Shown piece after piece: positions 1 through 64,000 of a DNA stretch of 64,000 nucleotides. The stretch covers positions 1,364,001 through 1,428,000 of the forward strand of contig JARKPB010000008.1 of NCBI GenBank assembly GCA_029975475.1. The letters are read 5' to 3'. The translations under genes and the position numbers were made by a program. Source of the DNA: Anaerolineaceae bacterium. GTDB taxonomy: Bacteria > Chloroflexota > Anaerolineae > Anaerolineales > Anaerolineaceae. The notes under the pieces were generated by a model, which was given only the letters and a program-made list of their open reading frames with translations, made no database searches and was not told the origin of the DNA. How positions within the stretch are numbered: position 1 is the first letter of the stretch; every line of letters begins with the position of its first letter.

Positions 1-1099
1 CCGCGTCCAGGCTGCTGACTTCTGCCACATCCCCGACGCGCGTTGAAGTGCCGTGTCCTTCAATCAGGCCCACGCTCTGGGGGGAGATACCGGCGTCCTG
101 CCAGGCGCGGATGATAGCGCGCTGCTGACCGAGCGGGTTTGGCGCAGTGATGCCTTTGCCTTTTCCATCGCTGCTGCCGCCAATGCCGCGAATGACCGCG
201 TAAACCCGATCGCCGTCCCGTTCGGCGTCAGCCAGCCGTTTGAGCAAGAAAACCGCCGCGCCTTCGCCCATCACAAAGCCGTTGGCCCCGTCGGCATACG
301 GGCGCGAACCATCCGGCGAAAGCGCGCCAATTTTGGAAAACTTGACAAACCCTTCCGGGCCGTTGGAACGATCCACCCCGCCGGTCAGAACGGCGTCAAA
401 CTTATTATCCAGCAAACCTTCAACGGCCGCCTGAACCGCCGCCAGAGAAGAGGCGCAGGCAGCGTCGGTAATAAAGTTGGGACCGCTGAAATTGAAAACA
501 TTCGCCACCCGCCCGGCGATGACATTGGCCAGTTCCCCCGGCATGGTGTCCTCGGTAATGGCGGGAATACGCTCGCGCACACCCCTGCGGAATCCATCCA
601 TTAACGCCGCCTGAACAGCCGGGGGCAGACCGGCAAATTCGGGCAGCTGCTGCAAGACAGACTCGTATTCCGGGAGTAAGATACGGATATTGGTGCGGAT
701 GTTGTACTCCCCGCCCATGGCATTTCCGAAGATGACCGCGACGCGCTCGGGGTCAAGCGCGCGGGCTGGATACCCGTAATCATCCAGAACCTGCTTGACC
801 GCGGCGATCGCCCATTTTTGGGCATCATCCATCACCGCCAGTACGCGCGGCGGGATGGGAAAACCAAGTTTCATCGGGTCAAATTGATACCCCTGGACAA
901 AAGCGCCAATTTTTGAGTAGGTTTTATCCACCGCGGCCGGATCGGGGTCGTAGTACAGGGCTGGATTCCAGCGATCCGGGGGGACTTCCTGAATTGAATA
1001 TTTTTTCTGGATCAGATTGTCCCAGAAAGCCGGGACGGAAAATGCATCTGGAAGAATCGCCCCCACCCCGACGATTGCCACTGCCTGGCTTGCTTTCAT
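1..1099 (-). CDS. Type I beta-ketoacyl synthase / PKS-like protein (N-terminal part, cut by window edge)
   Basis: Only the first 366 residues lie in the window; the gene runs off the left edge. The start is ATG at 1099-1097, preceded by a strong AAGGAG ribosome site. The opening [13 protein letters not shown], the nucleophile motif [11 protein letters not shown] (Cys about residue 215) and [11 protein letters not shown] near residue 350, which carries the first catalytic His, identify a condensing-enzyme domain that makes C-C bonds from acyl and malonyl thioesters. The very N-terminal KS and the look of the motifs resemble the first subunit of PUFA-synthase or glycolipid-type iterative synthases (PfaA/HglE-like). 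That subtype is an inference, because no acyltransferase or carrier domain is visible. Confidence 0.85.
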
Positions 1100-1129
1100 A
1101 GAAACCTTCTCCTTCGTTTGTTGGTGTGA

Positions 1130-1178
1130 GCCGGACTGTCCGAGAAAAAGGAACAATAAAACACACCTGCAGTCCGGC
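1130..1178. repeat. 9-bp perfect inverted repeat in the leader of the ketosynthase gene
   Basis: GCCGGACTG (1130-1138) and CAGTCCGGC (1170-1178) are perfect reverse complements separated by 31 bases. They lie 31-79 bases upstream of the leftward ketosynthase start. They could fold in its 5' leader or form a looped operator; no function can be assigned. Confidence 0.4.
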
Positions 1179-1266
1179 AGGCGTTAGAGAGATATTGAGC
1201 TGGGTCAAAATGATTTACAACAAACCGTTAAACATTGCCCTTACAGGCAACTGCCGGCCCCAAAGC

Positions 1267-1296
1267 GTAAGCATCTGGTAAGCATAACCGGCTTAC
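1267..1296. promoter_or_regulatory. Operator-like GTAAGC repeats in the 1100-1417 intergenic region
   Basis: GTAAGCAT occurs twice at an 11-base pitch (1267 and 1278). It is followed by the inverted half-site GCTTAC (1291-1296), giving a dyad GTAAGC-N7-GCTTAC. The cluster is between the divergent ketosynthase and comM genes, far enough from both starts to be a regulator site or part of an upstream promoter. A TATAAC hexamer follows at 1301. Beyond this, the 318-base gap holds only the inverted repeat at 1130-1178 and the comM promoter. Confidence 0.35.
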
Positions 1297-1382
1297 GTAC
1301 TATAACCCGCTTGAGATGAAGGAGTTTCGCAGGTAAAGATACTGATGACGGTATCTGCACCGCGATCCAACCCTGCAGGCGG

Positions 1383-1411
1383 TTGACCGGATGGGCAGGC
1401 TCTACTACACT
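1383..1411 (+). promoter_or_regulatory. Promoter of comM, probably leaderless
   Basis: TTGACC (1383-1388), a 17-base spacer and TACACT (1406-1411) form a good sigma-70-type promoter. The ATG at 1418 is 7 bases after the -10 box, which is where transcription would start. No Shine-Dalgarno sequence precedes it, consistent with a leaderless mRNA. Confidence 0.55.
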
Positions 1412-1417
1412 TATCCT

Positions 1418-2971
1418 ATGCTCGCGCGAATATTTTCCTGCGCCGTGATCGGCCTGGACGGGGTGGTGGTTGAGGTTGAAGTGGATACCGGCCAGGGGCT
1501 GCCAGGCATTGATATTGTCGGGCTGCCGGACGCAGCGGTCGTAGAAAGCCGCCAGCGGGTGCAGACAGCGGTTCGCAACGCCGGGCTGCCCTTTCCGCGC
1601 AAGCGGCTGGTGGTCAACCTGGCGCCGGCTTCGGTGCGTAAAGAAGGACCCGCCTATGATCTGCCGATCGCGCTGGGGGTTTTGGTGATGCAGGAACTGC
1701 TCCCACCCGAAGCAGTGGCCGCGACCATGGTGGTGGGCGAACTATCCCTGGACGGATCGGTCCGCCATGCCCGCGGTGTGCTGTCCGTGGCGGCCGCGGC
1801 GCGCACGAACGGCTTTAAGCGCCTGGTGGTGCCGCGGGTGGACGCTCCGGAAGCGTCGCTGGTGCCGGATATCGAGATCATCCCGGTCGAAAGCCTTTCC
1901 GAACTGGTTCAATACCTGAGCGGAGCGGCGAGAATCCCGGCGCCGAGCGTCCCGGAACCCGGGGATGACCCGGCGCCGGTTCAAACCGATTTTCAGGAGA
2001 TAAAAGGGCAGGAACATGTTAAACGGGCGCTGGAAGTGGCTGCCGCCGGCGGTCACAATGTGCTGATGATCGGCCCACCGGGATCGGGAAAAACTTTGCT
2101 GGCCCGCTCCATGCCGGGGATTTTACCCGCGATGGGAATTGATGAAGCCCTGGAAGTTACCCGGATTTATTCGGTCGCGGACATGCTGCCGCCGGGGGTC
2201 CCGCTGATGCGCATGCGGCCGTTTCGAGCCCCGCACCACACCATCAGCCATGCCGGGCTGGTGGGAGGCGGGAACTGGCCGCACCCCGGAGAAATTTCAC
2301 TGGCGCACCGCGGCGTGCTTTTTCTGGATGAACTGCCCGAGTTCGGCACCCGCGTGCTGGAAGTGCTGCGCCAGCCGCTGGAGGATAAACTGGTCACCAT
2401 CAGCCGCGCGCAGGGATCGCTGACCTTTCCCGCCAACTTTCAACTGATCGCGGCGATGAATCCCTGCCCGTGCGGCTATTACGGGGATCCGAGCAAACCC
2501 TGCACCTGCGCGAGCGCGGCGGTCAGCAAATACCAAAAACGCATCTCCGGACCGGTGCTGGACCGCATTGATATTCATGTGCAGGTGCCGCGGGTGGATT
2601 ATGATAAATTGAGCGAAACGCGCCTGGGCGAACCTTCGGCGGTCATCCGCTCAAGGGTGGAAGCCGCGCGGGCGATTCAGCGCGAGCGCTTTGGCGGGCC
2701 GCAGCCGCTCATCCCTGGAATTGAGAGCCAGAACCGGCTGATGTGCAACGCGGATATGCGCCCTGCGGATCTGCGGACGCACTGCGTACTGGATGAACCG
2801 AGCCGCACCTTGATGCGCGCGGCCATGAGCCAGATGCAGCTTTCCGCGCGGGCTTACCACCGGATTCTCAAGCTGGCGCGCACGATCGCCGATCTGGCAT
2901 GCCAGGAGCGCATTCAAGCCCCCCATCTGGCTGAGGCGCTGCAATACCGGCCGAGGCTGGAGATCCTTTAA
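1418..2971 (+). CDS. comM: ComM/YifB-family AAA+ ATPase (Mg-chelatase-like)
   Basis: The protein has about 517 residues, as usual for the family. The N-terminal LonC/S5-like domain (MLARIFSCAVIGLDG onward) precedes an Mg-chelatase-type AAA+ module with Walker A GPPGSGKT near residues 219-226, and VLFLDELPEF as Walker B. The cysteine-rich CPCGYYGDPSKPCTC stretch is typical of YifB/ComM. In naturally competent bacteria ComM is a helicase that promotes branch migration during integration of transformed DNA; in others the role is unclear. An in-frame ATG at 1391 exists, but it lies within the predicted promoter and adds nine residues not expected in the family, so 1418 is preferred. Confidence 0.92.
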   Translation: MLARIFSCAVIGLDGVVVEVEVDTGQGLPGIDIVGLPDAAVVESRQRVQTAVRNAGLPFPRKRLVVNLAPASVRKEGPAYDLPIALGVLVMQELLPPEAVAATMVVGELSLDGSVRHARGVLSVAAAARTNGFKRLVVPRVDAPEASLVPDIEIIPVESLSELVQYLSGAARIPAPSVPEPGDDPAPVQTDFQEIKGQEHVKRALEVAAAGGHNVLMIGPPGSGKTLLARSMPGILPAMGIDEALEVTRIYSVADMLPPGVPLMRMRPFRAPHHTISHAGLVGGGNWPHPGEISLAHRGVLFLDELPEFGTRVLEVLRQPLEDKLVTISRAQGSLTFPANFQLIAAMNPCPCGYYGDPSKPCTCASAAVSKYQKRISGPVLDRIDIHVQVPRVDYDKLSETRLGEPSAVIRSRVEAARAIQRERFGGPQPLIPGIESQNRLMCNADMRPADLRTHCVLDEPSRTLMRAAMSQMQLSARAYHRILKLARTIADLACQERIQAPHLAEALQYRPRLEIL

Positions 2972-3059
2972 GCAGATGCCTGCTGCCGGGAAGAAAAAAG
3001 GGAATTGATTCGGGAATGAATCTGTTCAATAAGACCGCCGGTAGAAAATCGGGGCGGTG

Positions 3060-3093
3060 AAAGCGCCGGGTTTTGTTGCCCGGCGCTTTTTTT
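3060..3093. terminator. Intrinsic terminator between comM and the ABC permease
   Basis: An 11-bp perfect stem (AAAGCGCCGGG, 3060-3070, with CCCGGCGCTTT, 3079-3089) with an 8-base loop runs into a T tract to 3093. It separates two convergent genes. The A's before the stem are few, so it is best for rightward transcription, but it may serve both directions. Confidence 0.85.
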
Positions 3094-3099
3094 ACAGAA

Positions 3100-3918
3100 T
3101 TACAGCCGCGAGACCAGGGCTTCGCGGCGGAAAAACCGCCGGCCGTACCACAGCAGCCCGGCATCCACCAGCCACAAACCCAGCCCGAGCAGAACCACCA
3201 GGCCGGTGCTGAAGAACATCACCCCGGTCGCCTGGCCGAAGACCAGCAGCAGAATCGGCAGCACGACCATCCCGCCCATTTGGTAGGCATCCTGAAAGCC
3301 CTGAGCGCGGGCAGAGACCAGCACCATCACCGATAAGCCCAGCCCTGCCGCGGCCGGCGCGACCCAGAAGACCATCACCAGCCACATCATGTTGGGGAAG
3401 AACACCGCGCCAACCACCTGCCAGGCGGCCAGATTGACCATCACACTGTAGAGCAGAAAACCAGCCGCAGCGGTGGCCACAGCCGCCAGCCAGGCGGAAA
3501 GCAATTTACCAAGCAGCAATTCTCGATCGCTGGTCGGCGTGTAGAGCAGCGCTTCCAGCGTGCGGCGTTCGCGCTCTCCGGCGATGCTGTCCGCGGCGAT
3601 GACCGATGAGACCATCAGCGGGATGATCAGGAACATCGGCGCGAGCAGATACACCAGGAAGAAGATAACCGTCTTCTGCTCCAGGTTGTACGGGGCCAGT
3701 TCAGCCGTCAGATTCGCGGGCAATTTCGCCAGGAGGGGAGCGATGTCATTCATCGTCGAACCGCCCATGTTGATCGAACCGGGAACCAGCACAGCCAGCC
3801 AGGGCAGCGCCCCGAAGAGGATCAGCGGCACCATCAGGATCGGGATCACCACGCTGCGGTTTTGCGCAACGACTTTCAGGTCTTTCTTGACAATTGCCAT
3901 TAACACGCGCCAGTTCAT
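3100..3918 (-). CDS. ABC-2 type exporter permease
   Basis: The protein has about 272 residues. An N-terminal cytoplasmic segment (MNWRVLMAIVKKDLK) precedes a first membrane span, an extracytoplasmic loop, and five or so further hydrophobic segments. The motif AGERERRTLEALLYTP between spans 2 and 3 is characteristic of ABC-2 (NatB/YhaP-like) permeases. Start ATG 3918 lies one base after the stop of the ATPase gene, with AAGGAG inside that gene's end; a longer reading from 3957 would overlap the ATPase and is less likely. With the ATPase it should form an exporter of unknown substrate. Confidence 0.88.
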   Translation of the reverse strand: MNWRVLMAIVKKDLKVVAQNRSVVIPILMVPLILFGALPWLAVLVPGSINMGGSTMNDIAPLLAKLPANLTAELAPYNLEQKTVIFFLVYLLAPMFLIIPLMVSSVIAADSIAGERERRTLEALLYTPTSDRELLLGKLLSAWLAAVATAAAGFLLYSVMVNLAAWQVVGAVFFPNMMWLVMVFWVAPAAAGLGLSVMVLVSARAQGFQDAYQMGGMVVLPILLLVFGQATGVMFFSTGLVVLLGLGLWLVDAGLLWYGRRFFRREALVSRL

Positions 3919-3919
3919 C

Positions 3920-4864
3920 TTATTGCTCCTTCCCGGCATGCAGCGCGAAATAAACATCTTCTAAGTCCGGTTCTTCCGCGCTCAAGTGATAGACGCGGAT
4001 CCCTTTATTCACCAGCAGACTTAATGTCTGCGGAATGGCTTCCCGCCCTGCGGCGGCGAAGCGCAGACCGCCGTTGGCAAGTTCCGGCTGCCCGTCCACC
4101 AGTGCTCCGGCTGCGGCGAGGATCTCCAGAGCGCTTTCGCGCTGGGCCGGGTCGGTCTCCAGATTGACCATCAGCCGGCGCACATACCGGCTGGCCAGCT
4201 CATGCGGACTGCCAACCGCCACCAACTGCCCGTGTTCCATGACAGCCACGCGGTCGCAGAGGCGCTGGGCTTCCACCAGATTGTGGGTACAGATAAATAC
4301 AGTTCGCTTCTCTTCCCGCGCCAGATGGGTCACCAGGCTGTGCACCTGGCGGGCGGCCATTGGGTCCAACCCCGAGGTGGGCTCGTCCAGGAAGAGAATT
4401 TCCGGCTGATGCAGCAGCGCGCGGGCGAACGCTAGGCGCTGGCGCATCCCGGTGCTGAAAGCGGCGACCCGGTCGTTGGCGCGTTCAGCCAGTTCAAACT
4501 GGGCAAGCAGGCCGCTGACGCGGGTCTTCACCTCGGCGCGGGGAACGCCGTACAGATCCGCGTAAATGGTCAGGTTATCCAGCGCGGTCAGACGGTTGTC
4601 CATCGAGGCGGTTTCGGTAATCACCCCGGTGCGCGCGCGCAGCTGCGGCCCCTGGGTTTGCGGATCAAATCCGAGGACGCGAATCTTGCCCTGATCGGCT
4701 TCCAGGACGCCGTTCACCAGGCGGATGGTGGTGGTCTTACCGGCGCCGTTGTGGCCCAGAAAACCGAAAATCTCCCCGCGGTAGACCTCCAGGGTCAGGT
4801 CCCTGACGGCCTGCACCTCGCCGAAACGGCGGGAAACGTTTTTCAGCTGAATCACAGCTTCCAT
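3920..4864 (-). CDS. ABC transporter ATP-binding protein
   Basis: The protein has 314 residues. Walker A GHNGAGKTT is at residues 37-45, followed by a Q-loop region, the signature FSTGMRQRLA (a variant of LSGGQ common in ABC-2 exporters), Walker B ILFLDEPTSGLD, and a switch His in ICTHN. The C-terminal 90 residues form the DUF4162-like extension seen in drug and Na+ exporters (CcmA/NatA-type). GAGGT precedes ATG 4864 by 8 bases. The permease gene follows at one base distance, so the two are cotranscribed and translationally coupled. Confidence 0.92.
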   Translation of the reverse strand: MEAVIQLKNVSRRFGEVQAVRDLTLEVYRGEIFGFLGHNGAGKTTTIRLVNGVLEADQGKIRVLGFDPQTQGPQLRARTGVITETASMDNRLTALDNLTIYADLYGVPRAEVKTRVSGLLAQFELAERANDRVAAFSTGMRQRLAFARALLHQPEILFLDEPTSGLDPMAARQVHSLVTHLAREEKRTVFICTHNLVEAQRLCDRVAVMEHGQLVAVGSPHELASRYVRRLMVNLETDPAQRESALEILAAAGALVDGQPELANGGLRFAAAGREAIPQTLSLLVNKGIRVYHLSAEEPDLEDVYFALHAGKEQ

Positions 4865-5247
4865 TTTTATTACCTCACATTGTTCTATTCCGCGCGGCTC
4901 GCCGCGGAAAACCCGAAAGCCTATCTGAGAACAGAAAGTCTGATTTTTAGTGGGTACAGGATACTATGGATTCAGCAGACTGCGATTGGCGCAGAGGATA
5001 AATCCAGCCTGAACAAAGGGCCACTGCGCGCCTGCCCATTCGGCCAGGTTCAGGGTTAAGTCTCATCCCAATGCCGGCCGCCTGCTGAACCGTGGAAATG
5101 AGCGCGGGTGGGAGCCGGACCACCCTTCTATTTTTTGCAAAACCGGGGATGTGACCGCATCCTGCGCTCTCCCTGCCAGCGAAATAAGGCGCGGCCGCGG
5201 CGGGAAATGAACGCTTCAGGGCATAGAGGATTCCTGTGCAGACGGGA
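4865..5247. other. 383-bp intergenic stretch upstream of the ABC operon
   Basis: I see no convincing gene here. It must hold the leftward promoter of the ABC operon, but no clean -35/-10 pair stands out. An inverted repeat TTCCGCG-N8-CGCGGAA (4888-4909) lies about 25-45 bases upstream of the ATPase start and could be an operator. A short stem GGGTGG-N8-CCACCC (5106-5125) followed by a T-rich run on the + strand (5126-5136) looks like a weak terminator, but no rightward gene precedes it. Confidence 0.4.
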
Positions 5248-6231
5248 TTAACTGGAAACCGCCGCGTCCATCAAGGAGAGCGTGTCATGCACCTCCAGAC
5301 CGGCGTGCCGCCCGCGGCCAGAAAAAAGTTCCCGCCCGCCGCTGTCGCTCAGGCGCACTTCAACGGCCGCGGAAAGGGTTTCCACCACCCGGCGGCCCAT
5401 ATTCAGGGTGGAGGGACCCAGCAGCAAACCGCCTTCGGCGCGTTCCGCGCGCAGGCGCAGGCGCTTGCCGCCGCCGCTGACCGTCCAGTCCACATGCGTA
5501 TCATGCACCTCGAACTGTTCCACTTTTGCCCCGGTGTAGGTCGCGAAGCGGTGCAGCCTGCCGTTGTGCCATAACCCGATAATAAACCCGCGAAAGGCCC
5601 CGCCCATCCACGGGATGGTGGCGATGGAGGCGGTGATGCACACGCCTGGAACTTCAAAATGATTGCTCTGGAACCAGACCCAGGCTTTCGGGAAAGCCAT
5701 GCCCCAGTCCTTTTCCATATACCCGCGGCCGCCGTCAAAACGAACCGCAGTGCGGTTGTACTGCAGAACGCCGCTGACGGCGTGGTCAAAGCCAAGCACG
5801 CCGTGATAACATTCCATGCGCGGCACCCAGGCGTACCAGCCCATGATGCCGGGGGACAGCAGGCTGACCGGCCAGGCAGTGGGGGTGTGCAGCGCGATCG
5901 TCCCTTTCAGGCTGACATCGCCTTCCGGCAAATCCAACTTCAGGTCGGTGCGGGTAAAACGGTTGGGGCCGACCGCGATATCCAGTTCCCGGCGGGAAGC
6001 CCAGAAGGCTTCATACGGATAGCGGAAATAACTGGACTTTCCGCTGACGCCGTCCAGAGTCTGGACGAAGCAGTGAGCGTCTTCCCCAAGAATCACCCCG
6101 GGGATCACCGCCAGTCTGGTTTTTTCATCAGCGCTGACCAGCTTGTAATACCAGCCTTCAAAAAAAGGCGGCCGGCGGTCGTGGCCGTGATAAATTTCTG
6201 GGTGGAGGGTGGCATATACAAATTGTTTCAT
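5248..6231 (-). CDS. Tocopherol cyclase-like family protein
   Basis: The protein has 327 residues with no signal peptide or membrane span. The N-terminal motif PPFFEGWYYKLV and the later GRGYMEKDWGMAFPKAWVW and MECYHGV are hallmarks of the tocopherol cyclase-like fold (two beta-barrel lipocalin-like halves). Plant VTE1 cyclizes a prenyl-quinol, but many bacteria without tocopherol carry homologues of unknown function, so the enzyme activity should not be assumed here. AAGGAG lies upstream of ATG 6231. It is transcribed alone, toward the ABC operon 383 bases away. Confidence 0.8.
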   Translation of the reverse strand: MKQFVYATLHPEIYHGHDRRPPFFEGWYYKLVSADEKTRLAVIPGVILGEDAHCFVQTLDGVSGKSSYFRYPYEAFWASRRELDIAVGPNRFTRTDLKLDLPEGDVSLKGTIALHTPTAWPVSLLSPGIMGWYAWVPRMECYHGVLGFDHAVSGVLQYNRTAVRFDGGRGYMEKDWGMAFPKAWVWFQSNHFEVPGVCITASIATIPWMGGAFRGFIIGLWHNGRLHRFATYTGAKVEQFEVHDTHVDWTVSGGGKRLRLRAERAEGGLLLGPSTLNMGRRVVETLSAAVEVRLSDSGGRELFSGRGRHAGLEVHDTLSLMDAAVSS

Positions 6232-6347
6232 GTCAGCACTCCTTTGTTATGATTAAACAACAGAAACCAGCAAATGTATCCCGGTTGTACATCATTTAAT
6301 TTTGCTGGATTACAATAAGAACGATTAATAATAAAGGAGCAGCGGCG

Positions 6348-6752
6348 ATGCCTGAGATGATTACCGTTTCAACCCTACTACCAGCGGATCCAGAGACTCT
6401 GTATCACGCCTGGCTGGACAGCGAGATCCACAGCGCGTTTACCGGAAGCCCGGCGGTGATTGACCCCAATCCGGGCGGGCGGTTTACCGCCTGGGACGGC
6501 TACATCAGCGGGTACAACATTGAACTCGTGCCGGGCAAGAAAATCGTGCAGGCATGGCGCACAAGCGATTTTCCGCCGGGCGACCCCGATTCGCTTATCG
6601 AGGTTCAGTTTGTGCCACAAAAGGAAGGGACTTTGCTGTCGATCCGCCACGAGTACATCCCTGACGAACAGGGCGAGGATTATGAGATCGGCTGGTGGCA
6701 ATCGTATTTTGAGCCGATGATCGCTTACTTTTCATCCCTGAACAAACGGTGA
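6348..6752 (+). CDS. SRPBCC / AHSA1-like domain protein
   Basis: A 134-residue protein of the START-like SRPBCC fold. The early segment ADPETLYHAWLDSEIHSAF, the central GGRFTAWDGYISG and PGKKIVQAWR are typical of the activator-of-Hsp90-ATPase homologue 1-like family. These small proteins bind hydrophobic ligands in a helix-grip pocket; the ligand cannot be read from sequence. ATG 6348 follows AAGGAG (6334-6339). A TACAAT hexamer at 6311-6316 is a likely -10 box. Confidence 0.85.
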   Translation: MPEMITVSTLLPADPETLYHAWLDSEIHSAFTGSPAVIDPNPGGRFTAWDGYISGYNIELVPGKKIVQAWRTSDFPPGDPDSLIEVQFVPQKEGTLLSIRHEYIPDEQGEDYEIGWWQSYFEPMIAYFSSLNKR

Positions 6753-6782
6753 GCAGCCCGGCACGCCGGCAGGTCAAAAGCG

Positions 6783-6854
6783 ATTCGCGAGACATTCGCG
6801 CCGTTCGCGCAGGCAGGATCTCCGACCAACCAGCAGGGCGAATCAAGGTCGGAG
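6783..6854. repeat. TTCGCG repeats and a long-range dyad upstream of the histidine kinase
   Basis: TTCGCG occurs three times at 6784, 6795 and 6804. It is followed by the perfect 8-bp inverted repeat CTCCGACC (6820-6827) and GGTCGGAG (6847-6854) with a 19-base loop. No T tract follows, so it is not a normal terminator. It lies 89 bases upstream of the kinase start and may be regulatory. Confidence 0.35.
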
Positions 6855-6942
6855 GGAGGCGGAAATAAGCCTGGCAAACGCCAATAACCCGGCGCGAGTC
6901 GTCCGGGCATTACATCTCTTTGAAGGAACCGAAGGTGCAGGC

Positions 6943-8154
6943 ATGGAAAAGGATCTCAGCCAGACCATACCAGTTGGGATTGAACCGCGCAGCGTCTTGA
7001 AACGGGCTTTTCCCGGCATCCCCGATGAAGAAGCCGAGGAAATGATCCGCGCCGGAGAGGTGCGCACCTATCCCCCCGGTTTCATCCTGACCCATGAAGG
7101 CGAGTTAGAGTACACCTTTTATATACTGTTGCGCGGCCGGGTGGCGGTCAGCAAAGTGATTAATGAAAGCGAAGCCCGGTTGTTAAAACAGCTGGGGCCC
7201 GGCGATTTTTTTGGCGAGATGGCTATCATCCATAATGCTCCGCGGGCAGCCACCATTCAGACCGTCGAAGAATGCGTCGTACTGGAAATTTCCAGGGAGA
7301 TTTTTACCGACTTGATGGAACGCAGCAGCAGCATGTCGCTGGCGATGGTGCGCGAGGTCAGCCGCCGCCTGAGGGAAAACGATGAAATGGCGATCGAAGA
7401 CCTGCGTCTAAAGGCAAAGGAACTGGCCGAAGCCTATCAGCAGCTGGCGGAACAGGAATACGCGCGGCGGGAATTCCTCACCACGATCGCGCATGAACTG
7501 CGCACCCCCCTGATGGCGGCCAACGGCTATATGCAGATCGCGCGGACAGGCATGCTGCAGGGCGAAGGGCTGAAGGGCGCGCTGGAAACGGTTGCCCGCA
7601 ACCTGCAGGAAATCAGCGCGCTGGTCAATGATATTTTATTTCTGCAGGAGATGGATCTGATCCTGCCGGATTTTCAATCCGTGGACCTTGGCGCGGTGGT
7701 CACCGCGGCGGTGGAACCGGTGCGCGGTCGGGCAGACCAGGCCGGCACACCGCTCAGCCTGAGCATCGCTCCAGGCCTTCCGCCGGTTCGCGCGGATGAG
7801 AAAAGCCTGACCCGGGCGATTTCTGCCGTGCTGGACAACGCCATCTAGTTTAGCCCGGAAGGCGGTGAAGTTAAAATTGAAGTCGGCCGAGAGGGAAGCC
7901 GCCTGTTTGTGAGTGTGGAAGATCACGGGGTGGGAATTGACCCGCAGGTAATGGAGCGCATCTTTGAACGCTTCTTTCACACCGATGAAGTCCGCGGCCA
8001 TCTGTTCCGCGGGATCGGGCTGGGATTGTCCATCGCCCGGCAGGTGATCGAAGGCCACCACGGGACAATCACCGTCAGCTCTGTACCCGGCCAGGGGACA
8101 AGGGTGCTGATCAGCCTGCCGGAGGGCGGAGCGGATTCAGGCCAGGGTCAGTAA
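6943..8154 (+). pseudogene. Cyclic-nucleotide-binding sensor histidine kinase interrupted by in-frame TAG
   Basis: Reading one frame from ATG 6943 to TGA-class stop 8154 gives a complete kinase of about 403 codons, broken only by TAG at 7846-7848 (codon 302). Residues 20-140 are a cNMP-binding domain (GEMAIIHNAPRAAT at 91-104). A helical linker leads to HisKA with His184 in IAHELRTPL. The stop falls inside the N box (LDNAI-stop-FSPEGG), where Lys or Arg is usual; AAG to TAG is one base. After it the same frame encodes VEDHGVGID and RGIGLGLSIA, the intact G1 and G2 boxes. A product ending at 301 would lack ATP binding. Whether this is a true nonsense mutation, a read error or read-through cannot be settled here. 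There is no transmembrane segment, so it would be a cytoplasmic sensor. Confidence 0.8.
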
Positions 8155-8562
8155 AATAATTCCCCCAATGGTCATCAGCATTCCGAGGATGGTTTTGAAG
8201 GTCAATGGTTCAGCCCCAAACATCACACCCATCAGAACACCGAAGAGGGGCGAGGTGAAGGCGATTGGCATCACCCTGCCAAGCGGGGCGCCTTTGATGG
8301 CAGCATAAAAACAAAGCATCCCAACCGCCCCAGCTACAATTCCACCGCCAACTATCATATACAGCAGCGCTTTTGGCCCTGCCTGAGGCAGGGTTTTCCA
8401 TTGCTGGTAGCTGACCGCGCCAAGAATGAGAAGGGCGACAGCGGTGCGGATGGTAATACCGAGCTGCGGGCTCAGGTTTCCGAGGATCAACCCTTTTTTT
8501 TCAAAGTACCCGCCAACTCCCCAGGCGATGGCGGTCAAGAGGGCTAATAATTGCGGTTTCAT
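8137..8562 (-). CDS. Small EamA/DMT-family membrane protein
   Basis: The protein has 141 residues with five hydrophobic segments (for example LLALLTAIAWGVGGYF at the N-terminus and a C-terminal ILGMLMTIGGIILLTLA). This is half the size of standard ten-span EamA transporters and matches the single-repeat EamA/EmrE-like drug/metabolite transporters, which act as dimers. GGGAGAA precedes ATG 8562. Its end overlaps the convergent kinase gene by 18 bases. Substrate unknown. Confidence 0.82.
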   Translation of the reverse strand: MKPQLLALLTAIAWGVGGYFEKKGLILGNLSPQLGITIRTAVALLILGAVSYQQWKTLPQAGPKALLYMIVGGGIVAGAVGMLCFYAAIKGAPLGRVMPIAFTSPLFGVLMGVMFGAEPLTFKTILGMLMTIGGIILLTLA

Positions 8563-8618
8563 GGCATTCTCCCTTTTCTGATTTACGTTTTTGAAAGATT
8601 AATAAACAGAAAAAATAC

Positions 8619-8647
8619 TTGTAATCCACAGTCAAATGGGCTATACT
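8619..8647 (+). promoter_or_regulatory. Promoter of the dcw cluster
   Basis: TTGTAA (8619-8624), a 17-base spacer and TATACT (8642-8647) form a near-consensus housekeeping promoter. The expected transcription start is about 8654, some 80 bases upstream of mraZ. No other comparably strong promoter is visible until after ftsZ, and gene spacing in between is near zero, so it probably drives most of the 17-kb cluster. Confidence 0.75.
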
Positions 8648-8682
8648 GTGGAGGAAAGTGGTAATAAGTGGGTAAAAGTGGT
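8648..8682 (+). promoter_or_regulatory. Four tandem MraZ-type operator boxes
   Basis: GTGGA (8648), GTGGT (8658), GTGGG (8668) and GTGGT (8678) are each separated by exactly five bases, giving a strict 10-bp period that begins directly after the -10 box and covers the transcription start. E. coli MraZ is known to bind direct repeats TGGGN with 5-base spacers in its own promoter, and mycoplasma MraZ binds related GTGG repeats. Autorepression of the cluster by the MraZ encoded just downstream is therefore the likely function. Confidence 0.75.
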
Positions 8683-8734
8683 GTAAGAAGCGCCGGATCA
8701 CCGGCGTTTCGGTGTTAAACACGAGGTCGAACAA

Positions 8735-9172
8735 ATGTTCTTAGGGCAATACCAGCACAGCATTGATGAGAAAGGCAGGGTGACCATCCCGGCTCGTTTT
8801 CGCGAGCAGCTGGATAACGGCGCTTACCTGACTCGCTGGTTTGAGAACAACCTGGTCGTGTTTACCGCCGAGGACTTCACCCGAATTTACGAGCATGTCA
8901 ATGCCTTAAGCATTACTGACCCGGCTGCACGAGCCTTGCGCCGTCTTATCTTCGCCAACGCGGAACGGGTTGAATTTGACCGAGCCGGCCGCATCTTAAT
9001 CCCGCAATTTTTACGAGAAGCGGCAGGCATCACCAGCGGCGCGGTCGTGGTTGGCTCGGGCAATTACTTTGAAATCTGGTCAGACGAGCTCTGGCAAAAG
9101 CAAAATGCCCAGTTTGAAAATTCCGAGGCGGTGGCAGGCAGCTTTGCCGGATTAAATCTGGCCTTCAAATAA
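8735..9172 (+). CDS. mraZ: Transcriptional regulator MraZ
   Basis: The protein has 145 residues, the normal size. It contains two SpoVT/AbrB-like halves; the first opens MFLGQYQHSIDEKGRVTIPARF, the family hallmark, and the second contains EFDRAGRILIPQFLREAAGI. MraZ forms ring-shaped oligomers (octamers or dodecamers) that bind tandem repeats upstream of the dcw operon and repress it. GAGGT lies 7 bases before ATG 8735. The four repeats at 8648-8682 are the expected target. Confidence 0.97.
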   Translation: MFLGQYQHSIDEKGRVTIPARFREQLDNGAYLTRWFENNLVVFTAEDFTRIYEHVNALSITDPAARALRRLIFANAERVEFDRAGRILIPQFLREAAGITSGAVVVGSGNYFEIWSDELWQKQNAQFENSEAVAGSFAGLNLAFK

Positions 9173-9181
9173 GCGGCTGTC

Positions 9182-10120
9182 ATGAACGCCGAATCTGAGC
9201 GCCCCGCGCATCAATCTGTACTTTACCATGAGATTATACTCGCATTACGCCCACAAAGCCCAGGCTGCTATGTTGACGGCACTGTTGGCGCGGGCGGCCA
9301 CGCTTACGGAATTTTGGAAGCGAGCGCGCCCGCGGGACGCCTGTTGGGATTGGACTTAGACCCTCAGGCGCTGGAACTGGCATCCCAGCGTCTTTTGATT
9401 TTTGAGGGCCGTTATACCCTTCAACAGGCATCTTACACCACGCTGCTGGAAAGCATACATCAGCAAGGCTGGGAGGCGGTGGACGGCATTCTGGTTGATC
9501 TGGGGGTTTCTTCGATGCAGCTTGACCGGCCAGAACGCGGATTTTCCTTTCTGGCGGATGGTCCGCTCGACATGCGCTTCGATCCGCGCCAGCCAACCAC
9601 AGCCGCCGACCTGGTCAATACGCTGGATGAGCAGAGTCTGGCTGATCTGCTCTGGCGCTGGGGCGAAGAACCGCAGAGCCGCAAGATTGCCCGCGCCATC
9701 GTTCAGAACCGGCCGCTGCAAAGCACCGACAGGCTGGCCGAGGTGATTTTGAAAGCCTGCGGCGGGCGGCAGGGGCGAATCCATCCTGCCACGCGGTCCT
9801 TTCAAGCCCTGCGCATCGCAGTCAACCGCGAGCTGGACGCGGTGAGCGATTTTTTGCCCCGGGCGGTGGAAGCGCTGAAACCTGGCGGGCGGCTGGCGGT
9901 GATCAGTTTTCACTCGCTGGAAGACCGGCTGGTGAAACAGTATTTTCGGCAGGAAAGCCGCGGCTGCCTCTGTCCGCCAGATCAACCGGTTTGCACCTGC
10001 GGTCACCAAGCAGTCATCCGGGAAGTTTCCCGCAAGGTGATCACGGCGAGCGAGGAAGAAATTCGGCTGAACCCGCGGGCGCGCAGCGCGCGCTTAAGGG
10101 TGGCAGAGAAGCTGGCATAA
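9182..10120 (+). CDS. rsmH: 16S rRNA (cytosine-1402-N4)-methyltransferase RsmH
   Basis: The protein has 312 residues, as usual. The SAM-binding loop YVDGTVGAGGHAYGILE, the motif VDGILVDLGVSSMQLD, RGFSFLADGPLDMRFD and the C-terminal AVISFHSLEDRLVKQYF are diagnostic of RsmH (MraW). It methylates C1402 in the decoding centre of 16S rRNA and sits second in dcw clusters of most bacteria. ATG 9182 is ten bases after the mraZ stop. The CLCPPDQPVCTC cysteine pairs are typical. Confidence 0.97.
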   Translation: MNAESERPAHQSVLYHEIILALRPQSPGCYVDGTVGAGGHAYGILEASAPAGRLLGLDLDPQALELASQRLLIFEGRYTLQQASYTTLLESIHQQGWEAVDGILVDLGVSSMQLDRPERGFSFLADGPLDMRFDPRQPTTAADLVNTLDEQSLADLLWRWGEEPQSRKIARAIVQNRPLQSTDRLAEVILKACGGRQGRIHPATRSFQALRIAVNRELDAVSDFLPRAVEALKPGGRLAVISFHSLEDRLVKQYFRQESRGCLCPPDQPVCTCGHQAVIREVSRKVITASEEEIRLNPRARSARLRVAEKLA

Positions 10121-10170
10121 GAATTGCACTTAAACGATTGAGCAGTGTATGAAAGCGAGGAGATAAGGAA

Positions 10171-10626
10171 ATGAGACAACGGCTGGCCCAGGCTTATCGA
10201 CAGGCACCCTGGCGTTTGCAGACCCGCAACATTCTGAGTCTGCTGGTCGGGCTTGTCATCCTGCTGGTCGTTGCCGCGCTTTATCTGAGCATCAGCGGCC
10301 AGGCGGCCACCGCCGGGGTTGAAACCCGCTTTCTGGAATACGACCGCGAAGCCGCCCAGCGTAAGATCGCCCATCTGGAAGCGCGTTACGGACAGCTTAC
10401 TTCATTACAGGTTATGCTACCGCGCGCGAAAGAACTGGGGTTTGAAGAACCAAACCCTGACGATATTGTTTACGTGGTTGTTCCGGGTTATTACGGAAGG
10501 CCGGCCTATGTGGAAGCTCCCCCACCCGGCACGGGGAGAATGCAAGGTCCCATCATCAAACCGGAGTACCGCCAATCCATCTGGGACTGGCTGTTTAAGA
10601 GCTATCTGAGCGGGCCAGGGGGTTAG
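10171..10626 (+). CDS. ftsL: FtsL-like cell division membrane protein
   Basis: The protein has 151 residues: a basic N-terminus, one transmembrane span at about 26-45 (NILSLLVGLVILLVVAAL), then a hydrophilic region with heptad-like spacing (EYDREAAQRKIAHLEARYGQL) typical of FtsL/DivIC coiled coils, and a proline-rich tail. Sequence alone does not prove FtsL, since this family is very divergent. The slot between rsmH and ftsI, 12 bases before the latter, is the classic ftsL position. Expected role: bitopic septal protein that joins FtsQ and FtsW/FtsI. A good AGGAG-type site precedes ATG 10171. Confidence 0.7.
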   Translation: MRQRLAQAYRQAPWRLQTRNILSLLVGLVILLVVAALYLSISGQAATAGVETRFLEYDREAAQRKIAHLEARYGQLTSLQVMLPRAKELGFEEPNPDDIVYVVVPGYYGRPAYVEAPPPGTGRMQGPIIKPEYRQSIWDWLFKSYLSGPGG

Positions 10627-10638
10627 GAGAACGGCAAA

Positions 10639-12432
10639 ATGAAATGGTTATCGGTGTCCCGCTTCACATTTCTCGGAGGGTTGCTTACCCTCTTTTCGCT
10701 TTTAATTATTTCAAGGATGATCGCGATCCAGACCGGTCCGGTGGCTGAGGAATTAAACAACTGGGCGAAAAGTCAGAGCTATGAGCGGCGAATTGTGTAC
10801 CCCGAGCGGGGGAAAATTTACGACCGCTGGGGGCATTTGCTGGCCGGCAATAAAATCGTCTATGAGCTGGGGCTGGAACTGCGGCAGCACCGCAATCCCC
10901 AGTCCATCGCGCTGACCCTCAGCTCGATCCTGCCCAGTTTGAAATACGAAGAGGTTCTGGCCGCCGCAGCCATGCCGTACGACCCCGCCAAATCCGCATA
11001 CATCACCTTGAGCCAGTTCGTGGATGAGGAGACCAAACAAAAAATCGAGACGCTCAAGAATGAGTATGATCAGGTAAACCCCGGCGGGAAGAACCCCAAT
11101 TTACCCTCTTTGAACGGTGTCGTCTGGACCCCGAAGCTGATCCGGTTTTATCCCGAAGGGAAACTGGCAGCCAATGTGCTGGGTTTTTACACCTATGCCA
11201 ATATCGGTCAGGAGACCGGCGCGCAGGGCGTGGAAGGGTATTACAACACCCTGCTGGCCGGGCGGCCCAAGGAAATGGTGCTGCCCTTCGACCCTTACGA
11301 GATGCAAGCCCTGCCTGATATTCCCCCGGGCGCGGACCTGATCCTGACCATTGACCGCGAGATGCAGGCGGCCGTGGAAAAGATCCTCGACCGCGCGATG
11401 GAGAAAAACGGAGCCAAATCGGGTACCGTTATTGTTTACCAGCCGGAAACTGGCGAGATCCTGGCAATGGCAACCAATCCGCGGATTGACCCCAACCGTT
11501 ACGGTAGCGAACTTACAACCGTCCTGCCGAAAAATATGGCGTACAATAACGCGGTTTCGACCGTGTACGAACCCGGATCGGTGTTCAAGGTTCTCACCAT
11601 GGCAGCCGCGATTGACGCGGGTGTGGTGACCCCGGACACCACCTTTATCGACACTGGCGGTTATTCCTACGGCGGATACGTCTTCCGCAACTGGAACCAG
11701 GGCGCCTGGGGTGAGCAGACCATGACGGGCTGCATGCAGCATTCGCTCAACGTCTGTCTGACCTGGGTGGCGGTTGAAAAGCTGGGAAAAGGAAAATTTT
11801 ACGAATACATGGAAGCGTTCGGGATCGGCCACCGCACCAATATCGACCTAGCCCTCGAAGGGCAGTTCCCGTTTTCCACCCCGCTGGACTCGAACACCTG
11901 GCAATCGGTCAACCTGGCTACCAATTCCTTCGGTCAGGGGGTGGCGGTTACCCCGATCCAGATGGTGCAGGCGATCGGAGCGATCGCCAATGACGGGAAA
12001 ATGATGTGGCCGCACGTGGTCAAAGGATATATTCAGGACGGCCGACAGATCAATATTGACCCGCTGGTGGTCGGTACACCGGTCTCCGCCGAGACGGCGC
12101 GCACGATCACCAAAATGCTGACCATCACGCTTGAGGAAGAAAGTTTCTCAAACGCCAGCGTACCCGGGTACAGTGTGGCTGGAAAAACCGGCACCGCCCA
12201 GATTCCGGGGGAGGACGGCTATTATCTGCCCAACGCCACCAATGCCTCCTTCGTTGGCTGGGGACCTTCGGATGATCCAAAATTTCTGGTCTATATCTGG
12301 TTCGAACAGCCGAAAGCGGATTCCTGGGGTTCAACGATCGCCGCCCCGGTGTTCCCGCCGATATTCAAAGAACTGGTACGTATCGGAAACATCCCCCCGG
12401 ATGATATCCGCTCGCAACTCTCAGGAAGGTAA
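10639..12432 (+). CDS. ftsI: Peptidoglycan DD-transpeptidase FtsI / class B PBP
   Basis: The protein has 597 residues with one N-terminal span (about 9-28), a pedestal domain (RGKIYDRWGHLLAGN; GAQGVEGYYNTLL), and a transpeptidase domain. The three catalytic motifs are present: SVFK at 314-317 (nucleophile Ser314), SLN at 369-371, and KTGT at 516-519. There are no PASTA repeats. It crosslinks septal peptidoglycan with FtsW as the polymerase partner. ATG 10639 lies 12 bases after ftsL. In most bacteria murE follows; here murF follows directly, 9 bases downstream. Confidence 0.95.
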   Translation: MKWLSVSRFTFLGGLLTLFSLLIISRMIAIQTGPVAEELNNWAKSQSYERRIVYPERGKIYDRWGHLLAGNKIVYELGLELRQHRNPQSIALTLSSILPSLKYEEVLAAAAMPYDPAKSAYITLSQFVDEETKQKIETLKNEYDQVNPGGKNPNLPSLNGVVWTPKLIRFYPEGKLAANVLGFYTYANIGQETGAQGVEGYYNTLLAGRPKEMVLPFDPYEMQALPDIPPGADLILTIDREMQAAVEKILDRAMEKNGAKSGTVIVYQPETGEILAMATNPRIDPNRYGSELTTVLPKNMAYNNAVSTVYEPGSVFKVLTMAAAIDAGVVTPDTTFIDTGGYSYGGYVFRNWNQGAWGEQTMTGCMQHSLNVCLTWVAVEKLGKGKFYEYMEAFGIGHRTNIDLALEGQFPFSTPLDSNTWQSVNLATNSFGQGVAVTPIQMVQAIGAIANDGKMMWPHVVKGYIQDGRQINIDPLVVGTPVSAETARTITKMLTITLEEESFSNASVPGYSVAGKTGTAQIPGEDGYYLPNATNASFVGWGPSDDPKFLVYIWFEQPKADSWGSTIAAPVFPPIFKELVRIGNIPPDDIRSQLSGR

Positions 12433-12441
12433 GGTGGCGCT

Positions 12442-13848
12442 GTGCTGACGTTGAATGCGGTTCTGGAAGCCTTGAGCGGTCAAACCATCCCCGCGGCCTC
12501 GATGGTCATCAGCGAGGCGGTGATTGATTCGCGCCAGGCGATCCCGGCGGCGATGTTCGTCGCCCTGCGCGGCGAGCGCGTAGACGGGCACGATTTTATC
12601 GCTGACGCGTTCGCCCGCGGCGCCAGTATCGCCCTGGTGGACCGCGATCCGGGTAGCGGTTTTCGCGTCCTTGACCTGACATCCGGCGGCGAAATCAGCC
12701 TGCCGCAAACGCCGTTTTGTCTGAAGGTCAAAGACAGCCTGCAGGCGCTGCAAAGCATCGCGAAATTCTGGCGGGCAAAATTCCCGGTTAAGGTGATTGG
12801 CATCACCGGCAGCGTCGGTAAATCCTCCACCAAGGAAGTCATCGCCGAGCTGCTCAGCACGCGCTACCGCGCGCTTAAAAATCTCGGCAACCTGAACAAC
12901 GAAATTGGCTTACCGCTGACTCTGCTGCGGTTAAGCGAGGGCTACCAGCGGGCTGTCCTGGAGATGGGTTTCTATGTGCCCGGCGAAATCGCCTTTTTGT
13001 GCGATTTGGCCAAACCGGCCATCGGCGTGGTTACCAACATCGGCACCGTGCATGCCGAGCGCGCCGGGTCGCAGGAAGCGATCGCGCGCGGTAAAAGCGA
13101 ACTGGTGCAGGCTCTGCCAGTGGACGGGGTGGCGGTGCTGAATTACGATGACCCGTGGGTGCGCCCGATGGCGGAAAAGACCAGAGCGCGCGTACTGTAC
13201 TACGGGCTGGACCCGGCTGCCCACCTGTGGGCGGACGAAGTCAACGGGCTGGGATTAAAAGGCATCTCCTTCAGGCTGCACTATCAGAGGGAAGCCATCC
13301 GGATGCGGATTCCGCTGATCGGCCGGCATTCGGTTCACACCGCCCTGCGGGCGGCCGCGGTGGGCCTGGCGGACGGGCTTTCCTGGTCAGAAATTGTCAG
13401 CGGGCTGCAATCCAGCCAGAATCAACTGCGCCTGATGGCTGTGCGCAGCGAGACCGGCGCGCTGCTGCTGGATGACACCTATAACGCCTCGCCAGAATCT
13501 ACCCTGGCCGCCCTTAACCTGCTGGACGAGATGGAAGGCCGCAAAATCGCCGTGCTGGGAGACATGCTCGAACTGGGTCAGTACGAACGCGAGGGGCATG
13601 AGATGGTCGGCGCGCGGGCTGCTGAAGTGGTTGACCAACTGATTGTGATGGGAGAACGCGGAAAGATCATCCTTGAGGCGGCGGTTCGCTCAGGTTTGCC
13701 CAAGAACCGCACTTTATGGGTAGAATCCGTCGAATCCGCGAGCGAGCATTTGCGGAAAATTCTCTCGGAAAAGGATGTCGTACTGGTGAAAGGTTCTCAC
13801 GGAATGCGAATGGATCGAATCATCACGGCGCTGGAGGCGGGGTCATGA
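12442..13848 (+). CDS. murF: UDP-N-acetylmuramoyl-tripeptide--D-alanyl-D-alanine ligase MurF
   Basis: The protein has 468 residues and starts with GTG at 12442. The ATP loop ITGSVGKSSTKEVIAELL with the K-S-S-T-K pattern is MurF-specific, as is NEIGLPLTLL. A C-terminal Mur ligase domain contains LLDDTYNASPES. It adds D-Ala-D-Ala to the UDP-MurNAc tripeptide. The murE enzyme that makes its substrate is not encoded in this cluster. The end overlaps mraY by 4 bases (ATGA). Confidence 0.95.
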   Translation: MLTLNAVLEALSGQTIPAASMVISEAVIDSRQAIPAAMFVALRGERVDGHDFIADAFARGASIALVDRDPGSGFRVLDLTSGGEISLPQTPFCLKVKDSLQALQSIAKFWRAKFPVKVIGITGSVGKSSTKEVIAELLSTRYRALKNLGNLNNEIGLPLTLLRLSEGYQRAVLEMGFYVPGEIAFLCDLAKPAIGVVTNIGTVHAERAGSQEAIARGKSELVQALPVDGVAVLNYDDPWVRPMAEKTRARVLYYGLDPAAHLWADEVNGLGLKGISFRLHYQREAIRMRIPLIGRHSVHTALRAAAVGLADGLSWSEIVSGLQSSQNQLRLMAVRSETGALLLDDTYNASPESTLAALNLLDEMEGRKIAVLGDMLELGQYEREGHEMVGARAAEVVDQLIVMGERGKIILEAAVRSGLPKNRTLWVESVESASEHLRKILSEKDVVLVKGSHGMRMDRIITALEAGS

Positions 13849-14837
13849 AAGAGACTTCGATCGCCCTGGCGCTCAGCGGTTTGAGTTTCATGCTGTCGGT
13901 TATCTGGGGCGGGCCGCTGCTGCGCGTATTGCGCCATTTTCGAATTGGCAAGATTATCCGCGTGGAAGGCCCTTCGACCCATCAGGTGAAGATGGGCACC
14001 CCCACCATGGGCGGCGTGATGATTATCGTCCCGGTGCTGATCTTGACTGTGCTGCTGAATGCTTCTTCTCTTATCGGTTTTCAGGTGCTGGGGCGCTCGG
14101 TGCTGCTGCCGCTCAGCGTGATGATCGGCTACGCGTTGATCGGCGCGGTTGATGACTGGGAAGGTATCCGCGGACCGCGGCGCGGGCTGGGAATGCGCGC
14201 GCGCACCAAGTTCCTGCTGCAAATCGGGCTGGCCCTGGCGGCCGCCTTTATCCTGCAGTATGTTTTGAAAGTGCCAGAACTGGATTGGCCCGGCGCGGAG
14301 AAACCGATCAGCCTGGGGATCTGGTACATCCCGCTGGCGACGGTGATCATCGCCGGATTTTCCAACGCCGTCAATTTCACGGACGGGCTGGACGGGCTGG
14401 CCGGATTGATTTCCGCCACCTGTTTCGCCGCCTTTGGCGGGATCGCCTTACTGCAAAACCAGGTTTTCCTGGGCCGTTTCTGTTTCACCCTGGTCGGAGC
14501 CCTGTTTGGCTTTCTGTGGTTCAATGTTCACCCGGCGGAATTGATCATGGGTGATACGGGAGCGCTTTCGCTCGGCGCCACCCTGGGCGTGGTCGCATTG
14601 ATGACCGGTCAGTGGATCCTGCTGCCGATCATAGCCATCATCCCGGTCAGCGAAATGGTCAGCGTGGTTCTGCAGGTCGCGTACTTTAAAGCCACCAAAG
14701 GGAAGCGCTTATTTAAGATGTCGCCGCTGCACCATCACTTTGAATTGATGGGCTGGTCTGAAACTCAGGTGGTGCAGCGTTTCTGGCTGATCGCCCTGTT
14801 GTTTGCCATGATTGGCGTGGGATTGGCGGTGATATGA
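13845..14837 (+). CDS. mraY: Phospho-N-acetylmuramoyl-pentapeptide-transferase MraY
   Basis: The protein has 330 residues with about ten membrane spans. Motifs STHQVKMGTPTMGGVMI, IGAVDDWEGI (Asp pair), FSNAVNFTDGLDGLAG and the histidine motif SPLHHHFELMGWSE are all present. It transfers phospho-MurNAc-pentapeptide to undecaprenyl phosphate to make lipid I. ATG 13845 follows GGAGG and overlaps the murF stop; an upstream in-frame ATG at 13716 would run inside murF and is rejected. Confidence 0.96.
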   Translation: MKETSIALALSGLSFMLSVIWGGPLLRVLRHFRIGKIIRVEGPSTHQVKMGTPTMGGVMIIVPVLILTVLLNASSLIGFQVLGRSVLLPLSVMIGYALIGAVDDWEGIRGPRRGLGMRARTKFLLQIGLALAAAFILQYVLKVPELDWPGAEKPISLGIWYIPLATVIIAGFSNAVNFTDGLDGLAGLISATCFAAFGGIALLQNQVFLGRFCFTLVGALFGFLWFNVHPAELIMGDTGALSLGATLGVVALMTGQWILLPIIAIIPVSEMVSVVLQVAYFKATKGKRLFKMSPLHHHFELMGWSETQVVQRFWLIALLFAMIGVGLAVI

Positions 14838-16216
14838 ACCAGCAGTGGGCAGGGAAACGCGTTTTAATCCTTGGAGCCGCCCGGCAAGGGCTGGCGCTGA
14901 CGCGTTACCTGCTGGCGCAGGGGGCATGGGTGACCCTGAACGACAAACGCCCAGGCGAGCAGTTGAAAACCAGCATGGAAGGCCTCACCCATCCCCACCT
15001 GACCTGGGTAACCGGTGATCACCCGCTGGAATTGCTGGACAGCGCGGAAATCGTCTGTCTTTCGGGCGGGGTTCCCCTGGATCTGCCCATTGTGCGCGCA
15101 GCCGCGGCTCGCGGCCTGCCGTTGAGCAATGATTCGCAGATCTTTATCGAAGCCTGCCCCGCCCCGGTGACAGCCATCACCGGCTCAGCCGGGAAAACCA
15201 CCACCACCACGCTGGTCGGCCGCATGGCGCAGCATGGGCTGGCACCCGGTCAGCGCGCCTGGGTGGGCGGGAACATTGGCCAACCGCTGGTGGAATTTAT
15301 CGATCAGATTTCGCCCGAAGACCGGGTTGTGCTGGAACTTTCCAGTTTCCAACTGGAACTGATGACCGCGCCGATCGCTGTGGCAGCCGTGCTGAATATC
15401 ACCCCCAACCATCTGGACCGCCACGGCACGCTGGAAGCCTATACCGCAGCCAAAGCCCGCATTCTGGATTATCAACATCCCGGTAGCCGCGCGGTATTGA
15501 ACAGAGAAGACCCGGGCGCTTGGAATTTACGCGGGCGGGTTAAAGGCAGGCTGCTGTCGTTTGGCACCGCGCGGCTCGAAAGAGGGCAAGACGGGGTCTA
15601 CACGGCAGACGGCCAGATTCGCTGCTGCCAGGGCGGAAAGGATAGCGTTCTGCTGCCGCTGGATCTCATCCGTTTGAGGGGCGAACACAATAAAATGAAT
15701 GTCCTGGCCGCCTGCGCCATCGCCTGCGCGGCCGAATTTCCGGTCGAGGCGATGCTGGCCGGGGTCAGCGGTTTTACCGGCGTCCCACACCGGCTTGAAC
15801 TGGTGCGGGTGCTGCGCGGGGTGGCCTGGTACAACGACTCGATCGCCACCGCACCGGAGCGCACGGCCGCGGCCATCCGGTCGTTTAAGGAACCCCTGGT
15901 TCTGCTGCTGGGCGGTCGGGATAAGAATCTGCCCTGGGAGGACCTGGCCAGTCTGGTGCGGAAGCGGGTTGACCACGTGATCCTCTTTGGGGAAGCGGCG
16001 GAAAAAATCGCCGCAGCGATTGGCAGACCCGGGTTTGGCCGGCCGTACACGCTGACGCGCTGCTCCGGTTTACAGGAAGCCGTTCAAGCCGCCGCTGAGG
16101 TGGCGGAAGCCGGTGATGTGGTGCTCTTATCGCCTGGAGGCACCAGCTACGATCAATTCCGCGATTTTGAAGAGCGCGGGGAGAGTTACCGATTATGGGT
16201 GAATCAACTTTCGTAA
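14834..16216 (+). CDS. murD: UDP-N-acetylmuramoylalanine--D-glutamate ligase MurD (divergent motifs)
   Basis: The protein has 460 residues, overlapping mraY by 4 bases. N-terminal Rossmann domain (KRVLILGAARQGLALTRYL), ATP loop ITGSAGKTTTT where GTNGKTTTT is usual, LELSSFQLE, NHLDRHGTLEAY, and a C-terminal motif NDSIATAPERT near residue 334. In E. coli MurD the last motif reads NDSKATN, so the Lys that contacts substrate is Ile here. The variant seems shared by other Chloroflexota, which I recall but cannot check. Position between mraY and ftsW supports MurD. Confidence 0.9.
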   Translation: MNQQWAGKRVLILGAARQGLALTRYLLAQGAWVTLNDKRPGEQLKTSMEGLTHPHLTWVTGDHPLELLDSAEIVCLSGGVPLDLPIVRAAAARGLPLSNDSQIFIEACPAPVTAITGSAGKTTTTTLVGRMAQHGLAPGQRAWVGGNIGQPLVEFIDQISPEDRVVLELSSFQLELMTAPIAVAAVLNITPNHLDRHGTLEAYTAAKARILDYQHPGSRAVLNREDPGAWNLRGRVKGRLLSFGTARLERGQDGVYTADGQIRCCQGGKDSVLLPLDLIRLRGEHNKMNVLAACAIACAAEFPVEAMLAGVSGFTGVPHRLELVRVLRGVAWYNDSIATAPERTAAAIRSFKEPLVLLLGGRDKNLPWEDLASLVRKRVDHVILFGEAAEKIAAAIGRPGFGRPYTLTRCSGLQEAVQAAAEVAEAGDVVLLSPGGTSYDQFRDFEERGESYRLWVNQLS

Positions 16217-17445
16217 GGACGCGCACCGCCCGCGCCAGTTCGCTGCGCCAGCTGGGCAGCCTGCGCCTGGGGTTAGATGTTCCCCTGGTGGGAGCCGTGG
16301 CCGCTTTGCTGGTATTCGGGGCGTTAATGGTTTACTCATCCGGCTGGCAGTACTCGATTGTCCACGGACTGGAAACCAACGAACTGATCCTGAAACAGGT
16401 CGTCTACGCCGTGGTGGGCAGTCTGATCGCGCTGGCGGTGTCGTATTTTGATTACCACCGGTATCAGCGCTGGATTTTACCGGTCATGTTTTTGACGCTG
16501 ACAGCGCTGTTCGTGGTCCTGCTGGTCCCGAACGAAGGCGTCTCCACCAAACGATCCTTCCTCAATGGTTCCATACAGCCGTCTGAACCGGCCAAACTGG
16601 CTGTGCTGCTGTACCTTTCCGTCTGGCTGTATTCCAAGCGAGAATTCCTAAATCATATAACCTTCGGCCTGATTCCCCTATCCACAATTTTAGGGTTGGT
16701 GGGCGGTTTCATTTTATTGCAGCCGGACATCAGCGCCGCTCTGACGATCTTCCTGCTGGGCGGTATGCTGTTCTTCCTGGCAGGCGGCGACTGGAAACAG
16801 ATCATTCTGGTTGTTTTAATTGCCGCGGGCCTGGGTGTATTAATGGTGCAGTTCAGCGACACCGCCCAGGTGCGAATCACCGAATACATCAACGGGTTAA
16901 ACAACCCGATCAACGCCTCAACGCATGTGAAATGGTCGATGCAGGCTGTGGTCAACGGCGGCATTTTTGGCGTCGGCATTGGGCGTTCAACGGCAAAATT
17001 CGCCGGGCTGCCGGTAGCCCCCACGGACAGTATTTTTGCCGTCATCGCGGAAGAAACCGGCCTGGTTGGCTCAGTGGTTGTGATTGGTCTTTACCTGGTG
17101 ATCCTGTGGCGCGGGCTCGCGATCGCCAACCGCGCCCCAGATTTGCTGGGAAAATTGATGGCCAGCGGGATCACCTTCTGGATCATCATCGAAGCGTTAA
17201 TCAACATGGGCGTGCTGGTCAACCTGCTGCCGTTTGCGGGAAACGCCCTGCCGTTGATCAGCGCGGGCGGTTCCAGCCTGTTGGTGACCCTGGCCGGGCT
17301 GGGCGTGGTTTTGAACGTTGCCAGGGTGAGCAGCCAGAAAACTGCATCTGGCGAAGGGAGGTCCTTTGGTGCGGTTGTTGATTTGCGCCGGCGGGACGGG
17401 CGGGGGCGTGTACCCCGCGCTAACCGTTTTACGGGCACTCGGTAG
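16195..17445 (+). CDS. ftsW: Peptidoglycan glycosyltransferase FtsW
   Basis: The protein has 416 residues with about ten spans and SEDS-family motifs: KRSFLNGSIQPSEPAKLAVL (R and P-S-E-x-x-K), LLQPDISAALTI (catalytic Asp region), and PFAGNALPLISAGGSSLLV. It polymerises lipid II with FtsI. ATG 16195 overlaps murD by 22 bases. The C-terminal tail after the last span is a basic 40-residue segment encoded in a 77-base overlap with murG, which is long for this cluster. Confidence 0.94.
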   Translation: MGESTFVRTRTARASSLRQLGSLRLGLDVPLVGAVAALLVFGALMVYSSGWQYSIVHGLETNELILKQVVYAVVGSLIALAVSYFDYHRYQRWILPVMFLTLTALFVVLLVPNEGVSTKRSFLNGSIQPSEPAKLAVLLYLSVWLYSKREFLNHITFGLIPLSTILGLVGGFILLQPDISAALTIFLLGGMLFFLAGGDWKQIILVVLIAAGLGVLMVQFSDTAQVRITEYINGLNNPINASTHVKWSMQAVVNGGIFGVGIGRSTAKFAGLPVAPTDSIFAVIAEETGLVGSVVVIGLYLVILWRGLAIANRAPDLLGKLMASGITFWIIIEALINMGVLVNLLPFAGNALPLISAGGSSLLVTLAGLGVVLNVARVSSQKTASGEGRSFGAVVDLRRRDGRGRVPRANRFTGTR

Positions 17446-18475
17446 TGATGCCAACCCGGTGCTGTGGGTTGGCGGGGAGGGCGGCATGGAAGCTGGCCTG
17501 ATTGAACGCGAAGGAATTCCGTTCAAGGCTATTCCGGCGGCCGGCCTTCACGGGGTTGGGCTGAAAGCCCTGCCTGGTAACCTGCTGCGCCTTGCCCGCG
17601 GCGTCACCGCCAGCCGTAAAATCCTGGCGGAATTTCAACCGGATGTGCTCCTCTTCACCGGGGGTTTTGTGGCCGCGCCCATGGCGGTGGCGGCGCGCAG
17701 ACTGCCAGCGCTGCTGTATGTGCCGGATATCGAACCCGGCCTGGCCTTAAAATTCCTGGCAAAATGGGCGGACTGCATCGCGCTGACCGCTGAGACCTCA
17801 CGCCGGTATTTCAATTCCAAGGCGCGCATCGAAGTTACCGGTTACCCGATCCGCCCGGAACTCAGCGCCTGGAGCCGGGCTGCCGGTCAAAAAGAACTCG
17901 GTCTGGATGAAGGGCTGCCGACCCTGCTGGTCTTTGGCGGCAGCAAGGGCGCCCGATCGCTGAACCGCGCCGTAACTGCCAACCTGAACGAGCTGCTTGA
18001 AAGCGTACAGATTGTGCATATCACCGGAAGTCTGGACTGGGAAGAAGTGCAAGCCGCCAGAAACACCCTGCCAGCCGGGAAATCCGTCCACTATCATATT
18101 TTTGAGTATCTGCACGATATGGGAGCCGCTTTGGCCTGCGCTGATCTGGTGGTTTCGCGCGCTGGGGCTTCGACCCTGGGCGAACTGACCGCCTTCGGGC
18201 TGCCAGCCATCCTGGTGCCGTATCCCTACGCCTGGCGCTACCAGAAAGTGAACGCGGATTATCTGGCCAACCGCGGCGGCGCGCAGGGGATGGAAGACCG
18301 CAAGCTGGCGGAGAGGCTGCCGGTTCTGGTGCGTGACCTGCTGGCGGACCGCCAGCGCTTAAGCCAGATGAGCACTGCCATGCGCGCTCTGGCCCGGCCA
18401 GAGGCTGCCCGGCGGCTGGCAGACTTAATTTTGGAACTTGCCGGAGACTCCGGCAGGAAGGTTGGACCGTCATGA
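17369..18475 (+). CDS. murG: Lipid II synthase MurG (UDP-GlcNAc transferase)
   Basis: The protein has 368 residues. The glycine loop RLLICAGGTGGGVYPAL at the N-terminus and GGSKGARSLNRAV plus VVSRAGASTLGELTAFGLPAILVPYPYA at the C-half mark MurG. It adds GlcNAc to lipid I on the inner membrane face. The start is GTG 17369, seven bases after GGGAGG (17356-17361); a TTG at 17366 is also in frame but worse spaced. The gene begins inside ftsW and ends in a 4-base ATGA overlap with the next gene. Confidence 0.95.
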   Translation: MRLLICAGGTGGGVYPALTVLRALGSDANPVLWVGGEGGMEAGLIEREGIPFKAIPAAGLHGVGLKALPGNLLRLARGVTASRKILAEFQPDVLLFTGGFVAAPMAVAARRLPALLYVPDIEPGLALKFLAKWADCIALTAETSRRYFNSKARIEVTGYPIRPELSAWSRAAGQKELGLDEGLPTLLVFGGSKGARSLNRAVTANLNELLESVQIVHITGSLDWEEVQAARNTLPAGKSVHYHIFEYLHDMGAALACADLVVSRAGASTLGELTAFGLPAILVPYPYAWRYQKVNADYLANRGGAQGMEDRKLAERLPVLVRDLLADRQRLSQMSTAMRALARPEAARRLADLILELAGDSGRKVGPS

Positions 18476-19011
18476 TCAGTCTAACCGGTGTCTTCTGGAT
18501 GATTGTGGCAATCTTCACGCTGATCGGCGCCACCCGCGGATGGGCGAAAGAATTAATCGTCAGTTTCGCGGTGATCCTGTCCCTCTTTGTCAGCACGGTT
18601 CTGGAAGTGTTCCTGCCGGCGATTAAAAATTCCCTCCAGGCCGGGGACGGCACCGGTTTGTTCTGGGTTCGGACTGGTTTGTTGATTGTGCTGGTTTTCT
18701 TTGGTTACCAGACTCCCAACCTGCCGAAATTCGCGGCGACCAACCGCTTCGCCCGCGACCGGTTGCAGGATTTGCTGCTGGGAGCCTTTCTGGGAGCGAT
18801 CAACGGGTATCTGGTATTTGGTTCGCTGTGGTATTTCCTGGCGGACGCCAAATATCCCTTTGACCTGGTGATTGCGCCGGTGGCGGGAACACCGGCGGGA
18901 GACGCAGCATTGCAGCTGGCGGCGATTTTGCCACCCGTGTGGATGGCGCCGCCGGTGATTTACTTCGCGGTCGCTGTCGCCTTTATTTTTGTGCTGGTGG
19001 TGTTTATATAA
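18472..19011 (+). CDS. CvpA-like membrane protein within the dcw cluster
   Basis: The protein has 179 residues with four to five hydrophobic segments. The start MISLTGVFWMIVAIFTLIGATRGWAKELIVSF and the later DRLQDLLLGAFLGAINGYLV resemble the CvpA family (four spans and a G-x-x-R-G-W/F motif after span 1). CvpA proteins are linked to colicin V production and envelope stress tolerance. It is translationally coupled to murG (ATGA) and murC (TAATG), which argues for a cell-envelope role. Not a standard dcw member; family assignment is moderate. Confidence 0.65.
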   Translation: MISLTGVFWMIVAIFTLIGATRGWAKELIVSFAVILSLFVSTVLEVFLPAIKNSLQAGDGTGLFWVRTGLLIVLVFFGYQTPNLPKFAATNRFARDRLQDLLLGAFLGAINGYLVFGSLWYFLADAKYPFDLVIAPVAGTPAGDAALQLAAILPPVWMAPPVIYFAVAVAFIFVLVVFI

Positions 19012-20378
19012 TGAAACACATTCATCTGGTCGGAATCGGCGGAACCGGTCTGGCGCCCATCGCGCGGGTGCTGGCGGAGCGCGGCTATCAGGTCAGCGGC
19101 TCTGATCAGGCCCTCTCCCCTCTGGCGCGCGAACTGTCTGCCGCCGGGATCGAGATCCATATCGGGCACGAGGCAGCCAATATCGCCGGCGCCGACCTGA
19201 TCGTCCGCTCTTCAGCGGTGAGCGAACACAACCCCGAAGTCGCCGCGGCGCTTGCCAGCGGTATCCCGGTGATGAAACGCTCGGAATTTCTGGGTCTCCT
19301 GCTGAGCGACGACCTTCCGCTGGCTGTGGCTGGCACGCACGGCAAGACCACCACCACGGCCATGCTGGCCTGGGTCATGACCGCTCTGGGCGAAGAGCCT
19401 TCCTATATCATAGGCGGAACCGCACGCAATTTGGGACGCAACGCCCGCGCGGGCAAGGGCAAATGGTTTGTCATCGAAGCGGACGAATACGATTACATGT
19501 TCCTCGGCATTCATCCGCAGGCGGCGATTGTCACCACCATGGAATACGACCATCCCGATTGTTTTCCGACTCAGGAAGCTTACCGGGAAGCGTTTGAAAA
19601 GTTCACCGGCAGCTTGCGGGCGGGCGGGACCTTGATTGTCAACGCTGAAAATCCCCTGACCAGCGGGTTGATTGACTGTCTGCCGGAAGGCTGTCAGGCG
19701 CACCGGTTTGGGCAGGGCGGCGATTATTCGCTCACAGACCTGCGCGTCAACGCGGCCGGCGGTACCAGCTTTACCGCTCTGCTGCCCTGGGGTGGAGAAG
19801 TCGCGGTGGATTTGCAGCTGCCAGGCAGGCATAACGCGATGAACGCCCTGGCCGTCCTGGCGCTGATTTCCGCCCTCGGCCTGCCCCTGCAGCGCGCCGC
19901 GGCGGCCCTGGCAGAGTTTAACGGAGTCGGGCGGCGGTTTGAACAGAGAGGCGAAGCCGGCGGGGTAACAGTGATTGACGATTACGGCCACCACCCGACC
20001 GAAATTCAAGCCACTCTGGCCGGCGCACGTGCCCGTTTTGGAGACCGCCGCATCTGGGCCGTCTGGCAGCCGCACACCTATTCGCGCACCCGAACGCTGT
20101 TGAAGGAATTTAGCGCTTCGTTCCAGGATGCGAACGAGGTCATTGTTACAGAGATCTACCCCTCTCGAGAAACCGTCGCGACCATTTCCAGCCGCGAAGT
20201 GGTGGCAGCGATGCCGCACACCAGCTGCCGCTATGCTGAAACCTTGCAGGACGCCGTCAACATGCTGGTTAAAAACTTGCGGTCTGGAGATGTGGTGATT
20301 GTGTTCTCTGCCGGCGATGCCGATCAGATCAGCACCGAGGTCTTAAAGACCCTGGGAAAGGTGGAGCAAAATGGCTGA
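19011..20378 (+). CDS. murC: UDP-N-acetylmuramate--L-alanine ligase MurC
   Basis: The protein has 455 residues. N-terminal Rossmann motif HIHLVGIGGTGLAPIARVL, ATP loop AGTHGKTTTTAMLAW, EADEYDYMFLGI, NAMNALAVLAL, VIDDYGHHPTEI and WQPHTYSRTRTL are all MurC-typical. It starts UDP-MurNAc peptide assembly by adding L-Ala. The start is the ATG at 19011 in a TAATG stop/start overlap; the in-frame ATG at 18939 would add 24 residues encoded inside the previous gene. Confidence 0.96.
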   Translation: MKHIHLVGIGGTGLAPIARVLAERGYQVSGSDQALSPLARELSAAGIEIHIGHEAANIAGADLIVRSSAVSEHNPEVAAALASGIPVMKRSEFLGLLLSDDLPLAVAGTHGKTTTTAMLAWVMTALGEEPSYIIGGTARNLGRNARAGKGKWFVIEADEYDYMFLGIHPQAAIVTTMEYDHPDCFPTQEAYREAFEKFTGSLRAGGTLIVNAENPLTSGLIDCLPEGCQAHRFGQGGDYSLTDLRVNAAGGTSFTALLPWGGEVAVDLQLPGRHNAMNALAVLALISALGLPLQRAAAALAEFNGVGRRFEQRGEAGGVTVIDDYGHHPTEIQATLAGARARFGDRRIWAVWQPHTYSRTRTLLKEFSASFQDANEVIVTEIYPSRETVATISSREVVAAMPHTSCRYAETLQDAVNMLVKNLRSGDVVIVFSAGDADQISTEVLKTLGKVEQNG

Positions 20379-20559
20379 AAATGCCCAGCGAACCTGCGAG
20401 ATGAAAGTTATGGGACTGAGCGAACTGCGCTCAACCGCGGAGGTGCCGTCGGATAACGGCCTGAAAAGCGCCCGGCTGAAGAATTCGTTTGAGAATTTGC
20501 CCGACCCGGAAAAGAGAAAGGTGGTCGTGCGCATCATTGACACGGTGAAGGATCTGTAA
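20371..20559 (+). CDS. 62-aa hypothetical protein between murC and murB
   Basis: I do not recognise this protein. It has a strong ribosome site (AAAGGTGG) before ATG 20371, overlaps the murC end by 8 bases and stops two bases before murB, so the gap between murC and murB is fully used by this frame. The product is soluble and charged. The second half, NLPDPEKRKVVVRIIDTVKDL, looks like an amphipathic helix preceded by a Pro-Asp-Pro turn. No signal peptide, membrane span or cysteine pair. Context implies a small partner or regulator in wall synthesis or division; that is inference. Confidence 0.65.
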   Translation: MAENAQRTCEMKVMGLSELRSTAEVPSDNGLKSARLKNSFENLPDPEKRKVVVRIIDTVKDL

Positions 20560-20561
20560 CG

Positions 20562-21521
20562 ATGACCCTGGTCGGCCGTTTACCGCTTTCTGACCTGCGC
20601 GCTGCATTTGGCGACCATTTGCAGGAAAATGTGCGCATGTCCAATTACACCACCTCTCAGGTAGGCGGAACGGCGGACGCGTTTCTGAATGTTTACAGCG
20701 CGGAAGAACTGGAAAAAGCGGCCCTGACCCTCTGGCGTCTGGCCGTGCCGTTCCGGGTGATTGGCAGCGGTACGAATATTCTGGTCAGCGACCGCGGGAT
20801 CCGCGAGGTGGTGATCAATAACCGCGCCAAAACGGTGAAGGTGGATGCGCATCATACCCCGCCAACGGTCTGGGCGGAATCTGGCGCCAACCTCTCTTCG
20901 GTAGCCCGACAGGTAGCGCTGCGCGGGCTGGCCGGGCTGGAATGGGCCGCGCCCATCCCGGGCACGGTTGGCGGCGCGGTTTACGGCAACGCTGGCGCAC
21001 ACGGGGCGGATATGTCGGGCAACCTGGTGCTGGCCGAAATCTTGCATCCCATTTATGGAAAGCAGGCTTACAGCAGCGAGCAGATGGGATACGCTTACCG
21101 CTCCAGCCTGCTCAAGCGCCAGCGGGAAGGCGCGGTGATCCTGGCAGCCAGGCTGCAGCTCAGCCAGGATACCCCAGAACAGGTGCAGCAGCGCATGGAA
21201 GCCAATCTGGCCCAGCGCCGCAAGACCCAGCCGGCTGGAGCCAGCCTGGGCTCGATGTTCAAAAATCCTCCCGGGGATTACGCCGGTCGGTTGATTGAAG
21301 CAGCCGGATTAAAGGGAAAGCGCATTGGAGGGGCAGAAATCAGCAGCCAGCACGCCAATTTCTTCATCAATCATGCCGGCGCAACGGCTGAAGATATTCA
21401 CCAGCTGCTGCTGCTGGCAAGAAAAATGGTCGCGGAGAAATTTGGCGTTACGTTAGAGCTCGAAATCGAACTGATTGGCGAATGGGACAGCCCATTCCTG
21501 CAGGAAAGGGCTGAAGGGTAA
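20562..21521 (+). CDS. murB: UDP-N-acetylenolpyruvoylglucosamine reductase MurB
   Basis: The protein has 319 residues. FAD-binding segments VIGSGTNILVSDRGI and the region GLAGLEWAAPIPGTVGGAVYGNAGAHG precede AGYAYRSSLLK-like and GASLGSMFKNPPGDYAGRLIEAAGLKG; the Ser of GSMFKNP is the proton donor, and the C-terminal Glu lies in the ELEIELIGEW region. It reduces the enolpyruvyl group to make UDP-MurNAc. The motif set is that of MurB; the N-terminal 20 residues are slightly longer than average. Confidence 0.95.
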   Translation: MTLVGRLPLSDLRAAFGDHLQENVRMSNYTTSQVGGTADAFLNVYSAEELEKAALTLWRLAVPFRVIGSGTNILVSDRGIREVVINNRAKTVKVDAHHTPPTVWAESGANLSSVARQVALRGLAGLEWAAPIPGTVGGAVYGNAGAHGADMSGNLVLAEILHPIYGKQAYSSEQMGYAYRSSLLKRQREGAVILAARLQLSQDTPEQVQQRMEANLAQRRKTQPAGASLGSMFKNPPGDYAGRLIEAAGLKGKRIGGAEISSQHANFFINHAGATAEDIHQLLLLARKMVAEKFGVTLELEIELIGEWDSPFLQERAEG

Positions 21522-21523
21522 GT

Positions 21524-22645
21524 ATGAGCAAGAAGTTGACCATCGCGGTTTTATTCGGCGGACGAAGCGGCGAACATGAGGTCTCGCTGCTGTCCGCGCG
21601 TTCCGTTTTATCGGTACTGGATGTCGAAAAATATCAGATCCTGCAAATCGCCATTTCAAAAGAGGGTCAGTGGTTCAGCGGACCGGATGCGCTCGCCGCG
21701 CTGGAAAAAGGCGATCTTTCCGGGGTGAAACCGGTGCTCTTCCTTCCGGACGCAGGCAACCGCACGCTGTACACCGTCAGCTGGCAGGGAAAGTCAGCCC
21801 GGATTGAGCCGCTGGCGGATGTGGATGTCGTTTTTCCGGTGCTGCACGGCACGTTTGGGGAAGACGGCACACTGCAGGGGTTCCTGGAAATGGCCGATAT
21901 GGCTTATGTCGGCGCCGGCGTGCTCGGCTCAGCGGTTGGCATGGACAAAGGGCTCTTCAAATCGGTGATGCGCGCCAACCAGATCCCCGTGCTGGATTGG
22001 TTGATCTTTAACCGCAGTGAAATTGAGCGAAATATGCGCGCATGCCTGGAACAGGCAGAAACCCTGGCCCCCTACCCGCTTTTCGTCAAGCCAGCCAATC
22101 TGGGCTCTTCAGTCGGGATCAGCAAGGTGAAAAGCCGCGCTGATTTACTGGAAGGACTGCTGGAAGCCGCCCGTTATGACCGCCGCATCCTGGTGGAGCG
22201 CGGAATTGACGCGCGCGAAATTGAAGTCAGCGTTCTGGGCAATGAAGAGCCTGCCGCATCGCTGCCAGGCGAGATCCGGCCTTCTGCCGAGTTTTACACC
22301 TACGCCGCAAAATATCTGGATGACCGTTCTGAGCTGCTACCGCGTGCTGCGGATCTGAGCCAGGAACAAATTCGCGAAATCCAGACCTATGCCCTCAGCG
22401 CTTACAAAGCCTGCGATTGCGCCGGTCTGGCGCGGGTGGATTTTCTGCTGGAAAAGGGAACCGGCCGCATCTATCTCAATGAAATCAATACCATGCCTGG
22501 TTTTACCAAAATCAGCATGTATCCAAAAATGTGGGAAGCCAGCGGAGTTACCTATACGCAGCTTGTTGAGCGGCTGATTGAGCTGGCGCTGGAACGCAAA
22601 GCCGAAAGAGACCGCACCGAGCATTCCTTCCGGAGGGAGCCATGA
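21524..22645 (+). CDS. ddl: D-alanine--D-alanine ligase
   Basis: The protein has 373 residues, ATP-grasp fold. VLFGGRSGEHEVSLLSARSV at the N-terminus, VFPVLHGTFGEDGTLQG, FVKPANLGSSVGISKV and YLNEINTMPGFTKISMYPKMWEA are Ddl signatures. It makes the D-Ala-D-Ala substrate of MurF; alanine racemase is at the other end of this window. AAGGG precedes ATG 21524. It overlaps ftsQ by 4 bases. Confidence 0.96.
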   Translation: MSKKLTIAVLFGGRSGEHEVSLLSARSVLSVLDVEKYQILQIAISKEGQWFSGPDALAALEKGDLSGVKPVLFLPDAGNRTLYTVSWQGKSARIEPLADVDVVFPVLHGTFGEDGTLQGFLEMADMAYVGAGVLGSAVGMDKGLFKSVMRANQIPVLDWLIFNRSEIERNMRACLEQAETLAPYPLFVKPANLGSSVGISKVKSRADLLEGLLEAARYDRRILVERGIDAREIEVSVLGNEEPAASLPGEIRPSAEFYTYAAKYLDDRSELLPRAADLSQEQIREIQTYALSAYKACDCAGLARVDFLLEKGTGRIYLNEINTMPGFTKISMYPKMWEASGVTYTQLVERLIELALERKAERDRTEHSFRREP

Positions 22646-23658
22646 GCCCGCAGCCCAACCGGCCCCTGACCCGCGCAGATCTGGTGCGTCAACGCCGCCA
22701 GCAAAGCAGCCAGCAGCGGATAAACAGCGCCGCGAAGACCGCCGCCCGACCGCCTGCCCCGGTTCGCCCTGTCGTTGCCCGGGGAGCTGCCGCCGGCCGT
22801 CCCATTGGCCAGCAGAGCGCCAGCCGTGTGCGCCGTCAAATGTACTATTCTCTGGGCGCGGAACGCGCCGAAGTCCGCCTGCCTGCCCTGCCGGTGATTC
22901 AGCCCGGATGGCGGCTGTTGTCCGGCATGATTTTCCTGTCCATGCTGATCACCCTGATCGTGCTGCTGACCGCCCCCGGGTTTAAGGTGGAGACTTACGC
23001 GCTCAAAGGGATTACCCGGATCTCCCCGGTGGATATCGAAGCCGCTCTGAAACTGACCGGCCGTTCGATCTTTGAAATGGACCCGCAGCAAATCAACCGC
23101 ACCCTGCAGGCGGCATTTCCGGAATTAACCGGGATCAAGGTTTTTATCGGTTTTCCGCGAACGGTCGCGATTGGCGCTTCAGAACGCATTCCCCTGCTGG
23201 CCTGGTACGTGGATGACAGCGTGGAATGGATTGACGCGGAGGGGGTGATCATGCCAGCCCGCGGCGATCTGCCGGATCTGGTAACGGTCCGTTCCAATAT
23301 TCACCCTCCCAGCACCCTGTACGCGATTGAGGGTCTGGATTTGAAGCAAGGGTTTTTCACCATCCAGCTCAACCCGGCGAACGGGATCAAGAAAATCGAA
23401 CCACAAATCCTGCAGGCGATTCTGACCCTGGGGGCGCGGCTGCCGGCTCACACCCTGCTGATTTTTGACGAGATGCGCGGGCTTGGCTGGAAGGATATGC
23501 GCGGTCATGATGTGTATCTCGGTTTTAGCCTGGAAAATGTGGATCAGAAAATTGTGATGGTTAACGCGATTGAGAGTCAGTTAGAAAAACAGGGCATCCG
23601 CCCTGCGATGATCAGCGTGGAATATCTCCACCAGCCGTATTTCCGGACGGAGCAGTAG
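22642..23658 (+). CDS. ftsQ: FtsQ/DivIB-type cell division protein
   Basis: The protein has 338 residues: a long Arg/Gln/Pro-rich cytoplasmic N-terminus (about 85 residues), a single span at about 92-114 (LSGMIFLSMLITLIVLL), and a POTRA domain starting FKVETYALKGITRISPVDIEAAL. The extracytoplasmic region ends without any further domain. It bridges FtsL and the divisome. Position just before ftsA and 4-base overlap with ddl support FtsQ; sequence similarity in this family is always low. Confidence 0.85.
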   Translation: MSPQPNRPLTRADLVRQRRQQSSQQRINSAAKTAARPPAPVRPVVARGAAAGRPIGQQSASRVRRQMYYSLGAERAEVRLPALPVIQPGWRLLSGMIFLSMLITLIVLLTAPGFKVETYALKGITRISPVDIEAALKLTGRSIFEMDPQQINRTLQAAFPELTGIKVFIGFPRTVAIGASERIPLLAWYVDDSVEWIDAEGVIMPARGDLPDLVTVRSNIHPPSTLYAIEGLDLKQGFFTIQLNPANGIKKIEPQILQAILTLGARLPAHTLLIFDEMRGLGWKDMRGHDVYLGFSLENVDQKIVMVNAIESQLEKQGIRPAMISVEYLHQPYFRTEQ

Positions 23659-23660
23659 CC

Positions 23661-24896
23661 ATGGACGAAGCAATTGTGGTTGGAATTGACATCGGCACGA
23701 CCAAAGTTTGCACACTGGTCGCGCGGCTGGAAGGCGAACGCGCCATGCGCATCCTTGGGGTTGGAATTGAACCGTCCCAGGGCATCCGGAAGGGCAACAT
23801 TGTTGATCTGGCTGCCGCTTCGCAATCCATTGCCCGCTCGATTGATAAAGCCCAGCGCTCTTCCGGGCTGGAGATCACCTCTGCCCTGGTGTCACTGGCC
23901 GGTTCGCATGTCGCCTCGATTAACAGCCGGGGAGTGGTGGGAATTTCTGGCGGAGTGATCGACGAAGATGATATCGCCCGAGCGCTGGAAGCCGCCCAGG
24001 CCGTCGCCATCCCCCACAACCGCGAGATCATTCACGTCATCCAGCGCGGGTTTAGCGTGGACGGGCAAGAGGGCATTCGCACCCCGCTGGGGATGCACGG
24101 CTACCGCATGGAAGTCGAGGCGCATATCATCACCGCCGCGGCCGCCACGGTCGAAAACATCCGCCAGTGCGTTGAAGCCAGCGGGGTTCAGGTGACCCAG
24201 TTTGTGCTCAATCCGCTGGCTTCAGCCGAGGTGGTTTTAACCGAAACCGAGCGGCAGATGGGCGTGGTGGTGTGCGATATCGGCGGCGGGACAACTGACC
24301 TGGCGATTTACATTGACGGAGATGTCTGGCACACCATGGTTCTGGCGGTTGGCGGCAACCACATCACATCTGATATTGCTCACGGGCTGCGCCTCTCCCC
24401 CGACCGGGCCGAACAGGTTAAAAAACAGTACGGGCTGGCGATGGCGCGGGATGTGGCGGAAGAAGACACTTTCCATATTCAGGGTTTTGGAGATGAAGGG
24501 CCGACCACAGTCAGCCGAAAAGAACTGGCTGTGATTATTGAAGCCAGGGTTGAGGAAATATTTGACCTGGTTCTGCAGGAAATCAAACGCTCGGGGTACG
24601 ACGGTTTGCTGCCAGCCGGAATGGTCCTGACCGGCGGGAGTAGCCAGCTGCCCGGGATGAAAGCCCTTGCGGCCGAAGTGCTGGATCTGCCAGTGCGGGT
24701 GGCCCGTCCGGAAAACCTGGTCGGCCTGGTAGACCAGCTCAACTCGCCGGCATATTCAACCAGCGTTGGGCTGCTTTACTGGGCTTTGATGATGAGCGAC
24801 ACCAGTCTGCCAGCCAGCCCGCGGCGGCGGCCGCCATCCGCGCCCAACCTGGACTGGGAGAAAGTGCGCACCTTTTTGAGACGTTTACTACCGTAA
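23661..24896 (+). CDS. ftsA: Cell division protein FtsA
   Basis: The protein has 411 residues, actin/Hsp70-type ATPase. Phosphate loop 1 VVGIDIGTTKVCTLVAR, the 1C domain (GIEPSQGIRKGNIVDL), phosphate loop 2 VVCDIGGGTTDLAIYIDG, and adenosine motif MVLTGGSSQLPGM are present. The C-terminus ends in a basic amphipathic segment (KVRTFLRRLLP) that fits membrane anchoring. It tethers FtsZ to the membrane. GGAG at 23649-23652 precedes ATG 23661. Confidence 0.95.
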   Translation: MDEAIVVGIDIGTTKVCTLVARLEGERAMRILGVGIEPSQGIRKGNIVDLAAASQSIARSIDKAQRSSGLEITSALVSLAGSHVASINSRGVVGISGGVIDEDDIARALEAAQAVAIPHNREIIHVIQRGFSVDGQEGIRTPLGMHGYRMEVEAHIITAAAATVENIRQCVEASGVQVTQFVLNPLASAEVVLTETERQMGVVVCDIGGGTTDLAIYIDGDVWHTMVLAVGGNHITSDIAHGLRLSPDRAEQVKKQYGLAMARDVAEEDTFHIQGFGDEGPTTVSRKELAVIIEARVEEIFDLVLQEIKRSGYDGLLPAGMVLTGGSSQLPGMKALAAEVLDLPVRVARPENLVGLVDQLNSPAYSTSVGLLYWALMMSDTSLPASPRRRPPSAPNLDWEKVRTFLRRLLP

Positions 24897-24962
24897 ACCA
24901 CCGGCAAGTACGCAGCGACCGGCGTAAACAAAAGCATGAGTCAGGATTAGAGGAGAACAGAC

Positions 24963-26120
24963 ATGGAAACAATCAACCAGCAAAACGAAGCATTTGCCCG
25001 CATTAAAGTCATCGGTGTGGGCGGCGGGGGCTGCAACGCAGTTAACCGCATGATCGAGGAAGGCATGCAGGGCATCGAGTTCGTGGCGGTGAACACCGAT
25101 GCTCAGGCGCTGCTGCTCTCAAAAGCCCCGACCAAGGTCCGCATCGGGGATAAGATCACCCGCGGCCTGGGCGCGGGCGGCAACCCGGAGAATGGGCGCA
25201 AAGCCGCGGAAGAATCAGCGGAAGAGCTGTACGAAGTGCTGCGCGGCAGCGACATGGTTTTCGTTACCTCCGGGCTTGGCGGCGGCACCGGAACCGGAGC
25301 TGCGCCGATCGTGGCGCAGATCGCCAAGGAAGTTGGCGCTTTAACCATCGGCGTGGTGACCCGCCCGTTCACCTTCGAGGGCTCGCGCCGGCTGCAATCC
25401 GCCGAAGCCGGCATCGCTAAACTCAAGGAACACGCCGATACCCTGATTGTCATTCCCAATGACCGCCTGCTGCAAATTGTGGATAAGCGCGCCAGCCTGC
25501 AGGACGCTTTCAAAACCGCCGACGACGTCCTTCGCCAGGGTATTCAGGGCATCAGCGAACTGATCACCGTCCCCGGATTGATCAATCTCGACTTTGCCGA
25601 CGTGCGCACGATTATGTCCGAAGGCGGAGCCGCGTTAATGGCGGTCGGCCGCGCGTCCGGCGAGGACCGCGCGCGCGTGGCAGCCGAGATGGCTATTTCC
25701 AGCCAGCTGCTGGATATCACCATTGACGGCGCCCGGGGAATTCTCTTCAATGTCACCGGCGGCCCAACCATGACCCTCTTCGAGGTCAACCAGGCAGCCG
25801 CGATTATCAAGGAAACCGCGCACCCGGATGTCAACCTGATCTTCGGCGCTGTGGTAGACCCGACCATGGGCGATGACCTGCGCATCACCGTCATTGCGAC
25901 CGGTTTTGACCGCACGTCGCAAACCTCCGTGCGCGCGCCCATTCACCGCCCTTCCCGGGTGGAGGAACGCCCGGCGGCGCTGCCGCGCTTTAAGGAAGAA
26001 GCTGAAGTAACCAGCAGCCCGTCTGCAGGCTCCGCCCAGAGCGGTTTCCAGCCCCGCGTCATCAACACCGACGACCTTGACATCCCGGCTTTCTTGCGAA
26101 ACCGGGGCGGCTCACGGTAA
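24963..26120 (+). CDS. ftsZ: Cell division GTPase FtsZ
   Basis: The protein has 385 residues. GTP-binding loop GGGTGTG at 106-112, T7 synergy loop around [11 protein letters not shown], and the C-terminal peptide [16 protein letters not shown] that binds FtsA, reached by a Pro/Ser-rich linker of about 50 residues. It forms the Z ring. A 66-base gap with a strong AGGAG site separates it from ftsA, so it may also have its own higher translation. An intrinsic terminator follows. Confidence 0.98.
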
Positions 26121-26213
26121 GCCGGACGCGCGGTGGGCAAGAATAGCCTGAATTTTTCCTCTGATCCCCTTCAGCAGGATCCATAAAATGCTGAAGTTCT
26201 CCTGTCCTGTCTG

Positions 26214-26243
26214 CTGCCGGCGGTCCGCCCCGCCGGCAGTTTT
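26214..26243 (+). terminator. Intrinsic terminator of the dcw cluster
   Basis: CTGCCGGCGG (26214-26223) pairs perfectly with CCGCCGGCAG (26230-26239) across a 6-base loop and is followed by TTTTCTTT. A second weaker stem, CTTCAGCA/TGCTGAAG with a 12-base loop (26169-26196), lies between ftsZ and it. Confidence 0.85.
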
Positions 26244-26516
26244 CTTTAAGATTCAGAGATGGGTATAAAAATCGCCATTTTAAGCACGATTTTTCCTCCA
26301 AAAGGATTTAAGGTTTCTTAAGAACCGATTCTGGAATTTTTGCGGCTATACCAACCCCCAGATATGGGCTGGCCGGTTGAAAGAAGATTAAAACTGCCAC
26401 AGATGACCAATAGATACACGCAATTGTCAGGCCGCCTGATATACAACCGGGTTTTTTACCGAATCGGAACAATTTTTCTAGTACTTTATTTTTAAGATGA
26501 GAATTCTGGCGCCTAC
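26244..26516. other. A+T-rich intergenic stretch between ftsZ and nrdR
   Basis: I find no gene. AAAAATCG (26267-26274) and CGATTTTT (26287-26294) are perfect inverted arms around 12 bases, and GGTTTCTTAAGAACC (about 26309-26323) is a near-palindrome. These could be protein sites. I looked for a cobalamin riboswitch and for NrdR boxes and could not recognise either. Confidence 0.4.
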
Positions 26517-26545
26517 TTGTAAGCGCAGAACGAATATGCTAGAAT
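26517..26545 (+). promoter_or_regulatory. Promoter of nrdR-nrdJ
   Basis: TTGTAA (26517-26522), 17-base spacer and TAGAAT (26540-26545). Transcription should start near 26552, leaving a 94-base leader that contains the hairpin CCCCCA-TATG-TGGGGG (26580-26595) before the ribosome site GGAGG (26635-26639). Confidence 0.7.
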
Positions 26546-26645
26546 TTCATCGTAGATATACGGGTAATCCAATATTTGCCCCCCATATGTGGGGGCGAAC
26601 GATTCGAGAGGGGGTCCCTGCCCCTTCAGCGGTTGGAGGAATGGT

Positions 26646-27095
26646 ATGCGCTGTCCTTACTGTCAGCACGGCGAATCCAGAGTGATTGACACCACCCACG
26701 ACAACCGCGGAGGAGTGCGCCGCCGGCGCGAGTGCGAAAACTGCCATCAGCGCTTCAGCACCTATGAACGACCTATTCTGGCCACCCCGCTGCTGGTGAA
26801 ACGGGACGGCACGCGGGAGGAATTTGACCGCGAAAAATTGCTGCGCGGGATTCGGATCGCCTGCGCCAAACGGCCGGTGTCGGCGGCAGAAATTGATAAT
26901 CTCATCGGCGAAATTGAAGTAACCCTGCAAAAAATGGGGCGAGAGGAAATCCCCTCCCGGGTGGTTGGCGATATGGTCATCGCAGGATTGAAAAAACTGG
27001 ATCATATCGCCTATATCCGGTATGCGATTGTGTATTTGCACCTGAATGATCTCTTTGCGATTCGCAAAGAAATAGACAGATTACTGGAAGGATGA
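26646..27095 (+). CDS. nrdR: Transcriptional repressor NrdR
   Basis: The protein has 149 residues, the family norm. The zinc ribbon [16 protein letters not shown] with Cys3/Cys6 and Cys31/Cys34 ([12 protein letters not shown]) precedes an ATP-cone ([19 protein letters not shown]). NrdR senses ATP/dATP and represses ribonucleotide reductase genes. ATG 26646 has GGAGG six bases upstream and matches the conserved N-terminus; an in-frame ATG at 26589 would add 19 unsupported residues. It is 13 bases upstream of nrdJ. Confidence 0.96.
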
Positions 27096-27108
27096 GGAGA
27101 AACACATC

Positions 27109-29706
27109 ATGGTAGCAAAAATAAAAACCACCGACGGCCTGTTACCCACCCCGCCCATTCCGGCCAATGTGCGCAAGATCGATCTGACTGAAAACGCGCG
27201 TCAGGTGCTGGTACGGCGGTATGTGCGCCGTGGAAGCGACGGAAAGCCCGCGGAAAGCGTGGAAGAAATGTTCTGGAGGGTCGCTTTTCACGTCGCGAAT
27301 GTGGAAAGCGCCTGGGGGACAGAAATCGAACCTCTGGCTGTGGCTTACTATGATCTGCTCACCTCTAAAAAGTTTTTCCCCAATTCCCCCACGTTTACCG
27401 GCGCCGGAACGCCCCTCGGCCAGCTGGCCGCCTGTTTTGTGCTGCCCATTTCCGATGATATGGGCCGGAAAAGCACCGGGATTTTCCAGACCCTGCGCGA
27501 CGCTGCCCTGATCCAGCAGACTGGAGGGGGCAACGGCTTCTCCTTCTCTCGCCTGCGCCCGAAAGGCAGCCTGGTAAAAACTTCCGCCGGTCAGGCGACC
27601 GGACCGGTTGGTTTCCTGCGGGTGTATGACAACGCCTTCGGCGAGGTCGCCCAGGGCGGCACGCGCCGGGGCGCAAATATGGCCGTGCTGCGCGTGGATC
27701 ATCCGGATATCGAAGAATTTATCACCTGCAAGACGGATGAAAACCAGATTACCAATTTCAATATCTCGGTAGGCATTACGGATGCCTTCATGCGCGCGGT
27801 GGAACGGGACGATGAATGGCCGCTGCGCTTTCCGGACGTGACGGATCCGCTGTATAAGGAAGTGGACGGGACACTGGAAGACATGGAGAAAGCCGGGGTG
27901 CGCATCATTACATACAAAAAAGTACGCGCGCGCGATTTATTCAACAAAATTGTCACCCAGGCGCATCACAACGGCGAACCGGGCGTGCTCTTCCTGGACG
28001 CCGCCAACCGCACAAACCCGGTGCCGCATCTTTACCCGCTGGAAGCCACCAACCCGTGCGGAGAACAATGGCTGGGCCCGTATGAAAATTGCTGTCTGGG
28101 ATCGATCAATCTGGCGCAGCATTTCGGACCGCGCGGGACGGTGGACTGGGACTCGCTGCAGGAGACGGTCGCTTTAAGCACACGTTTCCTGGACGATGTG
28201 GTGGATGCCAATCAATATGTACCTTCTGTGCCGCAGTTGAAAGAAGCCGCTCAGCGCGCCCGCCGGATTGGTCTGGGGATCATGGGATTGGGCGATTTAA
28301 TGTATCACGTCGGGATCCGCTACGGTTCCGCTGAAGGGCAAAGCTTTGCTTCATTAATAATGGAATTTGTCCGCTACCACGCCATGCGCACCAGCATTGA
28401 GCTAGCTCGCGAACGGGGACCTTTCCCGGCGATCAAAGGCAGCATTTATGATCCCGAAAAGCTGGCCTGGCAGCCGCCGACCGCGATGGTGCCGATTCAC
28501 AACAACTACGGCCGGCCGTCGATCAACTGGCAGGAAATTGTCAGCGGTATTCAGACCTACGGCATTCGCAACGCCGCCCAGACCACCATCGCCCCGACCG
28601 GGACGATCGCCACTGTCGCCGGTTGCGAGGGCTACGGGTGCGAGCCCGTTTTCGCGCTGGCATATATCCGCCATGTCAATGATAACGGGCAGGATTTGCA
28701 GCTCACCTACGCCAGCCCGATGTTTGAACAGGCGCTGATCCAGGCCGGTCTTTCGGAGGAAGAACGGCAGAGAGTCGTTGACCAGGTCATGCGCGAAGGC
28801 ACCTGCCAGAACATTCGCGAGCTGCCCAGGAAAATCCGCGATGTGTTCGTCGTCTCGCTGGATATCACCGCTGAAGAACATGTGATGATGCAAGGCGCGA
28901 TGCAGGCTTTTGTTGATAATTCGCTCTCGAAGACAATCAATTTCCCGGCCGGGGCGACAGAGAAAGATGTGGCCACGGCTTACAAGCTGGCCTGGAAGCT
29001 GGGATGCAAAGGCATCACCGTGTACGTGACCGGCTCGCGGGAAAAAGTGGTGCTGGAGACTCCCGCCACCGCCAGTAAAAAGAAAGGGCGGGATGAAGGG
29101 GCAGAGGAGCCGTCCGAATCCGATACCGCCCGCGAGTTGATTATCTGGCAGGAAGCGAAGAAACCCCGCCCGCGCTACCTTTCCGGTTTCACCTATTCGG
29201 TAGAAACACCGCTGGGCAAAGCATTCATCACAATTAATGAAAACGGCGGCAACCAGCCTTTTGAAGTTTTCATCAATACCGCCAAAGCCGGATCGGATAC
29301 CGCCGCTGTGTCCGAAGCGATTGGCCGTCTGATCTCCTACGCGCTGCGATTGGCTTCGCCGGTAGAGCCGATCAAGCGCCTGGACGAGATTGAACGCCAG
29401 CTGGCCGGGATCGGCGGCGGCCGCCCGATGGGTTTTGGTCCCAAGCGGGTGCGTTCGCTGCCCGACGGCGTCTCGCAGGTGCTGGAAGAATACGTGCGGG
29501 AACGCAGCGAACGGCTGACCCGCATCTCGGGTGAAGAGAAGCCAGCCTCGCGCCCGAAACCCGCCGCGAACGAGGCTGACGGCCTGAGTTTTAGCGAAGC
29601 TTCAGCGATGAAAATCGGTGATCTCTGCCCGGAGTGCGGCACCGCCAGTTTTGTTAATGAAGAGGGCTGCCGGAAGTGTTACTCGTGCGGTTACAGTGAG
29701 TGTTAG
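27109..29706 (+). CDS. nrdJ: Adenosylcobalamin-dependent (class II) ribonucleotide reductase
   Basis: The protein has 865 residues. The N-terminal region lacks a separate ATP-cone and starts at [17 protein letters not shown]. Substrate and thiyl-radical loops [38 protein letters not shown] (active-site Cys) and [24 protein letters not shown] follow; [17 protein letters not shown] and [17 protein letters not shown] come near residue 600-640. A C-terminal TSCPD-like region and a zinc ribbon CPECGTASF...[12 protein letters not shown] end the protein, as in NrdJ/NrdZ. It makes deoxynucleotides independent of oxygen using B12. Cotranscribed with nrdR. Confidence 0.95.
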
Positions 29707-29828
29707 GTGACCTATTTCGAGGGGCTTGAGCAGTACCATGGTGTTGTGTTCAACCCTCTGGCAGGCGAACACCTGTCAGACAGGCCAGGCGCTGGCGGCC
29801 AACACCGCTGGCGGAAAGGAAAACAGAG
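29707..29828 (+). other. 122-bp gap with short repeats between nrdJ and the 64-aa gene
   Basis: The segment GCTGGCGG occurs twice (about 29790 and 29807), and no terminator is visible, so the small gene downstream could be cotranscribed with nrdJ. I could not identify a clear promoter. Confidence 0.3.
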
Positions 29829-30023
29829 ATGGCGTACAAACATGTGAACAAGAAGGGCGTTACCTATTACCTTCACGGCAAGACCCGCAAAACCTCCACC
29901 GGCAAAACCGCAACCCTTTATTTCTTCTCAAAAGAGGTGGGCGCGGGCGCGCTGGACGCCGTTCCGGCGGGCTATGTAGTCTCTGAGACGGCCAACGGCA
30001 TGCTGGTGTTGAAGAAAAAGTAA
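29829..30023 (+). CDS. Conserved 64-aa protein of unknown function
   Basis: A basic small protein, MAYKHVNKKGVTYYLHGK at the N-terminus, then KTATLYFFSKEV and ALDAVPAGYVV, ending in LKKK. I recall close relatives in Anaerolineae and in some candidate phyla, annotated only as hypothetical. The pattern of short beta strands with many Lys and Tyr suggests a compact beta fold that might touch nucleic acid. Ribosome site GGAAAGGAAAACAGAG precedes ATG 29829. A strong terminator follows, so it is an independent or operon-final gene after nrdJ. Confidence 0.8.
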   Translation: MAYKHVNKKGVTYYLHGKTRKTSTGKTATLYFFSKEVGAGALDAVPAGYVVSETANGMLVLKKK

Positions 30024-30050
30024 ACCAACAGCATAGCCAACGAACCTGTA

Positions 30051-30086
30051 TCGGGCGCGTATCCCCTCAACGCGCCCGAATTTTTT
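30051..30086 (+). terminator. Intrinsic terminator after the 64-aa gene
   Basis: TCGGGCGCGT (30051-30060) pairs with ACGCGCCCGA (30070-30079) around a 9-base loop and is followed by six T's. It also meets the 3' end of the convergent diguanylate cyclase gene. Confidence 0.88.
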
Positions 30087-31533
30087 ACTGGGCGGCGTGC
30101 CTGCGCCGCTTAATTTGATACATCAGGTCATCCGCGCGCCGAAAAACCGCGTCAATTTCTTCCTGCTCCTGGCTGACAGCCACCCCAACAGAAAGGGACA
30201 GCGCTGGGCCCTGGTAATAGGTGTTATTCAGCTTCACCAGGCGTTCGATGCGCTCATCCATCCGGGCGCCCGCCTTGCTATCCACGCCGGGCAGGATCAC
30301 GCAAAATTCATCCCCGCCAATGCGGCAGGGTTGAAAATCAGGCGCGAAGGCGGATTCCAGCACCTCTGCCGCGCGGCGGATTAAGCCGTCACCGGTCTGG
30401 TGACCGAGGCTGTCGTTTACCCGTTTTAACCCGTCCAGGTCGCAAATCACCACAGTCACCGGCCAGACCGGGTTAAGGCGCAGCGAAGCCATCTGCTCCT
30501 CGAACGAAGCCCGGTTGAGAAGGCCGGTCAGAACATCGTGCGTGCCCAGATATTTCAGGTATTTTTCGGTTCGCTTGCGGACTGTGATGTCTTCCAGCGC
30601 GACAATTACCCGTTCAAAGGTATCCTCAAAGCCAGGCAGGACGGAGAAAAAGATGTGAACATCCAGCGGGTTGCCGTTTAACGCGTAGTTGATTCCTTCA
30701 CGGTCGTAACTGGTCTTGCCGTTCCACATGTCCACGAGTTCTTCGCGAAAATGAGCGCTCATCTGGTCGCGGAAAACCTGATGGAGGTTCGCGAGGAGAT
30801 GTTCTTTGCTCTGCGCCTGGAATAATTCCAAAGTTTTGCGGTTCACATCCACCACGCGAATGGCAGCCTCGCACGCTTCAACGAACTCCGGGTGCTGATC
30901 CAGATAGGTCAGGAAATCATCCACGCCCTCCGCCCGCAGCCCATCCAGACGGCGCTTGATGCCGCTAAAATCCTCTTCCCAGAGCGAGATGGGAGAATTC
31001 TCAAACAGGCCGTGAAAATGGGCTTCGCTGGCCTGCCGCGCCAGCTCGGCTTCCCGGCGGGCGGTGATGTCTTCCAGCGCGACCAGAACCCGGCCGTAGG
31101 TTTTTTCGTATCCCGGCAGAACGGAAAAATGCACCCGGACGTAAACCTTGCGCCCGTCCAGGGCGTAATTGATCCCTTCCCTTTCATAAGCCAGTTTTCC
31201 CGCGGCGATGTCGAGCAATTCCTCTAAAAAGTGAGCCCGCATCTCATCCCGGAAGATCAGGTGGAGATTATCCAGCAGATGGCGTTTATCGCGGGCGCCA
31301 AACAATTCCAGCGTCTTGCGGTTCACATCCAGGACGCGAATTTTCTGCTCGCAGCGGTCGACCAGTTCAGGATGCTCGCTGAAAAGGGCGCGCAAATCCC
31401 CCGGGTTTTGAGCGGCCAGATGATTCAGTTCCGCCTTAACCTGGCTGAAATCTTCTTCCCACAAACTGATCGGGCTGTATTCAAACAAATGACGCTCATC
31501 GCCTTTTACCGGGTCAGGAAGATGGGACTCCAT
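30085..31533 (-). CDS. Diguanylate cyclase with two tandem PAS-type sensor domains
   Basis: The protein has 482 residues and no membrane span. Two copies of a roughly 140-residue sensor unit, each starting F-E-x-SPISLWEEDF and containing R-V-x-DVNRKTLELF and EREGINYAL or DREGINYAL, occupy about 15-155 and 160-310 and end in a PAC-like VALEDIT. A GGDEF domain follows: THDVLTGLLNRASFE, CDLDGLKRVNDSLGHQTGD and the intact active site IGGDEFCVILP. The residues before it do not show the RxxD inhibitory site. It should make cyclic di-GMP in the cytoplasm in response to an unknown ligand. GGAGG precedes ATG 31533. Confidence 0.9.
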   Translation of the reverse strand: MESHLPDPVKGDERHLFEYSPISLWEEDFSQVKAELNHLAAQNPGDLRALFSEHPELVDRCEQKIRVLDVNRKTLELFGARDKRHLLDNLHLIFRDEMRAHFLEELLDIAAGKLAYEREGINYALDGRKVYVRVHFSVLPGYEKTYGRVLVALEDITARREAELARQASEAHFHGLFENSPISLWEEDFSGIKRRLDGLRAEGVDDFLTYLDQHPEFVEACEAAIRVVDVNRKTLELFQAQSKEHLLANLHQVFRDQMSAHFREELVDMWNGKTSYDREGINYALNGNPLDVHIFFSVLPGFEDTFERVIVALEDITVRKRTEKYLKYLGTHDVLTGLLNRASFEEQMASLRLNPVWPVTVVICDLDGLKRVNDSLGHQTGDGLIRRAAEVLESAFAPDFQPCRIGGDEFCVILPGVDSKAGARMDERIERLVKLNNTYYQGPALSLSVGVAVSQEQEEIDAVFRRADDLMYQIKRRRHAAQ

Positions 31534-31604
31534 ATAACCCTCCAGATGGATTGATTACTCCATTGTAACAAATCCGTCAAATTTTCCAACCTGCCCGAAT
31601 TGGT

Positions 31605-31610
31605 TATAAT
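31605..31610 (+). promoter_or_regulatory. -10 box of the deoxynucleoside kinase gene
   Basis: TATAAT at 31605-31610 is consensus; the -35 region 17-18 bases upstream (TTTTCC) is weak. The site is in the 105-base gap between the divergent cyclase and kinase genes, 29 bases before the kinase start. Confidence 0.5.
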
Positions 31611-31638
31611 CAAAGCAATCCCTTCTGACGAGGTAGAT

Positions 31639-32274
31639 ATGGCCAAGAAACTTGTGCTGGTGGCGGGGAATATCGGAGCTGGCAAGACTTCATTGACCGA
31701 ACGGATCGGCGAAAGGCTGGGATGGCGCACGGCTTACGAATCAGTGGCAGACAACCCTTACCTGCCCGATTTTTACAACGATATGCGCCAGTGGTCCTTT
31801 CATTTGCAGGTTTTCTTCCTGGGTCATCGGGCCGAACAACATCTTGAAATGGCCCGTGATGCCCGTTCGGCGATTATTGACCGCAGTATTTACGAAGACG
31901 CGTATATCTTTGCCCGCGCCCTGCACCACCTGGGGAATATCAATGAACGCGATTACGACACCTACCGACAGTTGTTTCATCTGGTGGTGAAAACGTTACC
32001 CGCGCCGGATCTACTTATTTACCTGAATGCGCCAGTCGACACCCTGGTGCAGCGCATCCGGGCAAGGGGGCGCAGCATTGAAAATTCAATTTCCCCAGAA
32101 TATCTGCAGTTGCTGGATCGCTATTACACCGAGTGGATTGGGTCCTTCGACCTCTGCCCGGTGCTGACCATTCGCTCGGATGACCTTGATTTTGTGCATC
32201 AAACCAGGCATTTGAACACGGTGATCCAGCGGATTCAGGAAAAGCTGGCCGGTAAGGAAGAAATCGTCTTTTAA
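31639..32274 (+). CDS. Deoxynucleoside kinase
   Basis: The protein has 211 residues. Walker A VAGNIGAGKTSLTERI (about 8-23), the DRSIYEDAYIFARAL motif (Asp-Arg-Ser, base and sugar binding) and the lid region RIRARGRSIE match the dCK/dGK family (DGK-DAK type of Gram-positives). It phosphorylates deoxyadenosine or deoxyguanosine for salvage; the exact base cannot be told. Start ATG 31639 has GAGGT upstream; a longer reading from 31600 would begin inside the promoter. Confidence 0.9.
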   Translation: MAKKLVLVAGNIGAGKTSLTERIGERLGWRTAYESVADNPYLPDFYNDMRQWSFHLQVFFLGHRAEQHLEMARDARSAIIDRSIYEDAYIFARALHHLGNINERDYDTYRQLFHLVVKTLPAPDLLIYLNAPVDTLVQRIRARGRSIENSISPEYLQLLDRYYTEWIGSFDLCPVLTIRSDDLDFVHQTRHLNTVIQRIQEKLAGKEEIVF

Positions 32275-32280
32275 CCAGGT

Positions 32281-32311
32281 GCGGCGAAGGGGACCCCTTC
32301 GCCGCGTTTTT
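32281..32311 (+). terminator. Intrinsic terminator between the kinase and galT
   Basis: GCGGCGAAGG and CCTTCGCCGC form a 10-bp stem with a small GGACC loop (32281-32305), followed by GTTTTT. The two flanking genes are convergent. Confidence 0.85.
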
Positions 32312-32313
32312 CC

Positions 32314-33348
32314 CTAGCGCGTTTTGTAGTGTTCCGCCGGCAAAGAGCGCAGACGCTCACAGGCGGTCTCGGGGGTTATATCCCGCTGCGGCATGGCCAG
32401 CATTTCAAAACCAACCATAAACTTCCGGACAGTCGCGCTGCGCAGCAAGGGCGGGTAGAAATGGGCGTGCAGATGCCAGGCCGGGTCAGGCCCGCCTTTG
32501 CACGGCGCTTGATGAAAGCCCATGGAATAGGGGAAAGAAATTTCGAAGAGGTTGTCGTAACGGATGGTCACCTGGCGGTAAATATCCGCCAGGTCCGCGA
32601 TTTCGGCTGGCTGCAGCGCTGCCAGATCGGGGACATGGCGGCGGGAAATCACCAGTACTTCAAAAGGCCAGACCGCCCAGAACGGCACCAGCGCGATAAA
32701 ATGATCGTTCTCCGCCAGGACGCGCTCGCCAGCCTTGATTTCCATTTCGACCGTGTCGCAGAGCAAACAGCGGCCGTGTTTTTGCAGGTAATCCGCCTGC
32801 GAAGCGCCTTCCACCGCGATTTCATTCGGCAGATGGGCAAGCGCCCAGATCTGGCTGTGAGGGTGTGGGTTGGAGCAGCCCATCATGGCGCCTTTGTTTT
32901 CAAATACCTGAACGTAACGGATAAAATCAACCTTGGCCAGCTGGATGCTTTGATCCCGCCAGGTCTGAATCACCGCCTCCACCGCGGGCTGAGACAGTTC
33001 AGGGATGGTCAGATCGTGCCGCGGCGAAAAGCAGATCACCCGACAAAGGCCGTCTTCCGGTTCAGCCCGCAGCAAACCAGACTGGGCATCCTGTTCATTT
33101 CCTTGCGGCGGCAGTAAAGCGGCGAAATCGTTATCAAACACAAAGGTGCTTTCATACGCAGGGTTGAGCACCCCGTTCGAGCGGGCATTGCCAGGGCAGA
33201 GGTAACACCCAGGATCATATGCGGGCAGCTGTTCAACGGCAGGTTTTTCGACCTGACCAAGCCAGGGCCGTTTGGCGCGGTGCGGCGATACCAGCACCCA
33301 CTGCCCTGTCAGCGGGTTAAAACGGCGGTGCGGCCGATCAAAATCCAT
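32314..33348 (-). CDS. galT: Galactose-1-phosphate uridylyltransferase
   Basis: The protein has 344 residues, HIT superfamily. [21 protein letters not shown] at the N-terminus, CYLCPGN and [10 protein letters not shown] zinc-site cysteines, and the catalytic [11 protein letters not shown] (His-x-His-x-Gln; central His forms the uridylyl intermediate). It moves UMP between UDP-glucose and galactose-1-phosphate (Leloir pathway); no galK or galE lies nearby. AGGAG is five bases before ATG 33348; a GTG two codons upstream abuts the ribosome site and is unlikely. Confidence 0.93.
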
Positions 33349-33501
33349 ACGCACTCCTGCGGGTCAAAGAATGTGCTGATTATACCCGCCCCGCTGCCCT
33401 GCCGCAATTCAGGCAATTTGACGAAAATGGGTCAAGATTTGCAACCTGAGGGACTGGTTTGCGTATATGATAGTGTAACCACAAGACCGCAGGAGTGATC
33501 T

Positions 33502-34098
33502 TTGATCAACCAGGAATTGGAGTGGATCCAGCAAGCCAGGATGGGAGACGAGCAGGCCTTTACCCTGCTGGTGGAACGATTCCAGTCCCCCGTTTACAAC
33601 CTGTGCTACCGCATGCTGGGCAACGAGCAGGAAGCAGAGGACGGCGCGCAGGAGACCTTCTGGCGCGCTTACCAGAATCTTCAGCGGTTCGATCCCCAGC
33701 GCTCCTTCATCACCTGGCTGTTATCCATCGCCGCTCACTACTGCATCGATGAGAGCCGAAAGCGCCGCGACAGCAACATTGATCTGGAATTGCTGCCCGA
33801 AGACAGCCTGACCGATCTGGCGCCGCTGCCGGAGAAACAGGCTGCCCTGAGCGAAGAGCAACGACTGCTGCGCGATCTGCTGGGCAGGCTCTCGCTCCAG
33901 GATCGTTCTGCGGTCATTCTTCGTTACTGGTATGACTTCTCGGAAGAAGAAATCGCCCGCAGCCTGTCCCTCACCGTGAGCGCGGTCAAAAGCCGCCTGC
34001 ACCGGGCCAGACTGCAGCTGGCGAAATCTTATCAAGAAGCGCAACCTGAGATTAATCTAAAGAAGGAAAGGATGCCCCATGAATCACCAGCATTTTGA
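33502..34098 (+). CDS. ECF-type RNA polymerase sigma factor
   Basis: The protein has 198 residues. Region 2 (DEQAFTLLVERFQSPVYNLCYRMLGNEQEAEDGAQETFWRAY; quoted in parts) includes YNLCYRMLG and AEDGAQETFWRAY, and region 4 includes LQDRSAVILRYWYDFSEEEIA and SAVKSRLHRARLQLAK. The start is TTG 33502, seven bases after AGGAG. The following anti-sigma gene overlaps by 20 bases. It should redirect RNA polymerase to envelope-related promoters, perhaps including its own operon. Confidence 0.93.
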   Translation: MINQELEWIQQARMGDEQAFTLLVERFQSPVYNLCYRMLGNEQEAEDGAQETFWRAYQNLQRFDPQRSFITWLLSIAAHYCIDESRKRRDSNIDLELLPEDSLTDLAPLPEKQAALSEEQRLLRDLLGRLSLQDRSAVILRYWYDFSEEEIARSLSLTVSAVKSRLHRARLQLAKSYQEAQPEINLKKERMPHESPAF

Positions 34099-34618
34099 AA
34101 CCTGGCTGCTTGATGAAGCAAACCTGACCGAGGATGAGCGAAAGTTGATGAACGAGCATCTGGCAGGATGCGAGGAATGCCAGATGATACAGCGGAACTG
34201 GGCTGCGGTTCAGGGTCTGATCCGCAGCGCCCCTGAGGCGCAGCCGCGGGCTGGTTTCACCACCCGCTGGCAGGCGAATCTGGAACATCGAAAGGAAGAG
34301 CAGGCTCACCGCCGTTCGCGGCAATTGATCTTCGCGATGATTGGTTCCGTTGCCCTGCTGCTTCTCATCTCCGGCGCGATCGCGCTAAACAATACCAGTC
34401 CTGTCGAGATTCTGGTTTCCATCATCCGCAGCATCACCCAGTGCGTCATCGGGCTGCAGCAGCTTCAAAAGGCGCTCTCGATCTGGCTGCGGATCGGGCT
34501 AAACGCCACCACGATGTCTCTGGGCTTAGCCCTGGCAGTCTGGTTAACTGCCTTTGGTCTGACCATTACAATTACTTATTTCCGAAACTGGAAAAAAGGA
34601 GGAATTACCATTCAATGA
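34079..34618 (+). CDS. Zinc-finger anti-sigma factor, membrane bound
   Basis: The protein has 179 residues. The N-terminal ZAS-type motif NEHLAGCEEC (His-x3-Cys-x2-Cys) binds zinc and the sigma factor; the first span is about residues 83-104 (LIFAMIGSVALLLLISGAIAL) and a second hydrophobic segment about 143-167. Such proteins hold the ECF factor at the membrane until a signal releases it. It overlaps the sigma gene by 20 bases and the next gene by 4 bases (ATGA). Confidence 0.9.
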   Translation: MNHQHFETWLLDEANLTEDERKLMNEHLAGCEECQMIQRNWAAVQGLIRSAPEAQPRAGFTTRWQANLEHRKEEQAHRRSRQLIFAMIGSVALLLLISGAIALNNTSPVEILVSIIRSITQCVIGLQQLQKALSIWLRIGLNATTMSLGLALAVWLTAFGLTITITYFRNWKKGGITIQ

Positions 34619-35772
34619 AAACAATTCGCGTATTTTTCTTCACGCTTCTGGCGCTTTCCCTGTTTGCGCTGCCCGCTTCAGTATTTGCTCAAACCGGCAC
34701 GCCGCAAGCGCCGTCAGGCAACCCGAACGATTACCAGATTGTCTCTGGGGATAAAGTCGTTACCGGGGGAGATTACCGCCTGGTCACCGGTCAGGCGATA
34801 GACGGCGATCTGGTGATTTTTGGTGGAAATGTGACCCTGGATGAAGGTTCAGCCGTCTTTGGCACAGTTACCGTTATGGGGGGAAATGCCAATCTGGCCG
34901 GTCTGGTAGAAAGCGATGTGACCCTGTTTGGCGGCACGTTGAACATCTCTGGCAAGGTGGAAGGGGATGTCAATGCGCTGGGCGGTTCCATTAACCTGCT
35001 GGACGGCACCGTGATCGCCGGCGATGTCAACGGGCTGGGCGTGGTGATCAACCAGAACGACAACGCCAAAATCCTCGGCAAAGTCAACACCGAAGACCCG
35101 GGGCAGGTGCGTCTCGATCTGCCGTCGTTCAAGAATTTCAAGTGGGCGACCAATATCCAGCGCGAGGACCGGCCGGCTTCCATCATTCTGAACGCGCTGC
35201 TTTCCGCTGTGCTGCTGGGCGGTCTTGCTTCCATCGTGATGTTGATCGCTCCCAAGCAGATCACCCGCACCGCTGGGACCATTGAAACCCAGCCGGGGAT
35301 GACCGCTCTGGTTGGCGTGCTCTCCAGCCTGGCTTTCCCGCTGGCAATCGTCATCCTGGTGCTGGTGATGATCACCATTATCCTGATCCCGGTCAGCGTC
35401 CTGGCCATCATCCTGCTCAGCCTGGCTTTCGCGGTGGCGGCAATCGGCGGATGGATCGCGATTGGTTATTATCTTGGAAACGCCTTTACCAAAGCCTCCA
35501 GCCTGACCTGGTCTCCGGCGGTCATCGCCGGGGTGGGCACGCTGACCCTGACCCTGTTTACCCGCATTCTCGATCTGGTTCCATGCTTTGGCCCTCTGGT
35601 TTCCGGATTGGCCTGGCTGTTTGGGATCGGCGCTGTGTTGTTGACCCTGTTCTCACCGCGCACAACCCCGCCGCAGCCGGCTCCGGTTGGCGGCCCGCTT
35701 CCGCCGGCTTTCAACCCGCCGGCCGCGCCGCAGGCGCCCAGGCAGGAACCGCCGGTTCCGCCGGCCCAGTAA
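34615..35772 (+). CDS. Exported bactofilin-like / polymer-forming membrane protein
   Basis: The protein has 385 residues. A signal peptide (MKTIRVFFFTLLALSLF, cleaved after VFA) is followed by a beta-helix region with repeats such as DGDLVIFGGNVTLDEGSAV, LFGGTLNISGKVEGDVNALG, characteristic of polymer-forming bactofilin-like domains. Four hydrophobic segments between 190 and 310 and a Pro-rich tail (QPAPVGGPLPPAFNPPAAP) follow. Function unknown; as the last gene of the sigma/anti-sigma operon it is probably a target or sensor of the envelope response. ATG 34615 is chosen for the signal peptide; a longer in-frame start (34441) lies inside the anti-sigma gene. Confidence 0.82.
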   Translation: MKTIRVFFFTLLALSLFALPASVFAQTGTPQAPSGNPNDYQIVSGDKVVTGGDYRLVTGQAIDGDLVIFGGNVTLDEGSAVFGTVTVMGGNANLAGLVESDVTLFGGTLNISGKVEGDVNALGGSINLLDGTVIAGDVNGLGVVINQNDNAKILGKVNTEDPGQVRLDLPSFKNFKWATNIQREDRPASIILNALLSAVLLGGLASIVMLIAPKQITRTAGTIETQPGMTALVGVLSSLAFPLAIVILVLVMITIILIPVSVLAIILLSLAFAVAAIGGWIAIGYYLGNAFTKASSLTWSPAVIAGVGTLTLTLFTRILDLVPCFGPLVSGLAWLFGIGAVLLTLFSPRTTPPQPAPVGGPLPPAFNPPAAPQAPRQEPPVPPAQ

Positions 35773-35787
35773 CAGATTTACGCAAGT

Positions 35788-35817
35788 GGTGGGCGGGCGA
35801 ACCGCCCACCCTTTTTT
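35788..35817 (+). terminator. Intrinsic terminator inside the ECF locus
   Basis: GGTGGGCGG (35788-35796) and CCGCCCACC (35802-35810) around a 5-base loop, followed by CTTTTTT. It lies between the bactofilin-like gene and the lipoprotein gene and ends just before the latter's ribosome site, so it could end the operon or act as a partial attenuator. Confidence 0.82.
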
Positions 35818-35826
35818 GGAGGGAAC

Positions 35827-36669
35827 ATGTCTCGAAAAATCCTTTTCTCCGCTTTGATCTGCGCGCTGATCCTGAGCGCCTGCACCCTGACCTTTACCGT
35901 CCCGGCCACGAAAACCGGCGAAGTACGGGAGTTCAACATCAGTGAACCAAAACTGGAGAACGAGCCCGCCAGTGTAGAAATCAAAATGGGCGGGGGAACG
36001 CTGAATATCCGCAGCGGCGGCAGCCAATTGATTGAGGGAACTGTCCGGTATAACGTGGCGGAATGGGAGCCAAGAATTGAACGCACAGAGCGCGCTTTGA
36101 CCATTACCCAGGGGGACGCGGGTCTGGCCGTGCCGAACTTTGATGTGGTCAACCAGTGGGAATTGACCCTGGGGACCCAACCGGTGGATTTGAAGATCAG
36201 CGCTGGCGGTTATAAAGGCAAACTGGACTTTGGGGGCGCCTCCCTCACCCGCCTCGAAATCAATGACGGCGCAAGCAATTCAAGCGTTGATTTCAGCCAG
36301 CCGAACCTGAGCCCGATGGATAAACTGGTTTACGCCACCGGCGCGTCAACGGTAAAACTGCTCAATCTCTCCAACGCGCGGGCGAAAAATATCGAATTTT
36401 CCAGCGGCGCGGGTTCTTATCAACTGGCGTTCGGCCCGGACCTGATCCAGGATACCCGCGTTAAAATTTCCAGCGGTGCCAGCGAAGTCCGGCTGAGCCT
36501 GCCAAAAAATGCCACTATTCGCGTGCGGTTTCCCGGAGGGATCAGCAACATTGACGCCCGGGGCAGCTGGTCGGTGAACGACGGGGTATACAGTTATGAC
36601 GGGGGCGGAAAAACCCTGGAAGTCGAGATTGACATGGTTGTCGGCAGCGTGATCCTGGAACGAGAATGA
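35827..36669 (+). CDS. Envelope lipoprotein with toast-rack (DUF2154/LiaF-like) fold
   Basis: The protein has 280 residues. A lipoprotein signal ends in the lipobox LSAC (Cys19). The rest is all-beta: repeated glycine-rich strands such as IKMGGGTLNIRSGGSQLI, KISSGASEVRLSLP and a C-terminal glutamate-ended strand, resembling the toast-rack domains of cell-wall-active antibiotic-response proteins (N-terminal DUF2154 and C-terminal DUF2807-like). Extracytoplasmic lipid-anchored protein, likely part of the same envelope-stress group. GGAGGGAAC precedes ATG 35827. Confidence 0.75.
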   Translation: MSRKILFSALICALILSACTLTFTVPATKTGEVREFNISEPKLENEPASVEIKMGGGTLNIRSGGSQLIEGTVRYNVAEWEPRIERTERALTITQGDAGLAVPNFDVVNQWELTLGTQPVDLKISAGGYKGKLDFGGASLTRLEINDGASNSSVDFSQPNLSPMDKLVYATGASTVKLLNLSNARAKNIEFSSGAGSYQLAFGPDLIQDTRVKISSGASEVRLSLPKNATIRVRFPGGISNIDARGSWSVNDGVYSYDGGGKTLEVEIDMVVGSVILERE

Positions 36670-36688
36670 CGATCCGATAACCCGGTGG

Positions 36689-36716
36689 AGCCCCTTCTAA
36701 AGAAGGGGCTTTTTTT
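36689..36716 (+). terminator. Intrinsic terminator after the lipoprotein gene
   Basis: AGCCCCTTC (36689-36697), TAAA loop, GAAGGGGCT (36702-36710) and a run of six T's: a textbook factor-independent terminator. Confidence 0.92.
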
Positions 36717-36720
36717 CTCC

Positions 36721-36749
36721 TTGCCAGAGTTCCCACTTACCGGTAAGAT
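36721..36749 (+). promoter_or_regulatory. Promoter of the C45 acyltransferase gene, probably leaderless
   Basis: TTGCCA (36721-36726), a 17-base spacer and TAAGAT (36744-36749). The ATG at 36756 is seven bases past the -10 box, at the expected transcription start, with no Shine-Dalgarno sequence in between. Confidence 0.6.
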
Positions 36750-36755
36750 TAACGA

Positions 36756-37856
36756 ATGAACGACCGAACCTCAATTCTCCATTCAACCCCCGCGCCGCTC
36801 ATCAGCGTAAAAGGGAACCACCGCCAGATCGGGCAGCAGATCGGCGAGGCAGCCCGTGAACAGGTCCGGCACTCGATAGAAAATGCCCGCGCTCTGATCA
36901 GTTCTGCCTATGACCAGCTGCAGCTCAACTGGGAAGGCACGACCATCCAGGCGCAAAAATATCTGCCCTTCGCCCAGGAAAGATACCCCCAGTATGTCGA
37001 AGAAATGATCGGGATGGCGGAAGGCGCCGGGGTTAAATTTGACGATCTCGTGGTGATCAACGCGATGGAAGCGGTCACATCTGACGCGCTGCACCTGACC
37101 AAATGCACCAGCCTGGCGGTGAATGAACAGCACACCAGCTCCGGGCATGTGCTGGTGGCGCACAATGAAGACTGGCTGCCCGAAGATGAAACGGATGTGT
37201 TGATCATTCAGGCGCGGCTGGATGATGAACCGCCCTGGCTGGCGATGACCTACGGGGGACTGCTTCCGAACATTGGTCTGAACGCGCACGGAATTGCCCA
37301 GTGCTGCGATTCGGTATACCCGACGGATATCCGTATTGGAATTCCGCGCATCATTGTGTCCAGAGCGGTGCTGGCAGCCCAGACGCCAGGTCAGGCAATC
37401 CGCCGCACGCTGGTCCCCCTGCGCGCCGCGGGATACAACCACCTGCTGGCGCATGAATCCGGCGAGCTCTACAGCGTGGAAGTGTCAGCGCGCAACTTCG
37501 CCGTCCTTTACGGAGAGGACGGCTACATGGTGCACACCAATCATTTCCTCGATCCGCGCATGCAGACCCTGGAAGATGAGCCAGACGAATTGATCGCCAC
37601 GCGCGTGCGCTACCACCGCGCAAAACGCCTGCTGACGGGCAACCCGCAGCATTCGATCCTGACGCTGCAGGCCATCATGCGCGATCACGTCAATTATCCC
37701 GATTCAATCTGCAATCACGCCATTGAAGACGACGACCCGCTGGATCGCGAAAAAACGATCAACAGCCTGGTGATGGATTTGACCGAACGCATCATGTACG
37801 TCGCCTGGGGCAACCCCTGCAAGAACGGTTATCACGCTTATCAACTGGAAGGTTGA
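36756..37856 (+). CDS. C45-family peptidase / acyltransferase-like protein
   Basis: The protein has 366 residues of the N-terminal-nucleophile fold. The motif KCTSLAV (Cys117) corresponds to the autocleavage point and nucleophile of the C45 family (acyl-CoA:6-aminopenicillanate acyltransferase relatives), followed by HNEDWLPEDE and SGELYSVEVSA. The preceding GNHRQIGQQIGEAAREQV is also typical. Members hydrolyse or transfer acyl groups on amides; the true substrate is unknown and beta-lactam synthesis should not be inferred. No signal peptide. It stands alone between terminators. Confidence 0.85.
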   Translation: MNDRTSILHSTPAPLISVKGNHRQIGQQIGEAAREQVRHSIENARALISSAYDQLQLNWEGTTIQAQKYLPFAQERYPQYVEEMIGMAEGAGVKFDDLVVINAMEAVTSDALHLTKCTSLAVNEQHTSSGHVLVAHNEDWLPEDETDVLIIQARLDDEPPWLAMTYGGLLPNIGLNAHGIAQCCDSVYPTDIRIGIPRIIVSRAVLAAQTPGQAIRRTLVPLRAAGYNHLLAHESGELYSVEVSARNFAVLYGEDGYMVHTNHFLDPRMQTLEDEPDELIATRVRYHRAKRLLTGNPQHSILTLQAIMRDHVNYPDSICNHAIEDDDPLDREKTINSLVMDLTERIMYVAWGNPCKNGYHAYQLEG

Positions 37857-37878
37857 AGGGCGCTGATGCTTAAAATTT

Positions 37879-37905
37879 GCGCGGGCCGGCACAACCGGTC
37901 CGCGC
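37879..37905. terminator. Hairpin between convergent C45 and nadD genes
   Basis: GCGCGGGCCGG (37879-37889) pairs with CCGGTCCGCGC (37895-37905) with one G-T pair and a 5-base loop. The T-tracts are short in both directions (CTGTTTAG on +, AAATTTTAA on -), so it may be a bidirectional terminator of moderate strength. Confidence 0.6.
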
Positions 37906-37910
37906 GCTGT

Positions 37911-38507
37911 TTAGCGGTACCACCCCCGGGCGGCAATCATCTCCGCTACCGGGGGAGGAAGATAATGGCGGTACGGAGCGCCAGTGCGAATCCGCTGCCG
38001 CACCGCGCTGGCGGAAATTTCGATCAGGGGAGTGTTTACCCAGCGCAGCCGGGCGGGTAATTCGGGCAGCAGGCGCTCCAGTTCAGCCAGATCAACGGCC
38101 GCGCCTGGCCGCCGCATGACTCCGATTTCGTCACAGGCGGTGATGAAATCGCGGGGGGTGTGCCAGGTCGGCAGATCGCGCAGCGAATCCCCCCCCATCA
38201 GGTAAACCAGCGTATCCCCGGGATAGTCTCGGTGTAAGATGCGCATGCTGTCCACCGCGTAATGCGGCGCGGGGCGGTCGATATCAACCCGTGAAATGAC
38301 AAAAGCCGCTTCGCCAGTCAATGCGGCCTGCAGCAAGGCCAGGCGCTGCTCCAGCGGACTGATGTCCTGCGTCAGCTTGTGCGGTGGGGTCGGGGTAAGA
38401 ACCCAGAGGACTTTATCCAGCTCAAGCTGATAGCGGCATTCATCCGCCAGGATCAGGTGAGCGAGGTGGGGAGGGTCAAAAGTGCCGCCGAAAATTCCCA
38501 GGCGCAT
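37911..38507 (-). CDS. nadD: Nicotinate-nucleotide adenylyltransferase
   Basis: The protein has 198 residues. The nucleotidyltransferase motif GIFGGTFDPPHLAHL (x-H-x-x-H) and the C-terminal IEISASAVRQRIRTG (ISxSxxR) are diagnostic. It makes deamido-NAD from NaMN and ATP. Its start is three bases after the obg stop with AGGAG in the obg tail, so the two genes are coupled. Confidence 0.95.
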   Translation of the reverse strand: MRLGIFGGTFDPPHLAHLILADECRYQLELDKVLWVLTPTPPHKLTQDISPLEQRLALLQAALTGEAAFVISRVDIDRPAPHYAVDSMRILHRDYPGDTLVYLMGGDSLRDLPTWHTPRDFITACDEIGVMRRPGAAVDLAELERLLPELPARLRWVNTPLIEISASAVRQRIRTGAPYRHYLPPPVAEMIAARGWYR

Positions 38508-38510
38508 CGG

Positions 38511-39773
38511 CTACTCCTGCCATTCCAGCTCGTATTGATCGCCAATGTAGACGGTATCGCCGTCCTGAACCCCGGCTTCGCGCAGCGCCTGCTCGACGCC
38601 GAGCGTTTCCATCAAGCGCTGGAAGCGCCGCACGGACTCGTCGTATTCCCAGAAGGTCATATCCGCGGCGCGTTCAATCGCCGCTCCAGAAACCTTCCAG
38701 CCGTCGGATACGCGGGTAATTTTGAAATCTTTCTCTTCAACCGGCGGGCGGTACACGGGCAGCTGTTCAACCACCGCAGCCGCTGGAGCGGTTTGAAGCA
38801 GCTCATGCGCTTTCCAGAGCAATTCGCGCAGGTTGAGATGGCTGGCAGTCGAGACCGGCAGGGCTGAAAAGCCTTTTTTTGCCAGGCGTTTTTCAATTTC
38901 AGGCCAGCGCTGCTGGACATCCGGCAAATCCATCTTGTTGAAGGCGACAATTTGCGGTTTTTTTGCAAGATCTGGATCAAAAAGGGCCATCTCCGCGTTG
39001 GTCATGCTCAGGTCAACCAACGGGTCATCGGAGAGCCCATCCAGCATGTGGATCAGCACGCGGGTGCGCTGAATATGGCGCAGGAAGGCGTCGCCCAGTC
39101 CAGCGCCTTGATGCGCGCCTTCGATAAGACCGGGAATATCCGCCAGTACCAGCGTGGTGTTGAGATCCAGTTCAGCGACCCCCAGGTTAGGTTCGAGAGT
39201 GGTAAAGGGATAATCAGCGATCTTTGGCCGGGCGTTGGTTACCGCTGCCAGCAAACTGGATTTTCCAGCATTCGGGACGCCCACGATGCCAATATCGGCG
39301 ATCAACTTGAGCACGAGCCGCAGGCGTTTTTCTTCGGCTGGCTGTCCTTTTTCCGCCATTCTGGGCGCCTGGTTGCGCGAAGAGGCAAAATGCTGGTTGC
39401 CGCGCCCGCCCTTGCCGCCTTTGCAGACCAGTAAACGCTGCCCCGCCTCGACCAGATCGCCCAGCAATTCTCCGCTGTCCGCATCGTACACCACGGTCCC
39501 GGGCGGAACCGGGATGACCAGCTCGGGGGCAGATTTTCCGGACATGTTGCTGCGCGCGCCTTTTGCGCCGTCGCGAGCCTCGAAACGCATTTGATAGTGA
39601 AATTTCGCCAGGGTGTTCAAACCAGGGCGAACTTCCAGAACGACATCTCCGCCCCGGCCGCCGTCGCCGCCGTCAGGTCCGCCGCGGGGAACATACTTTT
39701 CCCGGCGGAAATGCACCATCCCATCGCCGCCTTTGCCTGACCGAACCTGGATCACCGCTTCATCAATAAACAT
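38511..39773 (-). CDS. obg: GTPase Obg/CgtA
   Basis: The protein has 420 residues with all three domains: a glycine-rich Obg fold (MFIDEAVIQVRSGKGGDGMVHFRREK), a G domain (GVPNAGKSSLLAAV, switch II DIPGLIEGAHQGAGLG, NKMD) and a C-terminal OCT-type domain (VRRFQRLMETLGVEQALREAG). Obg takes part in late 50S ribosome assembly and stress/cell-cycle control. Upstream is a terminator for the previous locus, so it has its own promoter or starts from within the 80-base gap. Confidence 0.96.
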   Translation of the reverse strand: MFIDEAVIQVRSGKGGDGMVHFRREKYVPRGGPDGGDGGRGGDVVLEVRPGLNTLAKFHYQMRFEARDGAKGARSNMSGKSAPELVIPVPPGTVVYDADSGELLGDLVEAGQRLLVCKGGKGGRGNQHFASSRNQAPRMAEKGQPAEEKRLRLVLKLIADIGIVGVPNAGKSSLLAAVTNARPKIADYPFTTLEPNLGVAELDLNTTLVLADIPGLIEGAHQGAGLGDAFLRHIQRTRVLIHMLDGLSDDPLVDLSMTNAEMALFDPDLAKKPQIVAFNKMDLPDVQQRWPEIEKRLAKKGFSALPVSTASHLNLRELLWKAHELLQTAPAAAVVEQLPVYRPPVEEKDFKITRVSDGWKVSGAAIERAADMTFWEYDESVRRFQRLMETLGVEQALREAGVQDGDTVYIGDQYELEWQE

Positions 39774-39791
39774 CAGACCTGCTTTCTTAAG

Positions 39792-39835
39792 AAAAAAAAG
39801 GAATCAGCCGAAGCGCGAGCGCCGCGACTGATTCC
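39792..39835 (-). terminator. Intrinsic terminator of the cDPG-synthetase-like gene
   Basis: On the leftward strand GGAATCAG and CTGATTCC (39800-39807 and 39828-39835) close a hairpin whose interior has a further GCGC-GA-GCGC pairing; eight T's follow leftward (39799 to 39792). It ends the gene at 39856 before obg. Confidence 0.85.
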
Positions 39836-39855
39836 AATTTTACCGTAATGTCGGT

Positions 39856-41178
39856 TTACTTGCGGGCGAATTTCTCTTTGAGGATGTCCTCAAGGGTGGG
39901 CTTGCCGATTTCCTGCAGTTCATAGCGAACGCGCTGCATGGGTTTGTTGACCTTGATAATGCGGGTCAGGTCAATCGGCGTGGCCGAGACGATGATATCC
40001 ACGTCCGCTTTGTTGATCGTCTTTTCAAGGTCTTTGGTCATATCTTCGCCGTAGCCCATGGCGGGCAGGATCGCGCCGGTAGTGGGGTATTTCTTGTAAG
40101 TGGCGGCGATGCTGCCAACCGCGAAGGGGCGCGGGTCGACAATTTCAGCGGCGCCGTAGCGGCGGGCAGCCACCCAGCCAGCCCCGTAGGCCATTTCGCC
40201 GTGGGTCAGCGTGGGGCCGTCCTCAATCACCAGCACGCGCTTGCCGCGGATTAATTCGGGCTTGTCCACAAACAATGGAGACGCGCCTTCGATGAAGATG
40301 GCGTTGGGGTTGACCGCATAAGCAGCATTGCGAACAGCAATCACGCTTTCAGGGGTGGCGGTATCCACCTTGTTGATCACAAAGACATCCGCCAGGTTGA
40401 CATTGGTTTCGCCCGGATGGTAGCGGGTCTCGTGACCGGCGCGGTGCGGGTCCAGGACAACAATGTTGAGATCGGATTTGTAGAAGGGGAAGTCGTTGTT
40501 ACCGCCGTCCCACAGGACGATATCGACTTCCTGTTCAGCCTGGCGCAGGATGGCTTCATAATCCACACCGGCGTAGACAATCACGCCGTTATCCAGATGG
40601 GGTTCGTATTCCTCGCGCTCCTCAATCGTGCAGGCGTGTTTGTCCAGATCGGCATAGGTGGCAAAGCGCTGAACTTTCTGCTTAACCAGATCCCCGTAAG
40701 GCATCGGGTGGCGGACAGCGGCGACTTTATAGCCCATTTCGCGCAGGATTAACGAGACCCGGCGGGTGGTCTGGCTTTTTCCGGAGCCGGTGCGAATGGC
40801 GCAAACAGAAACCACCGGCTTGGTGGATTTTAATTGCGTGGTGCCGACGCCCATCAGGCGAAAATCGGCGCCGCAGGCGTTTACCAGAGAAGCCTTGTGC
40901 ATCACATACTCATGCGGGACATCGCTGTAAGCAAACACAACCTGGTCAACCTTCAAATCTTTAATCAGTTTCACCAGATCGGATTCGGGGAAGATCGGAA
41001 TACCTTCCGGGTAGAGCGATCCGGCCAGCTCGGCGGGATAGCGGCGGCCTTCAATGTTGGGGATCTGGGTGGCGGTGAAGGCAACCACGTGATAATCCTT
41101 GTTGTCGCGGAAGAAAACGTTGAAATTGTGGAAATCACGTCCGGCCGCGCCCATGATGATGGTTCGAATTGGGTTCAT
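39856..41178 (-). CDS. Cyclic 2,3-diphosphoglycerate synthetase-like GTPase
   Basis: The protein has about 440 residues. The opening IRTIIMGAAGRDFHNFNVFF, P-loop VCAIRTGSGKSQTTRRV, VDIVLWDGGNNDFPF and VFVINKVDTATPESV match the COG2403 P-loop family. The founding archaeal enzyme makes cyclic 2,3-diphosphoglycerate, an osmolyte and thermoprotectant; the function of the bacterial proteins is not settled. The start ATG 41178 has AAGGAG nine bases before it; an ATG at 41187 directly abuts the ribosome site. Monocistronic, with obg 80 bases downstream and argS 37 bases upstream. Confidence 0.82.
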   Translation of the reverse strand: MNPIRTIIMGAAGRDFHNFNVFFRDNKDYHVVAFTATQIPNIEGRRYPAELAGSLYPEGIPIFPESDLVKLIKDLKVDQVVFAYSDVPHEYVMHKASLVNACGADFRLMGVGTTQLKSTKPVVSVCAIRTGSGKSQTTRRVSLILREMGYKVAAVRHPMPYGDLVKQKVQRFATYADLDKHACTIEEREEYEPHLDNGVIVYAGVDYEAILRQAEQEVDIVLWDGGNNDFPFYKSDLNIVVLDPHRAGHETRYHPGETNVNLADVFVINKVDTATPESVIAVRNAAYAVNPNAIFIEGASPLFVDKPELIRGKRVLVIEDGPTLTHGEMAYGAGWVAARRYGAAEIVDPRPFAVGSIAATYKKYPTTGAILPAMGYGEDMTKDLEKTINKADVDIIVSATPIDLTRIIKVNKPMQRVRYELQEIGKPTLEDILKEKFARK

Positions 41179-41214
41179 GTAAAACATCTCCTTTTCAATA
41201 GAATTGCGGTTAGT

Positions 41215-42981
41215 TCACATCGCTTCTGGGGCTGTGATGCCCATCAAAGCCAACAGGACCGCGATCGCCTGCCTTGAAGCGGCGACCAGGCGTAGACGCT
41301 GATCCCGCACCTGCGGTTCAGCCGAGATAACGGGACACTGGGTGTAAAAATCATTAAAAGCCCGGGCCAGTTCAAAGCCCAGGGTGGCGATCTGCAGCGG
41401 TTTCAAATCCGCCGCGGCGCGCTGCACTTCTTTTGGAATGCGCGCGATCATGTCCACCAGCACAATTTCGGGCTGGGTTAACGCGTACTGTGGAGTGGTT
41501 TCTGGCGGGAGGCTGCCGCCGGCTTTCCGCAGGATGCTGCCGGCGCGCACGTAAGCATACTGGATGTAAGGAGCCGCCTGACCGTCAAAATCGAGCGCGG
41601 TTTCCCAGTCGAAGGTTACGATTTTCCCATTTTCCCGCGCCAGCATGGGATATTTAATCGCGCCAATCCCAACCGCCCGCGCTACCGCCTGCTTGGCTTC
41701 TTCGGAAAGATCGGGATTCTTCTCCTGGACAACTTTCAGCGCGCGGCTGACCGCCTCGCGGATTAAATCTTCCAGCAGGACAACCGTGCCTTCTCGAGAA
41801 GAGACGACCACGTTTCCGGGCAGGTTCACCAGTTCATATGCCACATGCTCGAGCTTATCCGCCCAGGGATAACCGGCGATTTCCAGGGTCTTGAACACCT
41901 GCTGAAAGTGCAGGCTCTGACGCACGTCAACCACATACAGAGCGCGGCTGAGGTCGGGATAATCGCTGAACTTCTGGCGCGCCAGGGCTAAATCTTCCGT
42001 GGCATACAGGGCTGTGCCGTCGGAACGAAGCACAACCAGCACCCGGTACTTTTCCTGTTTTAACCCGAGGACGTCATCAATTTTGACGTAAACCGCCCCG
42101 TCCGGGCGTTCATCAATCGCGATCCCCTTGCGGATTAAATCCGCCACGATTTCTTTGCCCGCTTCCTCAAACATACTGTTAAAGTAATAGCGGTCAAACG
42201 GGATATCCAGCAGGGCGTACATCTCGTTAAAACCATCCAGCGACCACTGGCGGGTTTCTTTCCAGAGATTGACCACCTGCGGATCTTTGCGGTCCCAGCG
42301 GGCGTAAAGGGCGCGCACTTCCTGTTCCAGTTCGGGGTTTTCCTCCAGCCGCCGGCTGGCTTCGGCATAGAGATCACCCATCCAGCGGGTAATATCCCGG
42401 TCGGGTCGTTCGCCGGCGTGATACTTCATGTAATTCCACAGCCACTTGATGACGTGCAGCCCGATATCGCCGGGGTAATTGGCGCGAATGACCTCGTAAC
42501 CCGCGTGGGATAAAATCCGGCAAAGACCGTCGCCCAGGATCGCCGAGCGCAGATGGCCAACATGAAAGGCTTTGTGGGTATTGGGCTGGGAAAACTCCAC
42601 CATGATCTTTTGCCCTTTGGGTTCGCCGCGGGCAAAATCAGATCCCTGAGCCAGGACGGTGGAAATCACCTGGCGGGCGTAATCGGCTGTGGAAAAATAA
42701 AGGTTCAGGTAGCCCTTGACCGCTTCGACTTTTTCAAAACCTGCCGGTATGCCGAGATGGTCTGCCACCTGCTCGGCGATTTGCTGCGCGCGCTGGTGAA
42801 CCGGCACTTTCAAGCCGCTTTGGCGCGCTTCCAGAGCTGCCAGCTGAAAGAAAGACGTGGAAATCCCCCAGGAGCCTGCAAAGGGGATCCAAACCCAGGC
42901 GACTGGCAGATCAGGCAATCCCTGACTGGCTAAAAAATCCTTTATCCTGGCGGCTAACTCGGTCTGTTCTCGCTCAAACAT
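41215..42981 (-). CDS. argS: Arginyl-tRNA synthetase
   Basis: The protein has about 588 residues, class I. N-terminal Arg-specific domain, KIMVEFSQPNTHKAFHVGHLRSAILGD (quoted in parts; HVGH is the HIGH motif), EKYRVLVVLRSDGTALYATEDLALA, and a DALR anticodon domain near the end (RLRLVAASRQAIAVLLALMGI). As in many ArgS the KMSKS motif is replaced (SSREGTVVLLEDLI). ATG 42981 (MFEREQ) is chosen because a promoter lies at 43010-43037, so the in-frame ATG at 43044 would be upstream of it. Confidence 0.95.
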   Translation of the reverse strand: MFEREQTELAARIKDFLASQGLPDLPVAWVWIPFAGSWGISTSFFQLAALEARQSGLKVPVHQRAQQIAEQVADHLGIPAGFEKVEAVKGYLNLYFSTADYARQVISTVLAQGSDFARGEPKGQKIMVEFSQPNTHKAFHVGHLRSAILGDGLCRILSHAGYEVIRANYPGDIGLHVIKWLWNYMKYHAGERPDRDITRWMGDLYAEASRRLEENPELEQEVRALYARWDRKDPQVVNLWKETRQWSLDGFNEMYALLDIPFDRYYFNSMFEEAGKEIVADLIRKGIAIDERPDGAVYVKIDDVLGLKQEKYRVLVVLRSDGTALYATEDLALARQKFSDYPDLSRALYVVDVRQSLHFQQVFKTLEIAGYPWADKLEHVAYELVNLPGNVVVSSREGTVVLLEDLIREAVSRALKVVQEKNPDLSEEAKQAVARAVGIGAIKYPMLARENGKIVTFDWETALDFDGQAAPYIQYAYVRAGSILRKAGGSLPPETTPQYALTQPEIVLVDMIARIPKEVQRAAADLKPLQIATLGFELARAFNDFYTQCPVISAEPQVRDQRLRLVAASRQAIAVLLALMGITAPEAM

Positions 42982-43009
42982 ATCCCATCTCAAAGGCTGC
43001 TCTGCAAAA

Positions 43010-43037
43010 ATTATAACATTCCGCTTATCGCTGTCAG
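43010..43037 (-). promoter_or_regulatory. Promoter of argS
   Basis: On the leftward strand CTGACA (43037-43032), 16-base spacer and TATAAT (43015-43010). Transcription should start near 43003, giving a short leader of about 20 bases to ATG 42981. Confidence 0.65.
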
Positions 43038-43094
43038 GTGCCAACCTTCCACTGGCTTTACGCCGTTCCTCACCTGACTGGAGAGTAACAAGAA

Positions 43095-43117
43095 AGCGGG
43101 AGCCGTCTGCTCCCGCT
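43095..43117 (-). terminator. Intrinsic terminator of rpsT
   Basis: AGCGGGAGC and GCTCCCGCT arms (43095-43103 and 43109-43117) with a 5-base loop; reading left the stem is followed by TTTCTTGTT. It separates rpsT from argS. Confidence 0.8.
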
Positions 43118-43147
43118 GGTGGGTCCTGCTAGAGAACTGTTAAGGGT

Positions 43148-43414
43148 CTATTCCGCGGCAGCGGCGAGCTTCTTCATCAGGCGGCTCTTGCGGCGGGCGG
43201 CATTGTTTTTATGCAGAACGCCTTTTTCCGCAGCCTTATCAAGGGCGCTGACAGCCAGCTTTACCGCTTCGACAGAAGCGGTCTGATCGCCATTTTCCAG
43301 GGTAAGACGGGCTTTGGTGATCAAAGTGCGGGCGCGGCCGCGGTACACGCGGTTGCGAAGGCGGCGTTTTTCATTTTGCTTGTTGCGCTTGATAGCAGAC
43401 TTAATATTGGCCAA
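43148..43414 (-). CDS. rpsT: Small ribosomal subunit protein bS20
   Basis: The protein has 88 residues, basic and helical: MANIKSAIKRNKQNEKRRLRN at the N-terminus in two overlapping quotes (ANIKSAIKRN; KQNEKRRLRN), then KAAEKGVLHKNNAARRKSRL, the S20 hallmark. It binds the 5' domain of 16S rRNA. The start codon is TTG at 43414, six bases after GGAGG. A TTG/UUG start is also known for E. coli rpsT, where it is required for translational autocontrol. Confidence 0.96.
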   Translation of the reverse strand: MANIKSAIKRNKQNEKRRLRNRVYRGRARTLITKARLTLENGDQTASVEAVKLAVSALDKAAEKGVLHKNNAARRKSRLMKKLAAAAE

Positions 43415-43452
43415 CTTCTTCCTCCAAAATGTCTTTCACAATCCGAAGTGCT

Positions 43453-43481
43453 ATTCTACCCGAAGGCTGCGGATTTGTCCA
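43453..43481 (-). promoter_or_regulatory. Promoter of rpsT
   Basis: On the leftward strand TGGACA (43481-43476), 17-base spacer and TAGAAT (43458-43453). Transcription start near 43446 leaves a 32-base leader with GGAGG before the TTG start. Confidence 0.7.
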
Positions 43482-43507
43482 GATTGATTTTCGCTGATAA
43501 AAGAAAA

Positions 43508-43535
43508 GCCGGCAGGCATTCAACATCCTGCCGGC
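43508..43535 (-). terminator. Intrinsic terminator of pgk
   Basis: GCCGGCAGG (43508-43516) and CCTGCCGGC (43527-43535), 10-base loop, followed leftward by TTTTCTTTTATC. It lies in the gap between pgk and the rpsT promoter. Confidence 0.88.
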
Positions 43536-43553
43536 CTGCCAAAACACTACTGC

Positions 43554-44729
43554 TTACTTATCCTGCAAAGCCGCCAGGCCGGGCAGCACCAGCCCTTCCA
43601 GCATCTCGAGCGATGCGCCGCCGCCGGTCGAAATGTGGGTGATTTTATCCGCCACGCCAGACTGCTGCACCGCGGCGACCGACTCGCCGCCGCCGATGAC
43701 GCTGACCGCGCTGCTTTCAGCAACCGCCCGGGCGATAGCGAAGGTGCCTTCCGCAAAGCGCGGGAATTCAAACACGCCCATCGGACCGTTCCAGACCACG
43801 GTGCCGGCAGCAGCAATCACTTTGCTGTAAGCGGCTGCGGTTTCGGGCCCAATATCCAGAATGCGCCAGCCCTCCGGCACCGGGCCGACCGCCAGGGTCT
43901 TTTTTTCCGCTTCGGCGTCAAAGGCGCTGGCGATCACCATATCAACCGGCAGGCGCAGCTTGTCACCGCCGATTTTCAGCAGGTCCGCAGCGGTCTGGAC
44001 GGCTTCTTCTTCCACCAGGGAGTCGCCAACCGGGTATCCCTGGGCTTTGAAGAAGGTATTCGCCATGCCGCCGCCGATCAAAACGGTATCGGCTTTGGTC
44101 AAGAGGTTTTTAATCACGCCGATTTTATCGGAGATTTTCGCGCCGCCCAGGATGGCAACAAACGGGCGCCTGGGAGATTCAACCGCCTCGCCCAGGTATT
44201 TAATCTCTTTTTCCATCAGGAAACCGGCCACACCCGGCAGGAACCGGGCAACGCCTTCGGTAGAAGAATGCGCCCGGTGGGCCGTGCCGAAAGCGTCATT
44301 GACGTAGATATCCGCCAGAGCGGCCATCTGCCTGGCCAGGTCAAGGTCGTTCTTTTCTTCGCCGGGATAAAAGCGGGTATTTTCCAACACCAGGATTCCC
44401 CCGGGTTTCAGCGCGGCAGCGGCGGCCTCCGCTTTTGGACCCACGCAGTCATCCACAAAAGCCACCGGCCTGCCCATGACTTTTTGCAGGTGTTCCGCAA
44501 CCGGCTGTAAAGAGAATTCCGCGGACGGTCCGCCCTTGGGACGGCCAAGATGCGAACAGAGGATGACCGCAGCGCCGTTATCCAGCAGATACTGAATGGT
44601 GGGAACGGCCGCGCGGATGCGGGTATCATCCTTGATTTTGCCTTCTTTCATCGGAACATTGAAGTCTACGCGCACAAGCACCCGCTTGCCTTTAACATCC
44701 ACATCACGAACAGTTTTTTTATTGAACAT
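43554..44729 (-). CDS. pgk: Phosphoglycerate kinase
   Basis: The protein has 391 residues, normal length. [37 protein letters not shown]-like [42 protein letters not shown] and the C-terminal [15 protein letters not shown]...[14 protein letters not shown] mark PGK. It transfers phosphate from 1,3-bisphosphoglycerate to ADP. It is 68 bases downstream of gap and almost surely cotranscribed. Confidence 0.97.
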
Positions 44730-44797
44730 GGCGTCCTCTTAAGGTCCCGGGGCGCGCGCTGATGACAAACGCCGCCCCGGAAAACCGGCATTTAAGG

Positions 44798-45880
<1,083 letters not shown>

Positions 45881-45881
45881 C

Positions 45882-45900
45882 TACCATGGGTCGCATGGTA
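45882..45900. promoter_or_regulatory. Operator-like dyad upstream of gap
   Basis: TACCATG (45882-45888), N5, CATGGTA (45894-45900) is a perfect 19-bp dyad in the 60-base gap between yvcK and gap, about 32-50 bases before the gap start. No strong promoter is visible nearby, so gap-pgk could be read from the yvcK promoter with this as a regulatory or structural site. Confidence 0.35.
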
Positions 45901-45910
45901 TAAGTTCAGG

Positions 45911-47266
45911 TTACGCGGGCGGGAGATCTTCCCGTCCGCCGAGCGGACCTGTACGTTCGTAGAACAGGTCCATCACCGCTCTGGCCAGCTTGGTATCATC
46001 ATGCCGCCAGGGGTTTTCATCATCTACCAGGTCTGCGAAATACACCGAAACGCGCTTGTCTAGATCGGGCTCCGGCTTTACCCATTCTACACCAGGAGCC
46101 AGTTTCTTTACAAATGAATTGTTGCAGATCATGACATCAAATGGATTACTGCCGAGGTGTTTGACCAGCGTATCCAGGTGATCGCCGCAGGTGAAGCCGC
46201 TGGTCTCGCCCTGCTGGGTGGCGACATTGCAGACAAAAAATTTGATCGCCCGGCTGGCTTTAATCGCTTCGGCGATATCGGGCACCAGCAAATTGGGCAA
46301 AATGCTGGTGAACAGACTGCCCGGGCCCACGACGATCAGATCCGCGTTAAGGATCGCCTGCAGGGTGGGCGGAAACGCAAGCGGATTGTTCGGCTCCAGC
46401 CAGATGCGCTTGACCCGCCCCCGGGCTTCGGTGATCTTGCTTTCCCCCTTGACGCGGACCTGCTGGCCGGTCTGGGGTAATTCCACATCCGCCACCAGGC
46501 GCACATCGTGCAGGGTGGCAGGTAAAACCTGTCCTTGAACCGCCAGTACCCGCCGGGTTTCAGAGACCGCTTCTTCAAAACTGCCAGTGATATCTGTCAA
46601 CGCGGTGATCAGCAGATTACCCAGACTGTGGCCGCCCAATCCGGCGCTTTGCGCAAAGCGGTACTGGAACAGCTGGGTAAGCAGCTCTTCATCATTGGAA
46701 AGGGCTGCCAGGCAATTGCGAATATCGCCGGGCGGAAGAATGCCAATGCGCTGGCGCAATTCCCCGGAAGAACCCCCGTCATCCGCAACAGTGACAATGG
46801 CGGTCAAATTGTGAGTTTCCAGTTTCACCCCGCGCAGCAGGGAGGATAAACCGGTTCCCCCGCCCAGGGCGACAATTCGCGGGCCGCGCTCCTTGCGGCG
46901 GTATTCTGACACGGTTTCAATGATCGGCCGGCTGGAACTGATGAACGGCTTGAGCAGGGATCGATTTAAACCCAGCACGCCCAGCGCGATAAGAAGCAAA
47001 CCCAGCCCGCCAAAGATTAAAGCCCGCAGCGGCCGATCCAGGAAACGCAGAGAAATGAAAGACAGAACAGGCAGCCACCAGGTGTCCGGGGCGTTGCGGT
47101 ACAGGTCGATGACCAGCACCGCAAAACCAAGGCCGATCAGGGTGGTCCCGGCCAGGATAACCGCGATCCAGCGTTTTACACCGATACCAGGAATGAGCCA
47201 GCGCAGGGCAAGATGGAAAGACTGCCGCAGGCGCTGAAACCATTTTGCATTTGTTTTTCTGGGCAT
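45911..47266 (-). CDS. yvcK: YvcK/CofD-like protein (gluconeogenesis factor family) with N-terminal membrane anchor
   Basis: The protein has about 451 residues. Two N-terminal hydrophobic segments (RWIAVILAGTTLIGLGFAVL and ALIFGGLGLLLIALGVLGL) anchor it; the cytoplasmic domain starts RIVALGGGTGLSSLLRGVK, then TVADDGGSSGELRQRIGILPPGDIRNCLAAL, typical of YvcK. Related proteins bind UDP-GlcNAc and tune carbon flow between gluconeogenesis and cell wall. Location directly upstream of gap-pgk fits. Start ATG 47266 is used because the promoter covers the upstream in-frame codons. Confidence 0.88.
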   Translation of the reverse strand: MPRKTNAKWFQRLRQSFHLALRWLIPGIGVKRWIAVILAGTTLIGLGFAVLVIDLYRNAPDTWWLPVLSFISLRFLDRPLRALIFGGLGLLLIALGVLGLNRSLLKPFISSSRPIIETVSEYRRKERGPRIVALGGGTGLSSLLRGVKLETHNLTAIVTVADDGGSSGELRQRIGILPPGDIRNCLAALSNDEELLTQLFQYRFAQSAGLGGHSLGNLLITALTDITGSFEEAVSETRRVLAVQGQVLPATLHDVRLVADVELPQTGQQVRVKGESKITEARGRVKRIWLEPNNPLAFPPTLQAILNADLIVVGPGSLFTSILPNLLVPDIAEAIKASRAIKFFVCNVATQQGETSGFTCGDHLDTLVKHLGSNPFDVMICNNSFVKKLAPGVEWVKPEPDLDKRVSVYFADLVDDENPWRHDDTKLARAVMDLFYERTGPLGGREDLPPA

Positions 47267-47275
47267 TGAAATTGA

Positions 47276-47304
47276 ATAATAGCAGGAATCAGTACGAGCG
47301 TCAA
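47276..47304 (-). promoter_or_regulatory. Promoter of yvcK, near-leaderless
   Basis: On the leftward strand TTGACG (47304-47299), 17-base spacer and TATTAT (47281-47276). Transcription would start at about 47268-47269, two to three bases before ATG 47266. No ribosome site fits in that space. Confidence 0.65.
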
Positions 47305-47345
47305 TAACGCGCACAAAGGGCTGTACGACCTCATTTTACCTGGGT

Positions 47346-47351
47346 TAGAAT
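47346..47351 (+). promoter_or_regulatory. -10 box of the ROK kinase gene, possibly leaderless
   Basis: TAGAAT at 47346-47351 is seven bases from ATG 47359, so a transcript would begin at the start codon. The -35 region is poor (no TTGACA-like hexamer at 16-18 bases). No Shine-Dalgarno sequence is present upstream of the ATG. Confidence 0.45.
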
Positions 47352-47358
47352 AACAGAT

Positions 47359-48294
47359 ATGGAAGCATATCTGGCGCTGGATATTGGCGGCACCCACCTG
47401 CGGGCGGCCTGTTTTCTTGGTCATGACGATCAGCCGATCCGGCAAATCCGGGAACGCACGCCTGCGGCAGGCTCGGACGGGCTGAAATTCTTGGTGCCGC
47501 TGCTCCAGGATCTGCTACCCGACGGGGTCAAGCCCGCCGGGATCGGGCTGGCGCTGCCTGGAATCATCGACCAGCACAACCTGATCATGAAGCGAGCGGT
47601 CAATCTACCCGGATGGGAACAGCTCCCGGTCGGGAGCGCCCTTAAAGCGGCTTTTAACTGCCCGGTGCGGATCGATAATGACGCGCGCCTGGCCTGCCTG
47701 GGAGAAGCGCGTTACGGCGCCGGGCGCGGCTGCCAGAACCTGATCTACCTGACCATCGGCACTGGGATCGGCGCCGGCATCCTCTGCCAGGGCAGCCTGC
47801 TGCGCGGCAGCCGCGGATTGGGCAGCGAAGCCGGGCATATTTTGCTGGACCCGCACGGCCCGCTGTGCGCCTGCGGCCAGCCCGGCCACCTCGAGGCGCT
47901 GGCTTCCGGCCCGGCGATCGCGCGGGAAGTACAGCGGCGTCTGCGGGCTGGCGAGCGGTCGATCCTTCAACTCGAACCGCCGCCCACGACCCTGCAGATT
48001 GGCGAAGCCGCCAGGGCGGGAGATCAACTGGCGCTGAGCGCGATCGCCGGCGCCGGCGAATGGATCGGCACCGCCCTGGCGAGCCTGGTGCATTTATTCA
48101 ATCCCGAGCGCATCGTGCTCGGAGGGGGCGTCAGCCTGATCGGTGAATGTCTGATGGAATCCGTTCAGCGCGGCCTTGAGCAGCACGTCATGGAAGCGCA
48201 ATATCTCCAAGATTTGAGCGTGCTGCCCGCCGGGCTGGGAGATGATTCCGGCCTGTACGGCGCTTTGGCGCTGATCCGGGATGAACGCGCCTGA
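47359..48294 (+). CDS. ROK-family sugar kinase (glucokinase-like)
   Basis: The protein has 311 residues. ATP-binding LALDIGGTHLRAACF, IDNDARLACLGEARYGAGRG (catalytic Asp), LTIGTGIGAGI, GHILLDPHGPLCACGQPGHLEALASG (quoted in part; His-Cys-x-Cys zinc site with GHLE). It most likely phosphorylates glucose or a related hexose such as N-acetylmannosamine; the ROK family also contains repressors but no HTH is present here. Divergent from yvcK with a 92-base gap. Confidence 0.9.
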   Translation: MEAYLALDIGGTHLRAACFLGHDDQPIRQIRERTPAAGSDGLKFLVPLLQDLLPDGVKPAGIGLALPGIIDQHNLIMKRAVNLPGWEQLPVGSALKAAFNCPVRIDNDARLACLGEARYGAGRGCQNLIYLTIGTGIGAGILCQGSLLRGSRGLGSEAGHILLDPHGPLCACGQPGHLEALASGPAIAREVQRRLRAGERSILQLEPPPTTLQIGEAARAGDQLALSAIAGAGEWIGTALASLVHLFNPERIVLGGGVSLIGECLMESVQRGLEQHVMEAQYLQDLSVLPAGLGDDSGLYGALALIRDERA

Positions 48295-48357
48295 ATATGC
48301 CAAAAGTCCGATGGAAGAGTGGACATCCGGCAATAGGTTTCTGCCCTACGGCAATGC

Positions 48358-48363
48358 TATAAT
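48358..48363 (+). promoter_or_regulatory. -10 box of the aminotransferase gene
   Basis: TATAAT at 48358-48363, 88 bases before ATG 48451, in the 156-base gap after the ROK gene. The -35 element is not convincing. Confidence 0.45.
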
Positions 48364-48450
48364 GCTTGAGCAAATTCCTGCCGGGTTGGGTAGACAATGG
48401 TTTCGCCCAAACAGGCAGGGATCACATTCAGAAATCCACGGAGGCAGGTT

Positions 48451-49773
48451 ATGCAGCGGTTAAACGTCCCCGGTCCAAAGGCCAGGAAATACATTGAAAG
48501 AGATGAGGCGGTGATTTCACCATCCTACCCGCGCGGTTACCCGTTTGTAATGGATCATGGAAAAGGCAGCCAGGTGTGGGATGTGGACGGGAATCGTTTC
48601 CTGGATTTTGCCGCGGGGATCGCGGTCGCTTCGACCGGTCACAGCCATCCCGCTGTGGTCAAAGCCATTCAAGATCAGGCCGAAAAATTTATTCACATTT
48701 CCTCCGACTTTTACCACGACAGCATGGTTCGGCTGGGTGAAAAGCTGGATGAAATCGCCCCATTTAAGGAAGACGCGCTCAGTTTTTTGACCAATTCTGG
48801 AACGGAAGCGGTGGAAACCGCCATCAAGCTGGCGCGTTATAAAACCGGCCGCAGCCAGTTCATCGGCTTCACCGGCGGTTTTCACGGCCGGACGATGGGC
48901 GCGGTAACCTTTACCGCCAGCAAACCGAATTATCACCGCGGATTTTATCCATTGATGAACGGGGTCACCCACGTCCCGTTCCCGGACGCTTACCGTCCGG
49001 TACTGGCAGCGCGCCCCGGACAGGATTACGGTGAGGCGGTGGTGGACTACATTGAACACGAAGTGCTGGGCCGTTTCCTGCCGGCTGAAGAAGTCGCCGG
49101 CATTCTGGTTGAACCCATCCAGGGCGAAGGCGGATATATTGTCCCGACCCCCGGTTTCTTCCCGGCTTTGCGCCGTCTCTGCGATCAGCACGGCATCCTC
49201 TTGATTGCCGACGAAGTGCAGGCTGGCACCGGCCGAACCGGGAAATGGTGGTCAATTGAGCATTTCGGGGTTGAACCGGATATGATCTGCATCGCCAAGG
49301 GAATCGCCAGCGGCGTCCCGCTGGGCGCGTTGACGGCGCGCAAGAGCGTCATGACCTGGCCGCGCGGCGCGCAGGGAAACACATACGGCGGCAACCCGCT
49401 GGCCTGTTCAGCCGCGCTGGCGACGCTGGCTTTGATCGAAAGCGAATATATGGCCAACGCCGCCCGGGTAGGCGCGGTGGCAATCAAACGTTTGACGGAA
49501 ATGATGGAACGGCACCCATCTATTGGTCAGGTGCGCGGTCTGGGTTTGATGATCGGGGTTGAATTTGTCAGCGACCGGGTCAGCCGCGAACCAGCCGCAG
49601 AACTGCGCGATCTGGTGGTTGACACCGCCTTTGAATACGGCCTGCTTACCCTGGGCTGCGGAAAAAGCGTGATCCGGGTATCTCCGCCGCTTTGCACCAC
49701 CGAAGCAGAGATGGAAGAAGGCCTTGAAATTTTTGAACACGCGATCGGCATCGCCGAAGAAAAGCTCCTATAA
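48451..49773 (+). CDS. Class III PLP aminotransferase (4-aminobutyrate aminotransferase-like)
   Basis: The protein has 440 residues. VWDVDGNRFLDFAAGIAV, TNSGTEAVETAIKLAR, FTGGFHGRTMGAVTFT, LLIADEVQAGTGRTGK and ICIAKGIASGVPLGAL with the PLP Lys. The overall pattern fits GABA/5-aminovalerate or L-lysine aminotransferases; ornithine activity is possible. Start ATG 48451 is seven bases after GGAGG and is preferred over an in-frame ATG at 48397. A terminator follows. Confidence 0.9.
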   Translation: MQRLNVPGPKARKYIERDEAVISPSYPRGYPFVMDHGKGSQVWDVDGNRFLDFAAGIAVASTGHSHPAVVKAIQDQAEKFIHISSDFYHDSMVRLGEKLDEIAPFKEDALSFLTNSGTEAVETAIKLARYKTGRSQFIGFTGGFHGRTMGAVTFTASKPNYHRGFYPLMNGVTHVPFPDAYRPVLAARPGQDYGEAVVDYIEHEVLGRFLPAEEVAGILVEPIQGEGGYIVPTPGFFPALRRLCDQHGILLIADEVQAGTGRTGKWWSIEHFGVEPDMICIAKGIASGVPLGALTARKSVMTWPRGAQGNTYGGNPLACSAALATLALIESEYMANAARVGAVAIKRLTEMMERHPSIGQVRGLGLMIGVEFVSDRVSREPAAELRDLVVDTAFEYGLLTLGCGKSVIRVSPPLCTTEAEMEEGLEIFEHAIGIAEEKLL

Positions 49774-49789
49774 GAATAGACCAGAAACG

Positions 49790-49821
49790 ACAGCCCGGCC
49801 AAAACTGCCGGGCTGTTTCGT
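49790..49821 (+). terminator. Intrinsic terminator after the aminotransferase gene
   Basis: ACAGCCCGGC (49790-49799) and GCCGGGCTGT (49807-49816) around a 7-base loop, then TTCGTTT. The next gene has its own -10 box just downstream. Confidence 0.85.
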
Positions 49822-49827
49822 TTAAGG

Positions 49828-49833
49828 TACAAT
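49828..49833 (+). promoter_or_regulatory. -10 box of the GAF/PAS histidine kinase gene
   Basis: TACAAT at 49828-49833, with CTGCCG as a poor -35 at 17 bases, inside the preceding terminator. A ribosome site GGAGG (49856-49860) and ATG 49862 follow. Confidence 0.45.
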
Positions 49834-49861
49834 TTTGATAACGCCCCAGCGCAACGGAGGC

Positions 49862-51421
49862 ATGATGCTGCCCGATTACCGCGTCCGCCAGAGAGATTAC
49901 CTGTTAGAAATTGCCCAGGCGCTCACCCAGGAGCTTGACCTGGACAATCTGCTCAACCGCATCCTGGATATATCCCTGGATTTGCTTTCCGGCCAGGCCG
50001 GTCTGATCGCGCTGCGCTCAGAGCGCGGCAGCTGGCAGATTCAGTCTTCGCGCAATTTACAGCCAGCCTTCCTGCGCTACCTTGAGCAGCGTTTGAGCAA
50101 TCTGCCGGAATTTGGCGATCCGACGGTTCAGGAAATCCCGGAGATCAACCGGATATTAAATGACATCACCCGGGCGGTCAGCGGCGGGTTGATCAACGGG
50201 GTCGGTCTGCCGCTTGCCACCCGCCAGCGGGTGATGGGGGTCATCTTTATCTTTCGCTCGTATTCGGGCATGTTTAGCGCCAATGACCGCTTGCTGCTGC
50301 GCAGTTTTGCCAGCCAGGCGGCCATCGCCATCCAGAACGCTCAGTTGTACGCCATTGTGACCCGCGAGAATCAGCGCCTGGACGCCCTGCTGAATTCCGC
50401 GGCCGACGGGATTATGATCCTGGAAAATGACCTGCAGATCGAGCGCTGCAACCCTGCCCTGCTGCGCATGTTGAACACCGACCAGGATCACGTCGTGGGT
50501 CAGCTGCATGAAAAAATCATCCGCTGGGCAAAACCGCCGCAAGGTCAAACGCTCGAAGATGCGGTCGCCAACGGCTGGCCGCTGACCGAGAACGCGGCGC
50601 TGTATGTCGAAGGTGATCTGCTGCGCAGCGACAGCCTGCCGCCCCTGCCGGTGGGCATTACTTACGCCCCGCTGGTGGATGAAAACGGCAGGTTAGGCAA
50701 TATTATCGCCAACCTGCGGGATATTACCCGTTTCCGCCAGGCCGAGGAAGTAAAGTCAACTTTTATCTCGATTGTCAGCCACGAGTTAAAAACACCGGTC
50801 GCTTTGATTAAGGGCTACGTCTCAACCCTGCGCCGCCAGGACGCCGAATGGGATAAAGAAATTCTGAATGAAGGCCTGGAAGTTATTGAAGAAGAGGCTG
50901 ACCGGTTGAGCCTGATGATTGAGAATCTGCTGGACGCTTCTCGGCTGCAGGCTGGCGGCTTCTCTCTCAAACGCGCGGATGTGAACCTGCCCGATCTCGC
51001 CAGGCGGCTGATTGAACGGTTTCAAACCCAGGCCGGGCAGCGGAAGCTGCGGGCTGATTTTCCGGCTGATTTCCCGGTTATCATGGCGGATGAAGCCCGG
51101 ATTGAACAGGTCTTGAACAATTTGCTGACCAATGCGTTGAAATACGCGCCGGACGGCGAAATTGTGGTCAGCGGGCAGGTGCGGCCGGACACGGTGATCG
51201 TGTGCGTCAGCGATCAGGGACCCGGGATCGCCCCGGAAGACATCCCCTATGTGTTTGACCGCTTTTACCGCGCGCCGGAAATGGTCAAGAATACCAAAGG
51301 TGCCGGGCTGGGATTGTATCTTTGCCGGTCGATTATTGAAGCACACGGGGGAAGGATCTGGGTGGACGGCGGTGCCAGCCGCGGCGCGCGGATTTGCTTT
51401 TCACTGCCGCGCGGGGAATAA
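49862..51421 (+). CDS. Cytoplasmic sensor histidine kinase with GAF and PAS domains
   Basis: The protein has 519 residues without membrane spans. GAF domain about 15-165 (ALTQELDLDNLLNRIL ... FASQAAIAIQNAQLY), a PAS domain about 180-300 (LNSAADGIMILENDLQI, NLRDITRFRQAE), HisKA with FISIVSHELKTPVALIKGY, and HATPase with NNLLTNALKYAPDGEI, DQGPGIAPEDIPYVFDRFYRA, GAGLGLYLCRSIIEAHGG. No response regulator is adjacent. ATG 49862 is preferred over a TTG at 49835 because GGAGG is placed properly for it. Confidence 0.93.
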   Translation: MMLPDYRVRQRDYLLEIAQALTQELDLDNLLNRILDISLDLLSGQAGLIALRSERGSWQIQSSRNLQPAFLRYLEQRLSNLPEFGDPTVQEIPEINRILNDITRAVSGGLINGVGLPLATRQRVMGVIFIFRSYSGMFSANDRLLLRSFASQAAIAIQNAQLYAIVTRENQRLDALLNSAADGIMILENDLQIERCNPALLRMLNTDQDHVVGQLHEKIIRWAKPPQGQTLEDAVANGWPLTENAALYVEGDLLRSDSLPPLPVGITYAPLVDENGRLGNIIANLRDITRFRQAEEVKSTFISIVSHELKTPVALIKGYVSTLRRQDAEWDKEILNEGLEVIEEEADRLSLMIENLLDASRLQAGGFSLKRADVNLPDLARRLIERFQTQAGQRKLRADFPADFPVIMADEARIEQVLNNLLTNALKYAPDGEIVVSGQVRPDTVIVCVSDQGPGIAPEDIPYVFDRFYRAPEMVKNTKGAGLGLYLCRSIIEAHGGRIWVDGGASRGARICFSLPRGE

Positions 51422-51468
51422 ACGCGGCCAGCCTTCTACGCTCCGCCGGCGCTGCACGGTCAGAGTGG

Positions 51469-51474
51469 TATAAT
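51469..51474 (+). promoter_or_regulatory. -10 box of the CpXC protein gene
   Basis: TATAAT at 51469-51474 with no good -35. A leader of about 25 bases holds AGAGGA before ATG 51506. Confidence 0.45.
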
Positions 51475-51505
51475 TTGCGGAAATTAAATCGCAAGAGGAA
51501 CCTCA

Positions 51506-52855
51506 ATGGCCAAAGTGCAAACCAGCTGCCCGCGCTGCCGGCAGCCGATCATCGCCGATGTTGAACAATTGTTTGACATGAACACCAATCCGCAGGCCAA
51601 GCAGATGCTGCTTGGCGGCGGCGTGAATACCGCCAGCTGCCCCAATTGCGGGTATCAGGGGATGTTGAGCACCCCGATCGTGTACCATGACCCGGAAAAA
51701 GAACTGCTGCTGACCTTCTTCCCGTCCGAAATGGGCCTGCCGGTTAACGAGCAGGAAAAAATGATCGGACCGCTGATCACCCGGGTGGTCAACGCGCTGC
51801 CGGTGGAAAAACGCAAAGCCTATCTCTTCCAGCCGCGAACCATGTTAACGTTCCAGACGATGGTTGAGACCATCCTGGAAAAAGACGGCATCACCAAAGA
51901 AATGCTGGATGCCCAGCAGAAAAAGCTGAATTTACTGCAGCGCTTACTGGGGGCCTCTCAGGAAAGCCGCGCCGAGATCATCCGGCAGGAAAACGACCTG
52001 ATTGACCAGGGTTTCTTTACTCTGATCAGCCGACTGGTCGAAGCCACCCTCTCACAGGGGGATGAACAAACGGCAAGGGCGCTGGCGGCTTTGCAGCAGG
52101 AATTGCTGAACACGACCGAGGCTGGCAAAGCACTAAAGGCACAGGCTGAAGACGCCGAAGCGGCATTAAAAGCCCTGCAGGCGGCCGGAAAAGACGGCCT
52201 GACCCGCGAAAAGCTGGTCGATCTGATCACCGGTGCAACGAGCGATGTGCAGCTCACTACCCTGGTCAGCTACACCCGCGCGGGAATGGATTACGAATTC
52301 TTCCAACTGCTCAGCAGCCGGATTGATTCCGCCAGCGGGGCAGAAAAAGAACGCCTGCTGGCACTGCGCGAAAAATTGCTCAAACTGACCGAAGACATTG
52401 ACAAAGTCATGCAGGCGCGCATCAAACAAATGCGCGACCTGATTGAGGAATTATTAAAGCAGCCGGATTTGGATGCGGCTGCTGCGCAGATCGCGCCAAT
52501 GGTGGACGAGGTGTTTGTGCAGCTTGTTCAGGATGAAATCGCCGCCGCACGAAAGAAGGCGGATCTGGAACGCAGTGCCAGGCTGCAGAGCATTCTGGCG
52601 GCGATTGAGAAAGCGTCCGCCCCGCCACCCGAAGTGGCTTTTATTGAAGAACTGCTGCAAGCCGAATCGGACGAAGCGCGGGCCGCCCTGCTGGATCAAA
52701 AATCCGAGCTGGTGACCGAGAATTTTCTCAGTATGCTGAATAACCTGGTCGCCCGCACGGCGGAGGATGAGCAGGCCAAGGAGATGAACCAACAGCTTCA
52801 GCAGTTGTACCGGCAGGTTCTGCGTCGGCAAATGGCCAGTAACTTAAAGGGCTAG
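51506..52855 (+). CDS. CpXC-domain zinc protein with long coiled coil
   Basis: The protein has 449 residues. The N-terminal CpXC domain shows Cys8-x-x-Cys11 (SCPRCRQ) and Cys45-x-x-Cys48 (SCPNCGYQG), a likely zinc site, then LLLTFFPSEMGLPVNEQEKMIG. The last 300 residues are charged and helical with long heptad runs (for example EAGKALKAQAEDAEAALKAL), so it is probably a multimeric scaffold or regulator. CpXC proteins are not functionally characterised. Ends in a terminator; transcribed toward the FHA gene. Confidence 0.82.
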   Translation: MAKVQTSCPRCRQPIIADVEQLFDMNTNPQAKQMLLGGGVNTASCPNCGYQGMLSTPIVYHDPEKELLLTFFPSEMGLPVNEQEKMIGPLITRVVNALPVEKRKAYLFQPRTMLTFQTMVETILEKDGITKEMLDAQQKKLNLLQRLLGASQESRAEIIRQENDLIDQGFFTLISRLVEATLSQGDEQTARALAALQQELLNTTEAGKALKAQAEDAEAALKALQAAGKDGLTREKLVDLITGATSDVQLTTLVSYTRAGMDYEFFQLLSSRIDSASGAEKERLLALREKLLKLTEDIDKVMQARIKQMRDLIEELLKQPDLDAAAAQIAPMVDEVFVQLVQDEIAAARKKADLERSARLQSILAAIEKASAPPPEVAFIEELLQAESDEARAALLDQKSELVTENFLSMLNNLVARTAEDEQAKEMNQQLQQLYRQVLRRQMASNLKG

Positions 52856-52864
52856 ATGACATAA

Positions 52865-52899
52865 ACAGCAGGCCGGCGCACGCCGGCCTGCTGTCTTTT
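52865..52899 (+). terminator. Intrinsic terminator between CpXC and FHA genes
   Basis: ACAGCAGGCCGGCG (52865-52878) and CGCCGGCCTGCTGT (52881-52894) form a long GC-rich stem, followed by CTTTT. The two genes are convergent. Confidence 0.88.
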
Positions 52900-52910
52900 A
52901 GATAAGGGGG

Positions 52911-53591
52911 TTAATCAAAACGTGGGTTTTCCAAACGCAAACCGTGGCCGCGAACGGTTAAGACATAAGCGTTTTCGCGGTCCAGCTCTGCCAGACGGTC
53001 GCGCAGCCGGCGCACCAGCGCATCCAGGGCCTGTTCGCTGACCCCAACCGCTTCTTCTTCGCCCCAGATCGATAGGATCAAGTCCTGACGCGAGACCACT
53101 TTGCCCTGATTAAAATAAAGGGACTGCAGCAGGAGAAACTGGGGGAGCGATAAGGGCGGAAGCAGTTCCTGTTCGCCGATCCAGACCCTGCGCGAGCGCG
53201 GATCGAGGAACAGTTTTCCCGAGCGGTCCGCCTGCGCCGGAACCTGATCAAGCGGCATGGTTGAATCAGAATTCAAAAAGACCATCTGCTGGACCAGCGC
53301 GATTTGAAGGACGTCGCCGTCTTTTAGCGTCTGAGGCGCGGATAACATTTTTCCATTACAGTACGTGCCGTTCTTGCTTCCCAGATCTTCGAGGAGGACG
53401 CCTTCTGGCGTGTCCCGCAAACGGGCATGGAAGCGGGAGACCTGACGGTCTGGAATGACCACATCGCACTGCGGCTCGCGGCCAATAGACAGTTCCCCTA
53501 CAACCGTCCAGCGCTGGCCGTTCAAGGGGCCGGTCTGGGCGATCAAAACCGGGTTATCGCTTTTTTCTTCCTCACGAAGCGGTTTAACCAT
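52911..53591 (-). CDS. FHA domain - winged-helix transcriptional regulator
   Basis: The protein has 226 residues. FHA fold from about 14 to 110: IGREPQCDVVIPD (Gly-Arg), VSRFHARL (Ser-x-x-His), LEDLGSKNGTYCNGK (Asn-Gly-Thr), so phosphothreonine binding should be intact. Residues 125-226 form an OmpR-type winged helix ending YVLTVRGHGLRLE. The domain order is FHA then wHTH, the reverse of mycobacterial EmbR. A Ser/Thr kinase is encoded divergently 102 bases away and is its likely partner: the phosphorylated kinase could bind the FHA and alter DNA binding. ATG 53591 has AGGAT upstream. Confidence 0.88.
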   Translation of the reverse strand: MVKPLREEEKSDNPVLIAQTGPLNGQRWTVVGELSIGREPQCDVVIPDRQVSRFHARLRDTPEGVLLEDLGSKNGTYCNGKMLSAPQTLKDGDVLQIALVQQMVFLNSDSTMPLDQVPAQADRSGKLFLDPRSRRVWIGEQELLPPLSLPQFLLLQSLYFNQGKVVSRQDLILSIWGEEEAVGVSEQALDALVRRLRDRLAELDRENAYVLTVRGHGLRLENPRFD

Positions 53592-53640
53592 TCCTATCCT
53601 CGAAAATCAGGCATTTTCGGTGGAACATGTCCCCGTTGGG

Positions 53641-53659
53641 TATAATATAACAGATTATA
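53641..53659. promoter_or_regulatory. Face-to-face -10 elements between FHA regulator and Ser/Thr kinase genes
   Basis: TATAAT (53641-53646), N7, ATTATA (53654-53659) is a perfect dyad that places a consensus -10 box on each strand. The two starts would overlap by several bases, so the promoters should compete. Good -35 boxes are not seen on either side, suggesting activator dependence or use of extended contacts. Confidence 0.45.
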
Positions 53660-53693
53660 CGCAACTATGATGAAATCTTGACGAGGAAATTAG

Positions 53694-54719
53694 TTGCCCA
53701 AGATCCAAACGCCGCGCCCAAAGAATACTCCGCCCGGCCTGCCGGTTCTAAAATCCGGCGAGGTCCTGCGCGGACGTTACCGCATCCAGCGTATCATTGG
53801 ACGCGGAGGCATGGGCAGTATTTATCTGGCTGAGGATCTGCGTCTGGGGGGGCGAGAATGCGCGGTAAAAGAAGTTGAGCATGACCGCAGCCTTACGCCG
53901 GATCTGCTCAGAGAGGCGCGTGAACAGTTTTACCGTGAAGCCACGGTGCTGGCCAAACTTGATCATCCCAACCTGCCGAAAGTCTCGGACTATTTTTCCA
54001 CCGAAGCGCTCGATTATCTGGTGATGGATTACATCCCGGGAAAAGATTTGCGCACACTGATGATCGAAGCCCGCTCCGAAAACCGTTTCCTGGACGAACT
54101 GGAGGTGGTCAACTGGGCCATGCAGCTGGGCAGCGCCCTGGCATACATGCACGCGCAGCAGCCGCCAATCTTGCACCGCGACATTAAACCCAGCAATCTT
54201 AAGCTCACCCCGGCCGGTCTGGTCAAGCTGGTGGATTTTGGACTGGTAAAAATTCTAGCCCCCGGTGAAGTGACCATCACCATTCTTCAGGGACAGGGCA
54301 CGGCCATTTATACCCCTTTGGAACAATACGGAGGGGACAGCGGTCACACGGATGTGCGCAGCGACCTGTACGCATTTGGCGCGACCCTGTATCACCTGCT
54401 GACCAACCGCGCCCCCGCTGACGCCCGCGACCGATTTTTGGACGGCGGCGCGCTGATCCCGCCCCGACAAATCAACCCGGCGGTCAGCCAGCGAGTCGAG
54501 CGGGCCATACTGTGGGCCATGAGCCTGCACCCTTCCGACCGCCCCGGGTCAGCCGAGGAATTCCTTCACGCGTTAACCTGGGACCGCCCCACCCTGCCCA
54601 ACCCCATCCGCCGGCCGGTTCAAATGCGTGATTATCTCAAACGAACCCCTGAGCGCCAGATCGCGGCGGCGGCAGTTATCCTGGGCGTCCTGGGCCTGCT
54701 GGTTTCGTTATTTATTTAA
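53694..54719 (+). CDS. Membrane-anchored Ser/Thr protein kinase (PknB-like)
   Basis: The protein has 341 residues. Gly loop [18 protein letters not shown] Lys59 in CAVKEVE, catalytic HRDIKPSN at 161-168, DFG at 181-183, activation segment with [16 protein letters not shown]-terminal span ([19 protein letters not shown]) leaves almost no outside domain and there are no PASTA repeats. Start codon TTG 53694 after GAGGAAA. Likely phosphorylates proteins recognised by the divergent FHA regulator. Confidence 0.93.
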
Positions 54720-54751
54720 GCGATTCTGATAAGAAAGCCGCGAAACCGGGT

Positions 54752-57616
54752 TTAAGCGCGGGTAAGAATCTTTCGCCAGAGGAACGCGCCTGCCCATCCG
54801 GCCAGCGCGCCGGCAGCGCTGGCGGCCACGACCAGCAACCCGCGAAGCCAGGTCAGCGGTTCACCCGTCAAAGCCGTCACCAGAAGCCCGATAAAACACA
54901 CCAGCATGCCCGCAGCCGCGCTGACCAGACTGTAACGCAGCCCCCAACGGGCTGCGCTGCCGTTGAGACCCAGCCGGTAAGCAGAAAAACTGACCAGGCC
55001 GACGCCAGCCAGGCTGAGCATCCAGAAGAGGATGCCCGGCAGCACTCGTACCGATTTTTCTGGCGCGGGGGTTTCTGACGGGGTCGGCGTTGATTCGGTC
55101 TTTGAATCGCTGGTGGCGGTTGGCTCAAGGGTCGGCGCGATCGCGGTCACCTGACCGCCTTCGGCGGTTACATCCAGAGAAAGAATCTGAGACACGGTGG
55201 CCGGGTCGCTGCTGGCGCGAATCTCGACCAGTCCAGGAGTCTGGATGCGGTAGGTTGCGCGCGCCTGGCCGGCGCTGGTGGCTGCCTCAAAAGTTTGAGC
55301 AGTCGCCGGGTCACCGGACAAAGTCACGGTGAAACGGACGATCGTGCCGTCGGGCACGGCGTGACCGTTTGTATCCAAAATGGTCCCCGTGCGGATGGGA
55401 AGGACATCCCCAACCTTAAATAGCGGCGGCAGTCGGGTTGGCTGCTGCGGGTCGTTGGTGGGCAGCGGGGCGCCGCTCAACAGCTCCTGGTCGACAAACA
55501 GCTGAATCACCTGCGTCGGGTCAGGCGATAAAGCCTGGATCAAATCATAGCCGACGGCTGGTAAGGATACCGGCAGCGCGCCGCGGGGCACCAGTTCCTG
55601 GAACAAAGCCCGCGCGGCAACCTCAAAATTCGGCGGAGTCTTGCTGAACAGCCCGTAATAGGCAGTTAACTTGCTGATATCGGTGGAATCCAGATCAAAG
55701 GGAGGACCAAAAGCAAAGACGATCACCTTTTTATTCCTCAGCAAGTCCTGCCGTTCAGACAGCAGCCGGCGAAATGCCGCCGAGGCGGGCCTGTCCGGCC
55801 GGATTCCGCTGGAAGCGACAATCACCCAGTCTGCCTGGCGTAAGTCCGCTTCAAGTCTCGCCTGAGACGATGGATTATTAAGCAATTCAAGCAAATCATC
55901 AAAGGAATACGAATCCAGATAATCGGCGAAAATTCGCCCGCCCGCCTGGGGGCCGTAAAAACGCGCGACGGCCTTCTGGAACGCATCAACCGGCACCAGC
56001 GCCTGTGAAAAACAATTGCTGCACTGCCGCACCTGCACCACATCGGTCAGGAAGAGGATATTTTCCCCGTAGTCCGGCGGTCGGGGAAGCACTACGGACA
56101 GATTTTCAGGATCCGGGTTGATCAGGGTTAAGCATTGGCGCGCAATTTCAAAAGCGAACGGGCTGCCCGTGCCGAGAATCGAAGTGTCGATTTCTTCCAG
56201 GAGCACATTTTCAGGGCTAAACTCGCTGTACAGGCGGAATTTGAGCGCCAAAATTCGTTCAACAGCCTGATCGACCCGCTGGGCAAACACCGGATCTTCG
56301 GCATATTTCTGGACGAAGAAATCCAGCGTGCGGGTGATGGTCATGTAGGGATCTGAGTCGCCGGTGGCGATGAAATTATCCGCAAAGAGAAGATCATTCC
56401 CGGCCAGAAACGCGTTGCGGGCGATTTGACGGGCATCGAAATTTTGATTGTTGGGATCAAAAAATCGGCGTAAGGCTTTACTGCCCAGGTCATCACTGAT
56501 TAACAGCCCGCCATTTTCGCGCCAGACAGAGAACTCGGGCAGCTTGAGCAGCGCTTCCAGCGCGGCCGGATCAAAGCTGACCGGTCGGGTGGTGGCGCGG
56601 ATATTGCCCTGAAAACCCTGATAGCGGATATGCGAAACCAGCAGCCCGTCCGCGACCTCTTCCCGGCTGCGAGCCTGCCCGGTGATCGCGAAGAAGGGCG
56701 CCAGCTCCACCTGTTTCAACTGCTCCAGCGACTTGCGGATGGTCACCACTTCTTCTTCGACCGGGCGATCTGACCCGCCTTTTCCGGGAAAATGGGTGGC
56801 GATCACCGCCAGACGGCCGGCGCTGCCGGTGTGCAGCCCGCGAACATACTGCCGGCTCATTTCACTGACCCAGTACGGGTCGCCCCCAAAGGTAGCCGTG
56901 CCCAGGTCCTCTCCCATGCCGGCGTAATACGGTTCCAGAATATCCAGCGAAGGGCCGAGCAGGAGATTGACCCCAAGCGCGCTCAATTCTTTACCCAGAA
57001 TGCTAGCGGCCTGAAAAGCGTTTTGAGGGTCCCAGGTTGCGCCAATGGAGAGCTGGGAAGGCAGGCGGGTCAGGTCATTGTAAATCTGATCGTAAGGATA
57101 TGAATCCCCGCCCTGCTGAATGGCAATAAAGAGCGGAATATACGGGCTGCCGGATTTTGATTTGCCTTCAACCGGAAGAGAATTTTGCCAGTTGATGCGC
57201 TGCAGGCGAGAAATCAGATCGTGCGCCTGGGCAGCGGTATTTTCCGGGCCAAAAAAATTGTCGTTGGAGGTTCTTAAAACCACCCCGCCCACAAAGTACC
57301 GGGTTAGCAGGGCGTGAATCTGGGTTTCATCACCGGTGGAGGTTCCGCGGAAGGTTACCAGGAACAGTTGCCCGACCCGCTGGGCGGGGGTGAGTTTTTC
57401 CAGCAGCTGGCGAGCCTGCTGGCGGGCGGGATCGCTTTGGGGTGCCGGTTCGGCCGCGGCCGATAGCGATGGCATGACCAAGCTGACCAGCAGCAGGACG
57501 ATGACGGCCAGACGGGCCAGCAGCCCGCGGCTTTTGAATAGAGTGGAAACCGGCCTGGGCTCCGCCCCGCCGGCTGACCCGCCGTCCGCAATTTGCCGCT
57601 GACCGGTCACCTTCAC
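54752..57616 (-). CDS. Exported GH3-like protein with degenerate acid/base motif
   Basis: The protein has 954 residues. Signal anchor at about 31-53 (LLARLAVIVLLLVSLVMPSLSAAA), a GH3 N-terminal TIM-barrel (LTPAQRVGQLFLVTF, LGVNLLLGPSLDIL), then a large C-terminal region of unknown type with an Ig-like section and a terminal two- to four-span membrane segment. At about residue 272 THFPGKG replaces the usual KHFPGHG, and the next residues SDRPVEEE lack the DSH triad of bacterial NagZ; the nucleophile region ISDDLG near residue 372 is kept. So a wall glycosidase-like binding or altered-activity protein. Start is GTG 57616, in a GTGA overlap with the next gene. Confidence 0.82.
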   Translation of the reverse strand: MKVTGQRQIADGGSAGGAEPRPVSTLFKSRGLLARLAVIVLLLVSLVMPSLSAAAEPAPQSDPARQQARQLLEKLTPAQRVGQLFLVTFRGTSTGDETQIHALLTRYFVGGVVLRTSNDNFFGPENTAAQAHDLISRLQRINWQNSLPVEGKSKSGSPYIPLFIAIQQGGDSYPYDQIYNDLTRLPSQLSIGATWDPQNAFQAASILGKELSALGVNLLLGPSLDILEPYYAGMGEDLGTATFGGDPYWVSEMSRQYVRGLHTGSAGRLAVIATHFPGKGGSDRPVEEEVVTIRKSLEQLKQVELAPFFAITGQARSREEVADGLLVSHIRYQGFQGNIRATTRPVSFDPAALEALLKLPEFSVWRENGGLLISDDLGSKALRRFFDPNNQNFDARQIARNAFLAGNDLLFADNFIATGDSDPYMTITRTLDFFVQKYAEDPVFAQRVDQAVERILALKFRLYSEFSPENVLLEEIDTSILGTGSPFAFEIARQCLTLINPDPENLSVVLPRPPDYGENILFLTDVVQVRQCSNCFSQALVPVDAFQKAVARFYGPQAGGRIFADYLDSYSFDDLLELLNNPSSQARLEADLRQADWVIVASSGIRPDRPASAAFRRLLSERQDLLRNKKVIVFAFGPPFDLDSTDISKLTAYYGLFSKTPPNFEVAARALFQELVPRGALPVSLPAVGYDLIQALSPDPTQVIQLFVDQELLSGAPLPTNDPQQPTRLPPLFKVGDVLPIRTGTILDTNGHAVPDGTIVRFTVTLSGDPATAQTFEAATSAGQARATYRIQTPGLVEIRASSDPATVSQILSLDVTAEGGQVTAIAPTLEPTATSDSKTESTPTPSETPAPEKSVRVLPGILFWMLSLAGVGLVSFSAYRLGLNGSAARWGLRYSLVSAAAGMLVCFIGLLVTALTGEPLTWLRGLLVVAASAAGALAGWAGAFLWRKILTRA

Positions 57617-58368
57617 TGCCTGCCGAGTAATTTTCGCGCCAGGGGGGGATCATCCGTGAAGAGGCCGTCCACACCACAAGCGAGCATGCGCCGCAGGTCG
57701 GGTTCCTGGTTAACGGTCCAGACGTGCACGCGCCTTCCGCGGGAATGCTCCGAAGCGACCAGCTCCGGGGTGACGTCGTCCAGATACGGATGGAGCGCCT
57801 GGGGACCAGCCCAGCGTCCGGGCAAGCCGCGCAGGAACGCCCCGCTGGCGCCTTCAAACGTCAGCATCCCGCGCGGAACGCCGGGCAGCAGCCTGCCGGC
57901 GCGCAGCAGGTTAAAGGGATTGAAAGACGAAAACATCACCCGATCTTCCAGCCCATACCGCTGAACCAGGGCACAAACCCTGTCCACCAGCCCATCAAGG
58001 GGGCTGGCGTAATTGGTGAGTTCAATGTTGATGTAAAGTTTGGCGCCGATGCTTTCAAAAACTTCCGCCAGGGTCGGAATTTTCTCGCCGGCGAACTGGG
58101 GGCCAAAGAAAGCGCCCGCGTCCAGTTCTTTTAAAGCAGCCAGGGGCAATTGGTTGACCTTGCCGCTGCCGTTGGTGGTGCGGTCAACCGTCTGGTCATG
58201 AATGACGACCACCTGCCCGTCGGCAGAAAGTTTCGCATCCAGTTCGACCGCGTCCGCCTGATGTTGAAGCGCGAGTTGAAAGGAAGCCAGGGTATTTTCC
58301 GGCGCATAGGCGCAGGAGCCGCGGTGGGCAAAGATCACAGGTTGTTGAAGGGATGTCAGCAGGTTCAT
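57613..58368 (-). CDS. Glycerophosphodiester phosphodiesterase
   Basis: The protein has 251 residues, TIM-barrel GDPD family. FAHRGSCAYAPENTLASF (His-Arg and Glu), AVELDAKLSADGQVVVIHDQTVDRTTNG with the conserved Glu-x-Asp and His-Asp, INIELTN. No signal peptide, so cytoplasmic: hydrolyses glycerophosphodiesters to glycerol-3-phosphate. It overlaps the AAA gene by ATGA and the GH3 gene by GTGA, so the three are translated together. Confidence 0.92.
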   Translation of the reverse strand: MNLLTSLQQPVIFAHRGSCAYAPENTLASFQLALQHQADAVELDAKLSADGQVVVIHDQTVDRTTNGSGKVNQLPLAALKELDAGAFFGPQFAGEKIPTLAEVFESIGAKLYINIELTNYASPLDGLVDRVCALVQRYGLEDRVMFSSFNPFNLLRAGRLLPGVPRGMLTFEGASGAFLRGLPGRWAGPQALHPYLDDVTPELVASEHSRGRRVHVWTVNQEPDLRRMLACGVDGLFTDDPPLARKLLGRQ

Positions 58369-59696
58369 AGTTCCACGAAATAAGATTCAGCCGCCCGGTC
58401 GAGCATCTCGCGGGTCATGGCTGGTTCCTGACCGATGTAATGAGCGATATCCAGAATTTGATCGCAAAGGTCGCGCGGGTGAGAAGCGCGCAGCTTGCGG
58501 TTGCGCTTGATATACCATTCCTGCAGCAGGTAAGCCAGACCCTGGTCGGAATACGCCACTCCCTTGCTGGAGGCCACCCGGCGGAAGACCTCGCGATACT
58601 CTTCATACGAGGGATCGGTGATCTCGATTTTATGCCGCAAACGCCGCAGGAAGGCTTCATCCACCAGGTCGCGCGGCGGCAGGTTGGTCGAAAAGATCAC
58701 CAGGACATCAAAAGGAACCTCGATTTTTCGGCCGGTGTGCAGCGACAGGTAATCAATGCGGTTTTCCAGCGGGACGATCCAGCGGTTGAGCAGATCGCGG
58801 GGGCGGACCTGCTGGCGGCCGAAGTCGTCAATCAGGAAGATGCCGCCGTTGGCGCGCACCTGGAACGGAGCCTCATAATATTTCACCGTGTCATCAAATA
58901 CCAGATCGAGGCCGGAGAGGGTCAATTCCCCGCCAACCATCACAAAGGGGCGGCGAATGCGCAGCCAGCGCGGGTCGCGTTTTGTGCCGGTGCGCAGCGC
59001 GCCGGTACCGGCGGTGGTGACTTCATCTTCGGGGGCGAGCTGGTGATTGACATTGTCATACATTTTAATCACCTGCCCGTCCACATAGATGGCAAAGGGA
59101 ATATACATGGTCTGAGCCAACACCAGGTTGCCAATCGCGCGGGCGATGCTGGTTTTTCCGTTTCCCGGAGGACCGTAGATGAAGATGGAGGTTCCCGAAT
59201 TTACCGCCGGGCCCAGTTTATGGAAAGTTTTTTCAGAAAGCACCAGCTGCCCCAGCGCCTGGCGCATGTGCTTACTGGTTACCTGAACGCGCGAGCGGCT
59301 TTGACGGCGCACGGATTCGTTGTAAACCTCAATCGGCACCGGCGCGGGGCCGGCGTACTGACTGCGCTCCAGCGCCTCCCGCGCCCGGGCGATCCCGGCG
59401 CCGGTGATGGCGTACACATACGCCCCCTCCCCCAGTCCCATCTGGGAGGTGCGCACCTCAATCAGTTTATCGCGCTTGAGCGCATCCATGATCTGATCCA
59501 CGATGCCGCTGAAAGGCAGGGCGATGGCCTCTGAAATCTTAAAACCGGTCATATACCCCTGAAAATAGAGGATTTTTAACACCAGGTCCTGCAGCCAGAG
59601 CGCCGACAAGCCGGTATCTTCCACTTTTGTGATCGGTGGGGGGACAAACCCTGAAGAAGGGAACGGGGCTGTGGGAACCGGTTTGGGAGTGGTCAT
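58365..59696 (-). CDS. AAA+ ATPase with N-terminal winged helix
   Basis: The protein has 443 residues. N-terminal helix-turn-helix-like part (LVLKILYFQGYMTGFKISE), then SKHMRQALGQLVLSEKTFHKLG, Walker A IYGPPGNGKTSIARAI, Walker B IFLIDDFGRQ, a Sensor 1 strand FSTNLPPRDLVDEAFLRRL, and a C-terminal helical lid ending FVEL. The family occurs in Chloroflexota and some deltaproteobacteria as an uncharacterised ATP-binding protein, often near secretion or pilus genes; here it heads an operon with GDPD and the GH3 protein. Start ATG 59696 follows GGAGGA. Confidence 0.8.
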   Translation of the reverse strand: MTTPKPVPTAPFPSSGFVPPPITKVEDTGLSALWLQDLVLKILYFQGYMTGFKISEAIALPFSGIVDQIMDALKRDKLIEVRTSQMGLGEGAYVYAITGAGIARAREALERSQYAGPAPVPIEVYNESVRRQSRSRVQVTSKHMRQALGQLVLSEKTFHKLGPAVNSGTSIFIYGPPGNGKTSIARAIGNLVLAQTMYIPFAIYVDGQVIKMYDNVNHQLAPEDEVTTAGTGALRTGTKRDPRWLRIRRPFVMVGGELTLSGLDLVFDDTVKYYEAPFQVRANGGIFLIDDFGRQQVRPRDLLNRWIVPLENRIDYLSLHTGRKIEVPFDVLVIFSTNLPPRDLVDEAFLRRLRHKIEITDPSYEEYREVFRRVASSKGVAYSDQGLAYLLQEWYIKRNRKLRASHPRDLCDQILDIAHYIGQEPAMTREMLDRAAESYFVEL

Positions 59697-59740
59697 CTTT
59701 CCTCCTCCGCCTTGACCAGAGATCATCAGGTAACACGTAA

Positions 59741-59746
59741 ATTATA
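59741..59746 (-). promoter_or_regulatory. Extended -10 box of the AAA-GDPD-GH3 operon
   Basis: On the leftward strand TGC-TATAAT (TATAAT at 59746-59741), an extended -10 element that does not need a strong -35; none is seen. A 34-base leader follows to the GGAGGA ribosome site and ATG 59696. Confidence 0.5.
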
Positions 59747-59782
59747 GCACGTGGAAGACCGGCAGCGCGTCTGCAGACAGGT

Positions 59783-60691
59783 TTACAGTTTCGTCAGGCT
59801 GCCCGGCAGGCGGCGCATTTGCACCATGATCGTGCCAGCCAACGCCAGGACGATGCCCGCGACCTGACGGGCTGTAACCTGCTCCCCTAGCAGCCAGATC
59901 GCGAGCACCGCCACAAAAACAGGGATCAGATTGCCGATCAGGCTGGTTTCCATCGCCTGCAGGGTGCGCATGCTGTAATTCCACAGTGTGAACGCCAGCG
60001 CGGTATTCACGGCGGCCAGCCAGATGAGGATCCCCCAGCCGGTCAGGGAGAGCGCGGTCCATCCTTCCACCGCCGCCCCGGTAATCAGCATCAGAGCCCC
60101 GCCAATCCCCATACTCACCAGGGTGACCGTCAGAGGACTGATCACCAGTTCGCGGTTCAGGCCGCGGCTGACCACCGAACTGACCGCGTTGCTGAGCACG
60201 CCAATGCTGACCACCCCCAGCCCGATCCAGGCTCCGGGCGGGATATCCAATGGGGTAAAGTACAGGATGATCCCGGCCAGATTTACCCCGGCGCCAAGCC
60301 ACTGCAGGACAGTCGGAATTTCCCGCAAAAGCCAGATGCCCAGCAGCGTCACCAACGTGGCAGAAAGGTTGTACATCAAACTGACCGTAACCGCAGGCAG
60401 GAACGCCAGCCCGACATACTGCGCGCTCTGGGTGGCGAAGTAATAAAAGACCCCCAGGAAAATCAGGGTGAGCCACTGACCGCGGGAAAGGTTCTTTATC
60501 TCCCTTCTACCCGCTGGGCGCAGCCCGAATGGGAGCAGGAGGATAAACGCCAGAAAATAACGCAGCCCGACGAAGAGCAGCGGGCCAATTTCACGCAAAC
60601 CGATCTTAATCAGGACCCAGGATGTGGACCACAACAACGTCACCGCCAGCGCTGCCAGCAGCGCAGCCGGGCGGCTAGGCCTGGATTCCAT
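59783..60691 (-). CDS. EamA/DMT-superfamily transporter
   Basis: The protein has 302 residues with ten hydrophobic segments in two EamA repeats (LLAALAVTLLWSTSWVLIKIGL; WIGLGVVSIGVLSNAVSSVVSRG, quoted in parts below 20: WIGLGVVSIGVLSNAVSS). Drug/metabolite exporter of unknown substrate. Overlaps recJ by 17 bases, so it is the third gene of the alr-recJ-EamA unit. Confidence 0.88.
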   Translation of the reverse strand: MESRPSRPAALLAALAVTLLWSTSWVLIKIGLREIGPLLFVGLRYFLAFILLLPFGLRPAGRREIKNLSRGQWLTLIFLGVFYYFATQSAQYVGLAFLPAVTVSLMYNLSATLVTLLGIWLLREIPTVLQWLGAGVNLAGIILYFTPLDIPPGAWIGLGVVSIGVLSNAVSSVVSRGLNRELVISPLTVTLVSMGIGGALMLITGAAVEGWTALSLTGWGILIWLAAVNTALAFTLWNYSMRTLQAMETSLIGNLIPVFVAVLAIWLLGEQVTARQVAGIVLALAGTIMVQMRRLPGSLTKL

Positions 60692-62396
60692 CTACGCTGC
60701 CTGCCGCGCGGATGTCTTTGATGCGCAGCTGAAAATTTTCGATTTGGTTGTATTCATTGATCTCAAAGTGATACATCACATCCACCACATCCGGCAGCTC
60801 AGGGGCCAGTTTCCCCTGATTGAAGGCGATCGCATCAATACTGATCTGCCCCTGCTTTAAGACCAGTTTCAAATGGGCGTTATCCTTTCCCACAAGGCGT
60901 TTTTGGCGGACGGTGACGTTGCGGGAAACAAAAACGGCATCCCGGTTGCCTTCGCCGGTTGGCTGAAGCTGGCCAATATCCTCGTACAGAGCTATGTTTA
61001 ACTGGTTAAATTCCAGCACCATATCCGCGCGCAGCAGCGGCCGCAGGTCAGCGCCGTCGAGTTCGCGGCGGACAATTGCCTCAAGACGCTGGCGCAGCTC
61101 CGGAACCCGCTCATTGCGGATGGTGAAACCGGCCGCGGCAGCGTGCCCGCCGTGGCGTTCCATTAAATCCGCGCATTCGTCCAGCGCGCGGGTGATGTGA
61201 AATTCCGGTATGCTGCGGCAGGAGGCGCGGGTGAACGCTTCCATTTGCTGGCCAATCACCGCCGGACGGTAATACGTTTCGGAAAGCCGCGATGCCACCA
61301 GCCCAACCACGCCCTGATTAAATTCCGGGTGAACCGCAAAGATCAATCCGCTGGAAGGATCAGCCAGGAGCTCCGCGGCCGCCTGGATGCTGCGGGTCAA
61401 TTCCTGGCGCTCGCGATTTTGAACATCCAGTTCCTGCGCCAGATAGCCGGTTTCGTACAGGTCTCTGGACATTAACAGGCTCAGCGCTTTCAGGCCGGTA
61501 TCCAGTCTCCCGTTGGCGTTCAGGCGCGGGGCGAGCAGAAAGCCAATATCCGCCGCGGTCAGGCGGTTGAGTTTGACCCCCGCGACCCCGGCCAGGGAAA
61601 TAACGCCGGGGCGGGTTCCCTGGCGCAGTAAGCGCAGCCCGCTGCGCACCAGTGAGCGATTTTCGCCGGTGAGTGGCACGATGTCTGCCACCGTTCCCAG
61701 CGCCACCAGGTCCAGCCATTCTTCTGCCTGGGGAATAAACACCCCCGTGCGTTTAAGCAGCGCTTGAGCCAGCTTAAACGCCAAACCGACCCCGGCCAGA
61801 TTGCGGTTGGGATAGGCGCTTTCGGGCAGCTTCTGGCAGATCACCGCGAGCGCATCCGGTATGACCTCTTTGGGTTCGTGATGATCGCTAATGATCAGGT
61901 CAACACCCCGCTCGCGCGCGTACAAGGCTTCATTCACCGAGCGGATGCCGCAATCAACCGTCAGAATCAGGCGAATACCCTCGTTCGCCAGGGTATCCAC
62001 AGCATCCGAATTTAACCCGTAGCCTTCTTCAAACCGGTTGGGGATGTAAGGTCGTACGGAAGCCCCCAGTTCCTCCAGCACCTGGGTGATCAGGACGACA
62101 GCGGTCAGGCCGTCCACATCGTAGTCGCCATAAACAGCCACGCGTTCCCCCGCGCGGATGGCAGCCAGCAGGCGCTCAACAGCCGCCTCCATCCCCGGCA
62201 GTCGGAAGGGGTCATACTCCGGCCGGTTATACAGCCCGGAATCATCGAAGTATTCCTGGGCTGACCGCGCGGTATGGATTCCGCGGTTGAAGAGCAGCTG
62301 ACGCATAACAGGAGAATAAGCCGCCAGTTCCGCGGAAATCTCCGCGGGAATAGGATCAGCCAGCTGCCAGCGCCGGGTTGCCGCTGATTCAGCCAA
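60675..62396 (-). CDS. recJ: Single-stranded-DNA exonuclease RecJ
   Basis: The protein has about 573 residues from TTG 62396. DHH motifs VAVYGDYDVDGLTAVVLI, LILTVDCGIRS, IISDHHEP, then APRLNANGRLDT and a DHHA1 domain HGGHAAAAGFTI with an OB-type C-terminal part. RecJ degrades ssDNA 5' to 3' in recombination and mismatch repair. The start overlaps the alr stop by 8 bases and follows a GGGGGGA ribosome site; an in-frame ATG at 62519 lies inside alr and would add 41 non-RecJ residues. Confidence 0.93.
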   Translation of the reverse strand: MAESAATRRWQLADPIPAEISAELAAYSPVMRQLLFNRGIHTARSAQEYFDDSGLYNRPEYDPFRLPGMEAAVERLLAAIRAGERVAVYGDYDVDGLTAVVLITQVLEELGASVRPYIPNRFEEGYGLNSDAVDTLANEGIRLILTVDCGIRSVNEALYARERGVDLIISDHHEPKEVIPDALAVICQKLPESAYPNRNLAGVGLAFKLAQALLKRTGVFIPQAEEWLDLVALGTVADIVPLTGENRSLVRSGLRLLRQGTRPGVISLAGVAGVKLNRLTAADIGFLLAPRLNANGRLDTGLKALSLLMSRDLYETGYLAQELDVQNRERQELTRSIQAAAELLADPSSGLIFAVHPEFNQGVVGLVASRLSETYYRPAVIGQQMEAFTRASCRSIPEFHITRALDECADLMERHGGHAAAAGFTIRNERVPELRQRLEAIVRRELDGADLRPLLRADMVLEFNQLNIALYEDIGQLQPTGEGNRDAVFVSRNVTVRQKRLVGKDNAHLKLVLKQGQISIDAIAFNQGKLAPELPDVVDVMYHFEINEYNQIENFQLRIKDIRAAGSVDGIQA

Positions 62397-63549
62397 TGAG
62401 CATCCCCCCGGCCGCCTGACCGCGGTAAAACCTCGGCACGCGCGCCGCCAGACCGCAGGTGACTTCGTAGTTAATTGTTCCCCAGGCTTCACCGACTTCT
62501 TCAGCCGTGATCTGTTCACCCGCCTGCGCGCCGATCAAAACCACCTCATCGCCAATCTGAGCCTGGGGAATCGGATCCAGTTGAAGCATACACTGATCCA
62601 TGCAGACCCCCCCGGCCACATTTACGCGCTTTCCGGCGACAAGGGCAAAATTCCCCAGCCGCCGTCGAAAACCATCCGCGTAGCCGACCGGGATGACGCC
62701 GATTCGTTCGGCAGCGCGGGTGACGTAGCGGTGGTTGTAGCCAATACCCGAGCCGGGCGGCAGGGTCTTTACCGACACCAGGCGCGTCTTCCAGGAAAGG
62801 ACCGGGCGGACTTCGGGAGGCAGCGGCGCCAGATTGGACGGGTGCAGGCCGTAAATCGCGATTCCGCAGCGCACCATATCAAAAGCCGCTTCGGGGAAGT
62901 ACAGCGTGCCGGCGGAATTACAGGCATGCACCCAGCGCGGCCGCAAGCCTTCCTGTTCCGCGCGGCGCACAGCGGCGCTGAACCGCTGAATCTGCTCGGC
63001 CGTCTCCGGGCGTTCAGGCTCATCCGCGCGGGCGAAATGGGTAAACAGGCCTTCCAGTTCCAGGTTTTCCGACCCGGCGATGGCGCGCAGCAAATCCTGG
63101 CTGTTTTCAACCAGCTCACCCAGCCGGCCCATCCCGGTATCAAGTTTCGCGTGGACTTTGATTTTTTGTTTAAGCCCGGCTGCCTGGCGGTTTAACTGAG
63201 CCGCCAGCGAGCGGTCATAAACCGTCAGACTGACATCATAATGAGCCGCTTCCGAAGCCCGCTGCGGGGCGGTGTAGCCCAGCACCAGGATCGGACCGGT
63301 GATTCCTTCCTCGCGCAGCCAGACCGCTTCTTCGAGCCGGGCCACGCCCAGCCAGTCAGCCCCACCAAGCCTGGCCGCCCGGGCAGCCGGCACCAAACCG
63401 TGCCCGTAACCGTTGGCTTTCACCACGGCCATCATGCCGGTGCCGCTGCGCTTTTTCAGGTAGCGCACGTTCTGACTCAGAACATCCAGGTCAATCTCAC
63501 ACCAGGTGGAATAAATCTCCGCTCCAGGGTTCATGTTGTCGGTTTCCAT
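62389..63549 (-). CDS. alr: Alanine racemase
   Basis: The protein has about 386 residues from ATG 63549 (METDNMNPGAEIYSTW). N-terminal PLP barrel with MAVVKANGYGHGLVPAA (PLP Lys), IGYNHRYVTRAAERIGVIPVGYADGF (catalytic Tyr; quoted in parts), and GVCMDQCMLQL. Supplies D-alanine for Ddl/MurF. GAGGG precedes the ATG. A TTG at 63585 gives 12 extra residues without support. Confidence 0.95.
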   Translation of the reverse strand: METDNMNPGAEIYSTWCEIDLDVLSQNVRYLKKRSGTGMMAVVKANGYGHGLVPAARAARLGGADWLGVARLEEAVWLREEGITGPILVLGYTAPQRASEAAHYDVSLTVYDRSLAAQLNRQAAGLKQKIKVHAKLDTGMGRLGELVENSQDLLRAIAGSENLELEGLFTHFARADEPERPETAEQIQRFSAAVRRAEQEGLRPRWVHACNSAGTLYFPEAAFDMVRCGIAIYGLHPSNLAPLPPEVRPVLSWKTRLVSVKTLPPGSGIGYNHRYVTRAAERIGVIPVGYADGFRRRLGNFALVAGKRVNVAGGVCMDQCMLQLDPIPQAQIGDEVVLIGAQAGEQITAEEVGEAWGTINYEVTCGLAARVPRFYRGQAAGGMLIG

Positions 63550-63613
63550 GAGAGTCGCCCTCTCGCAACAGGCCGGAAAACGCAATCGTGGTTCGCCAGC
63601 AGTTGTCTAATGT

Positions 63614-63641
63614 ATTCTAATAAAAATTGTGCTATTGTAAA
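63614..63641 (-). promoter_or_regulatory. Promoter of alr-recJ-EamA
   Basis: On the leftward strand TTTACA (63641-63636), 16-base spacer and TAGAAT (63619-63614). Transcription start about 63607, 58 bases before ATG 63549. A TATAAA at 63648-63653 on the + strand may serve the rightward gene. Confidence 0.65.
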
Positions 63642-63752
63642 CAAAAGTATAAATCCAGGCCGGAAGGACAACAAGAGACATCTGTATACTCGCCGGTAAA
63701 CAAAGCTCACCCCTGGAAGCGCCTGGTCGGCATTCAGCCTGGAGAAGAGGGA

Positions 63753-64000
63753 ATGAGGGGAATCCTTCAGCGGCTGTCTCAAAGGCACGCAACGGCCATA
63801 TCCTTTGATATTCGCCAGCATCGAAAAAAATTGGCCCGCGGCGTGTTCCTGGTCGCCTGGGTCTGTCTGACGATTCTAACGATTGAAGTGCTGGTCGGCT
63901 GGTGGGAAATCGCCAACCGGTATTTCATTTTGAACCTTTGTCTGGGCGGTCAATTCATGGCAGTCCTGGCCGCGGTCAGCGCGGCGCGCGGGGACTGGGC
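63753..64000 (+). CDS. Membrane protein, N-terminal fragment at window edge
   Basis: Reading from ATG 63753 gives 82 residues to the window edge without a stop. A basic cytoplasmic start (MRGILQRLSQRHATA, DIRQHRKKLARG) leads to two hydrophobic segments, VFLVAWVCLTILTIEVLV and YFILNLCLGGQFMAVLAAV. GGAG and GAGGGA lie just upstream. The family cannot be told; a multi-span sensor or transporter is possible. Confidence 0.55.
   Translation, partial: MRGILQRLSQRHATAISFDIRQHRKKLARGVFLVAWVCLTILTIEVLVGWWEIANRYFILNLCLGGQFMAVLAAVSAARGDW

Follow-up and report, generated by a model that had tools for sequence, protein, structure and literature searches.

Bactofilins are structural polymers, and to our knowledge the known ones are cytoplasmic. 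Promoters of ECF sigma factors are alike among themselves, and the SigW consensus combines a TGAAAC-type −35 element with a CGTA-type −10 element. In Bacillus subtilis, yvlABCD and pspA depend on SigW, according to passages of PMC3498285. Ravi et al. 2024 (PMC11237479) described in their main text toastrack-centred, PspA-free neighbourhoods with combinations of toast-rack, LiaI-LiaF-TM and PspC, and proposed there that such combinations feed into a transcriptional response, one route being a sigma factor encoded in the same operon. The locus studied here lies in a window of 64,000 nucleotides (the whole stretch of DNA that was analysed) from an Anaerolineaceae bacterium. The system predicted from it likewise links toast-rack, LiaF-TM and PspC genes to a sigma factor, but it adds a bactofilin-fold partner, which the passages of PMC11237479 do not describe (0 occurrences of “polymer-forming” and of “bactofilin” in the main text). 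No description of this module was found among the openly accessible papers searched. We estimate at roughly 65% the probability that this Chloroflexota module works as an ECF sigma system for envelope stress that regulates itself and controls a PspA-poor regulon of the Psp/Lia type, as predicted from gene content and promoter motifs.

The window carries four genes on the forward strand, all of which had been recognized, within the same outer boundaries, in a sequence-only reading of this DNA. The first (33502..34098) encodes an ECF sigma factor of 198 amino acids with a TTG start, and the second (34079..34618) a membrane anti-sigma factor of 179 amino acids with two to three hydrophobic segments. 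The third gene (34615..35772) encodes an exported protein of 385 amino acids, and the fourth (35827..36669) a lipoprotein of 280 amino acids, the signal peptide and lipobox being called by eye. A terminator-like hairpin (36687..36712) stands at the end of the four-gene unit. The coordinates of the open reading frames reproduce the overlaps of 20 nucleotides between the sigma and anti-sigma genes and of 4 nucleotides between the anti-sigma and third genes that the same reading had reported.

The sigma factor matches Sigma70_r2 (1.4e-19) and r4_2 (8.5e-16) and no further sigma region, and thus has the regions 2 and 4 only that define ECF sigma factors. Its top NCBIfam match is SigW, but the score of 138.2 bits is below the curated cut-off of 209 and leaves it outside the SigW equivalog. 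The locus also differs from SigW/RsiW in its third gene, which encodes an exported bactofilin fold. The anti-sigma factor matches zf-HC2 at 3.5e-4 (21.1 bits, slightly below the cut-off of 22.2) and contains the HxxxCxxC motif, which with its membrane helix and the adjoining sigma gene identifies it as a putative zinc-finger (ZAS) anti-sigma factor. This motif is found in 149 of the 174 anti-sigma frames examined, which is the unbiased figure; in alignment A4 the zinc-finger residues are invariant by selection, because only motif-bearing loci were listed for it.

The sigma, anti-sigma and beta-helix genes form a module that is conserved in the order beyond chance, being found together at 89 of 101 loci. 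They also occur together at 77 of 80 named Chloroflexota loci, with the remaining three at contig edges; the two sets have genomes in common. Locus L302 of Ornatilinea apprima, a cultured species of the class, is one that carries all three genes. At the level of class and phylum, the sigma gene lies 5′ of the beta-helix gene at 18 of 20 loci, and at the other two a toast-rack gene is interposed. The overlap between the sigma and anti-sigma genes recurs at nearly all loci that could be judged (68/69 in the order and 70/72 in the named set), and the 4-nucleotide overlap between the anti-sigma and third genes at 52 of 90 and 57 of 78 loci, respectively. The co-conservation expected from the sequence-only reading is therefore strong for the first three genes and does not extend to the toast-rack gene, which the same survey placed with the unit at only 8 of the 101 loci in the order and 16 of the 80 in the named set; further cases came to light later.

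The fourth protein is a toast-rack (DUF2154) protein, as its match to Toast_rack_N (2.2e-13; 50.7 bits against a cut-off of 22) shows, and its gene is a lineage-dependent fourth member of the unit. A hairpin with a T-run (35788..35810) fills the gap between the third and fourth genes of the window, and a downstream toast-rack gene was not found at 93 of the 101 order loci, both of which would suit an ordinary neighbour that has its own transcript beyond a terminator and nothing to do with the sigma unit. This explanation is very improbable, given that, of the 18 genomes in the window's family that bear the module, 14 have the gene adjoining the unit, and that it in two distant families sits between the anti-sigma and beta-helix genes. 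Moreover, among the 24 loci where a toast-rack gene is adjacent, the 60 bases 3′ of the third gene fold below −15 kcal/mol at only 4, leaving 20 without a strong hairpin. The internal terminator noticed earlier is hence present in the window but not conserved, and a conserved attenuator or terminator between genes three and four is ruled out.

The third protein was modelled with AlphaFold2 as a beta-helix (residues 41 to 160) followed by a membrane part of six helices within residues 187 to 346, for which the four spans read from the sequence were an approximate count. The fold aligns with 6rib_A (Z 15.2, rmsd 1.4 over 98 residues) and with BacA 2n3d (Z 13.6, rmsd 1.9 over 101 residues), on a scale on which other beta-helices reach Z 10 to 14. 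From this predicted structure, the protein has the bactofilin beta-helix fold. The designation “bactofilin-like” holds at the level of the fold and not at that of the Pfam score, as the window protein stays below the Bactofilin PF04519 cut-off (12.7 bits against 27.9; E=0.16). Of the 36 members of its family alignment, 22 match PF04519 at E<=0.1. A sequence search of solved structures with the alignment of the third protein as query returned four matches, all with E >= 0.1. The VIA-align rows span mainly residues 23 to 167. In addition to the low Pfam score, a signal-peptide-like start and a multi-helix membrane C terminus set this protein apart from bactofilins. Because of this start, the protein is expected outside the membrane, and the beta-helix domain should lie on its outer side.

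A predicted SigW-type promoter, TGCAAC-N16-CGTA (33440..33465, forward strand), ends 36 bases 5′ of the sigma start codon. The strict motif precedes the sigma gene at 53 of 85 order loci, compared with a shuffled mean of 0.21, and is found upstream of 5 of 1031 control open frames. We conclude that the sigma gene is predicted to be autoregulated. Immediately 5′ of ten beta-helix genes without a recognized sigma, two of which (L338 and L342) have a sigma gene farther upstream, the strict motif was found at none and the relaxed motif at two.

The same motif occurs at envelope genes elsewhere, which, together with the promoter before the sigma gene and the regulon predicted from both, goes beyond the sequence-only reading. 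Among 48 PspC genes across the order, 30 have the relaxed motif and 18 the strict motif 5′ of them (0.43 and 0.10 when shuffled); in this count L233 was not located and L209 is not among the positives. In the genome of the window, the motif (G000:C3:181810-181835) precedes a LiaF-TM/toast-rack/PspC operon of five genes, ending 63 bases short of its first ATG; this operon contains the sole PspC match of this genome. The motif matches suggest that PspC and LiaF/toast-rack genes may be under the regulator, as they would be in a Psp/Lia-type response. The PspA effector of a Psp response was not detected in this genome at E<=1e-10, and only 3 of 81 genomes of the order carry one, so that PspA was dropped as a target; the predicted regulon resembles the yvlABCD/pspA part of the regulon that SigW controls in B. 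subtilis, although PspA is nearly missing from the order. As in the SigW regulon, PspC and toast-rack are among the predicted targets, together with a protein of the phage-holin family that resembles YvlD.

Genome-wide counts of the pattern TGCAACY-N15..16-CGTA give 117 sites against 65 in the backward control for the 18 module carriers of the window's family, with no excess in 5 of them. In the genome of the window, the motif total is barely above its control (6 against 5). The pattern is not in excess when all 81 genomes across the order are pooled (388 against 433), nor in the 56 that lie beyond the window's family (261 against 350). A large TGCAAC regulon across the order is accordingly unsupported, and so is a wide regulon beyond the family, where the motif evidence comes from the PspC genes. 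Three congeners (G027, G053 and G089) have complete site sets with alike targets, namely PspC, DUF2807 and DUF2085 in all three, a membrane protein of 75 to 79 amino acids in all three, and DUF4870 in two, some of the DUF2085, DUF4870 and membrane-protein copies being named by look-alike sequence only. DUF2807 is not a general target, with the motif at 3 of 30 genes. The sequence-only reading had proposed a compact envelope-stress system; the predicted regulon supports the envelope-stress part of this proposal. Because this regulon spans PspC, LiaF-TM/toast-rack, DUF2807 and other membrane proteins, the response probably extends beyond the locus.

The genome of the window has nine sigma-70 region-2 genes, so another ECF sigma factor could read the motif. 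The module would then be autoregulated but serve another stress, a rather improbable arrangement that the mutual resemblance of ECF promoters and the lack of a motif excess outside the window's family would fit. It is opposed by the seven family members without the module, which have 10 sites against 18 in the control, unlike the carriers. Furthermore, G155 (98% complete) jointly lacks the module and the motif at its PspC gene, and three genomes of the same genus have both. We infer that the sigma factor of the module reads the motif.

In the proposed mechanism, the sigma factor would be held in the resting state by the cytoplasmic zinc-finger domain of the membrane anti-sigma factor. Envelope damage would free it to transcribe its own operon and envelope genes with TGCAAC/TGAAAC-N16-CGTA promoters, such as those for PspC and LiaF-TM/toast-rack, to which the window's family would add DUF2807, DUF4870 and others. 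The third protein would display its bactofilin-fold beta-helix on the outside of the membrane, its production translationally coupled to that of the anti-sigma factor. We prefer to see these two proteins working together as the half of the switch that faces the envelope. The anti-sigma factor has no sizeable soluble extracytoplasmic domain, which makes its partner a plausible sensor. A stricter version, in which the third protein is an exported, membrane-anchored polymer and stoichiometric anti-sigma partner whose assembly or disruption outside sets sigma activity, with a PspA-free Psp/Lia response as output, is tentative and on balance doubtful.

The third protein could instead be an effector only, an exported scaffold that reinforces the envelope under feedback, with the anti-sigma factor sensing through its membrane helices alone. 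This has a substantial chance of being correct, if somewhat short of even. Bactofilins are structural, the remaining predicted targets are likewise envelope proteins, and at eight order loci off contig edges (seven in f13 and one in f11) the beta-helix gene is kept without a recognized adjoining sigma gene, so that the third protein may work there without the switch; the upstream genes were read at seven of these eight. Against an effector speaks that, unlike the variable other targets, the beta-helix gene is seldom parted from the sigma/anti-sigma pair and in most cases shares a 4-nucleotide overlap with the anti-sigma gene.

With the sigma/anti-sigma/third-protein switch proposed here, a large and barely studied phylum would gain an envelope-stress circuit that is concrete and open to testing, with both a promoter motif and a list of targets. 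A fold known from the cytoskeleton would here lie outside the membrane and be permanently paired with a sigma switch, and a Psp-like response may operate nearly without PspA.

Reading of the open frames confirmed the coordinates of the four genes that the sequence-only reading had joined into a compact envelope-stress module, together with the overlaps of 20 and 4 nt. Domain searches identified the first gene (33502-34098) as an ECF sigma factor, the second (34079-34618) as a zinc-finger anti-sigma factor with a match slightly below the Pfam cut-off, and the product of the fourth (35827-36669) as a Toast_rack_N lipoprotein; the third protein (34615-35772) gave only a sub-threshold Bactofilin match. 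Hairpins with T runs lie 3' of gene three (35788-35810) and gene four (36687-36712). The next gene in the window (36756-37856, forward strand) encodes a C45/AAT-family acyltransferase or hydrolase. Among the 100 other loci of the order, 14, all from family f12, also have a gene of this family 3' of the third gene (e.g., L034 and L095). Upstream, a deoxynucleoside-kinase gene (31600-32274) is separated from the unit by galT, and such a gene directly precedes the unit in three genus g3 relatives (L042, L058, and L071).

Of the order's 151 genomes, 123 (the window's own among them) encode a homologue of the third protein, and a profile search across the phylum matched 101 of 201. Loci were fetched for 100 of the other 122 order genomes (the 22 left out were mostly weak or partial matches), and profiles derived from the fetched loci were then used for scoring. 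The trio of sigma, anti-sigma, and third gene is present in 89 of 101 order loci, window included, and in 77 of 80 named loci (the best of 154), the remaining 3 being cut by contig ends; the two sets share genomes and are therefore not independent. The titles of the 80 named loci give Chloroflexi/Chloroflexota, Anaerolineae-type taxa, or genera that we take to belong to Chloroflexota. Co-conservation across this phylum, the survey that the sequence-only reading had suggested, thus holds for the first three genes. Among 20 distant loci, picked from 84 matching genomes outside the order, sigma is upstream in all (18 by the standard rule and 2 across an intervening toast-rack gene), and the anti-sigma profile recognizes only 8 (6 by the standard rule plus L338 and L342). 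Sigma and anti-sigma genes overlap in 68 of 69 order and 70 of 72 named loci that could be judged, and an overlap of exactly 4 nt joins the anti-sigma gene to the third gene in 52 of 90 order and 57 of 78 named loci. In 11 of 101 loci, all from family f9, the third gene is immediately followed by a second ECF sigma gene (L033, L036, L046, L061, L069, L079, L082, L085, L086, L099, and L129).

In the order set, 2 of 101 loci have sigma without a recognized anti-sigma, and 10 have no recognized sigma beside the third gene, 2 of these at contig edges. The other eight comprise seven of family f13 and one of f11 (L064); upstream genes were read in seven of the eight, and L064 retains a sigma-like fragment. 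There, in genome G061, a sigma-like N terminus seemingly continues into a membrane segment of anti-sigma type upstream of the third gene (L064:5936-6387), as though an interior portion had been lost, which could be an assembly artifact.

The toast-rack gene, which the sequence-only reading included in the module, adjoins it in only 8 of 101 order loci and in 16 of the 80 named ones. Within the window's family, 14 of the 18 module-bearing genomes that were checked have it together with the module. In L338, from another family of the class, and in L342, from another class of the phylum, a Toast_rack_N protein is encoded between anti-sigma and third gene; it also matches LiaF-like_C, above cut-off in L338 only. 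Because of these adjacency counts and interposed copies, the toast-rack gene is a recurrent yet non-obligatory member.

The AlphaFold2 model of the third protein (68 sequences; mean pLDDT, 80.3; pTM, 0.60) presents a beta-helix at about residues 41 to 160, with block means of 86 to 97, followed by six helices. Foldseek returned no significant E value for this model (best, 0.02, a fusolisin protease), with 6rib_A at an E value of 0.25 and a probability of 0.99. By VIA-align, the model matches the Thermus bactofilin filament with a Z score of 15.2 (RMSD of 1.4 over 98 residues) and BacA with 13.6; the bactofilin match is the best but not isolated, since other beta-helices reach 10 to 14. The N terminus appears signal-peptide-like by eye in the listed relatives, which would put the beta-helix on the outer side of the membrane. 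The anti-sigma model (pLDDT, 89.1; pTM, only 0.40) consists of short helices at the N terminus and long ones in the membrane and lacks a distinct outer domain, and hydropathy counts give two or three hydrophobic segments in 160 of 174 relatives.

A predicted promoter, TGCAAC-N16-CGTA (33440-33465), lies 5' of the sigma gene. The pattern TG[AC]AAC-N15..17-CGT[AC] precedes sigma in 53 of 85 loci of the order (0.21 in shuffles preserving single-base composition only), in 49 of 73 of the named set (0.17), and in 7 of 18 of the distant set (0.06). Among other open frames of 200 or more codons in the order set, whether real genes or not, 5 of 1,031 have it.

Genome-wide, the motif is not in bulk excess in the window's own genome or across the order. 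The window's own genome, which has nine sigma-70 region-2 genes, holds 6 matches to TGCAAC-N15..17-CGTA versus 5 in the backward control; TGCAACY-N15..16-CGTA gave 388 versus 433 across 81 order genomes and 261 versus 350 in the 56 outside the window's family. Within that family, the 18 module carriers have 117 versus 65, with an excess in 13, and the 7 module-less genomes (six of genus g6 plus G155) have 10 versus 18; the sample includes many metagenome assemblies, and congeneric genomes are not independent. Of four own-genome matches examined, one is the module site, two lie inside long open frames, and one directly precedes a five-gene run holding the genome's only PspC match, in the order LiaF-TM-like, LiaF-TM with sub-threshold Toast_rack_N, a membrane protein without Pfam match, PspC, and LiaF-TM.

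We read 40 stretches (41 sites), covering the complete non-module sets of G027, G053, and G089, the two non-module sites of the window's genome under TGCAACY-N15..16-CGTA, and sites picked by eye as strong (G064, 8 of 9; G013, 6 of 11; G113, 2 of 7; G164, 3 of 16; G172, 2 of 11). Five sites lie inside long open frames. First genes behind the sites include PspC (the next gene in G013 encoding a LiaF-TM protein that weakly matches toast-rack), DUF2807, DUF4870, DUF2085, YccF, a phage-holin-family protein, and AIM24; others, namely DinB, flavodoxin, ABC transporter, and unknown genes, have no obvious envelope theme. The second gene behind one G064 site encodes a longer Bactofilin-like protein (L191:796-2205; 470 amino acids; below the Pfam cut-off), and further long open frames in several genomes partially match the third-protein profile.

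PspC, selected from this target list, was searched in 81 genomes and gave 104 matches in 60; 49 were examined (30 plus 19 from further down the list) and 48 could be oriented. The strict SigW-type motif precedes 18 of 48 (0.10 expected), and the relaxed form precedes 30 (0.43 expected). As a single case, G155, which shares a genus with G027, G053, and G089 and has no module, carries no motif at its PspC gene. In genus g4, TGAAAC-N16-CGTA stands at two PspC genes, a third (G040) having no match, and this form may account for the lack of TGCAAC excess there. Among the DUF2807 genes, only 3 of 30 have the motif, and PspA is present in 3 of 81 order genomes.

According to PMC3498285 and PMC9239133, the Bacillus SigW regulon takes in pspA as well as yvlABCD, whose products include DUF4097 and PspC proteins. 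The data support, with a probability of roughly two in three for the explanation as a whole, an autoregulated envelope-stress sigma system, in which we infer that a stress signal would lead to release of the sigma factor, with a role for the third protein. A co-regulator role is favored because the third gene is closely linked and coupled to an anti-sigma without an outer domain, and an effector role is favored because the gene persists without a recognized sigma in eight order loci. The two roles may coexist in the third protein.
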